NCBI GenBank assembly: GCA_014607495.2
Contig: CP053161.1
Location: 1,798,001 to 1,862,000 of the forward strand
Origin: Carposina sasakii
Lineage: Eukaryota; Arthropoda; Insecta; Lepidoptera; Carposinidae
DNA length: 64,000 bases
Reading direction: 5' to 3'
Shown: piece after piece, positions 1 to 64,000 of the stretch
How the letters are laid out: every line of letters starts with the position of its first letter
Position numbering within the stretch: the stretch's first letter is position 1
Translations under genes and position numbers: made by a program
Notes under the pieces: generated by a model
The model's input: the letters and a program-made list of their open reading frames with translations, nothing else
Databases searched by the model: none
What the model was told of the DNA's origin: nothing

Positions 1-258
1 TGTTCCTGGGCATACTGTACAAGTCAGTAGAGGGACAAGAGGGTCCTGGTGTTGTGTAGGCGATGGGCTGACCACCTGTCACTATTAACCGAACTTGTAC
101 ATCTCAATTATACCCTCAAAATTTGTCAGAAGTGGCACCATGTGGTCCTATCGGCCCTTGAATAGAAAAGAATAGAATAGATTTTTATTTGAAAATTACA
201 CGGACTTACTTGGTGCTCTGCCTACCCCGTAAGGGATAAAGGCGTGATTATATGTATG
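1..258 (+). repeat. SINE family 1, copy 1 (cut by window start)
   Basis: Matches the copies at 48187-48396 and 58553-58763 almost base for base, from GGGCATACTGTACAAG to CCCCGTAAGGGATAAAGGCG, and ends in an (ATGT)n tail. This copy carries about 48 extra bases (roughly 163-211) between the CGGCCCTTG and GGTGCTCTGCC blocks. The 3' block resembles tails seen on lepidopteran SINEs. No clear tRNA-type A/B box is visible. Confidence 0.75.
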
Positions 259-1137
259 TATGTATGTATGTATTATACTTATGCCGTCACAGACATCAAT
301 ATGTTCGTGCGGAAAATTAAATACTTATAAAATAAATTTGTTAAGCATAAAGGTCGTAATTTTTCTTCCTCGTTTTCATCTCCGTTCTAAGTTATTTTTG
401 TTATTAATATCCACTCCTAAACATGCCAGATATCGAGATCAAAGTTATACATATAAAGCTGTGTACACACGGCGTACGATACGCTGGCCGTCGCTGGCCC
501 CGAGCGCTTCCGCTCCGTTCGTCTTGGATGCGCCCCTGTGCGATCGATCATGAATGTGCACCCTTATAGATGGTTTATTTTTGTATAGCTATTTGTAATA
601 TCTTAAACACTCGGTGTATTTTATCACGTGACATCACTATCTTACTGCCAAAGCCCTGGCATTAGTTTTTACGGCCGGCTGCCTGCATACCGGGTAAAGC
701 TAAGTGACAATTTTTAGAAAAATGTCATTGATTGACATTTATTTATTAATAAATATACCTTCATATTACCAGGCATAGAGTATGTACGAAACTGTAAGTA
801 GGTATAGGTTGCGGTAGCATCGCTTGGTATTTCTAGTTCGTCTGCGCCTTCACATGTGTCTGGAGAGACATAGTGTACTCACTCCACTCCGTCAAGAGCG
901 TACTGTACAACTATCTTAGGACCTCATCACACTAGCGAGTGTCAAGCGAAATTGAAAGAAAACATGTTTGTGAAAATGTTTCCACAGTAAAGTTCGTCGT
1001 TGAATTTGCATATGCTGCCACATTTATAATACGCAACAAAATCTTTTGAGCTCTCTATTCTCTTCGAAAATTCCTCAATCAATAATCTGTGAAATCCTCA
1101 AGATAATCACTAGCTATTCTAGCTCTCAGTTTGAAAC
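259..1137. other. AT-rich stretch with no recognised gene
   Basis: Short open frames here show no domain, splice-site support or codon bias. A GC-richer patch at 470-545 is unexplained. I assign nothing. Confidence 0.5.
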
Positions 1138-1307
1138 CACAAAGCAATAGGTACAGTACGAACTAGCTCTTCAACTTAAGCAGCAAGTTTAGATCTTCGA
1201 GTTAAACAAAGAAGGGAACATCGCAAGTACGAGTACTAGTGTGCTTAGTGAAGTAAAGTTTAATTTGTTCCGCGTAAAGTTGCAATGAAGAAATTTCCGT
1301 TCAACAG
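1138..1307 (+). other. candidate 5' exon or leader, possibly of cpo
   Basis: A TCAGTTT initiator-like site at 1136-1142 is followed by about 165 bp ending at a consensus donor (ACAG/GTAAAC, GT at 1308). An ATG at 1285 opens seven codons plus two bases before the donor, but that frame does not join in frame to the RRM1 exon at 5213. The frame that would join has no ATG after its last stop. It may therefore be a non-coding leader, splice to an unseen exon, or be spurious. It is on the cpo strand, with no better candidate exon before 5213. Confidence 0.22.
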
Positions 1308-2639
1308 GTAAACGTGGGTACTAACGAGATTTTAACTGCCATACTCATACACGGTTTATCTATACAAAAAAATAATATATAAATTTATTAATCTAAAAAA
1401 TCATACACTTAAGTACATTTAATTTTAAGTTATCAGTTATCAATGCTAAATAATATCAACATTTACTATGTAGGTATCTGATAAAAGTCTGTAATTTCAT
1501 AACTCAATAATAGCAGCTAGTTGCAACATGATTTTGTTTAAGTTCATCTATTGGTTTATGTGCCACTGAATAGTTAATCGATTCTATGATCGCTCGTTCG
1601 TGACTCGGTGCTACTTGCAGGGCAATGATAATGGCAGTCCAGCGGTTTAATCGAATTATTTATAATTGCCGTTGCGATAGTGTGTAATTGAATGGAATTA
1701 TTCTTTATTCAAATGCTCACAGCCCTGACTAAAATAATTTGCGAATAACTAACACGATATAATCGTTCCCGGGGTTTAAAAGCAATAGATTAAGGCTCCA
1801 AAATTGAAAAAGTAGGAAGCTATATTTTGCAATTTTTTATAGACTAGCTGACTACGACTTCTTCCGTGTAAACTTAAGAAATCCCGATATTTCTCGTTCC
1901 GGGAATTGCGGGATATCTTTTTTAGCGCACCTCTATACCTGCAATGCAAATTTCAGCTTTATGCGCCTAGTAGTATCGACTGTGCGTTGTCACTTTTAAA
2001 ATAATAGGTAGGTTAATAATCTCAGGCCGTAGCCAGATGATAAATAAGAAAAAAATGAGAAACCCCAAAAAAAATACAGTTTTTCCCTTTTCAGAAAAAA
2101 GAAACCCAACAAAAACATAATATCTGCACTTGAATTTTCCCGTACATATCTCACGGAGTCGAGTATAGACATAACTCAATAGTGGGTCGCGGGGCTTGCA
2201 CGCAGTGGACTGGAAAATGGCGGCCGTGAAGGGGCATCCCCGTCCGGACGCGGTGAAATATGTCGGTCCGGCGAGCGAGCCTGTCTACTTTCTTGGCAAA
2301 TTGATTAGAGGGCGCTGTGTACTTCATTATGCACGTTTTTTTACCCGAATGCGCCAGAGGGAGGGTTATGTTTTTCGAGTGTATGTTTGTATGTATTTTT
2401 TTGGGATGCTCTAGCTAGAGTCTAAACGGCTTGTCGCGTTTGAGCTTGGGAGGTAGGTTTGAGCTTCGGAGGTAGGTATCATGGAGGATTTCGGAGGTCA
2501 GGGGCGTTGTCACAGGTGATGTGCTAGCAACTTGTCACTGATCATTTAGGTAAATCTGACCCATCTAAGCTAAACATGGTTATAGGGTCTTCTTTGTGAT
2601 CCTGCAGCTCTGACCCTATTTCTGTACACAGCCGTGTAT
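1308..2639. other. non-coding, probable intron
   Basis: Mostly AT-rich. A GC-richer block at 2190-2300 can be read as a short peptide but has no family match I can name, and may be a transposon scrap. The sequence around 2597-2640 (GATCCTGCAG ... ACACAGCCGTGTAT) recurs at about 46725-46770, so it is also repetitive. Confidence 0.45.
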
Positions 2640-3065
2640 GCAGTTCACTGCTGGACGTAGGCTTCCCCCAGCTTACCCTACGCCACAAGGCTCGATCTCC
2701 TGTTTTTGCCATCCAGTCACTACCAGCCGTCGTCTTTAAGTCATCGGTCCATCTGGCCGGAGGGCGCCCAACGCTACGTTTGCCGAGGCGCGGTCTCCAT
2801 TCGAGAACCCGTTTACTCCACGTCCATCGGTTCTACGATAGATGTGGCCGGCCCACTGCTATTTCAGTCTGCTACGTTTTGAGACTATGTCTATCACTTT
2901 GGTCTTCTGCCGAATAATCTCGTTTCGGACTTTGTCCATTAGCTAGATACCGAGTATTGACCTTTCCATAGCTCTCTGAGTGACATGCAATCGGTGAGCC
3001 AGCCCCGCCGTCAGGTTCCACGTCTCGGCTTCGTAAGTCATGGCTGGTAGAACGCAGTGTATGTA
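2640..3065 (-). mobile_element. RTE-type LINE remnant, C-terminus of ORF
   Basis: The minus strand reads the typical C-terminal block of lepidopteran RTE endonuclease/reverse-transcriptase proteins: GRPPARWTDDLK, then SDWM and DRALWRR, followed by a degenerate form of the EAYVQQW tail. The frame breaks and the 5' part is missing. It is a dead, 5'-truncated copy inserted antisense to cpo. No target duplication was found. Confidence 0.75.
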
Positions 3066-4912
3066 CCTTAGAATTTAGTAATGTACCGGTACCGTTTTTA
3101 TATTGTATGTAGGTAGTGTTATTAACAAAAATTTTAAAATCCAGATCTAATACCATTGCAAGTCATCTAATCTGGATTTCATTTCTATTTTTTAAAGGTA
3201 GCTTTAAACTTCCATAAGACAACCCTTTTTTTTCGTTGAATAATATAACAAAAGACAACGCCCTAACTCTTAAAATAATGTTGTAAACTCTTAAAACCCC
3301 TCCGGTACACGATGTGGTACTTCGACATTTAAGTTGTTAACCAGCTCACGACTTTAAGGTGACCAAATTTATGTGATACCGCACCACTTTATATCTCTTT
3401 AATCCTATAAAACAGGTAAAACGTGTTCTCCCCTTAGAGGAAAGGTGGAGATTAAAAAAGTTAAAGAATTTGTTTACTTCGAGACGTGGCAATGCTCATA
3501 CTGACTTCAAAAGGTCGCTCTCTTAACGTTTTGTTATTGACTACTTTGCGACGAAAAAGAGAGGAGAGGCTTTTGATGTCGCTTTTTATGGCACCTTTTA
3601 TTTCATGGATTTTATAGTATTTACTTATTTTGAACATTGAAAAGGGTCATGTTTTGTAATATTGATTGTCCATTGGTAACATGGGTAGGTACTTCGGTTT
3701 TAAAGCGAAGTCGATTTCGATTCCATATATCAGCATTTGGTCGAATTGAAAATGTTTCAGCTTTCCATACCAAGATCTTCAATTTAAAGATATTAAAAAT
3801 GGGCGTCGTAAAAATATCGTATAGCGTCCGAGCATCGGGTATTCCCGGGCATCGGACCGGAAAATGGCGACATAAAGGTCCGGCTGGCGCTGACCGGGCC
3901 GGCGATAAACTGCGATCTCTCTGCATAACAATAGGATACTAAAATTGTATCAGAAAAACATAACCAAAAAAATTATTTTCTTCGTAATTTTGTATTTATA
4001 ACTATCGGTAAACAGCTCTGATTAAATTAATACTTTATGTCGTTTTGTAGTTAACTTTCATTTTTCATGCTTAATAAGGTATGGTTAACTCAGTTTTGTA
4101 ACCGAAGTCTATTTCAGTGTTTGCTGTAGTAATTATTATATTCTATGCATTATTATTCTCTAAGCCCCCTTTCGCCCTGATCCTCACATCACAGCAGTAA
4201 AAAATCCTCGATAAAGACTTTCAGCCGAACACGAGCTAAAGCATAGTTTCGTAAAGTAAGCTATCTATTGAGACAATCGCTCGGAATTGGCCAGACGTAA
4301 GTAATAGCAGCTGTAACTTAGAAAAGCTCGGATAATCTTAGAAAAGACGTGTTAGTTATAATAATATTAACAAAATACTTAATAATGCTTTTCACTAGAA
4401 AAGGAATCAAGTGATAAATTTGTCCGGTACTAAAGGAATTGCTTATTATATAATTATTAAGGATAAAATATTTGTATTTTATTACGGCAATATAAATCAG
4501 TGAAATAAGGCGCATAAAATATAATGGATAATAATAAGAAGTCGTTACCGCATATAAAGATAGAAGTGCGGCATTACAAGTAAATTAATCTTCATTTTAG
4601 GGGCTTCCAAATTCTCCTCCATTAGAGGTTTTATTTCATTAAATGGACTGCCCGAATTAATGTGCTCAAACATTTACAAAAGTGATGAAAGTAACGCCAT
4701 TCAATTCTTTTACCTACCATTGTGCGGGTTCTGGGTAAAAACGTACTCCTATTGTTTATTTAAAATCGAAATCCCTGAAACTTAATATGAATTTCTAAAA
4801 TGTAATAAAATGGGTAGTGTAATATGCTAATCAGGGCCGATTTTTCTCTAAAACTTTAACTAGATCAAGATAGATCAACAGCAACTTTATTCAAATATTT
4901 TTATGCTGAAAT
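3066..4912. other. non-coding, probable cpo intron
   Basis: AT-rich sequence with overlapping short open frames on both strands (for example near 3621-3942) that show no homology, domain or splice context. A GC-richer block at 3830-3920 has no assignment. Confidence 0.45.
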
Positions 4913-4923
4913 TAAACAATGAT

Positions 4924-5150
4924 CAATTCATCATCATTTACAGCCCTGGGAAGTCCACTGTTGGACATAGGCCTCCCCCAACAACCTCCACTCCGACCGG
5001 TCGGAAGCGACCTGCATCCAACCGACGCCCGCGACCTTGGCCAGGTCGTCCGTCCACCTCGCGGGTGGCCCTCCCACGCTGCGTTTGCCGATACGTAGTA
5101 TCCACTCTAGAACTTTCCGACTCCATCGGCCATCAGTTCTTCGAGCTATG
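4924..5150 (-). mobile_element. 5'-truncated RTE LINE insertion with 11-bp target duplication
   Basis: The minus strand encodes RWTDDLAKVAGVGWMQVA, then DRSEWR and GEAYVQQWTS with a stop, which is the RTE C-terminus. It ends in a short ATG-repeat tail at the low-coordinate side. TAAACAATGAT flanks it at 4913-4923 and 5151-5161, which fixes the boundaries. The insertion ends 62 bp before the first base of the RRM1 exon at 5213, so the branch point and pyrimidine tract must lie in the remaining stretch. Confidence 0.9.
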
Positions 5151-5212
5151 TAAACAATGATATGTAAATAAAATAAACAATCTTCTCTAATTTATGTATT
5201 CTTTTGTTCCAG

Positions 5213-5290
5213 GTGCGGACGCTGTTCGTCAGTGGGCTACCAATGGATGCAAAGCCCAGAGAGCTATATTTACTATTTCGAGCATACGAG
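5213..5290 (+). CDS. cpo: couch potato RNA-binding protein, RRM1 exon a
   Basis: Encodes 26 residues, [15 protein letters not shown] followed by [11 protein letters not shown]. This is the start of the RRM of Drosophila couch potato and vertebrate RBPMS, with RNP2 core LFVSGL. It is phase 0 at both ends, flanked by a TTCCAG acceptor and a GTAAGT donor. The family binds RNA as RRM dimers and regulates splicing, mRNA stability and localisation; in Drosophila cpo affects neurons and diapause. The spliced product of this and the next three exons is collinear with known cpo, so identification is very secure. The protein N-terminus lies in exons not recognised here or outside the window. Confidence 0.96.
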
Positions 5291-5875
5291 GTAAGTTGCC
5301 TAAAAATATCTAACAGCCAAAACTTTTCCAGTAGGATATAAAAATGCAAAATGATACAAATAAACATTCCTTTTATAGGAATTTATTTGTTTCATCAGCC
5401 GAAAACTTTCTACATGCAACTTATAGTACCTAGTCTCGTAAAAGTGCTTCAATATTTACAACTACCAAAAGGCATCCTACCCGGACTCTATCGCTCGTCA
5501 CGCGATTCATAAAGGCTCGATACAGCTATAGCCATCGTAAATATCAAATGTCATACTCTGATTCTATTGGAAACGAATCGATTGTACGTCCTGATAATTT
5601 GGCTGGCACGGCCGGCACCGAAGACATAAAGGCGAAGTTAAACAGGGTCTAGTCTGAATCGCGTGCGGAGCCCGCGCCTGGCACCGCCTCGAACCATTCT
5701 CCACCCAAATGATATTTTGAATAGAATTTCACGTGACACGATGATACCGACAATAGAAGCAATTTGGTAACTGTACTCGTAAACCCATTAGTTGATTTAA
5801 GCTCCAAATGCGACCCCAAAAAGGTAAATGTAATGGATAATTTTATCGACATTAAGAAACAATTTTTTTTTTCAG

Positions 5876-5929
5876 GGCTATGAAGGTTCCTTGCTAAAGG
5901 TCACGAGCAAGAACGGGAAAACGGCTTCG
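5876..5929 (+). CDS. cpo: couch potato, RRM1 exon b
   Basis: Encodes 18 residues, GYEGSLLKVTSKNGKTAS, continuing RRM1 through the beta2-beta3 region. The acceptor is a strong T-tract ending TTCAG and the donor is GTAAGA. Phase 0 at both ends, so it is a symmetrical micro-exon that could be skipped without a frameshift, although skipping would destroy the RRM fold. The 585-base intron upstream shows no coding sequence; the downstream intron is only 81 bases. Confidence 0.96.
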
Positions 5930-6010
5930 GTAAGAACTGTTCCTTGTGTCACGTAATATTTTATTGTATTAATGGTACGAGTAGGTACAAGCTGTTATTT
6001 TCTTTTGCAG

Positions 6011-6073
6011 CCCGTTGGATTCGTCACGTTTCACACTAGAGCTGGAGCAGAAGCTGCAAAACAAGATCTTCAG
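6011..6073 (+). CDS. cpo: couch potato, RRM1 exon c (RNP1)
   Basis: Encodes 21 residues, PVGFVTFHTRAGAEAA then KQDLQ. The PVGFVTF core is RNP1, whose two aromatic residues stack on RNA bases in canonical RRMs. Acceptor TTTTGCAG, donor CAG/GTTGGT, phase 0 at both ends. In RBPMS-family proteins the region after RNP1 helps form the dimer interface. Confidence 0.96.
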
Positions 6074-6948
6074 GTTGGTATAGACACATGATATTTGCGA
6101 TAAATTCAATGATATTTTGATATATATTTCTAATTGAGATTGCTCCTGAAAATATTATGACAATTATGGTGTGACCTCAATTGAAATAATTTCATTTAGA
6201 ACTTACTGAATAGTAATAATACTAAAATGTATTTTTGGGACAGTAATCATTACTATGACTACAACTTTGTATTAACATAATAAATTAATAACTGAACACA
6301 GACACCACTTGGCTTGTATACTACAAAAACGGCTTGTATACTTAACACTACAATAATTTACACATAAGTACAACTGAATATATCTGATTGATAGATATTA
6401 TGTATTAACAAGAACAAAGACCTCGATTTGCTATTGTAAATACTAAAACATGTAAGACGCACGGTGTTACTAAACCTTTCTCATCACATGCCTCAACACA
6501 GCCAACGAGCACTAGTTAATATTTTCATTGTAGTCTTGGAATAACATCCCGAATCTACTGTCGTAACCGCATCGTAAGTTATGCTAAGCCCATGCACATT
6601 CAGATGAACCACAGCGCCCTGTCGAGACGCGTCGCCGACGCCGGAGTGTGATCGATCTTACCTTACCGTGTAAATACGCAATGCATGTCACTGTTTGACA
6701 GGTTTTGATGTCACACCCCGAGCACTGTGTTCCGTCACCCTAGCAGGCGCAGGCGCGGACTCTTAAAATCTATAAGACATCAAAAATTAGGCTTGTTTCA
6801 AAATTGTTCGACACCTATTAGGTCTTGTATTTAAAGTCCAATATCAGTGGCTTTTGGGCCGACCCATTACACTCTAAAGCCTCGGAGTAGAGGATTCCTG
6901 CCACCGTCATTATACCCGCGCCGCACCGCTCGCGGCTGTTCACAGCAG

Positions 6949-7090
6949 GGCGTCCGGTTCGACCCCGACATGCCGCAAACGATTCGGCTGGAGTTCGCTA
7001 AAAGCAACACGAAGGTCAGCAAGCCGAAGCCGGCCGTTGCCACCGCCGCGCCAGCCACACACCCCGCATTGATGCACCCTCTCACTGGAC
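6949..7090 (+). CDS. cpo: couch potato, end of RRM1 and linker, NAGNAG acceptor
   Basis: Encodes [19 protein letters not shown] and NTKVSKPKP, completing RRM1, then an Ala/Pro-rich linker ending [10 protein letters not shown]. All are hallmark cpo/RBPMS sequence. The acceptor is the tandem CAGCAG: splicing after the first CAG (exon from 6946) adds one Gln, after the second (6949) omits it, and both keep frame. The donor is GTAAGT at 7091 and the exon ends in phase 1 (one extra C). The exon is GC-rich relative to its introns. Confidence 0.95.
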
Positions 7091-8146
7091 GTAAGTACCG
7101 CCAACGCACACACCGCCCGGCGCGAGCTCGACTGCCCCTCACCCCTACCTATTCAATTACACTAATGACTTCTCTGTGATACTCTTACACTTATACCGCT
7201 CGAACCCTTCCTTTATATATAGGTACGTACTAATACATAGATAGGGAGTCGAGCAACCGCAAATTTGGGCAAGTATCTGTGATCGCTTACACGTACCTAC
7301 CACGCAAGGCCTAGCTCCGCGAAGCTATTTATCGATTGATCTGTGGGGTTCTTACCGCAACTTAAAGTTTATACATGTTTTCATGATACTACCCTACATA
7401 GTTTTGCAATTTGCATTATTGGGAGTGTTTACTAACTTTGTAATGCAATTATAGAACTTGTATTACCTACACGACTAATGTATAAATTTCGGCTGATTAA
7501 ATTCATAATCATCTTAGTAATACTCGTATGTACTTTTTATATGGATATCTCTATGTCAAGAATTATAACAGTGAGTACGTTAACAGGTACGGCGTGAAAA
7601 CATGTCATAAGCACAATGTACATAAACTTTCATAGCAGTATTATAGTAAGAGAATAATAGTAGATCATCGACTGCGCGCACTACATTTTGCACGCACACA
7701 AGCGGGTCTTCTTTCTACGTAACCACTATACACGCATTCTCACGTACCTTTTAGGTCCCAGGAAAAACTATGTCAAAATGATAACAGTGACGTTATTCGG
7801 ATTATTCTGATCTGTCACCCTGTTTTGTGCCGAAATCGGAAAAAAATATCTGTCTCCCTGACTCCATACAAATAATTAGGGGGCAGATCAAACTTAAGGT
7901 AACGAAACCCGCTGATAGTTCAGAAAAATCCCAAAATTCTAACATACCTATACATAGTGGTAACGTATGGATGGACAGCGCGCTTGTATTCGTGCACAAT
8001 TGATAAGTCAAGGTGTTTGCAAGAGGATGCTTCCCCTTAAGCTTTAACCTACATGTGGTTAACTTCAGTAAAGGTGTTTGTAAGGGGCTGCTTTCTTAAG
8101 GGGAAGCTTTGACCTACATGTGGTTGAGTTGTGTGGTATGCTGCAG
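7091..8146 (+). other. cpo intron with a tandem duplication near its end
   Basis: No coding sequence seen. The last about 140 bases include a near-tandem duplication (8010-8062 and 8071-8128), described separately, and a pyrimidine-poor stretch before the acceptor CTGCAG. Confidence 0.7.
8010..8128 (+). repeat. imperfect tandem duplication just before a cpo 3' splice site
   Basis: The block AAGGTGTTTGYAAG ... CCTACATGTGGTT occurs at about 8010-8062 and again at 8071-8128, with mismatches and a small indel. It ends about 18 bases before the acceptor at 8145-8146. Confidence 0.8.
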
Positions 8147-8292
8147 ACCTAGCGAGCCCGTTCTTCCCGGGCGGCGGCGCGGAGCTGTGGCACCACCCGC
8201 TGGCATATGGAGCTGAGCTGCCGGCGCTGTCGCACGGCCTGGTGCACCCCGCCATCCACCCACAGATGGCGCCGGTGCGCTCGTACCTCTGA
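8147..8292 (+). CDS. cpo: couch potato, alternative exon with stop (one-RRM form)
   Basis: Joined to the phase-1 base from 7090 this gives H, LASPFFPGG, then ELWHHPLAYGAELPAL and a His/Pro-rich end finishing VRSYL and TGA at 8290-8292. The SPFFPGG ... ELWHHPLAY block is what I expect after the cpo RRM. Reading to the stop gives a one-RRM protein. A weak internal donor (CCG/GTGCGC, GT at 8275) ends the exon in phase 0 and joins in frame to the exon at 10249, giving a two-RRM protein. A stronger donor (CAC/GTGAGT, GT at 8320) lies 27 bases after the stop. The acceptor has a poor pyrimidine tract, which fits regulated use. Exact isoform use is inferred. Confidence 0.88.
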
Positions 8293-8542
8293 CTAGCTGC
8301 CGCCGATAGGCCACACCACGTGAGTTGAACATTTTTTAACTTGCAGCAAATGCTTAATTTAGATTTTTTTATTTACAACACATTAACCTAGTCCCACACT
8401 AAGATCTGATCTAATCCCAGAGGGTTAATATAAAACGCAATATAAATATAATAGCTTCCGTCTGTGAAGGATATTGCGAATTAATATATAACGGCCAATT
8501 TTATTTAGTTGGTTGTGGTCTGCCTCGTTATTTATCTACATA

Positions 8543-9301
8543 CAGCGTGGAAGTGTGGAAGTGACAGCCGGGCAAATATTGATATGGCGACTTCAGACCA
8601 TGATTCTGAGGCGAAAACCACTTAAAATTTTCCGATGTTTTTTCATTTTTTTAGGAAAAAAATAGTGTGGCTTTGATGACTTAAAAATAAAATTTATAAA
8701 TGAAATTGTATTATTAAATAAAATTTAAACCTACGGATAATTTTCAAAAAAAAAAGTTGCACTCCTAAAAGTTCAATTATCTGATCAACCCCAAAGGAGA
8801 GTCACAAGTGATCCAAAAAACAGCAATGTATGTCACACAATACCTAATAAGCCCATTTTAACTAGTCACATGGCATGGCCGCGTGGTGCCGGCAGAGTAG
8901 AATTCGTACCACCCCATGTCTGCCCGTGGGTATCGTACGAGGCGATTAAGGGTTTCCGGGAGGTGGGCAGCAGCGCCTCCCGTGTTGACAACATAGTCCA
9001 AAATACAAACTGCGGTCACCAACCCGCCTGCCCAGCGTGGTGACTATGGGCAAATACCCGCCATGGCAGTCTTGTGGCGTGCCCTGGGGGAGGCCTACGT
9101 CCAGCAGTGGACTGCAATAGGCTGATGATGATGATGATGAACTAGTCACAGTATTGCCCAATACAATTGGCGCGGAAAGCAAACTTTGTAGATAATCAAA
9201 TTAAAAAAGCATTTCCTGCGGGTAATAACACTGTCGTATAACTTAAAACAATGATACTTGTTCAGTATTTCAGTATTTGCCTGGTTGTCACACACACCCT
9301 G
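8543..9301. mobile_element. MITE family B, interrupted by a SINE
   Basis: The ends are inverted: CAGCGTGGAAGTG ... GACAGCCGGGCAAATATTG on the left, and on the right the reverse complement of CAGGGTGTGTGTGAC ... CAGGCAAATACTG. Interior sequence (GATCAACCCC ... GAGTCACAAGTGATCC) reappears in reverse at 57794-58045. It is non-coding and sits in a cpo intron. A SINE at 8871-9140 splits it. Confidence 0.75.
8871..9140 (+). mobile_element. SINE-like element with RTE-derived 3' end, 10-bp target duplication
   Basis: A 270-bp insertion flanked by ACTAGTCACA at 8861-8870 and 9141-9150. It starts TGGCATGGCCGCGTGGTGCC and ends with GGGGGAGGCCTACGTCCAGC, then GCAATAGGCTGATG and a (ATG)n tail. The tail matches the 3' end of the RTE LINE copies in this window, which implies mobilisation by RTE reverse transcriptase. 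Related copies lie at 17245-17475, 26873-26957 and 51080-51205. Confidence 0.9.
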
Positions 9302-10091
9302 CATATCTAGCTATACCTAACATAAGCTGGTATCAATGTTATTGGGGATTATAGTGAAGGATTAGGTTAAAGGCTTCTTAAAATGTGCGTGAATCGTAGA
9401 CGTAAATTTAAATTCTATGAAATGAGATGATTCAAAGTTACCTGTACGAGTAAAAGTCGTTTAGGGCTTTTTGCTTTTCTCTAGCCTTCTGTTGTGGTGT
9501 AAGCGTATTTTGACCCTGCCTTAACAGACCCGCCCCCAACCCTTTTTGCGTAGTCGGTGTTTTGGTTTTGTATTTCCTTAAAGACCGCAACGGTCTATTA
9601 ATAAATGACCTGTTAAAATAGATGGAAGCATTTACTTCTAAACATTGTGGTATTTTTCTTATACTTTTGTTCTTAGTATAGTTTTGTTAAGTGCTTCTCA
9701 AATCAATCTTATTAGCATTAAGCTACTCCGAAAACACCGGGATTTCTTTCGAAACACACCTATGCCTACGTCATAGAAGCTTTGAAGTTCCAGGTCTCTA
9801 AAATCAGCGTATTAGGCCGTGTGTTGATTCAGTACAAAGCAGACAAATTAAAATTATTTATACGACACGAAGGTATACACAACTTATTTGTCGACTGTCA
9901 TTTGTTATATGTTACTTTCTATATTTGTTACGGTCTGTCAAGCATAACTTGGCGTTTCGGGGCTTCTTACCCACCAACCTGGAACAATTTACGGTTATGA
10001 AGCCTAAAGACGCCTTTGACAGGTCACGGAACACTGTCTGGCGCCGACAATATGTTTCAGCAAACAAGCCCCGCGTGGACAGAAGAACACA
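9302..10091 (+). other. cpo intron
   Basis: No exon or recognised repeat. Short open frames at 9782-10107 lack homology and splice sites. Confidence 0.6.
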
Positions 10092-10259
10092 ATTGTATAA
10101 TTTTTGAATTCGCTTGGATTTTGTAAGCTAGGTTTTAAGGGAGCTTTACTCTCTAGACCCCCCTGAGTTTGAGCACAGCACGCAGGCAGGATAATTGTAC
10201 AATATTTAGTTTCGTTTGGATTTTGTAAGATAAGTCTTTTTTCTTTAGACCCCCCTGAC
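10092..10259 (+). repeat. duplicated intron end and 3' splice site of the RRM2 exon
   Basis: Two direct copies, 10092-10167 and 10193-10259, share ATTGTAYAAT, GGATTTTGTAAG and CTNTAGACCCCCCTGA. Each contains an acceptor AG followed by the first bases of the exon. The downstream copy (AG at 10247-10248) is the one that opens the RRM2 exon. The upstream AG at 10155-10156 would give an exon that reaches an in-frame TAA within about 75 bases. Confidence 0.85.
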
Positions 10260-10424
10260 GTTGGGCGCCTGCGTGCTGCCTGCGCCGGCGCTGGGCTCGC
10301 CCGGCGCGGCCGTGCCTCCGTCACACCCGCACGCCGCGCACCCGGCGCCGCCGTGCTCCACGCTGTTCGTCGCCAACCTCGGCCAGTTCGTCTCCGAGCA
10401 TGAGCTCAAGGAGATCTTCAGCAG
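10249..10424 (+). CDS. cpo: couch potato, linker and first half of RRM2
   Basis: Encodes TPLTLGACVLPAPALGSPG and a Pro/His/Ala-rich stretch, then APPCSTLFVANLGQFVSE and HELKEIFS. LFVANL is an RNP2 core. The PPCSTLFVANL sequence is typical of the second RRM of two-RRM relatives such as C. elegans MEC-8; vertebrate RBPMS has only one RRM. The acceptor has a long pyrimidine tract (CTTTTTTCTTTAG). Entry phase is 0, matching the internal donor at 8275, and exit leaves two bases (AG). The exon is about 70% GC, much higher than the surrounding intron. Confidence 0.92.
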
Positions 10425-11670
10425 GTATACTATTGATCTTTGATTTAAATACATTATATCAAGTACATATTTACATTATTATTTATATTGGTCTCGATCT
10501 TGATTAATCTTTGATCATACGATCTAGGGTATTGATGTTATGTCATGTTGTTATTATGATGTCACGACATGGTAGTGACTGTTGATAATTAAACGAATAA
10601 TGTGTGAAGTTCTATCATAATTATACCTTATAATAACTATATGCATGTAAAACAAAAGCCACCCCTAAATACCCGAAGTATATCTAAAATTAAATATTAC
10701 AACACTGTGCATGTAGCACCGATCACAATGTCGTCGATGTATGAACGGTTCAAATTTTTATTTTAAAAACATGTATTTGCGTCCCACGCACTCATGAACA
10801 ATCGGTTTCAAGCTTGTCGATGTGTGCGTGAGGACGACTGGCCTGCATTTGTACCACCCGAAGCATGACGTCACCGTATACCCACACTTGTCACAAATAG
10901 CCTTATATCAGCACTATTACACCACACATAAAGCCGTTTATTTAATTTAGCACTCGTCCGCAACAGCCACTTTACAGTTACAAAATGTTCGACGGAGATA
11001 AACATTAAATTCCAGCGTTAATTTTCGCTTCGAAACTGGCCGAAAGTACCGATCGGACTTTATCTACGGCGCTCCAAGTTTTTTCTCATAACATCGAAAT
11101 TGAATTTGGAATACTAATGAAGTGGGACTCTTGTTATTGCTGAATTAATTCTTACAGTTACAAAGTTAGGTGGAGATACACTGGCCCCGCGTTAGTACAC
11201 GTAACAGCCGTCGTATTTGCTAGGAACATGATGTATGCTAACTTAGAACACGTTTCCCTAGCGACACGATGTTATACGCTATCACTGAATGCGCCTTCCT
11301 GAAGTTTCTGAACATAGAGACAAACTAAAGAAAAGTTTTCCGACATGTAGTCAAATGGGACATTATAAGTTCTTTTAAGTAAGTAGTATAGCCTGTCTAA
11401 AACGCCGCAAACCTAAATAATTTTGATAAACAAGATTTCATGTTGGCAATTTCCTTCATTTTTTAAAACGTGAAAGAAAAGTCAATCTAAAATTTCATAT
11501 AGTAAGCTCACCTTTGCGGCTTTTTAGGACAACAAACTGACTTTGCTACGCGGTTATGTTCAGAAACATCACGGGTACGTATGTCTGTATCGACGCGGGC
11601 CCAGTCCGTCTCCGGCGGTCGATGACGTCACGACGCTCGGTTGGTATGAGTGCACGATTGATGGTGACAG
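10425..11670 (+). other. cpo intron between the halves of RRM2
   Basis: AT-rich, no exon seen. A long open frame begins at 11543 and runs into the next exon, but its first part shows no family sequence and the splice junction at 11669-11670 is required by phase. Confidence 0.75.
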
Positions 11671-11884
11671 CTGCCCGGGGTACTCGCGGCTGCGGCTGCT
11701 GACGGGCGGCTGCGGCGCAGGGGGGACTGGCCCAGTGGCCTTCGTGGACTTCATGAGTCCCGCCGACGCGGCCTCGGCCATGGCCCGGCTGCAGGGCGCC
11801 CTGCTACTCAGCTCCGAGGGCGCCATCCACCTCGAATACGCCAGGCATAAGATGGCCCACAACGGCTGGATTCTCGCACATGAA
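11671..11884 (+). CDS. cpo: couch potato, second half of RRM2
   Basis: Starting with the C that completes the AG left from 10424, it encodes SCPGYSRLRLL, a Gly-rich loop, GPVAFVDFMSPADAASA, LQGALLLSSEGAIHLEYARH and KMAHNG. GPVAFVDF is RNP1 and the IHLEYARHKMA end matches the close of this RRM class. The acceptor is GTGACAG. The only GT donor near the end is GAA/GTATGC (GT at 11885, phase 0). A GC-type donor at 11845-11846 (CCAG/GCATAAG, phase 2) is a second option. Which is used decides the C-terminus; see the next exon. Confidence 0.88.
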
Positions 11885-12117
11885 GTATGCACGCGCACAT
11901 TTATATGTTTACGTATCACATGGCACGACAGTATGCTGCGGTCAATGTTTTAAAGTTATTAGTCATTCATTCTTAAATCGATTTAAAGTTGGATTATGAG
12001 ATTCACAATGCACCTTGCACTATAGTTTAATTTAATTCTTACTAGAGTAAAATGTAATATTGGATATTATATTGATATATTGTGAGTGTGTTGCAGTAAT
12101 TGTTGTCTTCTTGACAG

Positions 12118-12178
12118 GGAGCCAAAGGCGGAGAAGAGAGCGAACAGCATTAACTCGTTCGTGACTCTCGGCACTTGA
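12118..12178 (+). CDS. cpo: couch potato, last coding exon (acceptor and frame uncertain)
   Basis: Preceded by TTGTCTTCTTGACAG. After this CAG (exon from 12118), phase 0 gives only GAKGGEESEQH and TAA at 12151. If splicing uses the GAG four bases later (exon from 12122), phase 0 gives PKAEKRANSINSFVTLGT and TGA at 12176, which looks more like a conserved tail. The latter frame is also reached from 12118 if the upstream exon ends at the GC donor at 11845. The exon is certain to be the 3' coding end; the frame is not. Confidence 0.65.
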
Positions 12179-15100
12179 CAACCGGCTAACTGAGGGACTC
12201 GCGAGCTTGATCCGCGCAGGGGGGCACCCGCGGGCGGCGTCCTCTGCTGTGCGCCCTGCCCCTACTACTGACGGATCAAGACACTCTGCTCGACCAGACC
12301 TCTAGTTGTATAAGACGAGCTCTTATCTCTTCTTCAGTTTCATTTGTATTCCATAACGTCAGAGGTGTGGTTTTTACGTTCATACCAAATTTAGCATAAT
12401 GGTTTTTATTATTATCAACATTCCAGGTTTATTGTTTATTGTTCGGGATATAATTTATATTTTTTTTCTCCAAATCTAATATGTTTATTTAAAATTATTC
12501 TTCATTTTATTGTGTAATATAAGATTTATTTACAAGTAACTTATTATAGTGGTACAGTGTAACTCTTTGTTTTTACAAGACCGATGTATACAACTGTGAG
12601 GATTTGTTATGAATATAGAGTATTACCAGAAATTAAACATTTTAGGATATAAATCTCATTCGAATAAGCTAAAAACCAAAGGTGCCCTTCATAGAAAGAT
12701 TACGTTTTGTTAAATAATATTTCAAGTTGAATGATTTTAAATGAAGTTGTATGTAATAATTACTATACTTTTGTTTTAGCCTCGATAATGTTAGCGTATT
12801 TAAATAAATTTCATGACTATTTCAAATTATATTTACCTAAATCTTTCTTAGTAATTTTTATAATGTTCATCACTCGTTAAAGCGCTGGCACTCTAGTGTT
12901 GGTCCCTAGAGATCCTCCCGGTACGGAGTCAGGTGGGGCTCGAGCTCGCGCCCGCCCTCGGCCGGCCCTGGCCGCCTCAGTGCAGTGCTGAACACTCCTC
13001 TCGCGTCGCATCTCCGTGTTCTACGTCACACTATCGTCTCCCCAATGTTTCTTGTGCCTTGAATTTTTAATGAAATTTTGTTATATCTATTCTCTTCGAC
13101 TCTTACATGCATCATTTTGATTGTCTTTCGGATCTTGATGCGATGCGACTCGAGTTTTGTTCACATTTGTTGCGAGAATTTAGTCTTGGCCTTATGAGAA
13201 TTAAATAAATTAAATATAATCATTTATATAATTGAATAGTAATTAATTAGTTGGCAGCGAGCCGACGCTGAATAGTGAACAATATTCTACTATCTGCATG
13301 CTTCGACGAGCTTTTTGGTAATAATCTAATTTAATATTTAGTAGTTACTTTTTATTGTGTAATCGTTAGGTCAATACTATAAAATTAGATAAGGGTATTT
13401 ATTGTAGACAATCAGCATAGTTACAATAATATATAATTATGAAAGTTATTCTTACATAATAATGAAACAGTGTAATGAACTTTAAATTAACTGATGTGTT
13501 AGGATTAATCAAAGGAAAATTTAATATATTTTTTATTTTTAGCTAGTTGACTATCGCATACAGGAATAATACTTAGTTACCTTCGATTGTAAACCGAGGT
13601 GACGCGCAAAGTACACATCAGTGCGAGATAGCAATAAACCAAAAATGAAATCTTAATGTTATTATAGGTATATAGTGACGTATTCTGCTGATGTAAACAT
13701 GTAAAAATTATACAAAAAAAAAGTAAAAAAAAATCCCTGCTTAGGCTATTATAATAAGGTTTTGGATATTTGGGTTAAATCTTGACGTGGCAGAGTTCGG
13801 AGTATTCCGGCAATAGAGATTCCGCATGTGAATTCTTATGAAAATCTCTTAGTCAATATTTAATAGAAATTTCGTCAATTTTTGACATAGCAAAATTTTA
13901 TACGTTGTTTATAGTGATTTATATGTAACATTCACAATGTACCGAACATCTCGTGGTGTATAGACCAAAGATAAAGGATTATACATAATATTAATACTTA
14001 CCTCAGACCGTACCAAACTTGTATTTTGTAGACACATTTCAACAAGATTCGGGTTCGTACTTTGTGGAATGCCTAACATCCGTCGATAGGAACTACGCTG
14101 AGGCTAAGAGGCTGTAGTACGGGTGACACCTAGATTAGGCATCAATCATTACTATTTTCCTTGTTACCTATCTATCTTAATATACTTTGTTAAAAATGTT
14201 CGATAATTTTAAAACCAATTTTATGTGAACAATTCGTAATAAGTTCTTATTCCGTGATATGTTACTATTAACGACTAAAAGTTCTGATTTTCCTGTATAT
14301 TCATATTCATTGTCGGTTTAATAATTAAGCTAAGTCAATGTTTACTTATTTATTTGGATATATTATGCTAATTCGTAGATAAGTAATTGTGTAATATTGA
14401 AGTAGTGATCTCCCATACTTCGGCGAGCGGCGTCCCCAAACACAGACTAACGTATACAACGAAAACTTTAATATTTTTCGTTACTGTTGTGACTGTGGGG
14501 CCATTTCGACGACTACCGCGATCAGTAATTGTTAAATGCTCTCTGATTTGGTCGCCTTCCTTTTATACGGGTACTGGTTTCTGAAACCGTCGAAATGTCT
14601 TAAAACTTTTGTTTTTCGTGCTCTTTATCCGCACGCCATTTTGTGATCCGTTGCGTGAGACAAGATGGCGGATGTAGTGCGGTGTCTTGGGGACGCCTTC
14701 GCTGCCATGATTCCGTCCAACAACCGTAGATAGCGAGTAAGAGACGTCCAGTGGCTGCGGACACGGCTACGTCACCTTTTGCGGGACTACTCGATACATA
14801 TCATCGTGTAATATTAATGTGTAATTAGAGGTAAAGAGCGGTTTCATAGAGACGTTTATTCTGTATTCTCGTCTACTACTTTAATGCAATCGGCTACGTG
14901 TCACGCTAAATTCAATTTTGATTACGCTTTTGCAACTATACCTGTCATATTTGTCGGAATTTCAATATTTGCTTCGGTTTGTTTAGCTGTTCAAACGTTT
15001 TAAATTATGAGAAGCAATGAGATGAATATTTTCTTAACGTTTACTGTGAAATCGGGTAGATTGCGTTCGGCTGGGCGGTAGGAAGGCGCGTGACAGTGGC

Positions 15101-15811
15101 CCGCATGTGATAGGAGTAGGGGTGTATCATCGCCTTGCAAGTTAGGTTAAGTGAAGCGGTATCACACAAACACCGTATATCGGAGACATATCAATTCTGT
15201 GCCCCTTAATAAATTTAGTTAAATACTAAGAGATACATATGAATAAAATAAAGAAGCAAAATAAACGTTTTGAATATCAAATTACCAAATAAGTTTTAGT
15301 ATATCGATGGCAGACCGTCGATGCGTTTGTGTTTTTTAAATGTGGATCCTTATTACATACATACGTAGTGGCCGAGTAGTGTCGCGCAAGTTACGGTTTA
15401 ATTTTACTTATCGCTATAGACGTTACTTTATTGTTATTTTTATTGTATTAATATGGCTTAATTACCAAATTAAATCTAGCTAATTGCTTCGGATTCAGTA
15501 TTAAATAATGAACTCTTATTAATTTTGGCGACAGCGTTGCTAAATAATTTATTTGTATATCGAGCAAAGTAAACCATACAAACAATATAGTTAGTAATTA
15601 ATTGTTAGATTTGTGTGACTTGAATTATTTAATGCTTTAGAGCAGAGGTAAAGTGTTATTGTGGTTTAAGAAAAAAAAACATAATGACATTGTAAAAATA
15701 GTGATAAAGTTAGCTTAATTAATTATCATTATTACGACTTTTATAGATGTTCATTATTTTCTTTTCTTACTTCATGGAGTATTGTGGCATTGGAGACGTC
15801 ATTGTTATTTC

Positions 15812-15817
15812 AATAAA
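15812..15817 (+). terminator. possible proximal poly(A) signal of cpo
   Basis: CAATAAACTTGAG within the proposed 3' UTR. It is one of several AATAAA-like hexamers, and usage cannot be told from sequence. Confidence 0.3.
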
Positions 15818-16279
15818 CTTGAGATGATCCTCTATCGAAGTTTTCATTGTTCTCAACCCTCGCCCAGCGTCTCCTAGCTCTCAGGCAATTGACAGATCTT
15901 AACTCCAACTAGATGTTATTGTGGACGTCGATAATCCTCTGTTTGAATTTTAACAAAATATTCTTGTATTCAAAATATTAGTAATAATGGTAGGTGTCTA
16001 GTTTAGATTATACCGAGATTAGGATATTGACAGTTGAGCTTTTAATCTTTGCTTTGTAGAATTGTCTGCTTTCGCGCGGGACTCGTGTAAAACGAATTTA
16101 CCAACTTTAATGAATTTTAACAATGTCTGTTATACATAATTGCTGTTAGTTTCACATAGAGTACGTGAACGATGGAGTTGCTATGGAGTGTCCTAATTTC
16201 AATATTAATATTAATTTATAGCAGTGTTGTATTTTTGTTATTATTAGTTATTAAAGCATTATAGGGTCCAAAGATTGGG

Positions 16280-16285
16280 AATAAA
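16280..16285 (+). terminator. likely distal poly(A) signal of cpo
   Basis: AATAAA at 16280-16285 followed within 30 bases by a GU-rich TGTTCTTGTTT. It lies at the border between transposon-free and transposon-rich DNA. Confidence 0.5.
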
Positions 16286-16812
16286 CATATGTGACAAATT
16301 CATGTTCTTGTTTATTTATATTCTGTCGAGTATAAGTTGGTGCAAGTTGGATTAGCTAGTTGGCGTAAACTTGGCCAACTTTGCGATAAACCGGCTCTGG
16401 TAAGGCACTGTTGGTAAATTATTTAGACAGTTAAAACTTGCAATGACCTCATTCTGTTGCCTCATGCAAATTAGTGCAAATGGCATTAATATTGCATTAG
16501 TTGCAAGCTGTATAGAGTTGATATTAGATTATAGATGTTTCAGTGGATATAACCTTTTGATGGAAGTTACTGGTGTTCTGCCACAGATATATAAATGTAC
16601 TTGAATATGACTAACCCTTGAAAAAAATATATTACTCTGTAGGTATACAGACTGGAGGCAAAGGAATGACATACAAAAAGGTGGAATAAAGTTGTTCCGA
16701 GCATAACTTAAGAAAAAGTTAAATTACGTTTAGTCAGATCTCAGAACATGGAATCAGATCATTTAAATCTATTTTTCTTGTTATAACTTTATTCCACGTG
16801 TGCTAAAGAAAG

Positions 16813-16816
<4 letters not shown>

Positions 16817-16889
<73 letters not shown>
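16817..16889. repeat. (TA)n(TG)n microsatellite
   Basis: Roughly 30 TA units followed by five TG units. Confidence 0.95.
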
Positions 16890-17244
16890 ATATTAAATCA
16901 ACAGGTGTAATAGGTATGTTTGTATAACCAAGTCAGTTGCATAGCTCGAATTTTATAGAACTAAGAACCACTTGCAGCACTTTTCATAATCTTCATCAAC
17001 ATAAGATATCATCATGAAAACAAAGTACCTACCCTCAATCGAGTGACCTTAAGGAAAGTTACCAGGAATACGAGCACTTGTATAAGCATCACCATCACGA
17101 TGACTAGCCTTCCGGGAAGCTGAAGATAAGTATGTTTGTAAGTATGAAATACAGATATTCCTTAATATTCTTGAAATACCTGGAATCCCGATTTTTTATA
17201 TTCAATCTAAACCTACATATAAATATATATAAATACCTATATAT

Positions 17245-17475
17245 ATTCGCCGCGTGGTGCCGGCAGAGTAGAATTCGTAGCGATTAAGGGTTTCCAGGAG
17301 GTGGGCAGCAGCGCCTCCCGTGTTGACAACATAGTCCAAAATACAAACTGCGGTCACCAGCCTGCCCAGCATTGTTACTATGGGCAAATATCCCCCATGG
17401 CAGTCTTGTGGCGTGCCCTGGGGGAGGCCTATGTCCAGCAGTGGACTGCAATAGGCTGATAATGATGATGATGAC
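17245..17475 (+). mobile_element. SINE-like element, copy 2 (internally deleted)
   Basis: Aligns with 8871-9140 but lacks the stretch after GAATTCGTA that includes CCACCCCATGTCTGCCC. It ends with the same RTE-type tail and ATG repeats. No target duplication is obvious. Confidence 0.85.
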
Positions 17476-17667
17476 GGCTATGTTTCCAAAAAAGAGTTGA
17501 TACAACTGCAAGTTCACGAAGGAATTCCTACAGCCGCGTTTAGCATAACGGGGCCAGATGTAAAAGATCCATGACAAGTTGCCAGCTCATTGCCTTAGAG
17601 AGCGCCCCTAAGTTTCTTTGTAGACTGTTACGACATGCGTGGAAAGAGAAATATGTATTAAATTATA

Positions 17668-17894
17668 CAGGATATTTTTCAATTACTTGATCGGGCGAAA
17701 TTTATAGTGTCCAGGATTTATGCTAGTTTTTTCATAGACAGATATTAATTATTTCTCGTGAAAAATCTTGCTACTCGCGTCTATGTGCATTTATGCAGAA
17801 AAACGCAGTCTATTTACTCAACTTTAGACCCTAATATCTTGGGAACCAGACACTCCGTAGTTTTCGGGAACGTTGACGACCAAAAATCATCCTG
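17668..17894. mobile_element. MITE family C, copy 1
   Basis: Starts CAGGATATTTTTC and ends AAAAATCATCCTG, so the tips are inverted. TTATA flanks both sides. The interior (GAAATTTATAGTGTCC ... GGGAACGTTGACGACC) recurs at 49958-50334 and partly at 22228-22440. Non-coding. Confidence 0.8.
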
Positions 17895-20800
17895 TTTATA
17901 TAGTACAACTCCGCATTACCACAGGACCCAATTTAAAACACAAGTCAGAATATGTTACAGTAGGTGCATGATTAAATTTTCCCAATTTAAAATAGATAAA
18001 ATCTTGCCAGGATCATTATTAGAAATAGATACTACAAATATTAAATAACATTAATAGAAACCATCAGTACTATCAAATATGAAGCTTCATATAGCAATTA
18101 GTTTAATATTGAACGCTAATGAATAATATCTGAATAAAGCCCGTCACGAACGCCTCGCTATTCGATATAATACATAGTAGCTATATATACATTTTATCCC
18201 TAAGTATACAAGGTGTAAATGACAATGTTCAGTACTTAACCGAAAAGTGCTGCAAGAAAGAGTAGGTAAGTAAGTTCAAGGTATGCTCCCATCGTAGCAG
18301 GTTCGTAGTTCGTAGCACGTGCTACGTAAGTAGACCTACGTGCTACGCGGATCAACTCTAGGGCTGAATTAAATTCAGCAAACAGTCATGTATGTAAATA
18401 GAGCAAAATAGTATTATTCACACGACTGTTTGCTCTATTTACATTTCGAGTCATCAAAACTCCAATATCTAAAAAAGGCATATTCGAATTTTTAAAATAT
18501 ACACAAACTTAACCTAGCTAAAAGCCATCGGCTTATTTATCTCTCGAACCTTTATTAGATTACGATGCAACAAACACCCTGTATAAATATTCCCAGCTTT
18601 ATTGGAGAATTACTCAAAAATAGCTCGTATAATAGAATCAGATTTGCAGAGAGGGTTCATTAGCGATTCGGCAGCCAATACTAATTAGTTCACATCAGGC
18701 TACCTACTCGCTAATGCCAGGTATTATGCGCCATTACTGGTTAAGAAATGTCAAAGAATGAAGATGGTTTAAAAAACTTTTCTTAGGCACAACTATAAGA
18801 GACATCATTTTCTTGATTAGGCGTCACAATGGTAAAGTTTAATCCAAATATGCACCAAAAGCGTGATGCAAGATGTGTGAGCAAACCTTCACGTGTGACT
18901 TCTCTTGGAGCTTAACTGCCATAGAATGGTTTTTTCCCATACTCACCACGCTGTAGGTATGCGGTTTTATTATATAAATACTCGTATGAAATTGTGATTT
19001 GATCCACCTAATCATACTTCTACAAATAATCCTATTTTTACCAGACTTATATTCCTGTAAACTAGAACATAAACAGCAGTAATCCTCAAATCTCGTATCA
19101 ACGTCTTATGACTCGACCATGAGGCAAATACAAAGGGGATATGTGATAATCAATTAAATCAAACAATCTCTAATAATCATAATGGTGTATGCCATATAAA
19201 TTACTGGATTTGAATATATGTTAACAAGCCACAAAAAAAAACCGTTAAAAAAAATAATAATAACCGTGCCTACCTACGGCGGATTAAACGTAGATTTTCA
19301 AGGATAAAAATGTGTGTATTCTTTTTGTTCATATTCATTATTGTACACAGAAAACATAAAATATAATGACATTAAAAAAGGATAATGTACAAAGGCGAGC
19401 TTATCTCTTTCATTATATCTATCATGTGTATTCATCATAGACCTCATTTTCACAAACGTTTTACCGCTGTCAATATTTACGCCGTACACATGCATGGTCG
19501 TCAGTGTAATCAGTGTTGTATGGACCATAATGGGAAGTTACTTTTATGATGCTATGCAAACACGTCGTACGGTTAAAAAAATGTGCCATGGACAACAGCG
19601 ACATTTTTTCTATCAACAGACGATGTCACAGCATCTCCTATTTGTATCAGCTGTACGGATTCGACACAGCGACACTGCCCAGACGTCGGTCGTTCAGACT
19701 TCAAAGACATGCCACTGCCCACTTATATCGGTTTAACAGATTTGATATAAATATCGACGTAGAGAAATTATTTCAACAGCGATACTGATTGATGGAATTT
19801 AGCGTTTTTTGATGGTTTCTGCCGGATTAAATGATCGGAGAAATGTAAATAAATACGAGATAATGGGTTTTGAAGACAGGTGTGTGTTGATCTGCGACTT
19901 TACGAGTAAATATTTGGTTTTGTCGTAGTTCCTGGAAAAATTCACAACACCTGACTTTTTCTTCAGAGCTTATGTTAAAATATTTCCCGGTAAACATCTA
20001 GAATTTCTTGAATCAACAATAACTTATACTACTCTTGGTACAAAAACATTGTGTGGCCCTTTCCATTTTCAATATTGTCACTTTATTTTTCTTGGTCTTT
20101 CACAAGAGAATTCATAAACCTCGTCTAATATTACGAAAGAGATAAAACTCTCTTTAAAATGGAGAAGCACATGTGCAGTTTTCAAGTTGTATTAGTTCCT
20201 GATACTTTGCTGTAAACAATGAGTTGGAAGTTTTAATGGAACTCAGCAGTGAAAATACAAAGTCATGGATTTTGCACAAAACTTTATTACAAGAAAATTG
20301 TTGATAAGACTCATTCAAACTAACATGTTTCTATCATAGATAGACTATAAGTAGTACTGCAGTAATTTGCTACACTGGCTTATGTGAAATGTAAGTCGCC
20401 TAATATTAACACCATTAAAACATTCTGCAATATGATTTTCAACATCTATGTAATCTATGTGCTCGAGTGTGATCTCCTATCATCTCTACTTACAAAGTCT
20501 AATCTACCACTTGTTTACCATCGATTGTAAAGCCAAAAAAGCATAACAGCAACAAATTTTTAAATTCAAAATACTTTATTTGCACAAAATAAGGTGAAGT
20601 GGGTGTTAGTTTGCTTTAGAGTCTCTTATTTTACCGACAATGGCATGCAAAAATTTACGAGTTCCTAAAAATAATTTATAAAAGAATTTGCATTAAACTT
20701 AGCTAATTAAAAATAGTAATATAATAATCAACATTATGCTAAATTAGATGACTGGAAACTTTGAACTCTTTAGCATGTGGAGTACCTAGATTGTGTATGC

Positions 20801-21600
20801 AATAAAAACTATGTACTTGTATTGTTACAGAACAAGCATTGTATCATAAAATCGGATGGGTGATACAAAAACAGAATCCGGTTAGCTCTGAATTTTTTAT
20901 CGCCCCTCCTTGTAAATGCGTGTAGGGAGGTTTTTACAATGTACTGAATTCAAGGGAGTCTGTCCTTACATTTAAAGCCTTTTAATACTTGAACCATGAC
21001 CTTTTATGAGAGTTACGAAGTTACTGAATTACTTGGTTCAAGGCTTAATACTAAAAGCTACACAGACGTCGAAGTATTAATGAATGAATAAATTTTATGC
21101 GACGAAATTTAAAGCAGTGGAGGATTAAAGGTGAATAAAGGTAGGTTTTGTTGGTATTTAATATAAGTTTCTGCGTGGTTTTGGTGTTAACTTAAATTTG
21201 TATGTATACATTTTTAGGATAAAAGTACCGTTACATAACAGTGAAATGACGTCACTAGAACTATGTCCACGTTATCAAAATAGCGTGGTTTCCTAGAAAG
21301 CTGTAATTAATACCATAGCTCATATAGACAACGTTATTTGGACATTATTCACCGCTATATGATGAGACGACACTTTAGTTGTTCGCGACAGAAGAGGCGT
21401 TATTCGTAGCGAATTTGTAAGCGACTATTACTTAGAATTAATCACCAGCGAACACTCCGGCCGACTACTTCCAGCCCCGGCAACTTGGTTTCGGCACTAA
21501 AGGCGGCTGCAATGCTACAGCAAAACCACTAAATTAATATATAAAGACTACCCATTAGACTCAGCATTTGGTTGGCAGGTATATTACGAATGTACTTAGT
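17895..21600. other. gene-free AT-rich DNA
   Basis: No exon, domain or named transposon recognised. It holds small palindromes at 18296-18444. Overlapping frames near 19494-19788 show no homology. Confidence 0.5.
18296..18444. repeat. cluster of inverted repeats
   Basis: CGTAGCACGTGCTACG at about 18320-18335 is a perfect 16-bp palindrome, echoed by CTACGTGCTACG nearby. At 18424-18444 the sequence GACTGTTTGCTCTATTTACA is the reverse complement of parts of 18378-18407. Confidence 0.7.
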
Positions 21601-22200
21601 ATCCTCTCAGCGACAGTGGGATAAGCCGCTCTGCAATTTGTTATGGAAACAGCTAATAGACAATAGCAGAGCGCGCTTGTTGGTCGGAGAGTGGGAATCG
21701 GGACTATGGCTGCAGACTCCCGCATAGTACCATGCTGGACAGAACCACATTCCAGTGCTGCGTGCGGGTAACAGTCCCCATATCACCCAGTGACATCGTG
21801 GGTCAACTTGGTCACCACGGTCTTTCATGCATAAGCAGCTCAGGCCGCCTCCCAAGGCATACAAACTTAAATGAATCGATCCGTCGGATCTTGGAAAAGT
21901 CAACGCGCCGGCAAGCTTGGAGCCCAGAGGCCTAGCCCAGAGGCCTATGACGCGCTTGGGAGACGACCGCTTGTGTGGGAAGCTTGGTTCTACATCGGCC
22001 CAGGTAAGGCCGGTGCTGCTGCTATGTTTAGAAAACGCCAAGCGCCGCTCCCAGGAGAGCGCGTGACTGGGACCGTGGGGACCAGGGATCGCCTCTGGGA
22101 AAAGCGAAAGTTCCAGTGACCAGATTCTGGTGCGCAAAAAATTAGCATTGCCATACAACGTAGCAATGCTGCAAGCATTCTGGACACCCTCCCGGTACTT
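21600..22200. other. GC-rich block of unknown origin, possible transposon fragment
   Basis: About 600 bases clearly GC-richer than the flanks. Both strands have long frames (up to 183 codons on minus, 21607-22158), as expected for decayed coding DNA. The forward strand reads fragments such as SRARLLVGEWESGLW and RGSTWSPRSF that look protein-like but are broken by stops. I cannot assign a family. Confidence 0.4.
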
Positions 22201-22227
22201 TGTAAATACAGGGTTTTTTTCGTTGCC

Positions 22228-22440
22228 TTGGGAGTACTCTATACATCAAATAAAGTAAGTTTATGGCTCAATGACCGCAGTGTCCAGTGGCTACATAGAC
22301 AGATATTAATCGTTTCTCGTGACAAAACTTGCTACACGCGTAAATGTGCATTTATACGCAGCAACCTTATTATCGCAGTCACATCGGCGAAACATCTTTG
22401 GACCTATTTAAGTCTTGCTATCGCAGTAGACCATGAGCGC
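22228..22440. mobile_element. MITE family C, partial copy
   Basis: Shares ATACATSAAATAAAGTAAGT and ACAGATATTAATCGTTTCTC with the copy at 49958-50334, then diverges. Confidence 0.65.
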
Positions 22441-24092
22441 GGTAACATGTTACGAATACTAAGTATAAATATTTGTTTTCGTAATTATAATTTCAAAATT
22501 TCTATTTATTCCGTTTTATATTTGCTTAATTTTTTTTTTGTTTAGTTTATCCCGAAGGAAAGGCAAGGGGAACTAAGCCCAACAGCCATTGTCCAATGAT
22601 CCTCAAGAACAAGTGTAAAGTTAGTCGTGATGTAATGACTAGATAAAACCATCCTAATTCACATCACAAGTAATCAAAATATAACTTATCTACCAGAAAA
22701 CATCAACGGACACATGGCCGAATCTATTTGATCTTAAGTATTTTTTTTTAACTGTTTGGATTTGGAATTATTTTTAGGGCAATAACCTGACGATCAACAA
22801 ATCCCGGATATGTACGCGGAGTTGGATCGTGTACATAATTTCGTCGGAGGATATGTAGGATTATAGTCGGAGTGATAAAAAGTTAATGCCTACCAGGTAT
22901 GCTTCCATATGAAATATAGAAGAACGTTGACGTAGTATACCGTGTATATTTAATTTTGTAGTATAGTTATAGGATTATAATGTAATATAGTTAGTATAGT
23001 TATATTAACTAAACTCATCTAAAGTTATTACAAAATCACCAGGATAACGCAATAATCTTTAGTAAGTATATACCTATACTATAATAATCTGTCAATTAAA
23101 TGGATAAAGACTTACATGCCAGCCTCTTATCTACAGATGCCTATGAAGCCTTTCGTATGCTACCCCGTAACACAATTTTAAGCAAAAACATCGACCTTTA
23201 CTGAGATTACAAAGTAACAAATCCGGGTTTACCTCAGTTCAATCACTTTCTAAAATACCCATTAACACACTTATAAAATGGAGTAGTCCGACACACGTAG
23301 GACCAATGCACGATAAATCACGAATGTACGTAAACATCAAACGGAATAGTCTCAAAAGACGAGTGACTGGAGTCAGAGGAAACTAGGCCGACTAATTACA
23401 CGGCCAGGTGTTAGGTGGAGACAACGTTATGAGGCATGTGGATGAGGTAGGAACTATAAACTTTGAGGAATTGCATTACATATAAGATGATATTATTCTA
23501 TATCTGATGATGATGATCTCCGACCGTATTTAGGCCAAGGCGACCAATCTCTACGGAGATTGGCCAGGTACGCAGGAGATATTATAGTGCACAAGTGTGT
23601 GCGCAAACACAGATGCACTCTCTATTCCGTTACTCTCATAGTCCGATGGGATGGAAAGCCGACACGATTCTATATCTATATCTACTACATATAGGGATCT
23701 TTTACTATGGGAGCTGAAATCGATTTCCACAAGTTTGTATTCTATATCACGACTTCAGAGTTAGTCCCATAGTAAAGCCTAATTAACAAGATACCATTTT
23801 CGCGATTGCTTTTTTCATACCTGGTAAAAGTTCAAGAAACTATCATCTGAGTGAGTTACTATGGGTAGTCTCGGGTCAAGAATAAGTAAACTAATATAAA
23901 AACATCTAATATAAATAGATATGCAGTGGCGCCAATGCTGGCGTATATTGGGTATTGGAATGATGTCAAACTCGATCATATCAAGAAGATTTCGTAAAAT
24001 ATAGATATAAAAATGAGGAATACAATGAAAGTTGTCCCAGTATGGGACCGTAGAATACTCCTTATTGAGTTCTTTGTTTACTATTAATAATA
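22441..24092. other. gene-free DNA with a dispersed repeat
   Basis: At 23560-23640 the block GCAGGAGATATTATAGTGCAC ... GCACTCTCTATTCC recurs, diverged, at 25130-25205, indicating a dispersed repeat. Nothing else was recognised. Confidence 0.5.
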
Positions 24093-24094
24093 TT

Positions 24095-24330
24095 ATCGGC
24101 AGGGCTGATTGATGTAGCTGGTAGTAGGTCACTGTCGACCTCGTCATAGGCTCTGGGTTCGAATCCCGGTGGTAGGTGCAAACGTAGATTATGATTATCG
24201 ATGTTTCTTTCTCAGTCATGAATGTTTCTCTCTATACCTATTGACGTATTTATTTACCGTTGTTTAGTCCACAACCAAAGACCTCAGGGATCCTAGTGTA
24301 GGACTAGGCTAATGTGTTGTGAAGTGTGTG
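24095..24330 (+). mobile_element. tRNA-derived SINE-like sequence
   Basis: TAGCTGGTAGTAGG (A-box-like) is followed about 45 bases later by GGGTTCGAATCCCGG (a good B box). The region cannot fold as a full tRNA, so this is a SINE head rather than a tRNA gene. The body runs to about 24330, with no clear tail. Confidence 0.5.
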
Positions 24331-25788
24331 ATTTTTTAAAATTATTTTATTATTATAAATTTTGTTTCTAATATTTCAAACATACACTATATACGAGTAT
24401 ACACAAGGCTACGTTCCCAAAAATGGGGGTAGCCAAAACTCTAAAATCACAAAGGAGATCCTGCAGCCACGTTTAGCACTTCCCTCAATAACCCGTGCTA
24501 AATCAAGGGCATAAAAGCCCCAGCCTCCCCGCGGTCAGTAAAGTGAACACACAGTGTACTCGGCTCGTACTCCTCGTAGAGCAATGTTTTAATTGGATTA
24601 CTTTTGCATGATTTGTTTTAGATTTATTTGTTCGTTTTCTTGCAGTATAATTAAGTAAAATATTAATGAAACTAGTTAAACATGAGATTTTATTTTAAAA
24701 ACGCAAAATATATACTTATTTCCAGTACCTACCTACAGTAAAGGATGAATCCTCCGCAGTGAATTGAGGAAACAATTGCAATATTTTTTTAAATTTATTT
24801 ATCTTTTAAATGGTTTTACAAAAAAACCTTAGTTACAATAGCACTTTGTAATGCTGTAATTGTAATGTAAATATGAACTATGTTGATTGAAACATGGACT
24901 TTTGAGAATTATTTTTGGAGAAAAAATACTCTGTGAACTCTGTACGCATACAAGAGTACCGCAAAAAGCAACATACCCTACCTAGTCTTTGTGAGTTCTG
25001 ATGAATATAGGTAAGTTATCAAACTGCCAAGTTTCATCAAAATCCGTTCGCTACTTTTTGTGCGAAAGAGTACCAAATATCTTTACCTTCTCACAGATTC
25101 ACAGCCATCTCAACGGAAATTAGCTAACTGCGCAGGAGATATCTATTATTTATTACCTATAGTGCACACGTGCGTGCGTGTGAAAAGGTGCACTCTCTAT
25201 TCCTTCGCTCTTATATCATACATTTATAATGTACACAGAACATATATTCTTAGGCATTCGGACGCTATTATAATAATTGTAGTAACCAGAAGGGTGTAAG
25301 AGTAGTACGTGATACACAAAGTTCAGTAAGGCCAGGCGGCGCAAGGTGAAATGTGGTCGCGCGCTGCTGAATACCAAGTAGCTGCAGCAGGGGTAACACA
25401 CTAGCAGATAAATGGGAGGCTGAATTACAAATTACAACTCTTTACGAACGTATGTTTACTCTATAGTATAATATAGATTAAAGTTTCATACTGTTTGGGA
25501 GTGGAGTCTCGTATAATGATCTACAACATTATGGTCTAGGAGGATATATTTGGATGCAATAAATACTCTTTCTCTATTATAGGTGATATGTGATCTTATA
25601 AAATTTTAATAGTATCGGAGGTGCATCATAATTTAGGAATCATAATTAAGTAGGAGCTTTTTTTATATATTTTTGCAACTGTAACCTTATTTACCCCTTT
25701 TTTAGTTACTTACCTACTTATTTAGTTTAAAATGGTAATCGCAAATTATACTCGTATAAAATTACAACCTACTTCGCTACTTCAAGCT
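24331..25788. other. gene-free AT-rich DNA
   Basis: Contains the diverged repeat at 25130-25205 (matching 23560-23640) and a segment at 24408-24480 resembling 17484-17540. No gene was recognised. Confidence 0.5.
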
Positions 25789-25840
25789 CATATGTAAGCG
25801 ATCCTTAACCGTAGCATATGTAAGCGATCCTTAACCGTAG
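25789..25840 (+). repeat. exact 26-bp tandem duplication
   Basis: CATATGTAAGCGATCCTTAA plus CCGTAG occurs twice head to tail at 25789-25814 and 25815-25840, with no mismatch. Confidence 0.95.
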
Positions 25841-25974
25841 GTCGGCTAGAGAACCACTAATATAAGTACTCCGTAACATCACGTACGCAATACGCATACC
25901 ATACTACCGTCGTTCCATCTTACCTTTATGTCGTTCTAAGTACATCGCTATATAAAATTATTACATATAATACA

Positions 25975-26060
25975 TAATAATCACGCCTCTTTCCCGGGTG
26001 GGAATACGATCTCCAATTGCAATACGATCCTGACACAACCACTGAGCCACCGGGTCAATG
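25975..26060 (-). mobile_element. degenerate tRNA-derived SINE fragment
   Basis: The minus strand reads GACCCGGTGGCTCAGTGGTT (A box) and, farther on, a decayed B box before CCCACCCGGG. Such heads are common on insect SINEs. Confidence 0.4.
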
Positions 26061-26351
26061 ATATTTTTCGGTTTAGGGTACTCTTAACTTTACGAATTTC
26101 ACCAATTTGATCGGTATATTTATGTCCGGCGAGGCTTATGCTTAGTTTTGTATTGTATCTTTAATATCATTTTATTTACACTTAGGGCAGATTTTTCCAA
26201 ATGTCCAATAGCCTATCAGAAGAATAAAGTTGATGCTTCTTTCTCTAAAATTTAATCATAATAGAGACAGCATCAACTTTATTTGATTTTTTTTAAATCG
26301 ACCCTTAAAAGGTCAATTTCTGATGACAGGTACTGTACGTATCATAATAAT

Positions 26352-26540
26352 ACAGGGTGTGTGTGACAATCAGGTAAATACTGAAGAAGTACCATTGTTT
26401 TGACTTATACGATAGTGTTATTACTCGCAGGAAAGGCTATGAAAATAACCCACTATAGAGAACCTATACATGAGACTTGAAATCACTTGTTTATTTTTCA
26501 ACATTATGTTAACATTCATCAGTTGTTTAAAAATTCTCCA
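26352..26540. mobile_element. chimeric MITE: family B end joined to family A interior
   Basis: The first about 75 bases (CAGGGTGTGTGTGACAATCA ... ATACTGAAG) match the family B tip. From GCTATGAAAATAACCCACTA it matches the family A arm at 55155-55414. The far end is not resolved. Confidence 0.6.
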
Positions 26541-26872
26541 TACTACATATCAGGAAATAATCTTCGGCGTGCCGTCGCTAACTGCATCAATGTTTCTGAT
26601 ATCTATCATCAATACTATTATTAAATTATAGGCATTTACTAACATCAACCTGGATACTACAACATAGAGTAACAAACTGTATGTAACAATTAGAACTCGT
26701 CCGAAAAAGTGCAACAATGTTCGTATAGCACATTGTAAATAACTCTCGGAAGCCTCTATCAGCTAGCACTAGCTAAAATTTAAATTCTACACTATTTAGA
26801 AACAATTTATTTGTGAGTGTAAATTTAATTTTTTCGTGTTAATATAGAAATTGCAACAATTGGGCAAAACAA

Positions 26873-26957
26873 AACCCCCCTGTGGCAGTAGCCTTATGGC
26901 GTGCTCTGGGGGAGGCCTACGTCCAGCAGTAGACTGCAATAAGCTGAAGAAGAAGAT
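26873..26957 (+). mobile_element. SINE/RTE 3' tail fragment
   Basis: CCCCCCTGTGGCAGTAGCC ... GGGGGAGGCCTACGTCCAGC followed by GCAATAAGCTGAAGAAGAAG. Only the last about 85 bases of the family are present. Confidence 0.8.
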
Positions 26958-27033
26958 AAAAAATGTAGTAAAGTGACTTCTTGTTGAATAGTTTAGAAAA
27001 TATACGATTAATGCACCAAGTGTAAGTTCCAAT

Positions 27034-27073
27034 ATCTATATTACCTAATACATATGTATTAGGTAATATAGAT
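27034..27073. repeat. 40-bp perfect palindrome
   Basis: The left half ATCTATATTACCTAATACAT is followed with no spacer by its exact reverse complement. Confidence 0.97.
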
Positions 27074-28258
27074 TTTGGAATATATATATACATACTACGA
27101 GGCTTGACACAATTCTACATCACTATCAATAGCCAACTAACGCGTACACAACTTATCTTTAACACAGAGACAGGATCAGTATCATGTTATACCAACTAGC
27201 AGCCACCGCCGTTTATTCCGCGTAAACTTTATAATTCCCGTTTCACTCGTGGAAAATTCGGGATATTCTTTCTTAGCACTCCTCTACACTCTGCAAGGAA
27301 TTACGCAGGAATTGGCATAGGTATACATGCCAATTTTTTTACTTCATACGTTAAGTGGATTCTACTATACGTTGTCTGTCAGTCACTAGGTAATGTGCAA
27401 AGCCTTTGTATTGTACTATGGTAAGTACCTGTCCCATCACATAACATCAGTTCTTACAGTGCTGTACCTGTAGGGCGAGCACGAAAATTGTATCGAGAAA
27501 GTAACCTGAACTAACGTAATCGAGCCCTCAATACTATTGTACGATGACGTCATACTAAGTAAAAAGGATCGAAAGATGCGTTCTAAAACATGATGCTATT
27601 TAACTTAATTTTTTAAAAGTTGAAGGTTACAATTAATATTATTACTATCTTTATATGAATATTCGCGTAAAATAAACAATAAAGGTAATTTAATGTTGAA
27701 TTACTTTATTGCTTCTCTAAAAATCTTTTTAATTCTAGCATTTTTAATAATTATGTTTATTTGTGTCAAATACGAGTATGTTTTAGTTTTTGAACGAACC
27801 TGCGTTTCGAACGAAGGCATATATTTTTTTTATTTGTGTCGAAAGAAAGACAAATAAATTTATTTCCATGTATCCATTGTCTTATAATAAGGAAAAATTT
27901 GTGATGAACAATAATGATGATAATTGGAAACGTCAGGATAATCCTCAAAAACTAGTGTAAAAGTTGACATGGAAAGTATAAAAAAAATTATCTACATTGT
28001 GGAAACGGAAATTCATCAAAGTGAAGTCTCCAAGCTAAATAGCGATGATAATGGAGATCATCGTCTAAACGAAAAGTTTTTATTTTTTTATGTATTATCC
28101 GTGACGAACTGATAATTCATTAAAATTACAATCTAGCATAATTAGACTAATAAGTAATTTTTATCTAACTTAAATTTACCGTGTAAAACTACGAGTACTT
28201 ATTGTGAAATCACTTTGTTCATGTGTTCTTTAAAATTAGCACCCACTGCACTATATCA
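27074..28258. other. gene-free AT-rich DNA
   Basis: No recognisable gene or mobile element. Frames at 27766-27948 lack homology. Confidence 0.5.
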
Positions 28259-29950
28259 CTAATTTAATGTCATCAAAGTGTCAGGATAGCCTCGACATTC
28301 AAAGCCTTTTTTCATGAGCTCTGCGTATTTTTTTATAACTTTTACGACCATGTCCACTTTGAGGTCCCGATGGAGGTCGCTTATATAGCGTACATTATTT
28401 GAAATCTTTGATAATGGAGCTGAATCGTCGTACTTGTTTGTATAAAAGTAGACGAAAAGTGATGTACAATAGCGAAAACTCGTCGCGTTTCTTTTTGACG
28501 TGGGCTTTCCAGCGAAGCTTTGCGTCCAGAGTATGCCCAAATACTTGCGGCGTATGTTGCCATTTATTAATACTGGATGATAATTAAATCTCTTGTTTGT
28601 AAAGTCTATTACGGAGCATTTAGCTTTATTCGCCATTTTTTTGTCCACTGGAACAAGGTGTTGAAGTTTGCACTTTTTCCACTGCTTCCGCATGAGTACG
28701 CACTCATCTGCGAATGTAGCAATGGTGCTGTTTTCAAGTAAATGTATACTAGTACTCCAGCATGCTTTAGTTCTGAAATCGGCTTACTAATAAGACTAAG
28801 ATTTTTGCGAAGTAAAAAATTATGCATAAGTCCTATATGCCATAATCGAATGCCTGTTTACGCTTCTATTTTTAGACTAGTTATTCTATGAACTTGATCT
28901 ATAGTAGAGTGCTTTTTCCTAAAATCAAATTGATAATCAGGGATCAGGTTTCTCTCTTCTAGAATAGGCTTTAAGCGTCTTAGAAATAATTCAAGAATGG
29001 GTAACAAGGAAAATATGATCATGGGGGGGTTTTCCACTTTGGCAACATAAAACTCGATAGCCAGCCTTGCATTGATGAGGTTAGTAAGTTTTACTATGGC
29101 TTTTCGTGAATGTCGAAGGACTTACAGTAATTAGGTCATAGCCAGGAGATTTCTTCCGGTTCAGATATTTAATTTCGTATCTCAAGTCTTATTTCTAGTT
29201 CATCAAATTTTTCCTCTTAGGGCTTCTATGTCGAAAAATGCTTCTAAATGCCGATCTTTCTGCTTTCTGTTCACTGTTCATTGCCCTCTTCGGCTTCGGA
29301 GGGGTCTGTATTATAGGTTTTTTTAGTCCTTTTGTCGCTTTCCACAAGGAATAATCTGTAGTGCGATCAAGTTCTTGAAGATAACTTTTCATATTTTCAT
29401 CATGAAAATTCTGAATAGTCCGCCTTATCGTGAGATTATTTAGCTTACCTGCCGGGAATCTTGTTTGTTGCCAGTCTTTTTGTGCTATAAGTTTTCTTAT
29501 ATATGTTTGATAGCAGTTATTTTTACTGAGGTGTATTTTTACGCACATTGTTTACGTGACAAATTTTCTTACATCTAGATCTAATACGAATCGATTACAG
29601 TATCTATCTAAAACATGTTTTTATTGACAAAGTAGGGTGTCTCACTAAAAGTTAGCGTTATTGGTGAGTGGTCTGAATTCATATCATAGCCTTCCTTGAT
29701 GTGGATGTAGTTAGATGATATGTTTTTGTGGATAAAAAAGTCTATCAGGTCCGGTTTTCTGTTCCGATCGTTCCAGGCTTTCCTGTTAATATAACATTAC
29801 ATTTCATATCACGCAGTGCAACAAGTAATTCTTTACCTTTTGGGTATTTAGTCTTGAACCCCAGTAGGTGTCATTGAAATCTCCTCCGATAGCATAAAAT
29901 TTTATATCTATCTGACTTTATGTTATTAGACGAAAAGTGATGATAAAAAA
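28259..29950 (-). mobile_element. decayed Jockey-clade LINE (endonuclease and reverse transcriptase)
   Basis: Read on the minus strand from high to low coordinates, fragments in several frames give endonuclease pieces (SSNYIHIKEGYDMNSDHSPI near 29650-29700), the linker DYSLWKATKGLKKP (29195-29548 frame), an FRKKHSTIDQ-like RT block (near 28900), an ATFADECVLM block in place of the usual FADD catalytic motif (near 28700), and KYLGILW near the C-terminus. Stops and frameshifts are many, so it is a dead copy. The 5' boundary is approximate. Confidence 0.8.
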
Positions 29951-31987
29951 TTATTTGCGGCTGCGCAACCTAATTGATACGTATCAAGTAAATGTATAAG
30001 TCATTAAAACCTCAGTAAAAATTAAAATAATATGTTTTACGCATTTTTCTCACCAAAATTTTGCTATCGTAAAAATAGAATGTTCGAATAATTATGTTAC
30101 GTTACTTTCTCGCATATTTTTCGTGCTAACCCCACTGTAAGTAAATAGGACAAAAATTTGTAAATACAAAACCATACCCTCTGTACTTCGTAGTCAATCT
30201 ATTTCAATGCAGTGAGCCCTAAAAAAGGAGCACTGCAGAACCACATTGTTGATGGGTTCATCCGTTCATCCGTATTGCCAATTAAGCCGGGTGGATAGAA
30301 AATATAAACACTCGTTATTGCTTGATTGCAGCTAGCTTTGTTTATCAAAGTGCACAGTCAGGTGTAGTCGCGGGCAATGCTGTATGTACTGACAAACTGG
30401 GTTGCAGGATTCACTTAATTGGTTAATCTCGTTGAAATGGGTTCACTTGGATTAAAACAAATTATCGAAATTTTGAAGATTTTTGGGACATAAATTTACC
30501 CTTTGCTGAATGAGCACGCGTAGGTGGAATAAATAATTACGTTGTAAAAATAGTTACCTACATAGAATTATTTATGCCGGGAAAACTATAAAATATATAG
30601 TTTGTGAGAAATATGTTTTGATAATAAAATCACCAAACGGATTTTGATGAAAGTTAACAGTTTTGTTAGCTTCTACATCAAAATAATACATAGACTACAT
30701 AGTTCACGTGAAGTAAGTCGCAGGCAATCGCTAGTACCTACAAAATAACTTCTAACAAAAATAGATCAATTACTCAAGTCCAAGTTTAACCTGAAACTAA
30801 ATGAAGCCTGCAATCGCTAGTACCTACAAAATAACTTCTAACAAAGCTGAATAGTATGCCCACAAAAGTGCGAGTAAGAAGATGCACGCATTTCGTCACG
30901 GTGAGTCAAATAATTTACGTAAGTGTTAACGCATGAAGCACTAGGTTAATGATATTTTGTTGCCATCTTACATGTACTATCAGTTTATGACTTCACCGCC
31001 ACTAATAAGTAACGGTCATTTTGTTTCGACTTTAGTTCGGGTAATTAGGAAATTGTGTTAGGTGCGTCATTTGCAATACCTGTGATAAATTACGTTACGT
31101 GTGATTTGTGCTAAACTAAATAATTATAGCACCTACTTTTAACTTAAGTATGTTTCGCAATTATATGGTTCGTGTCTCCACCGCGGACTGATCTCAATTA
31201 CCGATATCGGGTAAATACGAACACTAATGTATTTAATTTTCTTAATTTTTTTATTATAAAGTTTATTTCCAAAAGTTTTGAGTTAATTTCCTGGATAAGT
31301 AACGTTCCTGTTGCAATAAAAGTAACTTTCACGTTCCCAAATACCCCACTTTCCCCTAACTTGCGTAGTTACACTACATTGCGAGATATTTCTGCCCCAA
31401 CATTACTATTACTATGTCTTTTCACGAAGATCTACGTATGTTAGGCCTTTAGTAAAAAAGAAATATGTAGATCTAATAACTTTTCATTAGCTTTCAGACT
31501 GTGAAAGTAGGTGTCTAATATTTTTCTGATCTTTTTTGGTGCAATTTTTGCGAAATCTGCGTAGATTTTATGCAAAAATAGAATTCTACGAGTATTTTCT
31601 ACGAGAGGTCTACTTTTTTATAAATATCACGAAGAAAGTTATTTTGTTTGGCTGCATTCTAAAATTGAACTTCTTTGAATAGAAACAAAATAAAATCAAA
31701 TCGTTTGTGTTAAAATGGTATGCACCTTTGCCGGTCAGGTTACAGTCGAATATTGAATAAATATTCTTCCTTTCCAACACAGTGTGTTTCACTAATTCCA
31801 ATTCGCATGTGGCGATGATGGCGACTTTTATTGTCAGTATTTCCGTTTCCAAAGCATAGAACTAGATATATGTAGAGTATCGTCACAAAGTTTTAATAAA
31901 ATAATCCAGAAATATACCTAGGTATTTTGAACAGTGTGCACTTTTTATCTATTAGCCGTGAAAGCCCGTTACTCTTCTCGTAATTAT
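29951..31987. other. gene-free AT-rich DNA
   Basis: Only the separated direct repeat at 30724-30845 stands out. Frames at 31172-31852 have no domain or splice support. Confidence 0.5.
30724..30845 (+). repeat. 36-bp direct repeat, 50 bases apart
   Basis: GCAATCGCTAGTACCTACAA then AATAACTTCTAACAAA occurs identically at 30724-30759 and 30810-30845. Confidence 0.95.
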
Positions 31988-32125
31988 TATAAAGGGTGAG
32001 TATGTTAAATGAAGTGCTATGAAAATAACCCATTATCAAATTCACATATTTATTTTTCCAAGTACATTGTACCCTTGGCGAGATGTCTAAACTTTTGACA
32101 AATGTTCGTACTTAACCTGTATAAA
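31988..32125. mobile_element. MITE family A, partial
   Basis: GGGTGAGTATGTTAAATGAA and GCTATGAAAATAACCCATTA match the family A arm, followed by a diverged interior and a terminal AACCTGTAT. Confidence 0.6.
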
Positions 32126-32523
32126 AATACATGATTCGGTAAAATATATACCTACTATTTGAGTTAACATATACGCTATACATAAAATATTCTAGACTCA
32201 TAATCCATATCAAGGTATTATACAATATATAGGTAGAATTACCAAAAATCTTCCACACCAAACCTACTTGTAAAGTCGTAACAGCGCCGAACCGTATATA
32301 GCACAAAAAGTTAATGCCGCCTCTATAACTTGCTAAACTCTGCAAGGCCGGAGGCGGTACGGGTTACGCAATCGGCCCCTAATTACTGCTTGTAAAAACT
32401 AATTGCGATCGACAGTGCTGCCACCACATGCAATAATGCATTATACGAACGATGTTATGTAAGATTTGCACCTACCTTGTCTAAAATAATAATTAATTAA
32501 ATGTATCGGTTATGTAATTTATA
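32126..32523. other. no recognised feature
   Basis: Short gene-free stretch between two family A MITEs. A GC-richer patch at 32320-32400 is unassigned. Confidence 0.5.
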
Positions 32524-32742
32524 TAGGGTGTAACATACATTAAGCAAAATGCTATAAGAATAACTCATTATGGAGAACCTATTCCCAAAATTTAAGAAAA
32601 GAAATTATGTGCTTATTTTTTTAAATTTATAGAAACTTGCCTAAATTGTTTCTCAAATTTTGCGGATAGTTTCTCTATAGTGAACTATATATCTAGGTAC
32701 ATAGCATTTCGCTTAACAAACCCCTTCTGTTATAATATCCTG
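32524..32742. mobile_element. MITE family A, diverged copy
   Basis: Begins AGGGTGTAACATACATTAAG and ends with the inverted arm ATAGCATTTCGCTTAACAAA ... ATATCCTG. The arms pair around an AT-rich centre. Confidence 0.75.
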
Positions 32743-32802
32743 TGCTGATTCTCTAGAACAGGTAGATCAGATTCGTCCAGGTACTATCATTGCCATCCCT
32801 TT

Positions 32803-32868
32803 TTATTATTTTATTATTATATATTATTATTATTTTATTATTATATATTATTATTATTTTATTAAAAC
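32803..32868. repeat. AT-rich minisatellite
   Basis: About 2.5 tandem units of TTATTATTATTTTATTATTA plus TATA. Confidence 0.9.
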
Positions 32869-34439
32869 TTATACAGTAGTTTATGTATCGAATTTCTTAT
32901 GACTATTCATTACACACACCAAACTCAATGTCTAGTCTAGTAGATTTACCTCTATCATACAACTAGACTGCACTTACATCGTTAGTGGTGCGAACTTCAC
33001 AACATACAGGGTGTGCACACTAATGCATAAACTGGTAACTTCCCACTGCACTTGCTAACTATTAGAAACCCCGAGGAAGATAAACATGTGCTTAGAACGG
33101 CTGCTGTATTCTGCGCCTACAGACTCTATTGTCGCAAACGTCTTTTAAACTGTTTAGTTTATGTGTGTTACGTACCTGGGTGGGTGTTATACAAAATTGT
33201 TATAGAGATGGTTCTCTTTAGATTTTAAATTATAAACTATAATTTTAATTTAAGTATTTTAAAAGATCCCCGTAATAATGTCGTTCAACGAGACATATTT
33301 CAAATAATTTTACGGAGACAACTAGAAATAAATGATAATGCTCACGCGAAATACTGTGCCGACCTATAAAAACATAATAATTAATTATTTATTTTAATTA
33401 AACGAAGTGAGGGCGGGTTCAAACCTATTTATAGGCTAGGTTCGTTAAGTAAATTCAATATTTAATATGAAATTCAGTATTCAAAATCAAAGTGTCATTA
33501 AAGTTTTTACCATTATCCCAAAAGCCCGAAAATTTTACCTAATTTTACATATTTTCATTTTACATTCCTGTGTCTTTTAAACCATAATGCAACACGAGAT
33601 TATGTAAAATAAACCCTTATTAGCCATAGGCTCGTAAAATGAAATTGCCATTTTTATAACATATTGTCTGGCCGTAAATCCTACCTGGTTATGAGTTACT
33701 GGGGTTTACATGTTCTCGGACTGTCCCAGTATTAAATTACACCCCCGTTATTATAACAGCCCCGAAATGCCCCCAATGGCGAACATTCTCAGACGCCTTC
33801 GAGAAAAGATGTCCTTTGTCCTTCAAAGATTATTTTTATGCTCGTATTTTGTTTGAATTTGTTTGATGTTTACAAGATATAAGTATTGCGAAGTTTGAGA
33901 TTTTTTTTGATAAAGCTCAGTCCATTAATTATGCTTTAAAACCTATACTGGCAGCTGATTTTTGTAATGGTTATAATAGATAGTCTATCAGGAAGGACGA
34001 GTTTGATGATGTTTGTCTCTAAAACTTGATAAAGGTAGAGACAGTTTCAACTTTATCCTTCAGACAGCCTGCCTGACCGTAAGAAAAATCGGCCCTAAGA
34101 AACTTATTGCGACTAACATTCACCATTACTAATCAAGTTACCTTTAAATGGTAAAATTTTAGAAAGTTTAGAAAATAGAAATAGGTAAGCATCTTACTAC
34201 TAAATTACCTAATCATTAGTGAACATTGCTATTAGTTAGAGAGTTACACATGACTTATATATCTCTGTGCTAGACCGTAGTGGAGGGTTGCACGCTATGG
34301 GACATGATATTGAAATTTCTCAATTATCAGAACTAATCATAGGTTAATCTAAATGTTAAATAGCTTCTTAATTAATTTTCCTCCTAGGTAATAGACCTAC
34401 CTTTATATATTTTTTATAATATGTCCTCCACGTTAAAGA
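32869..34439. other. gene-free AT-rich DNA
   Basis: No gene recognised. The segment at 33950-34095 contains a short imperfect inverted pair around AAAACTTGATAAAGGTAGAG, similar to segments at 26200-26310 and 49145-49260 (CAGATAGGCTAT-type ends). It is probably another small MITE family. Confidence 0.45.
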
Positions 34440-36010
34440 AGTCAGACTCGCGAAACCGAACCAAAAAGACTGCCCGCTTACATTCGTAATTGCCTTGCGC
34501 CACTCCGATCTTGTTGGTACCATGCGACAAGCCGCAGGATGTTAGTTGTCGCTAAATGTTAATTACCCTTAAGTTCTGAGTAGAAAACGGCCGCAATCGA
34601 GAGGCGTCCATGCGTACAAGATGACCGCGCCCAAATAATAGTGCCCCATGATTTTCTTTAATATGGATCGAAGACATTATAGTTTGGAGAAACAATTGAT
34701 TGCTTGATTTCTAGTAATTAAAATGTAAATACCCGTGAGATAAAGGGAACATGGCAGCAATTTCGGTCTCGACTGAAGTTTATACCGAAACGTCCTCAAG
34801 CGGCTTCCCGCCCAGAAGAATAACCGGGTCGATGTGCCTCTTGCGGGCTGTCTTAGTGTTTGAGTTTTTATATCAGGATTTAATTCATCGAGATTGTCCA
34901 AGTATATTACTGTATGTAAGACTTCCAGCATGGTCATATTTTTGATCTATTATGTTAGCTTCTATCGGATCTAACGTTGATCTGTATCTGTTACAATATA
35001 GACATCCCAAAAGGGCAAATAAAGGATTGTGTCAGCCGAAACTCAGGACATCATATCTCTGATGCACTCTATCAAACGGATCCACTCAACGGTGCTGTTC
35101 AAGACTCTTCTCTTGCATTTGTTTAACAACAAATATAGCGTCAACCGAAAATTGTATGCCCGGTTAGTGCTCTCCGGAAGAGGGTTGCATCTAATGCTGC
35201 TGTGCTGCGCTATGGGATTCAGGACGTCGAACAGTCCCTTCTTAAAGGTCCTCCATATTTGTAAACTTCAGAAGGTAGACCATCTGAACCGGGAGATTTG
35301 CCATTCTTCAGTCTTTGGTAGCTTTGCAGACCAAAAAATCCCTGATGATGAGCATCATGACAATGCAATGTTCAACAATTATAAGAACTAATGGCCCTAG
35401 GTCCAAAGGGTAGGGCCTGATGAAGTTTGTAGTAGTCCCTTTTGCCGGGCTCCAACTGTCGCGTCGAATCTTGTTCCGAGTCATCTAACCTGTCTGTTTT
35501 TTTTCTGCGGTTTACCGATTATGCGTTGGGAGATTTAAGATCCTAAATGTATTCTTCGCCAAACTCAGTATATAGCTATTCTTATTGATAGTCTTTATGC
35601 TCCTGATGCTTAGTTAGCTTCACTACAGAATCGGTCCATCCTTGAGCACCCCGCATGGCTCTTGTTATGTTTACATCTTTCAGGTCCTCTCTTCGAACTA
35701 TGAATGGAATGCATCCAGGACGATAACTAATATGTAAGTGACCTACCTACAGAACTCCTTAACGCGCATTAAAGTCGCCAAGCAATATAAGTTATACTTC
35801 GCAATACGACTCGCAGGTCTTCATAAAACTGTATCTTATCGTAGGTGTAGGGCTAACTTAGGGCGTATACACTTATATGCATAATGAAGTCGCAGTGTCA
35901 TGAGCCTGTCGTTGATTCCCTTTGGTGGCTCCACCAGAGATCCTGACGTTTTTCACAGCAAACCCAACGCCGCTAAACTATAGGATACCAATTGGTATCC
36001 TCCTGACAGA
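34440..36010 (-). mobile_element. decayed RTE-type LINE remnant
   Basis: Read on the minus strand: an endonuclease LLGDFNARV motif (near 35765-35790), a diverged RT block, and a C-terminal RLSIAAVFYSEL-type stretch (near 34580). The pieces lie in the right order but in different frames with many stops. A 20-bp palindrome AGGATACCAATTGGTATCCT is at 35982-36001. Confidence 0.55.
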
Positions 36011-37734
36011 TGTGTCTCGCTAATCCTGATAACTAAGGGTACGTACTCTTTAAACATTATGTCATACGAGATTTTATTAATTTTCTTTGCCTTTTCTGAA
36101 CCGCGATTATTTTTTAGTATTATTCAGTGCAATTTTTTATTAATTATTTCTTTAATTAAAGTCTATTTACTGCAGAGAACCCTAAACCGAACCCACCACC
36201 CAATCGCCGCAGGAAAAAGTCCATATATGAAACGAAATACTTAAACCGCAGACCCACTTCAAAAGCATACGATCATTCTCATATTTACAACTTAATACCT
36301 AATACTTTACTCACTAAGTAGTTATTCCCGCTTTTATGTAATTAGCAGGGAGCACCACGAGAATATTAAACCAACAACCGTATGTATTTTGCCGTGTGTG
36401 TGGCTTTGCCAACCGCGCGGTTCTGTTCTCCCCTTATCCCCAACCAGAAATATTATACCTATCCTAATCCTGATTCTTTAAACCGATTTCTTTAATTAAA
36501 GTAGTAAATACCCAGAAAAATATATTAAACAATATAAAAATTTAAATAAAGCAACCAGAAACCGAGTTGTAGAGAGTCGGTTTAATGTTTTTTTAAAAAG
36601 TCAGTCTTGTTTATTAAATGTGTATAATAATAATAGGGATCTAACTTACATTTAATTGTATATGTTTAAATACTTTCCAGTTAATAATAAATGGTATAAA
36701 GACATCTTTTAGAAATTCAGACTTAGCTATAGTTGCAATATTAGAGTAAAAGTTTGCTCAATACGCAGCTTTATTCACACAAGACATTTACAATATAGCA
36801 TATGAAATAAAGTACATGGCAGGTAAATAAAAAACTAGAAACTGCAGCGCTGTAAGCAAAAACAGCAACACAGTTGCTGAACTGTGTACAGCAAATATTG
36901 CCTGTACGTGACGCCCGCACCGCCCCGCGCCGTGTCTCCGCTTCCATGCACGTTTCTTTCCACAAACACTGACTCGAATAACCGTATACAGAACAAACAT
37001 AAAAACCGCAGAGCTAATTTAATATTTTAGCAGAGAGCCAGGGTTTTTTCGCTGTCCGGTCACTCTTTATTCATGGCGCCGGTGACCCGATCGGTTTACG
37101 ATCCTGTCCCCTGCGACGTCTTCGATTCTGCATGCAAAGTTAGTTTTACTGTTGACAATAAAACACTTTCTTTTTATAAGACATTTTATAGCTAACTTAT
37201 TAATTCTGTTTATTAATTCTGAATGACATGAGAGGGACTTTAAAGCATAAAGCACTTGTATGTAATTAAATATTCTCGTAGGTAATGTACCTATTTGCAT
37301 TTTCTGACTGCACAATGGTATGTGGATATTATAGAAAAATAATACAGGATGTACCGAAAATGTATGGCGTAAAAAGTATAGTATGCAAGTTACGGCCACA
37401 TGTGGCGCTAGCTTGATAATGCAAACCGAGAGGATAATAATTTAGGCGAATATAGCCCAAGCGGGAGCCCCGCGTTGGGCGCCACTCGCTCCCTCCATAA
37501 TAACCCGCTGTTCAACTTTTCGCCAACTAAGCTCAGTTGAAATATTATTTACTTCGCTTCGTAACAGAAGTTTATATATTAACTGCTTAGTATTTCATGG
37601 CGCAAAATCTAAAAATTTTACGACCACCAAACCAATATCTAGCGAGCGAGCGACAATAGCCAAACTACGGAACAGGATGAAAAAGGCGAACAGAAATAGC
37701 GTGTATTTTATTCACGAGCCGCCAGTAAAGCTAT
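36011..37734. other. gene-free DNA upstream of the Copia element
   Basis: AT-rich. Overlapping frames at 36771-37399 show no homology. A GC-richer run at 37440-37500 is unassigned. Confidence 0.45.
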
Positions 37735-37739
37735 CAGAC

Positions 37740-37964
37740 TATTAAGTATGGAATATTATATCGATGTCCTAGTCTATATAAATTTAAGAAAGAAAACTGT
37801 TTCACTATTGGCTCACTAGGAGCGCTACTGTCTTTGCCTACTTATGTGTCCGGGGTTACCCATGTCAGGTCAGATATAGAAACTACCAGTGTGCAGTGAA
37901 TAAATACTTTTAGAATTTCTTGCATATTTATTAATGTTTCCTGGATATACCTATTATCCCAACA
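37740..37964 (+). repeat. Copia 5' LTR
   Basis: Starts TATTAAGTATGG, ends TATCCCAACA. Contains a TATATAAAT promoter element at about 37776-37786 and GAATAAATAC as a poly(A) signal. Differs from the 3' LTR by GGGG versus GG and GATATAG versus GATAAG. Confidence 0.95.
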
Positions 37965-37978
37965 GGTTATGGGCCCAG
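37965..37978 (+). promoter_or_regulatory. primer-binding site, initiator-tRNA(Met) half type
   Basis: GGTTATGGGCCCAG immediately follows the LTR. It is complementary to the anticodon-arm region of initiator tRNA-Met, the internal half-tRNA primer known for Drosophila copia. Confidence 0.88.
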
Positions 37979-38075
37979 GTCATTAATAAAGTTGTAAAGA
38001 GCAAACACTCGGTGCAAGTAATTACATTTTTACATAACCTCAAAGTGAATAACCTCAAAGTTCGACGCCGGTAAA

Positions 38076-38696
38076 ATGGATGTTGGTGGCCTTAAAATGA
38101 ATGTGGAGAGGTTTGATGGCAATAATTTCCGCCAATGGAAGTTCCAAATCATGTGTGCATTAAGGGCGAAAGGAATCGATCTGTCTGTATCGAAACCAAC
38201 TGATGGTAACACAGCAACCGCATGGCTCAAAAATGACGGCATGGCCATGTTCATCATCACATCTGCAATGGACTACAGACAGATAGCACTTATTGAGAAT
38301 TGCGACAGTGCCAAGAAAATTATGGAAAAACTTGAGTCAATATATGAACAGAAGTCAGAATTCAATAAAATGTTAGTACATGAAAGATTCTATCAATACA
38401 AGATGAGCCCATCTGACAGCATAGCGCAACATATATCTAAAGTAGAAAGCTTAGCGCAACAGCTTAAAGATAATGGTGAGCAAATCAGTGAGACTGCGAT
38501 CATTACAAAGATTATCAGTACATTACCTTCCAAGTATCGGTCTGTGCGCCAAGCCTGGATGTCGCTTGACTCTGCTCAACAAACTATACATAATCTCACT
38601 GCTCGCTTGATGGATGAAGAAGCCAGTTTAACTTCAGAAGAGCAAAATGAAGTAGCACTAGCGGCTGCTCAAGAAAAAGCCGAAAGAAAGCAATAA
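38076..38696 (+). pseudogene. Copia gag
   Basis: 206 codons starting MDVGGLKMNVERFDGNNF, with the FRQWKFQI and YRSVRQAWMSL stretches typical of Copia gag (UBN2-type) proteins. It forms the particle that packages the element's RNA. It ends at a TAA (38694-38696) followed by two more in-frame stops before the zinc knuckle, which the Copia family normally carries in the same frame. The open gag looks intact; the junction is damaged. Confidence 0.9.
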
Positions 38697-38723
38697 TAAT
38701 TCTGAAATACACGTCATCGTTTT

Positions 38724-38948
38724 GTGTGCTACAATTGTAATAAGCGTGGTCATTTTGCCAGGGACTGCCGTGCTAAGAAATCTAGTCGAAGACGTCAAGA
38801 GCAAAACAATATGTTGGCATTCCATGTAGATGATGCATACTTTACCTCTGAAACTAATGATGATGTGTGGTTATTAGACAGTGGAGCATCTGTACACATG
38901 ACTTACAGAAAAGATTTTTTCTTGAATATAAAGAAATTTTTCAGATGA
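38724..38948 (+). pseudogene. Copia zinc knuckle and protease segment
   Basis: CYNCNKRGHFARDC is a CX2CX4HX4C nucleic-acid-binding knuckle. WLLDSGASVHMT is the aspartic protease active site (DSG). The frame then stops at 38946 and the following segment is in another frame, so the protease is not read through to integrase. Confidence 0.92.
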
Positions 38949-38992
38949 AAATAAAAGACAAGTGAAGTTGGGAAATCAACAAAACCTGAAGT

Positions 38993-40030
38993 TTGTGGTG
39001 TAGGTACAGTGCTCATAAGAAGTGTATAAATGGACAGTGGGAGAACAATATTCTAAAAGAAGTTATCTATGTGCCTGAACTATGTAGAAATTTATTTTCT
39101 GAAGGTGCTATTATGCGTTTAGGCTATGTAATAATTAAAAGAAATACTACTGCTTTAATCTACAAGGACAGTAAAGTAGTTTTGAGTGCAACACAAACAC
39201 CAAATAATTTGTATCATATGAATTTTAAAACAATTATTAGTGCTAGCTGTAATGTGGTGCAAACACCTGACAGTTTAAAAACATGGCATGAAAGACTTGG
39301 ACACTTGAATATAAAAGAAGTGAAGAATATGATTAAAAGTGGACTTATTCAGTGTAAAAATTGTGAAGATGAACAGTTTGTGTGTGAAGCGTGCATGTAT
39401 GGAAAGCAAACTCGTCTTCAGTTCCATACTTCACAACGGGGTGTGATGAGCCCTGGAGATCTGGTCTACAGCGATGTGTGTGGACCTATGAGTGAGTCTT
39501 CAATACAAGGTATGAAGTATTTTGTCCTTTTTAAAGATGGTGCTTCAAGTTATTTACATGTATATTTAATGAAACACAAAAGTGAAGTATTGGATCACTT
39601 TAAGTGTTACAATGCTATAATACAGAATCAGTTTGGACATAATGTGCGTACTTTACATACAGATAATGGCACAGAGTATGTAAACAATAATTTTAAAGAG
39701 TTTTTAACTCGAAATGGAATAAAACATGAATGCACTGCCCCCTATACACCTCAGCAGAATGGTCGGGCAGAACGAGAGTTACGTACAATAGTTGAGAGTG
39801 CGCGTTCCATGCTTTATGGTCGTAATTTGCCTTTATCACTATGGGCAGAAGCAGTGAACTGTGCAGTCTACTTACAGAACAGAACAACCTCCAGTCAAAC
39901 TCCAAGTAAGACACCATATGAAATCTGGACTGGTGAGAAACCTGACTTAAAAAATTTAAGAGTGTTTGGTTCATGTGGATATGTCCATGTTCCTGATGTA
40001 TGCCGAACAAAACCTTCAGAAGAAAAGTAA
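38993..40030 (+). pseudogene. Copia integrase
   Basis: Contains the GAG-pre-integrase/HHCC zinc region (WHERLGHLN ... CKNCEDEQFVCEAC) and the DDE core: SDVCGPM, TDNGTEYVNN and PQQNGRAERE. Further Copia signatures are WAEAVNCAVYLQNR and LRVFGSCGYVHVP. The frame closes at 40028-40030 within an AAAAGTAACAAG stretch; the continuing sequence (MILVGYDNHNYRMYDH) is in the next frame. Confidence 0.94.
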
Positions 40031-40432
40031 CAAGATGATTCTTGTGGGCTATGATAATCACAATTATAGAATGTATGACCATAGTACAAATAAAATTAAA
40101 ATATCAAGAGATGTTTTCTTTGACGAAATTATATTCCTGTCACAAAGAATATGACAGAATTTGAAGTCACTGAATCTATACAAGAAACCCCTATTCCATC
40201 GATATCTCAGACCGAGCCAATTGATATTACAAGTGAAGCTACAAGTGAAGACACAAGTGAACGAGAGTGATGATTTATATGAACCATCTCAAGAAATTTT
40301 AGAGGATGTTGAACCATCAAATATTAATTTGAGACCAAGGAATAATAGAAATTTTCAAGCATTTCTTGTGGAATATGTTTCCATCCACTTATGAGGATGC
40401 AATAAAGAGTCCCAGATGCTAGAAAATGGAAG
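40031..40432 (+). pseudogene. Copia integrase C-terminus and linker, frameshifted
   Basis: After the break, KMILVGYDNHNYRMYD and KISRDVFFDE are the integrase-RT linker. A second open piece (40161-40394) has the expected Glu/Ser-rich spacer and RPRNNRNFQAFLV. At least two frame changes occur here. Confidence 0.8.
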
Positions 40433-41089
40433 ATGGCAATAGAAGAAGAATTAAGAGCTCATGAGGAAAATAAAACCTGGACAATTATAGATAAAACTAA
40501 TAAGACACCTATAACAACAAAATGGGTCTTTACAATAAAGAAAAATAAAGAAGGAAAAATTGAAAGATACAAAGCAAGATTGTGTGCTCGTGGTTTTTCA
40601 CAAATAAAAAATGTTGATTATAATGAAACTTTTGCACCAACTACTAGATTTGACTCAATCAGAATTTTACTTAGTTTGGCTGCTAAGTATAACTATGAAG
40701 TTGTTCAATTTGATATAAAGACAGCTTTTCTGTATGGGGAGCTTGAAGAAGAAATTATTATGGAAGTACCTAAAGGTGTAGATGTTGAAAATGGAAAAGT
40801 GTGCAAACTCAACAAATCCCTATATGGACTCAAACAGGCTCCACGCTGTTGGAATATGAAATTCACTCAATTTTTAAAGTCATATGGGTTTATACAATTA
40901 GAATCTGATCATTGTGTATTTAGGAGCTATTTCAACAATATGAGAGTATTATTGATATTGTATGTAGATGATGGTCTAATTTTTGCATCAAACAAAGATG
41001 TCTTGAAGTTGGTTATAGATGCACTTAAAACTAATTTTAATGTTAAAGTCTTAGATCTGAATTGTTTTTGTTGGATTAGAAATACATAA
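40433..41089 (+). pseudogene. Copia reverse transcriptase
   Basis: KWVFTIKKNKEGKIERYKAR, then FAPTTRFDSIRILLS, VQFDIKTAFLYGELEEEI, LNKSLYGLKQAPRCW and the catalytic LYVDDG motif (YVDD at residues 177-180). These are the conserved Copia RT blocks in order. The frame ends at 41087 just after DLNCFCWI, where the family would continue into the LGLEI-type block. Confidence 0.95.
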
Positions 41090-41891
41090 GTCAGAAGAGT
41101 CCATTCATATTTCTCAAACAAATTATATTGAGCAAATAATACAGAAATTTAATTTGTCACAAGCAAAATCTTGTAATACACCAGCTGATTGTAATATTAG
41201 TTTGACAAAACTCGAATAATGATAATGATATTACTGTAAATTTTCCTTATAGAGAGGCAATTGGATCTCTGTTGTTTTTAGCCTCAGTTTCACGTCCAGA
41301 TATTTCTTTTGCTGTTAACATGCTATGCAGATATGTAAATAATCCCAGTTTTTGAACATGTAAAGCAGTTAAACGTATAATAAGATATTTAATAGATACT
41401 AAAAATATAGGAATTGAGTATAAGGGAAATGTAGAGTTAAAAGGTTATTCTGACTCTGACTATGCTAATGATGTAGAGTCTAGAAAATCTACTACAGGCT
41501 ATTTGTTTTTGATGAATAATGGTCCAATCACTTGGACAAGTCGCAAACAACAAACAATTGCACTGTCCACAATGGAGGCCGAATTTATGGCAGCTGTGAT
41601 GCCACAAAAGAACTTTTATGGCTAAGACAATTTCTATCAGAATTAGGTGAAACTCAGAATTGTATTAATTTGTTTATTGACAATCAGGCTGCAATAAAAT
41701 TGATATGCAATCCAGTTTGTCATCAAAGATCTAAACACATAGATGTTAGATATATGTTTATTCGTGAAAAGGTAGAGCAAGGCTGTTTGAGCATTAAATA
41801 TGTACCTAGTTCTAATCAATTAGCAGACTTTCTTACAAAGGCTCTACCTTCAGAAAAATTTTGTTTTATAAGAAGTAAAATTCTATGTTAA
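41090..41891 (+). pseudogene. Copia RNase H domain, two frames
   Basis: SDSDYANDVESRKSTTGYLF and TWTSRKQQTIALS are followed, one frame over (41532-41891), by KELLWLRQFLSELG, FIDNQAAIKL, KHIDVRYMFIREKV and LADFLTKALP. This is a complete set of Copia RNase H landmarks. The frame changes near 41580-41600, within the usual ST.EAE(Y/F) site. Confidence 0.9.
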
Positions 41892-41919
41892 GTTTTTTTT
41901 TATTGTAGGATTGATATAA

Positions 41920-41931
41920 TATTAGTGGGAG
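41920..41931 (+). promoter_or_regulatory. Copia polypurine tract
   Basis: The purine-rich AGTGGGAG lies directly before the 3' LTR, where plus-strand synthesis is primed in LTR elements. Confidence 0.7.
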
Positions 41932-42153
41932 TATTAAGTATGGAATATTATATCGATGTCCTAGTCTATATAAATTTAAGAAAGAAAACTGTTTCACTAT
42001 TGGCTCACTAGGAGCGCTACTGTCTTTGCCTACTTATGTGTCCGGTTACCCATGTCAGGTCAGATAAGAAACTACCAGTGTGCAGTGAATAAATACTTTT
42101 AGAATTTCTTGCATATTTATTAATGTTTCCTGGATATACCTATTATCCCAACA
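41932..42153 (+). repeat. Copia 3' LTR
   Basis: 222 bp, identical to the 5' LTR except for two deletions (2 bp and 1 bp). Followed by the target duplication CAGAC. Confidence 0.95.
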
Positions 42154-42158
42154 CAGAC

Positions 42159-44048
42159 ATGTCCAAACTTCGCTGAGTGCAGCTTGCTTTATTTCCGTTT
42201 GACCCGTCCCGTTCGACGCTGTTCCTGAAATACCACGACCCAGACATGCTCGCCTGACAGCCGAATGCAACTCCTGACAGCGGGACCTGCCTCGCTACTG
42301 CAACAACACGGCTCTGCACTTTCAAATTTGAATATTTAATTGGGACTATTTTAGCGCAAGTCTGGCTAGTTATTAAAGCAAATTGACAGTTCTAATGAAC
42401 TCCACTAACCGGATAATGGAAGTTATTTCGGTTTTATTTAAAACGCTTATTGGATTTGGAATTCAATGCGGACTGTAAAGACAGGCTATTTTGCGATTGC
42501 ACAGCCGTATTTTCTGTTTAGTGTTTTATTTGGTGCATTTCCAAAGGAGCTACAGACGTGATATGAGCTCGGCGCAGGTCGTTTCTCTCTCCTTTCATAA
42601 AATATTCTCAAGTTGACATTGTTCTCTTTCTATTCAATATCGCATGAGCTTACAAAGTTTCTTTTAGCTTTGTAGCGCGCTACCGTATTCTATTTTTCAC
42701 GACAGGATTTATGTCATTGTAAAATTTAATGAAATTATACATTCAACTACAATACATATCAAATTCATTGTTGTTTTTAAATTATCTTGAAATGTTATCA
42801 TTATTCGTATATTTTATATATAAACCGCGATGTAGCTACAAAATGTGTTTTTCCAAAATTCCTGATATGCGCCTCCAGGGAGGTATAAAGCGAGAGAGCC
42901 AGCTCTAACTTAAAGCTAACTTAGATGTAGAGTCTCTGGAGATCCACATTGAAAACCCGAGCCCGCATTACATTACAAAATAAGTCTTTGCAAGAGGTAG
43001 GTTATTTTGTAAATCCATTTTGAGGTGAGTTTAAAAACCACTCCGTGTTTCAAACAAAAGATTCAATTGGATAAGAGGAAAATTAGATATGATCGGTTCG
43101 AAAATGTAAACACCTATAGCTATAGCAGCTAGCTGCTATCATAAAAATATAGCAGAAACTCATAAATTACATAAAGTAACATGTCCTGACTGATTCATTA
43201 AGGCCGAGGCAAAATTACTGAAGCTAGAAAGGTTTCTTATTAGGTAATTAGACCGTGGCTTGCCTTTGATTTTATGACGCATAGATCCACTATGAAAATA
43301 TTTCCCGAAATTCCTCCGGGAACCGGAAATAACAGGAACTCTAAAATTTACGCGGACAAAATAGTTGGCGGCGGCTAATCTATTAATAAAACTTCCTATT
43401 ATTTTATTAATACATTCAACATATATAGAATAGGAGTCAAAATATTGAACAGTAGTGAAAAGTCCCGTGAACTTTTGAACAAACAATTAACAGACAAGAA
43501 TCGTGACTCGAGTCTCGAAATGGGGTTGAATGTCTAAAGCGTCAGAAACGTCACAAGTTTCGCACCAAATTGTCAAGATAAAGTCAGCTTCCAAATGTAC
43601 CCCCAACCCATCCCCAACCGAAATCTACGGGACTCGACGCACTTGGCACTTTGTTAGATACTTCTTTCCTTGTAAGATAGAACCAAAGTTAATTTGGTAT
43701 GCCTATTTATAGCTTTGTTTATAGGTATTTAATAATACATGAGTCAATAAATATCTATAGTGACTTCACCATTTATAGTAAATATCGCCTATGACCTAGT
43801 AAGTTTTAGAAAATTTAAGAGATACACTTTGAAATAGAGTTCACAAGTCTTTTCTATTCCCCGTTCCAACCTTTTATAACCTATACAACTGACCGGGTTA
43901 ATTCTACAAACATTTGCAACCGCACAAGTATTGTTAGGAGGTGTTTACACTGTTGCGTTTTCACATGGCACGCGACGGGCTGAAGGGAGATTGTCGGCTA
44001 AATTTTACTTTTAAATACGTAGCTATCTATATTGTACGGCCAATTACA
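42159..44048. other. gene-free DNA
   Basis: No exon or known repeat recognised. A GC-richer run at 42160-42320 lacks any match. Confidence 0.45.
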
Positions 44049-44170
44049 CAGGATGTAACAAAGGGTAAGGTATGTTAAGCGAAATTCTATTTAAATTTTT
44101 GTGGACAAATTCCCTATACTTAGTGGGCTATTTTAATAGCATTTCTCTTAACATTCCCTTTTGTGACACC
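44049..44170. mobile_element. MITE family A, short deleted copy
   Basis: CAGGATGTAACAAAGGGTA, then GTATGTTAAGCGAAATTCTA; the right arm TTAATAGCATTTCTCTTAAC ends TTTTGTGAC. Both arms are present but the interior is almost gone. Confidence 0.75.
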
Positions 44171-46395
44171 TTCTTCTCGCCCTTGTTCTCCACCTATATT
44201 TCTCTTCTCTCTTTCTCTTCTCTGTTTTTATTACAACTACAACTCAGAATATTATTTTTACAATAGTTGTTTATGTGAATTGTGTTGATTATTTGTTTCA
44301 ATTAATCAGTCGTAAGTAGGGTATTCACTCAAAATTTATCGAATAATTATGAACCTCGCAAAAAGAATGTATGGCTCAATATAAATAATTTAGTAAAGAA
44401 TGTAATATGACTCAGTGTGAGCTTGCCTTACCAGTCCATTCCCGCGTACCCATTGCTGCATGAAAAAGAGCTGAATGTGGCCCGGTCGGGTGAGCAACGC
44501 CAATGGACTCGCAATTCAATGTGTGGATACAATGATGTATGCGATTACCAAGAGTAGGTAGGTATTAATATTCGGTCGGTATAATACGAGCTATTGTGTT
44601 TTGTTATATAAGAGCAAATTATGAACGAATATATTTTTACAAGTAGGTCAGATCACTATAATTATGAGTAATTATGTAGGGATTTTCTGACAACTATTAA
44701 AACTAAAATAATTGTACCTACAAATCGCCTGGACAGATGGCGTGAGTGAATCTCTTACCCGAAATTCTTTATGGTCACGTACAGGGGGAGGTGAAGGTGG
44801 GAGGAGCTAGTAACGCCATCTATTATTGACAGATATTTTAACTTGTCAGAAAATCCCTCATTATTGATACGCCTTAAACAATGTATATATAATATAGTAT
44901 ATAATATATGATATACCTACCAGTTATTTACTGCTTCAATAAAAGTGTATGCAACAGGTAAGAAAATCATGTTATTATAAGCCTCTAAAATAAACCGAAT
45001 AAATGTTAGAGATGACAATAACGTTCATGATAGAACTTTATTTTACTCGTAATACCTATTTCTGATTTATGCATTGAACAGTTTCCTGGAAGACTCTCAT
45101 AAAATATTATAATAGCATTTACTAACTAATTCCGAACTGATTAAAGTCAAAATAAATCCATCAAAATGTCAATTGGGGTCCGAGACAGGCGACCAATTAG
45201 CTAAGTGAATTAAAATTTTAAGAACGCGGATGATGGGCCACGCTCAATCAGCTACGTAATTTATGAAAATATTCTCGGAGAAAAATTTTACTAGAATTTT
45301 TATCGTTTAAGAGTTGTTAAAAAGACCGTCTTATTACTCGGATACTTACTATAGATTTTCGCTTCAATTTTACTTTATTTTAGAACCATAGAAAACGTTC
45401 TTAACTTCAACTTAAGTTAACTTCACTTATCGCCGCATTACGGCCGCTAAATCGTACGTGGAACAAAAATTCACTATGAAAAGGCTTATAATAGGCTTTA
45501 ATATTTTTTAACCTTTATTAATTATAAATCTAGAATATCCAGCAATTATTACAAATAATAGAAACCTTTTGCAGATACGATCTGAAGACAGAAATAGAAC
45601 TACTATTAAAGATTCTTTGTACACCAATCGATCGGGAAAACCGCCCTTCTTTACCAACAGGAAAATTCCATTTTCCAAACACAAATCTGAGAACAGACGA
45701 CAAACCTAAATACCTTGTAAGTAAACGAAGCGCAATAAGTAAATAGAATTTTCCGCTTTGAGAAAATTTCAAAACAAACGGCGATGAAAAACTCTAAACA
45801 ACTTTTAACGGATTTGCGTCCTCCGAATAAATACCATTCATATTCTCTTATTATTTTTATTTCCTTTGTATATTTTACAATAAAATATCGGAATTTAATC
45901 TTGCATTGTTGTTAGGGTATCCTGAAAAGGAATAACCGATTTTTAGATACTATTACCGACATATAGAGCGATAATTTATATTTGCCAATGTTAAAATTAT
46001 ACTTAAGTACCTACAATACATAGTAAAACAGAACATGGGTTATGATTACTTGAATAGTACTAGTACCTATTTTTTAAGGAATATTACTACGAATAAAATA
46101 TTCGCCACATACTAGAACATTGTAGTATATAGATAACAATGTCGATGAGTCATTTGTTACCTGTGTCACCCTCAAAACATCAACACGAATGACTCATTAA
46201 ACTGTCAAAATATGAGGCACATTTATGAGTCATAAAAATTAAATATGGTACATTTTAGGTACTTAGAGGAGAAAGCAGTGGCTATGTTCAGTTGTAGACT
46301 CTCTATGACTAGATTGATGATGATCTAATTTAAAACAAACTTTAGGTACAATCAAAATGAAGACCAAGCAACCAAGACTTCCTGGGGCAATACAC
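44171..46395. other. gene-free AT-rich DNA
   Basis: No gene or named element seen. A GC-richer patch at 44415-44520 and frames near 45530-45772 lack support. Confidence 0.45.
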
Positions 46396-46401
46396 ATTTT
46401 G

Positions 46402-46674
46402 CCATAGAGGAATAAGATGTAGACATAAAGTGCTAATGTCATACTAACAGTTTCGATGCACCATTAGACTTCTCGGTGCCTTACAATTCCAGTCCTTGAC
46501 ACTTAGATTACATAACTATATGTTACAATACGTTAGTAATGTAGTACATTACTACACATTACACTAATAGAATCTAAGTGTCAAGGACTGGAATTGTTAG
46601 GCACCGAAAAGTCTAATGGTGCATCGAAACACTTAGTATGACATTAGCACTCTATGACATCTTATTCCTCTATG
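46402..46674. mobile_element. foldback element with ~107-bp inverted arms
   Basis: The left arm (46402-46509, CCATAGAGGAATAAGATGT ... CACTTAGATT) is the near-perfect reverse complement of 46571-46674, with a 61-base AT-rich loop. ATTTTG directly flanks both ends (46396-46401, 46675-46680). Non-coding. Transcribed, it would form a very long hairpin. Confidence 0.92.
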
Positions 46675-46959
46675 ATTTTGCTCAAGCACACAGGAACCGT
46701 GGAGGCTGTGGGCTCTCATTTATGATCCTGCAGTTCTGGATACCCCGTTTCGGGAACACAGCCGTGTATATAATATGTATGAACAGAGGAACCGTATAGT
46801 GCCTAATACATATTATAGTAAAGTTATATACATTTATATACATTTTAACTAGAACCAAGTCTGCTAATACTATACAAGTCCTTAAATGTCTTTCACAAGA
46901 ACTCTATCTTCGATAACTGTACAGATTAGTTCACTATCAAAAGATTGCGAATGGTTTGC

Positions 46960-46992
46960 AATAAAAGCTTTATCATCGGGTGTTTACGAGCA
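46960..46992 (+). promoter_or_regulatory. core promoter of Pro/His-rich gene 1
   Basis: A TATA-like AATAAAAG at 46960-46967 lies 32 bases before a CAGT initiator (A at 46992). The same AATAAAAG...CAGT arrangement precedes gene 2. Confidence 0.5.
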
Positions 46993-47069
46993 GTATGAGT
47001 TATATTTACATACGTACTAGTTGTCATTTGGATAAACTTTTCTTGTAACTTGTTGTTTATAAATCGAAG
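46992..47069 (+). other. inferred 5' UTR exon of Pro/His-rich gene 1
   Basis: 78 bases from the inferred start to the donor AAG/GTTAGT (GT at 47070). Gene 2's inferred leader is 77 bases and shares a TACTAGTNGT stretch. It contains an ATG near the start that opens only a 17-codon frame. Splicing to 47430 removes 360 bases. Confidence 0.5.
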
Positions 47070-47431
47070 GTTAGTGTTTTTCTCTTCCTGTTTATTTTGT
47101 GTTTACTGAATACCTATTGTCATTATTTTCTTGGGTGTAAAAATTTCTTATATTTCCACTAGTTCTTGGACATTTTATGAAATTGTTATAACAATTTTAA
47201 TTATGCATTTCAATTCTGAAAACATTTATTCAATGAATGTTGTTTCCGGTAGTATTTAGCAACACAAGTGTCTGTTATCACTTAATCAATAACACCTTAT
47301 CTATGTAAATAATAATACTATGTGGATAGATAACACTTTATTTGTTTCAATGTTATTAAAATATTTTAACTTTTTTTTTTTTCAAAGTATTGGAATTTAA
47401 TTATTTTAATACTGGTTTTCCACTTTCAGAT

Positions 47432-47677
47432 ATGCCTCCCCCGCACGCCTTGCCCTGTGGGCCTAGTTGCGGCTCGTATTGTGCGCCTGGGTGCTACAAC
47501 GGTCCCCGAGTGTTTGTGGGCCCGCCCCATCACTACCCGGGACCGCCGCACCATCCGCCGCCGCCGCCTCATCACCACCCGCCCCCGCCGCCCCACCTTC
47601 ACCATCCCCATCATCACCCGCACCACCCCCATCATCCCCCAGGTCCTCATCACCCCCCACCGCCTCACTGGCGCTAA
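47432..47677 (+). CDS. small Pro/His-rich protein with N-terminal Cys cluster (paralogue 1)
   Basis: 81 aa in one coding exon. The acceptor CACTTTCAG leaves two bases (AT) before the ATG, so an upstream in-frame ATG at 47390 is judged to be intronic. Residues 9-22 hold four Cys in CGPSCGSYCAPGCY; residues 23-31 are YNGPRVFVG; the rest is Pro/His, with PPHHPPPPPHHHPPPPP and HHPHHHPHHPHHPPG, ending GPHHPPPPHWR. There is no hydrophobic signal peptide or membrane segment. His and Cys density suggests metal binding, but that is inference. The end is nearly identical to the next gene's (PPPPHFR). I know no family name for it. AATAAA lies at 47878. Confidence 0.72.
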   Translation: MPPPHALPCGPSCGSYCAPGCYNGPRVFVGPPHHYPGPPHHPPPPPHHHPPPPPHLHHPHHHPHHPHHPPGPHHPPPPHWR

Positions 47678-48186
47678 TTCCTTCTCCTTACATCGAATTG
47701 GACGAAATGGTTTTGACGAAATGGAACAAATTATTTTTGGAAGAATAATGTGATTTTTAATCTTAGTAAAGTGTTTTTATATGTATACTTAGATCTGGTT
47801 TATTAATTTCTTTGGACTCCACGTTATCACAATCTCACAGTGATAATTTGTACACGTATTATTTATCTTGAATTTTAATAAATACTCGTACCTACTTACC
47901 AATTCTGCTTTTTTTAACTCTATGTAATATAAGTTTCCTTTATGTATAAGCAAACTCAATTTGACATTGTTATACGATGAACTAACAATATGATAAGACA
48001 TTTTTTTAAATGAAATTATTGAATTAATAGCAATAGCAACAAAAAACATCCTGTATACAGGGTGTAAAAAGACAACTTTGTTCTTTTACCTCGTATTCTT
48101 TGTAACATCATGATCATTTTTTTCTTCTATTCATCTTCTATGCTGCTCTGGGAGTGAAAAAAAAACGTATAATACTACAGCTGCTT

Positions 48187-48396
48187 CTCTTCCCGGGCAT
48201 ACTGTACAAGCCAGTAGAGGGACAAGAGGGTCTTGGTGTTTTGCAGGCGATGGGCTGACCACCTGTCACTACCAACCGAACTTGTACATCTCAACTATAC
48301 CCTCAAAATTGGTCAAAAGTGGCACCATGTAGTTCTATCGGCCCTTGGTGCTCTGCCTACCCCGTAAGGGATAAAGGCGTGATTATATGCATGCAA
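48187..48396 (+). mobile_element. SINE family 1, copy 2
   Basis: GGGCATACTGTACAAGCCAG through CCCCGTAAGGGATAAAGGCG and a degraded ATGC-rich tail. It lies between the two Pro/His genes. No clear target duplication. Confidence 0.85.
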
Positions 48397-49790
48397 TATG
48401 CAAGCACCCCTGGGAAACCACGGGTTTCCAAGATATTGAGGTCCAAAGTTCCATTAATATTATTATTATTTTTTACATAAATCCATCTGAAATCGGTTAA
48501 CAAAAAAAATTTTTTTAAAGATTCCATGTCAAAATGTTATAATGTTAATTTTGTAGGTACATTTGTACTTTGCACATCAAATGAATAGATTGCTTGCAAT
48601 AAAATGACAGTATTTGATCATAATTTTTTTGTCGTTTCCCAGGGTTGGTTCCATAGAAGAAAATGATCGTAACCTTACACGAGGTATTAAAAAAACATTG
48701 TTGTCTTTTTACACCCTGTATAACATTACCTATGTTTTAGCAGCAGTGCAACATCTGTTCCATACGATAACTTTGGTTAAACTTTGCTTAATATTATTTA
48801 GATATACGAGTATTTGTTAGAAAGTATCTAATTAACATAATAATTAATATACTAAGGTATGTATTCTATATTAGAAACTACATATGCAATTTTCGATACG
48901 TGATTTGTTACGGGTTTTACTTTCTAAATAGTACTAAGTACATATTTTACCTTTATTTTAGAGTGCCGCCGTAGGTACAGTATATTTTCTCGGAAACATT
49001 AAAATCAATTTTAAAGTGAACTTAAGTGTATTAATCTAGATAACAACAGTGTAAATAACCGCCAGGTGTGTGTCTGGCCATTTACAATAGAGTTCCGGAG
49101 TTAACACGTCAGAATACACCTGAGTTTGTACATCTCCTAATTAAAGGCCGATTTTTCCAAACGTCATATAGCCTATCAGAACTTGATCATGATAGAGACA
49201 GTATCATCTTAGACTTTATTCTTCAGATAGGCTATCTGACGTTAGGAAAAGTCGCCCCTAAGTCGACAAATTCATTTCACTTTATGAATACGAATGCCAA
49301 AATACAAATCAATGCTGTCTGAACGAAACTGTGCAAAGAAATATGATAAGGACGGACTGGACATCAAAGCAGAACTAACTTACACATTTCTTCACTTTGG
49401 GTGCGCCCACCACCGGGCCCTACACCCTCTACTGACTCCACTGGTGGGCGCGCACCCATAGTGAAAAAGTTTGAATTTCCGAATTGTAACGCCTAATACA
49501 ATTTCATTTATACATTTCTCCTAGATTTAACATATGGCAAATAGGATTGTTTCTATGCGGTAGAATACTTTAAACCACAGTCTTAAGACCATTTATCAAA
49601 TTTTTTTTTGGCAGCCATAATGCTCTGTATATCTAATTATTTTAAGCTTTTCAGTCAATAATAAATAAGAAGGTTTCATGGAAAATACTCATTTTGACTT
49701 TGATAAATGGACATGACAAAACTAAAAGGGTTCTTAATTATTCCGTACCTACTACTGAACCCCAAAAATCGATAAGGTATGATGTAAGAG
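48397..49790. other. intergenic DNA between the two Pro/His genes
   Basis: AT-rich. At 49145-49260 a small imperfect inverted structure (CGATTTTTCCAAACGTCATA ... GACGTTAGGAAAAGTCG) looks like a MITE also present near 26190-26310 and 33950-34095. At 49398-49460 there is another inverted pair, CTTTGGGTGCGCCCACCA ... TGGTGGGCGCGCACCCA. No gene seen. Confidence 0.55.
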
Positions 49791-49791
49791 A

Positions 49792-49821
49792 TAATAAAAG
49801 TGATGACTAAAATATATATCA
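49792..49821 (+). promoter_or_regulatory. core promoter of Pro/His-rich gene 2
   Basis: AATAAAAG (49793-49800) lies 28 bases before the A of a TCAGT initiator (A at 49821). ATCGATAAGG upstream (about 49768) contains a GATA motif. Confidence 0.5.
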
Positions 49822-49897
49822 GTGCAAAGAAGTGAATCTACTAGTAGTTATCGAGTTTGTGTTCAGGATATTAGTGCGATTTAATAATAAAAATTAG
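49821..49897 (+). other. inferred 5' UTR exon of Pro/His-rich gene 2
   Basis: 77 bases ending at an excellent donor TTAG/GTAAGT (GT at 49898). It contains no ATG, so the first start codon after splicing is the one at 50701. The 801-base intron carries a family C MITE. Confidence 0.6.
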
Positions 49898-49957
49898 GTA
49901 AGTCTTAATATTTTATTATTATCTACGAAATGAGGAGTACAAATACCAGGATACATA

Positions 49958-50334
49958 CAGGATGTTTTTTTGTGGCCACCTTTAACGAAGGGTACGTATT
50001 CTATACATGAAATAAAGTAAGTTTATGCCAAAAAAAATGCTGGGATTTTTTTTTTTCAAAAAAAAAATTAAATTCCTTGATCGTGCGAAATTTATAGTGT
50101 CTAGTGTTTATGTTAGTTTTTTTATAGACAGATATTAATAATTTTTCGTGAAAAAATCCTGCTACGCGCGTCTATGTGCATTTATGCAGAAAAACGCAGT
50201 CTATTTACTCAACTTTGGACCCTAATATTTTGGAAACCAGACACTTCCCAGGTATGCTTCCATGGAGAAAAATGATCGTGATGATGAGGAGATTCCGTAG
50301 TTTTCGGGAACGTTGACGACCAAAAATCATCCTG
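49958..50334. mobile_element. MITE family C, copy in intron of gene 2
   Basis: CAGGATGTTTTTTTGTGG ... AAAAATCATCCTG with inverted tips; the interior matches 17668-17894. About 45 extra bases (50246-50291, including GGTATGCTTCCATGG) interrupt it relative to the other copy. Confidence 0.85.
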
Positions 50335-50700
50335 TATATATATATATATTTTTTTTTTTCATTTATTTAAGGGCTTTGATCACGGTGTGAACATGTCAGC
50401 CCTATTGGACCACTTATATTAAACTTACATAAGCTATTACTACACAAAACATAGTTATAATTTACTTTGAATATTATATATTTAACTTTGGAAATTATAT
50501 AAAAGCCCAAACAAATATGAAAAAGGATAATTTACAACGACGAAAATACTTATGAAATTAATAGGGAAAGGTTTTATATGATAAATAATATATATAGAAT
50601 ATATATTTATAGATAACATAGATTCTTTATAAATATAGAATATAGATATATAGATAGAAGATGAAGAAAATAAAATGGGTACTTTTAATATTTTTCAGAA

Positions 50701-50880
50701 ATGCCACCACCACCCGGTCCACACGGCCATCCCCACGGGCATCCCCACGGGTATCCCCACGGCCCCCCACCACCAGGCCCCGGCGGTCCTCCACCAGGCC
50801 CCGGACACCCACCAGGACCCCATCATCCGGACCCACATCATCCGGGTCCTCATCACCCGCCTCCACCACATTTCCGTTAA
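50701..50880 (+). CDS. small Pro/His/Gly-rich protein (paralogue 2)
   Basis: 59 aa. The acceptor TTTTTCAG is followed by AA and then ATG at 50701, the same two-base offset as paralogue 1. It reads MPPPPGPHGHPHGHPHGYPH, then PPPPGPGGPPPGPG, then HHPDPHHPGPHHPPPPHFR. Three GHPH/GYPH units form a short repeat. Pro, His and Gly make up almost everything; there is no Cys, unlike paralogue 1, and no signal peptide. The inferred leader has no ATG, so this start is well supported. Other frames of the same DNA are open but give Arg/Ser/Thr strings. AATAAA lies at 51022. Function unknown; metal or polyanion binding is possible. Confidence 0.75.
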   Translation: MPPPPGPHGHPHGHPHGYPHGPPPPGPGGPPPGPGHPPGPHHPDPHHPGPHHPPPPHFR

Positions 50881-51079
50881 TTTCTTGACAATGTAACTTA
50901 TTTATTGTTTGTATTATTTATTTATATTTTAAACAGAAGTGTGGTTACTTATGTAAAGATGTAATTCTTTGAATGGTGTAATAACGTGAACTAAGGGAGC
51001 AATACCATCAAATCAAAATGAAATAAATATTATTAATTAAAATTTTTGTTCCACATTTATTAACAACATTGTCCAAAAA

Positions 51080-51205
51080 TCGCACTGCTGTCACCAACCC
51101 GCCTGCTCAGCGTGGTGACTATGAGCGGAAACCCCCCTATGTCTGTAGCATTGTGGAGCGCTTGGGGGAGGATGACGTCCAGCAGTGGACTTCAATAGTC
51201 TGACT
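51080..51205 (+). mobile_element. SINE/RTE-tail fragment, diverged
   Basis: CACCAACCCGCCTGCTCAGC ... GGGGGAGGATGACGTCCAGC, then TTCAATAGTCTGA. It lacks the ATG-repeat tail. It lies about 50 bases after the gene 2 poly(A) signal. Confidence 0.8.
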
Positions 51206-51746
51206 TAATTTTTAATTAATTTAATTTTAAAATGTCTTTATTTGCAATGATATAGGTATAACAAATAATGACTAAAACTAGTGTACTTAAGCCTAGTTGC
51301 CCCACAATTGATAACTTAATTGTTTTTTCCAAGCAGCAGCTTATATAAAACTTTAAGAAATGTCTATGATTAAACAATTATGTACGTACCTAATTTGTTG
51401 ATCAGCTATTACTTCTACATGTTGTTAAATTATGTAGGCTTTAGAATAGCGTTACATTTACTAGTCTTGTTTTGTTAGGAAAGGAAATTTAAAACCAAGT
51501 TTTACTCAATAACTTTAGCAGTAGGTAGAAATAACTAATATTTAGACAATGCAAAGATTAGGTAGGCGATGGCAACGCGCATCGAGCCCACTGGTTTGTT
51601 ATCTTCACTCACACGTGCGCGCGCGGTCGTCCGTGCGGTGAGCGCACGCCACTAACGCCTTTCAACTCCTAGGAGCACGGGCGAGAGTGGCGAGCGCTCG
51701 CCCGGCGCAGACGCAAACGCACGCGCAGCGAAGTCGAGCCTATTCA
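51206..51746. other. no gene; GC-rich CpG-dense patch
   Basis: The patch 51600-51740 is far richer in GC and CpG than its surroundings (CACGTGCGCGCGCGGTCGTC). It may be the 3' UTR of the adjacent minus-strand LINE. No coding sense seen. Confidence 0.4.
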
Positions 51747-54088
51747 TTAGGCACTGTGCGACAGAAATAAGTGATGGGGTAATTTATATCGATTATATTT
51801 ATTGATATATGGGAGATTGTGTTTACGGGTTTTTCCGATGTTTTTTATAGATTTATTTTTATTTGTAGAATTTTTGTGTAGATAGAATTTTTCCGATAAT
51901 TTATAAACGTAAATATCAATGGTAGGTAAGCCTATTTGAAGGTGCAGCTTTTGAAGATTTGTTCGGAAGGGTGTATTGTATGTGTATTTAAGGGCTTTGT
52001 TTTGCAAGGCTTGGAGTTTCTTGAAGTTAGTTTTGCATGCTTGAAGTTAGTTTTGCATGCTCCATACGGGGCAGGCATAAGTAATGCATGGACGGACCAG
52101 TGTGCAGTATGGTGCGGCTACTAAGACAGGATCGTCTTCTAAGCAGAACACTTAAAGCGCTTAGAGCCTTGGTGCCCTTTAAGGTAAGGTTAGTCGTGTT
52201 ATCTGTCCAATTTAGTTGTTTATCTAGTATTACGCCTAGGTACTTAACCGAGCGGCTCCAAGGTATACCGTGTCCATCCATTTTCAATATGCGAGAGAAC
52301 TTTCGTTTTCTCGTAAAAAGGATTGCTTCTGTTTTAGTGGCGTTTATTTTCAACTACCAGCTGGCAAAATACTCTAGGAGCTGGTCAATAGCGAGCTGGA
52401 GACGGTCGATCACCAAGTCAATATCAGTAGATGATGTAAAGCACGCGGTGTCATCCGCGAAGCAGGCCAAATTTGTGCGCGGTTGGATTGGAATGTCGTT
52501 TAAGTATATAAGAAAAAGGTACGGTCCCAAAATAGAGCCCTGCGGGACGCCAGCGGGCATGGGTTTTGAGGATGATTTTATATTATTTATATAAACATGA
52601 AAATTTCGATGTAAGAGAAACATACCAGACGATTCATTTAGATTTAATTTGTGTGACACAGTCTTAACAACTCGAGCCAATTGTAGGACGGTTGAATGAT
52701 CTTGTCTGAAGCCAAACTGTTCGTCGATTAAGAGATGTTGTGAAACACGAAGCATGCGAATATAGATAATTTTTTCAAATAGTTTACCGAGACATGGCAA
52801 AAGACTTATTGGACGGTATGAATAAGGATCTGAGGAATCTTTGCCCGGTTTGTGGATTGGGATGACCTTTGCTGTTTTCCAGGGAGTCGGAAAGTAATTA
52901 AGTAATAATCAAGCATTGAATAAAACAATATACTTTTGCGGGAGGTTTTTGATAAGAATGTTTGATATTTGATCAGGACCTGGGGCTTTACGAGACTTTA
53001 GTTGTACTATGCATTTTTTAACTTCCGATGGACGTACCAGTAGCACTGAGTCATTTTGGAAGATGTCATTTAGTGTTGAATGGGAGGCCTCAACTTTAGA
53101 TGCATTATCACTGGTCCAGTTGTGCGTAAGCAGCATGTTATGTAGGAAGGCGTTTGCCAAAACATCACATTATTGTTGTTGGGTGGAAGTCAGGGAACCT
53201 GTTTCTGTTTTGAGAGCTGGGAAGGATGGACTTGGATTACTACGTAGACTTTTTACCAAGCGCCAAAGGTCAGTTAGGGTTGTCAACTCTATTCAGTTTT
53301 TGGTTCCATATTTTACTGTTGTGTTCTTCGATAGCAAAGTGCACTTTCCGTTGCAGAAAGTTTACCTTAGAACGTAGTGTTTTATGCGTACTTATATCCG
53401 GTTCCTCTGCCGCGAACCTTCGTAAGCGATTTTTATTCCGAATCATTCTTTTAATAGAACGTGATAAATTAGAGGATGACCACGGATGCAATGTAGTTAT
53501 AGGGATACTGTGCTCTCTGCTCTGGAGTATTTTATTTTGAATGATTTTGAAGGTTATACACCGTGCTATCAATGTCAGTTGAGGAGACAAGCGTGTTAGG
53601 TGAGAGTGATATTTGGCTGTTTAAGTAAGAACGATAACTGCCCCAATTGGCCTTAGTATAATTAAATTTTTTAATTGGGCTACGAAGGAGTTTGCTAGTG
53701 AACTCGACAAAATCAGGAAAGTGGTTAGAGGAAAGTGCACGTACGGTAGCTATTACATTAGGTGGACAGAAATTTTTGGCTAGGAGTATGTCGGTAATGG
53801 AGGGTTTGTATTCGGCACGGTAATGTACGAGTGTAAGGGACGTCGGAGCATGGATGACAAATTCATGATTAAGTCCATGTTCAAAAAGTCGCTTGCCGTG
53901 CTGGTTACAAGGACCCGGCGACCATAATGAATGTTTGGCATTTAAATCACCTAAGAGTAAAACCTTGTCACCTGAGGACAAGAGTGAATCAAAGTCATCT
54001 ACAACTAATGGGAGATTTGGGGACTGGTATATTGAATAAACAAGAACTTTGCTGTTAGTTATTCTTAGCGAGATACCTATGGCCTCAA
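51747..54088 (-). mobile_element. Jockey-clade LINE ORF2, 5'-truncated and frameshifted
   Basis: In minus-strand order: partial endonuclease (VLLLGDLNAKHSLW, then SNHFPDFVEF), a linker with RKAPGPDQISNILIK, RT blocks EQFGFRQDHSTVLQLARVV and PAGVPQGSILGPYLFLIYLN, catalytic CFADDTACF, then NATKTEAILFTRK, KYLGVILDKQLNW and a C-terminal stretch. The FADD core is intact, but the ORF is split over at least six frames, so this copy is dead. The 5' end is cut within the endonuclease near 54088. Confidence 0.93.
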
Positions 54089-55150
54089 GAGAAAGTTAGA
54101 TGATACTCATACCAACGAACCTTTCCATTGAATCATTGGATTGGATAAAGTTTTACATCAACTTTACAGTGCCATTAATCTAGGGAGCAGTGCATAAATA
54201 CTAAACACGTACCATCACTTTTGGACGTAGTCGGGTAAGCCGGTGAGTAACGGTTATGGCGGCCGAAGAGGCTTTCCGTTGCTGATCTACCAATATAGAT
54301 TATATGTACATAAAAACCAAACATCGATTTCAAAATGGAGTAGGCAGTATTAAAAAACATATATTTACAGTGTAGGTTTAATGGTATGATCAGAATTCGG
54401 TATAAGTTTATGCCAGGGTGGACGGAGTTAGTTTTAAACCGAACTGTGTGGACTCAAAAGGCAGCAGCAATGGCAGGCAGGACACCACCATTACTAGGTA
54501 CATAAAAAATAGATTATCTAAGCAAAGTCCCAGATAAAAGAATGTTTTATTTTATATCTTGCCCTAAGCTTTTTTGTCAGACTCTACCTTAAGTTACAAT
54601 ATATTGCCTACGAATATAAGCGAATCACAAAACATATCATTTCGAAGTTACAGCCCCTAGTAATTATTTCATCGTTACTTCGAAAGAAAATAACTAAGAA
54701 CCAAACATCGCTGGTCCTTATTAAGAAAGTTTTTCCTTATAACAAGATTACGTACGCCAGATGTGTTAGATGTTAGGGGCCTAAGTTGTAAGCGATGAGC
54801 GGTTTATGACCTATAGCGTTAGGTATTAGAAATCAACATTGGTTTGCAAATCGCAAAAATTTAAGTAATCTGAAATCAGTAAAGAAATAGCAAAAATTTT
54901 ATCTACGCTTTGATCTGGACTGTGCAATGTTGTATAAATCCAAAAATATTTTGTAGCTTTGTTCACAGTCTGCCAGTCAGGGCGGATTTAGATTTAGACC
55001 AGACGAACATTTGTGTACCTACCTTCTGTGGGTAGAGATTTCATCACAGCACATACCTATTTAGTCAAATATGCCCTTTGTGGCCTCTTAACCCAATAAA
55101 AAAGTCTGCGCCCATACATAATATTAGGTTTCCTCAAAGGTTATACTCGT
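54089..55150. other. gene-free DNA
   Basis: No recognised gene. A short minus frame at 54175-54360 could be LINE-related but has no motif. Confidence 0.45.
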
Positions 55151-55154
55151 TATA

Positions 55155-55414
55155 CAGGGTGTAACAAAAAGGGTATGTTAAGCGAAAAGCTATGTAAATA
55201 GCCCACTATAGAAAACCTATCCACAAAATTTGAGACCTGAAATCACATGTTTATTTTTCCCGATAGTATGGAGAATTTTTAAATATCTCAGAAATTTTCA
55301 TACAATCTTGAAAAATTAAAATGTGATTTCGAGTCTCAAATTTTGTAGATAGGTTCTCTATAGTGGGCTATTTACATAGCTTTTCGCTTAACATACCCTT
55401 TTTGTTACAACCTG
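55155..55414. mobile_element. MITE family A, best copy
   Basis: CAGGGTGTAACAAAAAGGGT ... ACAACCTG with inverted arms of about 105 bp; the arms share GTATGTTAAGCGAAAAGCTA and CACTATAG. TATA flanks both sides (51-54 and 15-18 of the 55100/55400 blocks), a probable target duplication. Non-coding. Confidence 0.9.
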
Positions 55415-57239
55415 TATACTCGTATAGGCAGAATTGTGCAAATGACATACCCACTTTTCACCAGAGTTCAAGTACTCGTAAGTAAGCCATTCTTAAATTG
55501 AGAAGCAGGTAATTACAGTTAGGTACTTAGGACCTTTACAGAATATAATAGGAACGTGATCCCGAATCTTCTTTCGGTTTTTATTACAAAGTTCTCTCAT
55601 CTAGACAGTCTGATAAGATTATATACCGTTTACATACCTAATCGCCTCAACATTATTTAGCCACACTTTTAAAAATATCTAATAGAAAAACTCTACGATT
55701 TCATATACAAGTTTATATAACATTTATAGGTAATTATAAATATAAAGCCAAATATCATAAAAGTAACGTTACTTTCCCTCACCTGCTTATCCTGTGCTCC
55801 TTACTACCTCACACTTCCCAGGGTTATAGGTAAAGTAACATTATTTCTCCAATGAATCATTAAAGGTCGTCATCGGCAAGTTTGCTCAAATGTAAGCCTT
55901 TATTTTCGCGCGTTCGTTATGTCGCGTGATGAAATCTAACCGCTATTCTTGTGTTACGATAACTGACATCGATAAAACGTTACATTGTCTAAACACCCTG
56001 GATATTATTACATTTTGTTTTATTTTGTAATCCAAGCAAACAAACTGTCGTTGGCAAAAATTGTTTGTGCTCAACATTTTGTGTTAAAAATGGAACAATT
56101 AGTGTATGTTTTATTAAAAAGCGTGAAAAAACTCATAAGCGCCTTGAACTGAAAGCCAAAAGGCCAACACGTCCTGGAATTTATCTTATTCAAAAATATA
56201 AGTACATAGTTAGAAAAGTAAATCTTTTACGCGGATTTTAAAATCTGAACAATAGGTATGCTATAAAAAAAATTGTGAACCCCTATCAAAAATATAAGAG
56301 CCGCCTCTGGTCGTTGGGTTACTTGCGTACTGGCGTTGGGTTACTTGCGTACTGACGTTGGGTTTATTTCCAATGATTTTAGGTGTTATGTATTACGTTG
56401 CAAACACTTTTTTTGTCTTTATGCTTATCAAAATTAAGTACTTACCTATACAGATATATCTAATCTAAGCAAATAAGTACTGCCCCAGTACAGATAACGA
56501 GATATCGATTATTGCGTCCGTGACTGAAATATTATTATGATTCAATGTTTTCCCAGAAAAAACAGTCAAGCTTGTCTCGGACATGGTACATAGTGGGTTT
56601 GGCCAATGACCTTGCACCACGCCTTGGGTAGCTTAGCAAAATGAAACTCTAAGAACACGATCAATTGCGGGAAATACAATATTATTTAAGGGGCAGAAAA
56701 TTAATAATTCGTTTTTCAGTCTAAAATTTCGTAGACAGGCATTTCCCTTTAAATACCCTTTCTGTTATACTCTGTATAAGTGACCTATATTTCAGACCTA
56801 ATACGTAGGTTTATCGTTTGGAAAAAATATTTCCACGTGAGTCACGTCACAGTAAAACAGGGGTGGAGTTTTGGTTAGACCCAAGATCTACTTGTGCTGT
56901 TCACTGATGATACTCTGTACGATCTACTCGTACCAATTACATCTTGAAATATTAAATGAAACAGTAGGTATAGCATATTATGTAAAACGTGCATTGCCAT
57001 GATCGACTGGATTACTAGTTCACTATATACTCGTAGTATATACAAAGGCTGAAGAGACTGTATATTGTTTCTTTGACAATAAATGGACTTCATAAACTGA
57101 AAAACATGAAAGTATGAACGCAGTGCGCAATTGGCAAAATTGATCTTAATTCCAAATCTGAATTGTGAGATTCGTTAATGGAAAAATTCGGTTCTTAGAC
57201 CGTATGACAGAACTTTATGTACCTGCGAGTATAATGTAA
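55415..57239. other. gene-free AT-rich DNA
   Basis: No gene. A TGGGTTACTTGCGTACTG short tandem occurs near 56315-56355. A piece at 56690-56790 looks like a family A MITE end. Confidence 0.45.
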
Positions 57240-57585
57240 TACAACCCGCCCTGTCTTCGCACGGGTGTAATTTTATAAATATTCCTCTTGAATCATTCTT
57301 ATCATCTCTGTCTATTTTAAAAAACCGCATTAAAATTAAAAGAACTGAGCTTACATAGGGACAGACAGACAGCGGGTAGAGACTTTGTTTTATACTATGT
57401 TATGATAAAATTTTGGGTAAAAATCGAATTGAGATGTTTATTTTATTATATACTAGCGGCCGCCCACGGCTTCGGCCGCGTGAGAGTGCATTACTCCCGT
57501 GAGAAGCCGGGGCGATTCCCTAGTTATACATTATAAACCTTCCTCGTAAATAACTCTATCTATTAAGGCGCTCCAATAGACGAAT
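57240..57585 (-). repeat. dispersed repeat family D, two partial copies
   Basis: Blocks CTTCGCACGGGTGTAATTTT, AAAAAACCGCATTAAAATT and ACATAGGGACAGACAGACAG, then a second start GCCCACGGCTTCGGCCGCGT and GCATTACTCCCGTGAG. The same family lies in reverse orientation at 63720-63915. Common, non-coding insect-type repeat. Confidence 0.8.
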
Positions 57586-57793
57586 TTTAGGTATTTGAGG
57601 GGGTTGAGGTAGACGTAACTGCGGGGCGCCCCCCGCAACCAGCGCAATCTGCCGCGGACGTCCTTATTCTGTCGCCAGCCGTATTCTGGTTGATTTCGGG
57701 ATTAATTGCCGGGATTTTAATTTCTTTCCTGTATAATCAATTTTGTAACTGGGTTGCTTACTGCGTAAATTGTAAATATAAATAAAAAATTTA

Positions 57794-58045
57794 CAGGGTG
57801 TAGGTGACAGCCAGGCAAATACTGGAATGCTGAACAAGTACTATAGGGTTGAGTTACACGACAATATTATAACTCGCAGGAAATGCATTTTTATTTTGAT
57901 TATCCGTACCTAATATTTATTTTCCGCGCCAATTGTATCGGGCGATATCGACTAGTTAAATGGGCTTATTGGTTATTGTGTGATACATAGCTGTTTTTTG
58001 GATCACTTGTGACTCTCTATTAGGGTTGATCAGGTTTTTGAACTT
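57794..58045. mobile_element. MITE family B, one-ended copy
   Basis: CAGGGTGTAGGTGACAGCCA, then GGCAAATACTGGAATGC, through GGATCACTTGTGACTCTCTA, the reverse of 8750-8870 and 9150-9301. The distal end is not found. Confidence 0.75.
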
Positions 58046-58534
58046 TTTGAGCGTAACTGGTTTTTTTTAAATCGTCTATTGGTAAAATTTTTGTTCTTAA
58101 GCCATTTTCTAAGGCCGAATTAAATAAACAAAACATAACATAATGAGTGAGATCAACACTAAAATATCGTTTCATCAATTCGATTCTGAAACTTCGCCGG
58201 CAGCTGCCGCGGCACGCTCGTTCCGCTCGCTCGGCTCGTGCGTTGTTTGTCATACTCTAACCTAACCTAACTTATTATTTTTATCATTGTATGAAAAGGG
58301 AACTGTTACACCGACAAAACGTCATTCGTCTTATACTAGTTGTGCGCTAAGGTTAATTTGATGTGCAGTCAGTATTTATGATGAGATTGTAGTATTTTTG
58401 TACTAAAAGGTATTAATTTGTCTTGCATTCGAGGAAAACAGTTTATGTTGGGCTGATATTATGTATTTTCGAATTATCTTCTGTAGTTATTTTGTAAAAC
58501 ATTGAGTTTATTTGTACTAAAATAATTTAATTGC
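58046..58534. other. no gene recognised
   Basis: A GC-rich patch at 58195-58245 and a short CTAACCTAACCTAAC run at 58257-58271. Nothing assigned. Confidence 0.45.
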
Positions 58535-58552
58535 TGTAATAAAGTATATAAA

Positions 58553-58763
58553 GGGCATACTGTACAAGTCAGTATAGGAACAAGAGGGTCTTGATGTTTT
58601 GTAGGCGATGGGCTGACCATCTGTCACTACTAACCGAACTTGTATATCTCAACTATACCCTCAAAATTGGTCAGAAGTAGCACCATGTGGTTCTATCGGC
58701 CCTTGGTACTCTGCCTACCCCGTAAGGGATAAAAGCGTGATTATATGTATGTATGTACGAGTA
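58553..58763 (+). mobile_element. SINE family 1, copy 3, 18-bp target duplication
   Basis: GGGCATACTGTACAAGTCAG through CCCCGTAAGGGATAAAAGCG and an (ATGT)n tail. TGTAATAAAGTATATAAA occurs at 58535-58552 and again at 58764-58781, which defines both boundaries and proves target-primed insertion. Confidence 0.95.
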
Positions 58764-58857
58764 TGTAATAAAGTATATAAAAGATGAGATTAAATTGATG
58801 GGCTATTTATAACTCTTCTACCCCAAAGTGGTATTAAAGTATGATCTTCAAATTCTT

Positions 58858-59360
58858 CCTTCGGATTATAAATGCGAAAGTAACTCTGTCTATCTGTGTG
58901 TTACGCAATCACGCCTAAACTACTGAACCGATTTAAATGAAATTTGGTACAGAGATAGTCTAGAGCCTGTGAAAGGATATAGGCTACTTTTTAATGCAAA
59001 AAAGAGATGTAAGGGGTTGAAATAGTGGATGAAAGTTTGTATGGAAATTACGTCATTTTTTAAGCTAGAAGCTTAAAACTTATTTTTTAGGCTTTTTATT
59101 AGATATAAATAAATAAGACATTCAAAGTTTGTAAAAGAATACCATAAAGGGGCTAAAAATAGGGGGTGAAAAATTTTGTGTGATGGATGACATCGGAAAA
59201 AAGCTTAGGGTTGAGAAAATAAAAATATAGAACAGAACAATACAGAGAATTAAGTAAGAAACTTGCCAAGCACTGCGCGCCATATTCAAAAAAGGGATGT
59301 AAGGGGTTGAAATAGGGGATGAAAGTTTGTATAGAAATTACGTCATTTTTTAAAGTTTTG
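58858..59360 (+). repeat. dispersed repeat family E, left part, with internal duplication
   Basis: TTATAAATGCGAAAGTAACT, CTGAACCGATTTAAATGAAA and TTTGGTACAGAGATAG form the known-looking start of a ubiquitous insect repeat. An internal block (GATGTAAGGGGTTGAAATAG ... ACGTCATTTTTTA) occurs twice, at about 59001-59060 and 59288-59352. Its usual right end appears only beyond the transposase-like gene at 63046-63106. Confidence 0.75.
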
Positions 59361-59472
59361 TCTCACTACAAATATGCGAGTACAACTTCATAATGATTAT
59401 CAAGCAGGACAATATGCAACAAATAGCTCTTTTAAAAATCGTACTAAAAACGTCGCATGGGTAATTCCATAT

Positions 59473-59873
59473 GTGACTGACTCTACATTTGACACAATTT
59501 GCGTTTTGTTTTACCTTTTATTACGATTAGTACTATGTTTTTAGTTTCAATTTAAACATGTCTTTGTTGCAGCTTCAACAATTATCGTATAGAGACAAAA
59601 TGGCAACCAATGATATTGTGAAATATCATTTATTTAGTAAAATATAAACGTGACTGACACTACATGCAAAAGGAAGTCTTTCGAGAGGGTTTTGAAACAT
59701 CAATAATCTTCCTCTGTACTGGCGTAATAACTTTAATTTGTGTTTTTATCGAAAGTGCATGAAACAAACTATTATAAAATGGTGAAATAAAAGCTTTAAG
59801 TTATTTAAAAAAAAATATATTAGTAAAATAAATTGTGACTGACACTACAGGCCAAAACGTGACCGACACTACA
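59473..59873 (+). repeat. GTGACYGACWCTACA motif cluster, downstream side (4 copies)
   Basis: Four copies on the plus strand at 59473-59487, 59650-59664, 59835-59849 and 59859-59873. Steps between starts are 177, 185 and 24 bases. A diverged fifth (TCTCACTACA) may lie at 59370. They sit downstream of the transposase-like gene's stop codon. Function as a protein-binding site is inferred. Confidence 0.9.
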
Positions 59874-60159
59874 TTCACTTTTTATAGTGTAAAAGTCAGT
59901 ATTTTTACATGAAACCTTAGTATTCAAATCACAGCACATGAAAAAACAACTCTAAAATTATTTTAAAGAAAGACAGGTGTAATTAATGAACTCGTTAAAA
60001 TTCTATTTATGAACAAAAACACCACCTAAACGAAATCATTAATAATATGTTAGAAACCAACATTGAAACTAAAATAATTCAAAACAAAATCTTTTTGGAA
60101 ATAAGAAATATAAGTAATTAAAAAACTTAAACAATTTCTTTAACAAAGTATAAATTCTT
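59874..60159. other. 3' flank of the transposase-like gene
   Basis: AT-rich. No canonical AATAAA on the minus strand close to the stop. Nothing else seen. Confidence 0.5.
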
Positions 60160-62333
60160 TTAAGCCTTTTCAAAGACATCTAGACTCTTTGGAAACTTAT
60201 AGTAGACTCTATTGCCCTTAAGAATCAGACTAGGATTAGGTAATATCTCCAGTATGTCATCAAAAGACACATAAGATATATCTTCCTCATCAGCTTTAAA
60301 TAAAGAAGCATCGTTATTTGTTACTTTTAGGCTCATAAGTTTGACTTCGCCCTCTTCATCTACATCACTCTGGCAAATAGTGACGTAACGATACATCTGT
60401 CGTTTATTTTTTGTGGCAAACTGTGCCAGTACAAACACACCATTTCGGATGTTATTAGCAGTAAGTTCTAAACTACTGGGCCCAACGTCTAATATTGGAG
60501 CATTATTTTCTTTTTCGTCTGATGATTTATCAGGCATTAGAAGATCACTTTCATCATCGTCTGCCGATTCATCAGAAAACACTTCTTCATACGTTGTTTT
60601 TTGCAAGAGAGATAGTTGCAGGGCTTTGACGTAATTAAACTTATTTACGTAAAATTTGTGCATTTTTTTAATGTTCTTAATAACCATAGCTTTCTCAAAA
60701 ACCATCTTTAATGCTAGGTCTTCATGGCATTTACTGAAGTCCTTATCCGTCATTACAATTATTTGTACCTTTGAGTTTTTGTTTACAGCTTCAGAAAAAT
60801 CGCGTGCATTTGACACAATTTTCTCTCTCCTCATCACTGAATTTCGTACCTGACGTTTGAGAGCACCTCCGATTCCGTCTACTGGCCCTTTCCCATGAGA
60901 CGTTGCGAAAAAAATCCACATAATTTTCAAATTATGACGTTTTTCCATCATTGGAAGAGAGTTAGCAATAAATCGGTTTTTGAATTGTGAAGCTGGACCA
61001 TCTGACCATATGCGTACTTCTTTTACATCTTCTGGTATTTCTGTTAATATTCTATCAATATATGCTATTACCGTATCTTTATTGTGGTGAAGATTATCCG
61101 ATGCTATCGCAATTGCATGCTGTTTTTGATGATACCACAAAGACACAGTAAATAAAGAAACTTGCGGCTGCACCCAATGATACGATTGAATTTCATCCTG
61201 CGAAACACAGGTATAATTTTCTGCAAAATCCACTTGCAGAAGCGCAAAGTTGCAGTCTGAGCTCATACAATCAATGCGATCTTGATTGTAACGCTGTGCT
61301 TGTTCCCTTTTTATGTAACTGTGCTCCTTAAACTGTGGAGTCATTTTCGAAATATGTTCACAAAGCATCGACACTGTATCTTTTAGTAAAACCTTTCTAA
61401 GCCGTCCATTTTCCTCTTTCCATTCATACCAGCTAACTTCCCTATCTTTAATGGAACAAGTAGCTTTGTCTAATTTAGATTGCATCATAGTTTTACATTT
61501 TATACATTTATCATTCCAACAGGATGTTGTTGGTGCTTCACAAAGAGCAGTTTTTATCAAAATGTTTTGGTCGTAACCAGGGATGTCATTGCAATTTTTG
61601 GACAGCGCGTTTACAGCTAATATGTAATTTTCATGATACTTGCAAAGGCAAACATTTTCAGGTGTTTGGCAGCTCAGGAGAACATGTTTTGGTCGTAGTT
61701 CAGCAAATTTACTTTTACCTAAAATCGTTCCGAATTCATCACAAAACAGAGCATATGTTTCTAGAACATTGCTGTACAAATGCCTGTTTTGCATTTTAAC
61801 TTTTTTTCCATCTTCGAGATGGACTATTGTTGTGTCTTTAATGCCAGGATTTTGGCGACTAATATCATCACGGAGATAAAAAAAATTGACCTTTTCAACT
61901 GTGTCAGCAGAGATTGTTTTCTTCGGTATTTTGTATTTAGGCGTTACTATTTCAGGAGTTATTTGTCTTGCTAATGTATGCACAACTGCTCTACACTTCG
62001 ATGGACTGAATGGCAGATTCCGTTTGACTTTTGCGACCGCTTTTCCATAAGAGCTTTTTGAGGCAAATGCCTTAGTAGGAGTCTCATCTCTGGCAGGTGT
62101 ATCAGTGGATTCTAACATTAGTTTTTTTTCTTTAATCTTTCTTCTGTATCTTCTCATATCTTCGGATTTTTTTTCACGTAAAGCTTTAAGCATATCAAGC
62201 GATGCTGTTTGTTTTATCAAACGCCGTTGGCGTTTTCTGTTCTCAGATTCCTTTTTTTAAATTCTTTAAATAATCCTTTAGCTTTCAGATTCTCTCTCTG
62301 CTTGCGCTTCCTTTCTGCAGCTGTTTTCGCCAT
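60160..62333 (-). CDS. transposase-like protein with DDE-type Asp motifs, apparent frameshift near N-terminus
   Basis: The main open frame (62220 down to 60160) has 686 codons but no ATG at its head. The true start is probably the ATG at 62333-62331, directly after an acceptor (CTCATAG). That frame gives a basic start (MAKTAAERKRKQRENLK) and meets the long frame only if the seven-A run at 62252-62258 is one base longer. In the numbering of the 686-codon frame: a basic region 20-35; a Cys/His zone 184-241 (LLSCQTPENVCLCKYHEN, CWNDKCIKC); VDFAENY with Asp331; IWSDGPASQFKNRF with Asp407; TSHGKGPVDGIGGALKR with Asp448; an acidic Ser-rich linker 549-572; and a C-terminal domain with VFVLAQFATKNKRQMYRYV. 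An RNase H-like transposase fold is likely. I cannot name the superfamily (KDZ-like is one thought). It may be mobile or domesticated. Confidence 0.78.
62252..62258 (-). other. homopolymer run where the reading frame breaks
   Basis: Seven A on the coding strand. Upstream coding from the ATG at 62333 continues past it only to a TGA after about 39 codons, while the long frame is open across it. A one-base length error or mutation here explains both. Confidence 0.7.
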
Positions 62334-62740
62334 CTATGAGAAAAAAAAACAAACAAAAAGCTACATTTAATTATGATACAGGCTGTGACTGACTCTACCT
62401 ACGACGTGACCGACTCTACAACGTGACTGACACTACAAAAATGATTCTTATAGAGTTTAGGCATTATAAAAAAGATAATAAATTTTTAACGTCGGCATCA
62501 TTTGACTTATATCGTCAAGTAGGAAAATACTTATTTTCATGATAATTAAGTAATATTGCTGTAGTTAAAGCGAAATGTAATGTCTATTCTGTGACCGACA
62601 CTACAACTTCACACTGTAAACTTATAAACCTAATATCTCTTTAAAAATTCAATTTCTATGAATTACGGACTCTTTATCGATATGTCATCATTTGAACAGT
62701 CAGTATGTAAAAAAATATAACAATAATTCAAAAGACTTAC
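62334..62740 (-). other. 5' UTR intron of the transposase-like gene
   Basis: Donor CACG/GTAAGT (GT = 62740-62739) and acceptor with a long pyrimidine run ending CTCATAG next to the ATG. 407 bases. It contains all four upstream-side copies of the GTGACYGACWCTACA motif. Confidence 0.7.
62385..62605 (+). repeat. GTGACYGACWCTACA motif cluster, promoter side (4 copies)
   Basis: Copies at 62385-62399 (last base C), 62406-62420, 62423-62437 and 62591-62605, all on the plus strand. Steps are 21, 17 and 168 bases, a mirror image of the other cluster. Confidence 0.92.
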
Positions 62741-62800
62741 CGTGAAAATTAATTAAAACTTCACCACAAAAAATCACTATCAGCTGAGCTCACGACACCA
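62741..62800 (-). other. candidate leader exon of the transposase-like gene
   Basis: Ends at the strong GTAAGT donor. The minus strand has CTCAGCTG (initiator-like) near 62785. No ATG in the short leader as drawn. The start site is inferred. Confidence 0.4.
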
Positions 62801-62815
62801 TCTCGTAAATGACAG

Positions 62816-62884
62816 TGTTGCCAGAAAAATAATATCAAAAAATTGTTGCCATTATAAAAACTTAAAAGTAATATAATGTTGCCA
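62816..62884 (+). promoter_or_regulatory. three TGTTGCCA copies near the inferred promoter
   Basis: TGTTGCCA at 62816-62823, 62844-62851 and 62877-62884 (TGGCAACA on the gene's strand), just upstream of the leader exon. Similar GGCAACACTGTCA-type sequence is common at insect promoters. A role here is inferred. Confidence 0.5.
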
Positions 62885-63045
62885 CCATACTTAAGTATTT
62901 TTACTACCAAAATCAGATATTAATTTTTTTCATTTATGGTAGACTTATGCGTGGAATTGCCCGCATATAAAAATGTACTTAAATAAGCTTAATAACTTAT
63001 TTTAATGTACATGTGTTTTACTTGCAAAATAATTAGCCTAAAAAA

Positions 63046-63106
63046 ATTTAAAATGCCTCCGAAAGTCACTATTCCACGCGGACGAAGTCGCGGGACAGCT
63101 AGGGAT
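63046..63106 (+). repeat. dispersed repeat family E, right end
   Basis: CCGAAAGTCACTATTCCACG, then CGGACGAAGTCGCGGGACAG and CTAG. This is the usual right terminus of the family whose left part is at 58858-59360. Confidence 0.65.
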
Positions 63107-63203
63107 TCGCGGGCAACTTAGGGATTTATGTTCGAAACAATTTGAAATCATATACATATATACATAATAGTCACGCCCATTATCCCCCAAAGTGGTGTAT
63201 ATA

Positions 63204-63467
63204 CAGGTGTAACAAAAGGAGTATGTTAACCGAAAAGCTATAAATATAACCCACTATAAAGAACCTATCACCAAAATTTTAGACTAAAAATCACATATTT
63301 ATTTGTCCAGATAGTATGGAGAACACCTAACCCACTCAGGAATATTATGAACATACAATCTTGAAAAATAAACATGCGATTACTAGTCTAAAAATTTCGG
63401 GATATGTTATCTATAGTGGGTTGTTTTTATAGTATTTCGCTTACCATACCCTTTTTGTTACATCCTG
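63204..63467. mobile_element. MITE family A, copy with TATA flanks
   Basis: CAGGTGTAACAAAAGGAGTA ... TTGTTACATCCTG with inverted arms. Flanked by GTATATA and TATATA. Collinear with 55155-55414. Confidence 0.88.
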
Positions 63468-63719
63468 TATATACTGCTACTTGTTATATTTGCTATTGAT
63501 ACTAAGTTATTTGCAGTTTAATGTCATAAAGAGGACTATACTAACACACGTAAACTTTTGCACAAAATGTTCGGAAAAATCCCGGATTTTTCCCCCGGGA
63601 TTTTGTGGATCTAAAAAAACTAAGTAGATATATAAAATTATACTAAGTCATAGAAATGGTAAAATAATTACCTACTTATGAATATCATTTTTAAATACGA
63701 AATCACTACATATTATAAA
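63468..63719. other. no recognised feature
   Basis: AT-rich gap between the family A MITE and the family D repeat. Confidence 0.5.
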
Positions 63720-63915
63720 ACAAAGTCGCTTTCTGATGTCTGTCCCTATGTATGCTTAGATCTTTCAAACTAGGGAACGGATTTTTTTGATGCGGTTTTT
63801 TTAATAGATAGAGTGATTCACAAGGAAGGTTTATAATGTAACTAGGGACCCGCCTCGGCTTCGCACGGGAGTAATGCACTCTCACGCGGGCAAAGCCGTG
63901 GGCGGGCGCTAGTAC
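63720..63915 (+). repeat. dispersed repeat family D, opposite orientation
   Basis: CAAAGTCGCTTTCTGATGTC ... GCACGGGAGTAATGCACTCT, then CACGCGGGCAAAGCCGTGGG. It is the reverse complement of the copies at 57240-57585. The two lie about 6.2 kb apart around the transposase-like locus. Confidence 0.85.
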
Positions 63916-64000
63916 AATCTAAAACATACTATAAAGTATCTTTGTAGGTAGGTACTTAATGTTTTCTACGTAAGTCTTTTTTACGTAAGGTCTCTCTTTT

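Follow-up and report, generated by a model that had tools for sequence, protein, structure and literature searches.

The locus comprises a long open reading frame on the minus strand and eight plus-strand copies of a 15-letter word, GTGACYGACWCTACA, four on each side of the 698-codon frame. Frame and sites lie inside an apparent DNA transposon of 3504 bp (59459-62962), bounded by 11-bp inverted termini, GGGYAATTCCA. All coordinates refer to the window, by which we mean the whole 64-kb stretch of DNA that was analysed. The first-pass annotation had reported eight one-way copies of the word around the gene, and all of them were found, on the plus strand and four to each side. They are listed here from left to right together with the gene and the element ends; sites are numbered in gene orientation, and L004 denotes the one relative of the element, described below.

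59455..59458, no strand: possible left target-site duplication, GCAT; the same four bases follow the right terminus
59459..59469, plus strand: left (gene-downstream) inverted terminus, GGGTAATTCCA, one base off both L004 ends
59473..59487, plus strand: site 8, the terminal one, GTGACTGACTCTACA, 14 bp inside the end; its L004 counterpart lies 13 bp inside its own end
59650..59664, plus strand: site 7, GTGACTGACACTACA, L004 counterpart by position
59835..59849, plus strand: site 6, GTGACTGACACTACA, L004 counterpart by position
59859..59873, plus strand: site 5, GTGACCGACACTACA, L004 counterpart by position
60160..62256, minus strand: main frame, open for 698 codons between stops, for a transposase-like protein with a relative in L004 (30% identity, E 9e-76)
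62257..62333, minus strand: likely start codon (62333-62331) and first codons, off-frame relative to the main frame; resembles the basic L004 start by eye
62385..62399, plus strand: site 4, GTGACTGACTCTACC, last base deviating, L004 counterpart by position
62406..62420, plus strand: site 3, GTGACCGACTCTACA, L004 counterpart by position
62423..62437, plus strand: site 2, GTGACTGACACTACA, L004 counterpart by position, inverted in L004
62591..62605, plus strand: site 1, GTGACCGACACTACA, 357 bp inside the right end; start position 358, as against 364 in L004
62938..62962, minus strand: end block on the right, upstream of the gene, GGGCAATTCCACGCATAAGTCTACC, which contains the 11-bp terminus at 62952-62962; 20 of 25 bases as in L004
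62963..62966, no strand: possible right target-site duplication, GCAT, paired with the left GCAT

The word, which reads TGTAGWGTCRGTCAC in gene orientation, fits seven of the eight copies exactly, while the copy at 62385 deviates at its last base (C). No ninth match with up to two mismatches was found anywhere in the 64 kb, in agreement with the earlier claim that the motif is absent from the rest of the window. Allowing three mismatches gave 10 matches in the 64 kb, the two extra ones lying at 12892 (minus strand) and 40166 with three mismatches each; 100 dinucleotide shuffles at the same threshold gave a mean of 2.84 and at most 9, in a control that is lenient in that the pattern was derived from the same sequence. 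A weight matrix derived from these copies gave them 24.6-27.1 bits, and the next best site of the window 12.0. Mean pairwise identity was 0.91 within the word, as compared to 0.23 and 0.35 in the 10 flanking bases on either side (seven of the eight copies, the terminal one having too little flank). Two pairs of stretches are exceptions to this word-only identity, namely 59634-59671 and 59820-59856 (87% over 38 columns), and 62384-62420 and 59834-59873, with two sites each (80% over 40 columns). The start-to-start gaps are 177, 185 and 24 on the left and 21, 17 and 168 on the right. The mirror symmetry noted in the first pass thus holds loosely for these gaps but does not extend to the ends, which are not mirror images, as the outermost sites lie 14 bp (left) and 357 bp (right) from the inferred element ends.

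Profile searches with the encoded protein gave no significant match in Pfam (best E 0.026, below its cut-off), PHROG (best E 0.64) or NCBIfam (best E 0.14, below its cut-off), and a sequence search of the PDB gave none at E<=1. The relative is encoded by L004 (JAAEPJ010000558.1), a contig of 4028 bp that is deposited as part of a bacterial MAG, in a frame open over 705 codons, 690 of them from the first ATG. In tblastn, the two proteins align over 576 columns; the best Pfam match of the L004 protein had an E of 0.043, below its cut-off. D343, D419 and D460 (numbered in the 698-residue frame) are identical in both proteins and lie within VDF.EN, SDGP.SQFK and HGKG..DG.GG, respectively. Their order, D, D, D, is that of the DDD/E (RNase H-type) transposases, and we infer that they are the putative catalytic residues. 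The predicted order of strands and helices around them is compatible with an RNase H fold, in models with a mean pLDDT of only 34 and 51, and fold searches returned no transposase among the matches listed. Eight cysteines and histidines, C203, C205, H208, C222, C239, C246, C251 and C254, are also identical in the two proteins. We take the HGKG..DG.GG motif and a similar overall layout to recur among 'uncharacterized proteins' of invertebrates and fish, which form a large, unnamed family that may already have a Repbase name.

The frame of the likely start codon runs on, in this assembly, into stops inside the main frame. The gene is likely interrupted near its start here, by a mutation or an assembly slip, and the window copy may be inactive, its first codons being in another frame.

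L004 was retrieved with HGKG..DG.GG..K, the motif near the putative third acidic residue, searched as a degenerate DNA pattern against bacterial and archaeal contigs. Eight contigs matched and one, L004, was a true relative; the remaining seven gave no alignment better than E 0.93. A first scan of bacterial and archaeal genome contigs had yielded no relative, and viral contigs yielded none by peptide patterns, the HGKG pattern, the paired word, the flank repeat or the end block. The transposon that L004 carries is of eukaryote type, and our guess is that the MAG is probably contaminated.

The element boundaries were sought by a log-odds search of the flanks for paired inverted termini and target-site duplications, in which GGGTAATTCCA and GGGCAATTCCA ranked first, equalled by 18 of 200 shuffles. 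By plain match count the window termini stay below the maxima of 100 shuffles, and they are not among the 25 longest of the 96 inverted repeats in the window. A GCAT/GCAT match arises by chance about once in 256 per pair of ends; beside the L004 termini there is no target-site duplication (flanks AAAT and TTCT in gene orientation), and the one in the window may be a chance match, L004 having none. On their own, the window termini are only suggestive. Agreement with L004 firms up the proposed boundaries, because L004 carries GGGCAATTCCA at both ends of a stretch of 3536 bp, the window having GGGTAATTCCA and GGGCAATTCCA at the ends of 3504 bp. The upstream ends are identical at 20 of their first 25 bases, and the last 50 bases of the downstream ends, which include the terminal site, show 36 identities in 53 columns.

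No second copy of the element was found within the window by blastn. The left flank contains a 70-bp direct repeat (58994-59063 and 59284-59353, 94% identical) within an apparently older repeat, and no other window copy of the flanking repeat spans the junction as an empty insertion site would. The right flank resembles a repeat tail, near 63073-63125, of a kind that we presume to be typical of moths and butterflies. The heptamer GTTGCCA occurs at 62817, 62845 and 62878 near the right end and, inverted, at 59601 near the left end. It was rejected as a second motif, as L004 has no matching cluster and a single copy in its coding part, and it is either private to the window element or due to chance.

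The L004 gene is likewise flanked by eight sites, four to each side, but the word that they repeat, with at most two mismatches, is a different one, TGTAYGTCCRACAC. The expectation of the first-pass annotation that motif clusters would accompany the gene is thus borne out for the sites, at matching places in one relative, and not for the word. In 100 shuffles of L004, TGTAYGTCCRACAC had a mean of 0.05 matches and at most 1, the pattern being derived from L004 itself. By eye, TGTAYGTCCRACAC and TGTAGWGTCRGTCAC have TGTA..GTC..CAC in common. The copies within an element are nearly uniform (mean pairwise identity 0.89 for the L004 word, beside 0.91 for the window word; seven of the eight copies each), as would be expected if a self-encoded protein reads the word.

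Measured from the upstream terminus, the sites start at 358, 526, 543 and 564 in the window and at 364, 520 (inverted), 541 and 555 in L004; from the downstream terminus, they start at 414, 390, 205 and 28 in the window and at 404, 383, 195 and 26 in L004. Site by site, the distances from the element ends therefore differ by at most 10 bp. Uniform random placement reproduced this agreement in 11 of a million draws upstream (P ~1.1e-5) and in 16 downstream (P ~1.6e-5), with the tolerance set to the largest observed deviation, 9 bp upstream and 10 bp downstream. The shared layout is read from one relative, L004. In L004, seven sites share the orientation of the gene and the eighth has the opposite one, so that 15 of the 16 sites are alike in orientation relative to the gene (P 5e-4 under random orientation, taking the two words as homologous, though sites within one element need not be independent). 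The orientation of each single site is probably dispensable, because one L004 site is inverted.

To compare the DNA between the sites, the non-coding DNA of both elements was aligned after the sites and end blocks had been removed. Upstream, the observed alignment score was equalled by 10 of 200 shuffles in local and 5 of 200 in global alignment; downstream, by 48 and 19 of 200, respectively. The intervening DNA thus appears largely replaced, and the site positions appear to have been maintained, not simply to have escaped loss so far. Our main argument that the spacing is under selection is that it stayed while the inter-site DNA was largely replaced. The faint similarity upstream (5 of 200 shuffles) means that part of the spacing may be plain inheritance.

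An operator in a promoter is expected to lie at a constant distance from that promoter, and a transposition site at a constant distance from the element end. The upstream sites lie 272, 104, 87 and 66 bp from the ATG in the window and 398, 242, 221 and 207 bp in L004, so that their distances to the ATG are off by 126-141 bp, as compared to at most 9 bp for their distances to the terminus. Downstream, the distances to the stop codon and to the terminus are both nearly preserved, the non-coding tails measuring 701 and 702 bp. Because the distance to the terminus is kept and that to the ATG is not, the comparison argues, without proving it, that the upstream sites serve the element end and not a promoter.

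Taken together, the two sequences make it quite probable that the 3.5 kb at 59459-62962 constitute a DNA transposon whose ends are asymmetric, and that the eight words are putative binding sites for its own transposase-like protein, re-specified jointly with that protein. The suggestion made in the first pass that the sites form part of a transposon-like element gains support from L004. In such an element, the encoded protein would bind the word, perhaps via the conserved cysteine/histidine cluster, and each end, with its four sites, would take up several copies of the transposase. Cutting and joining at the 11-bp GGG..CCC termini would be carried out by the acidic triad D343, D419 and D460. 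With one-way sites at 14 and 357 bp from the termini, the two ends would be chemically different and could be paired as unlike partners; the protein could tell them apart because the sites are one-way and lie at unequal distances from the termini. Protein and sites would change their specificity jointly.

A host protein, such as a transcription factor or an insulator protein, might instead bind the sites for expression or insulation rather than transposition. Arrays bound by host proteins have a precedent in the Su(Hw) sites of the gypsy retroelement, one-way site clusters next to a gene are typical of them, and the start codon of the window gene is preceded, at 66-104 bp, by three sites. However, host factors usually keep their specificity, whereas all eight places carry a different word in L004; the site distances track the element ends and not the ATG; and the downstream side of the gene has four sites as well, the outermost of which is 13-14 bp away from the element end in the window and in L004 alike. 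We therefore consider a host-protein array unlikely.

The first-pass annotation had also offered a domesticated, self-regulated gene, no longer mobile, whose product would control its expression by binding the word in the gene's promoter. The long open frame of 698 codons, the sites directly upstream of the start codon and the lack of a second copy in the blastn search of the window would all suit such a gene. That alternative is nevertheless weakened by the inverted termini common to the window element and L004, by the four downstream sites and by upstream sites that hold their distance to the terminus while the ATG distance varies between elements. The early frame break, moreover, is explained no less well by a mobile copy that is decaying or was mis-assembled. 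Domestication thus appears rather improbable. An origin of the words as a satellite or by chance clustering, with no link to the gene, is hardly credible, given the absence of other matches with up to two mismatches at the scale of the 64-kb window and the positional counterparts in L004.

hAT elements generate a target-site duplication of 8 bp, whereas the window shows an exact duplication of 4 bp only and L004 none. A further difference from hAT is that the C/DxxH signature is lacking here: the window protein does not match it anywhere from D419 to D460, nor, by eye, does the L004 protein, presuming that D460 is the last catalytic residue. According to PMC9587614 and PMC10045372, this signature marks a group of five superfamilies, among them Kolobok. 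PMC10368747 describes the ends of the hAT element Hermes as asymmetric, with STR2-STR7 antisense in the LE and STR1-STR5 sense in the RE, and its sites as bound by the zinc-finger part of the transposase; on the assumption that both ends are read tip inward, the Hermes STRs run in one direction along the element. The apparent transposon resembles Hermes in having short sites inside short inverted termini, differently arranged at each end, but the Hermes site is AAGT-based and occurs 17 and 14 times per end, as compared to 15 bases and four sites per end here. One-way runs of subterminal sites are reported for Hermes (PMC10368747) and not new as such, and the 'new type of end architecture' proposed in the first pass is too strong a term.

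According to PMC3143072, Herves of Anopheles likewise has one subterminal motif common to both ends, bound asymmetrically; it is, however, a hAT element, and its motif has 8 bases and lies in the first 100 bp at either end. Kolobok, as described in PMC9587614, shares 5'-RR..YY-3' termini, a DDD/E transposase and, if the window GCAT is real, a 4-bp duplication, but its duplication is TTAA, whereas the window has GCAT and L004 no duplication. Two further superfamilies were rejected on their published definitions: piggyBac requires TTAA and CC..GG termini (PMC10045372, PMC9587614), as against GG..CC here with GCAT or no duplication, and IS3EU has TA..TA termini and usually a 6-bp duplication (PMC10045372), as against GG..CC termini here. 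In the literature search, no title or abstract start among the matches listed described the element, and the match that combined GGGCAATTCC with a transposon concerned Agrobacterium and is unrelated.

More tentatively, the two elements could belong to an undescribed superfamily of animal DNA transposons with four fixed-position sites per end, all running one way through the element, in which the divergence of families would change the specificity of all eight along with that of the transposase. Were this so, the layout would be more conserved than the sequence of the sites. As to how a transposase and its many end sites change specificity jointly, two elements with the same protein family, termini and site positions but different words make the protein-site code directly testable. 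The one-way, asymmetric layout is also a natural case for studying how transposon ends are told apart. Possibly the layout is paced by the nucleosome repeat, the outer gaps being 156-188 bp in the two elements.

Other repeats are present in the window. A palindromic repeat at 63208-63462 consists of two 111-nt arms, 81% complementary and 33 nt apart; related pieces occur at 55151-55418, 32540-32732 and elsewhere, and it is probably a small non-autonomous element. By eye, the gag, integrase and reverse transcriptase parts of what resembles a Copia-type retrotransposon are distributed among several frames at 38049-41089, and minus-strand frames at 52354-54095 resemble the reverse transcriptase and endonuclease of a LINE-type element.
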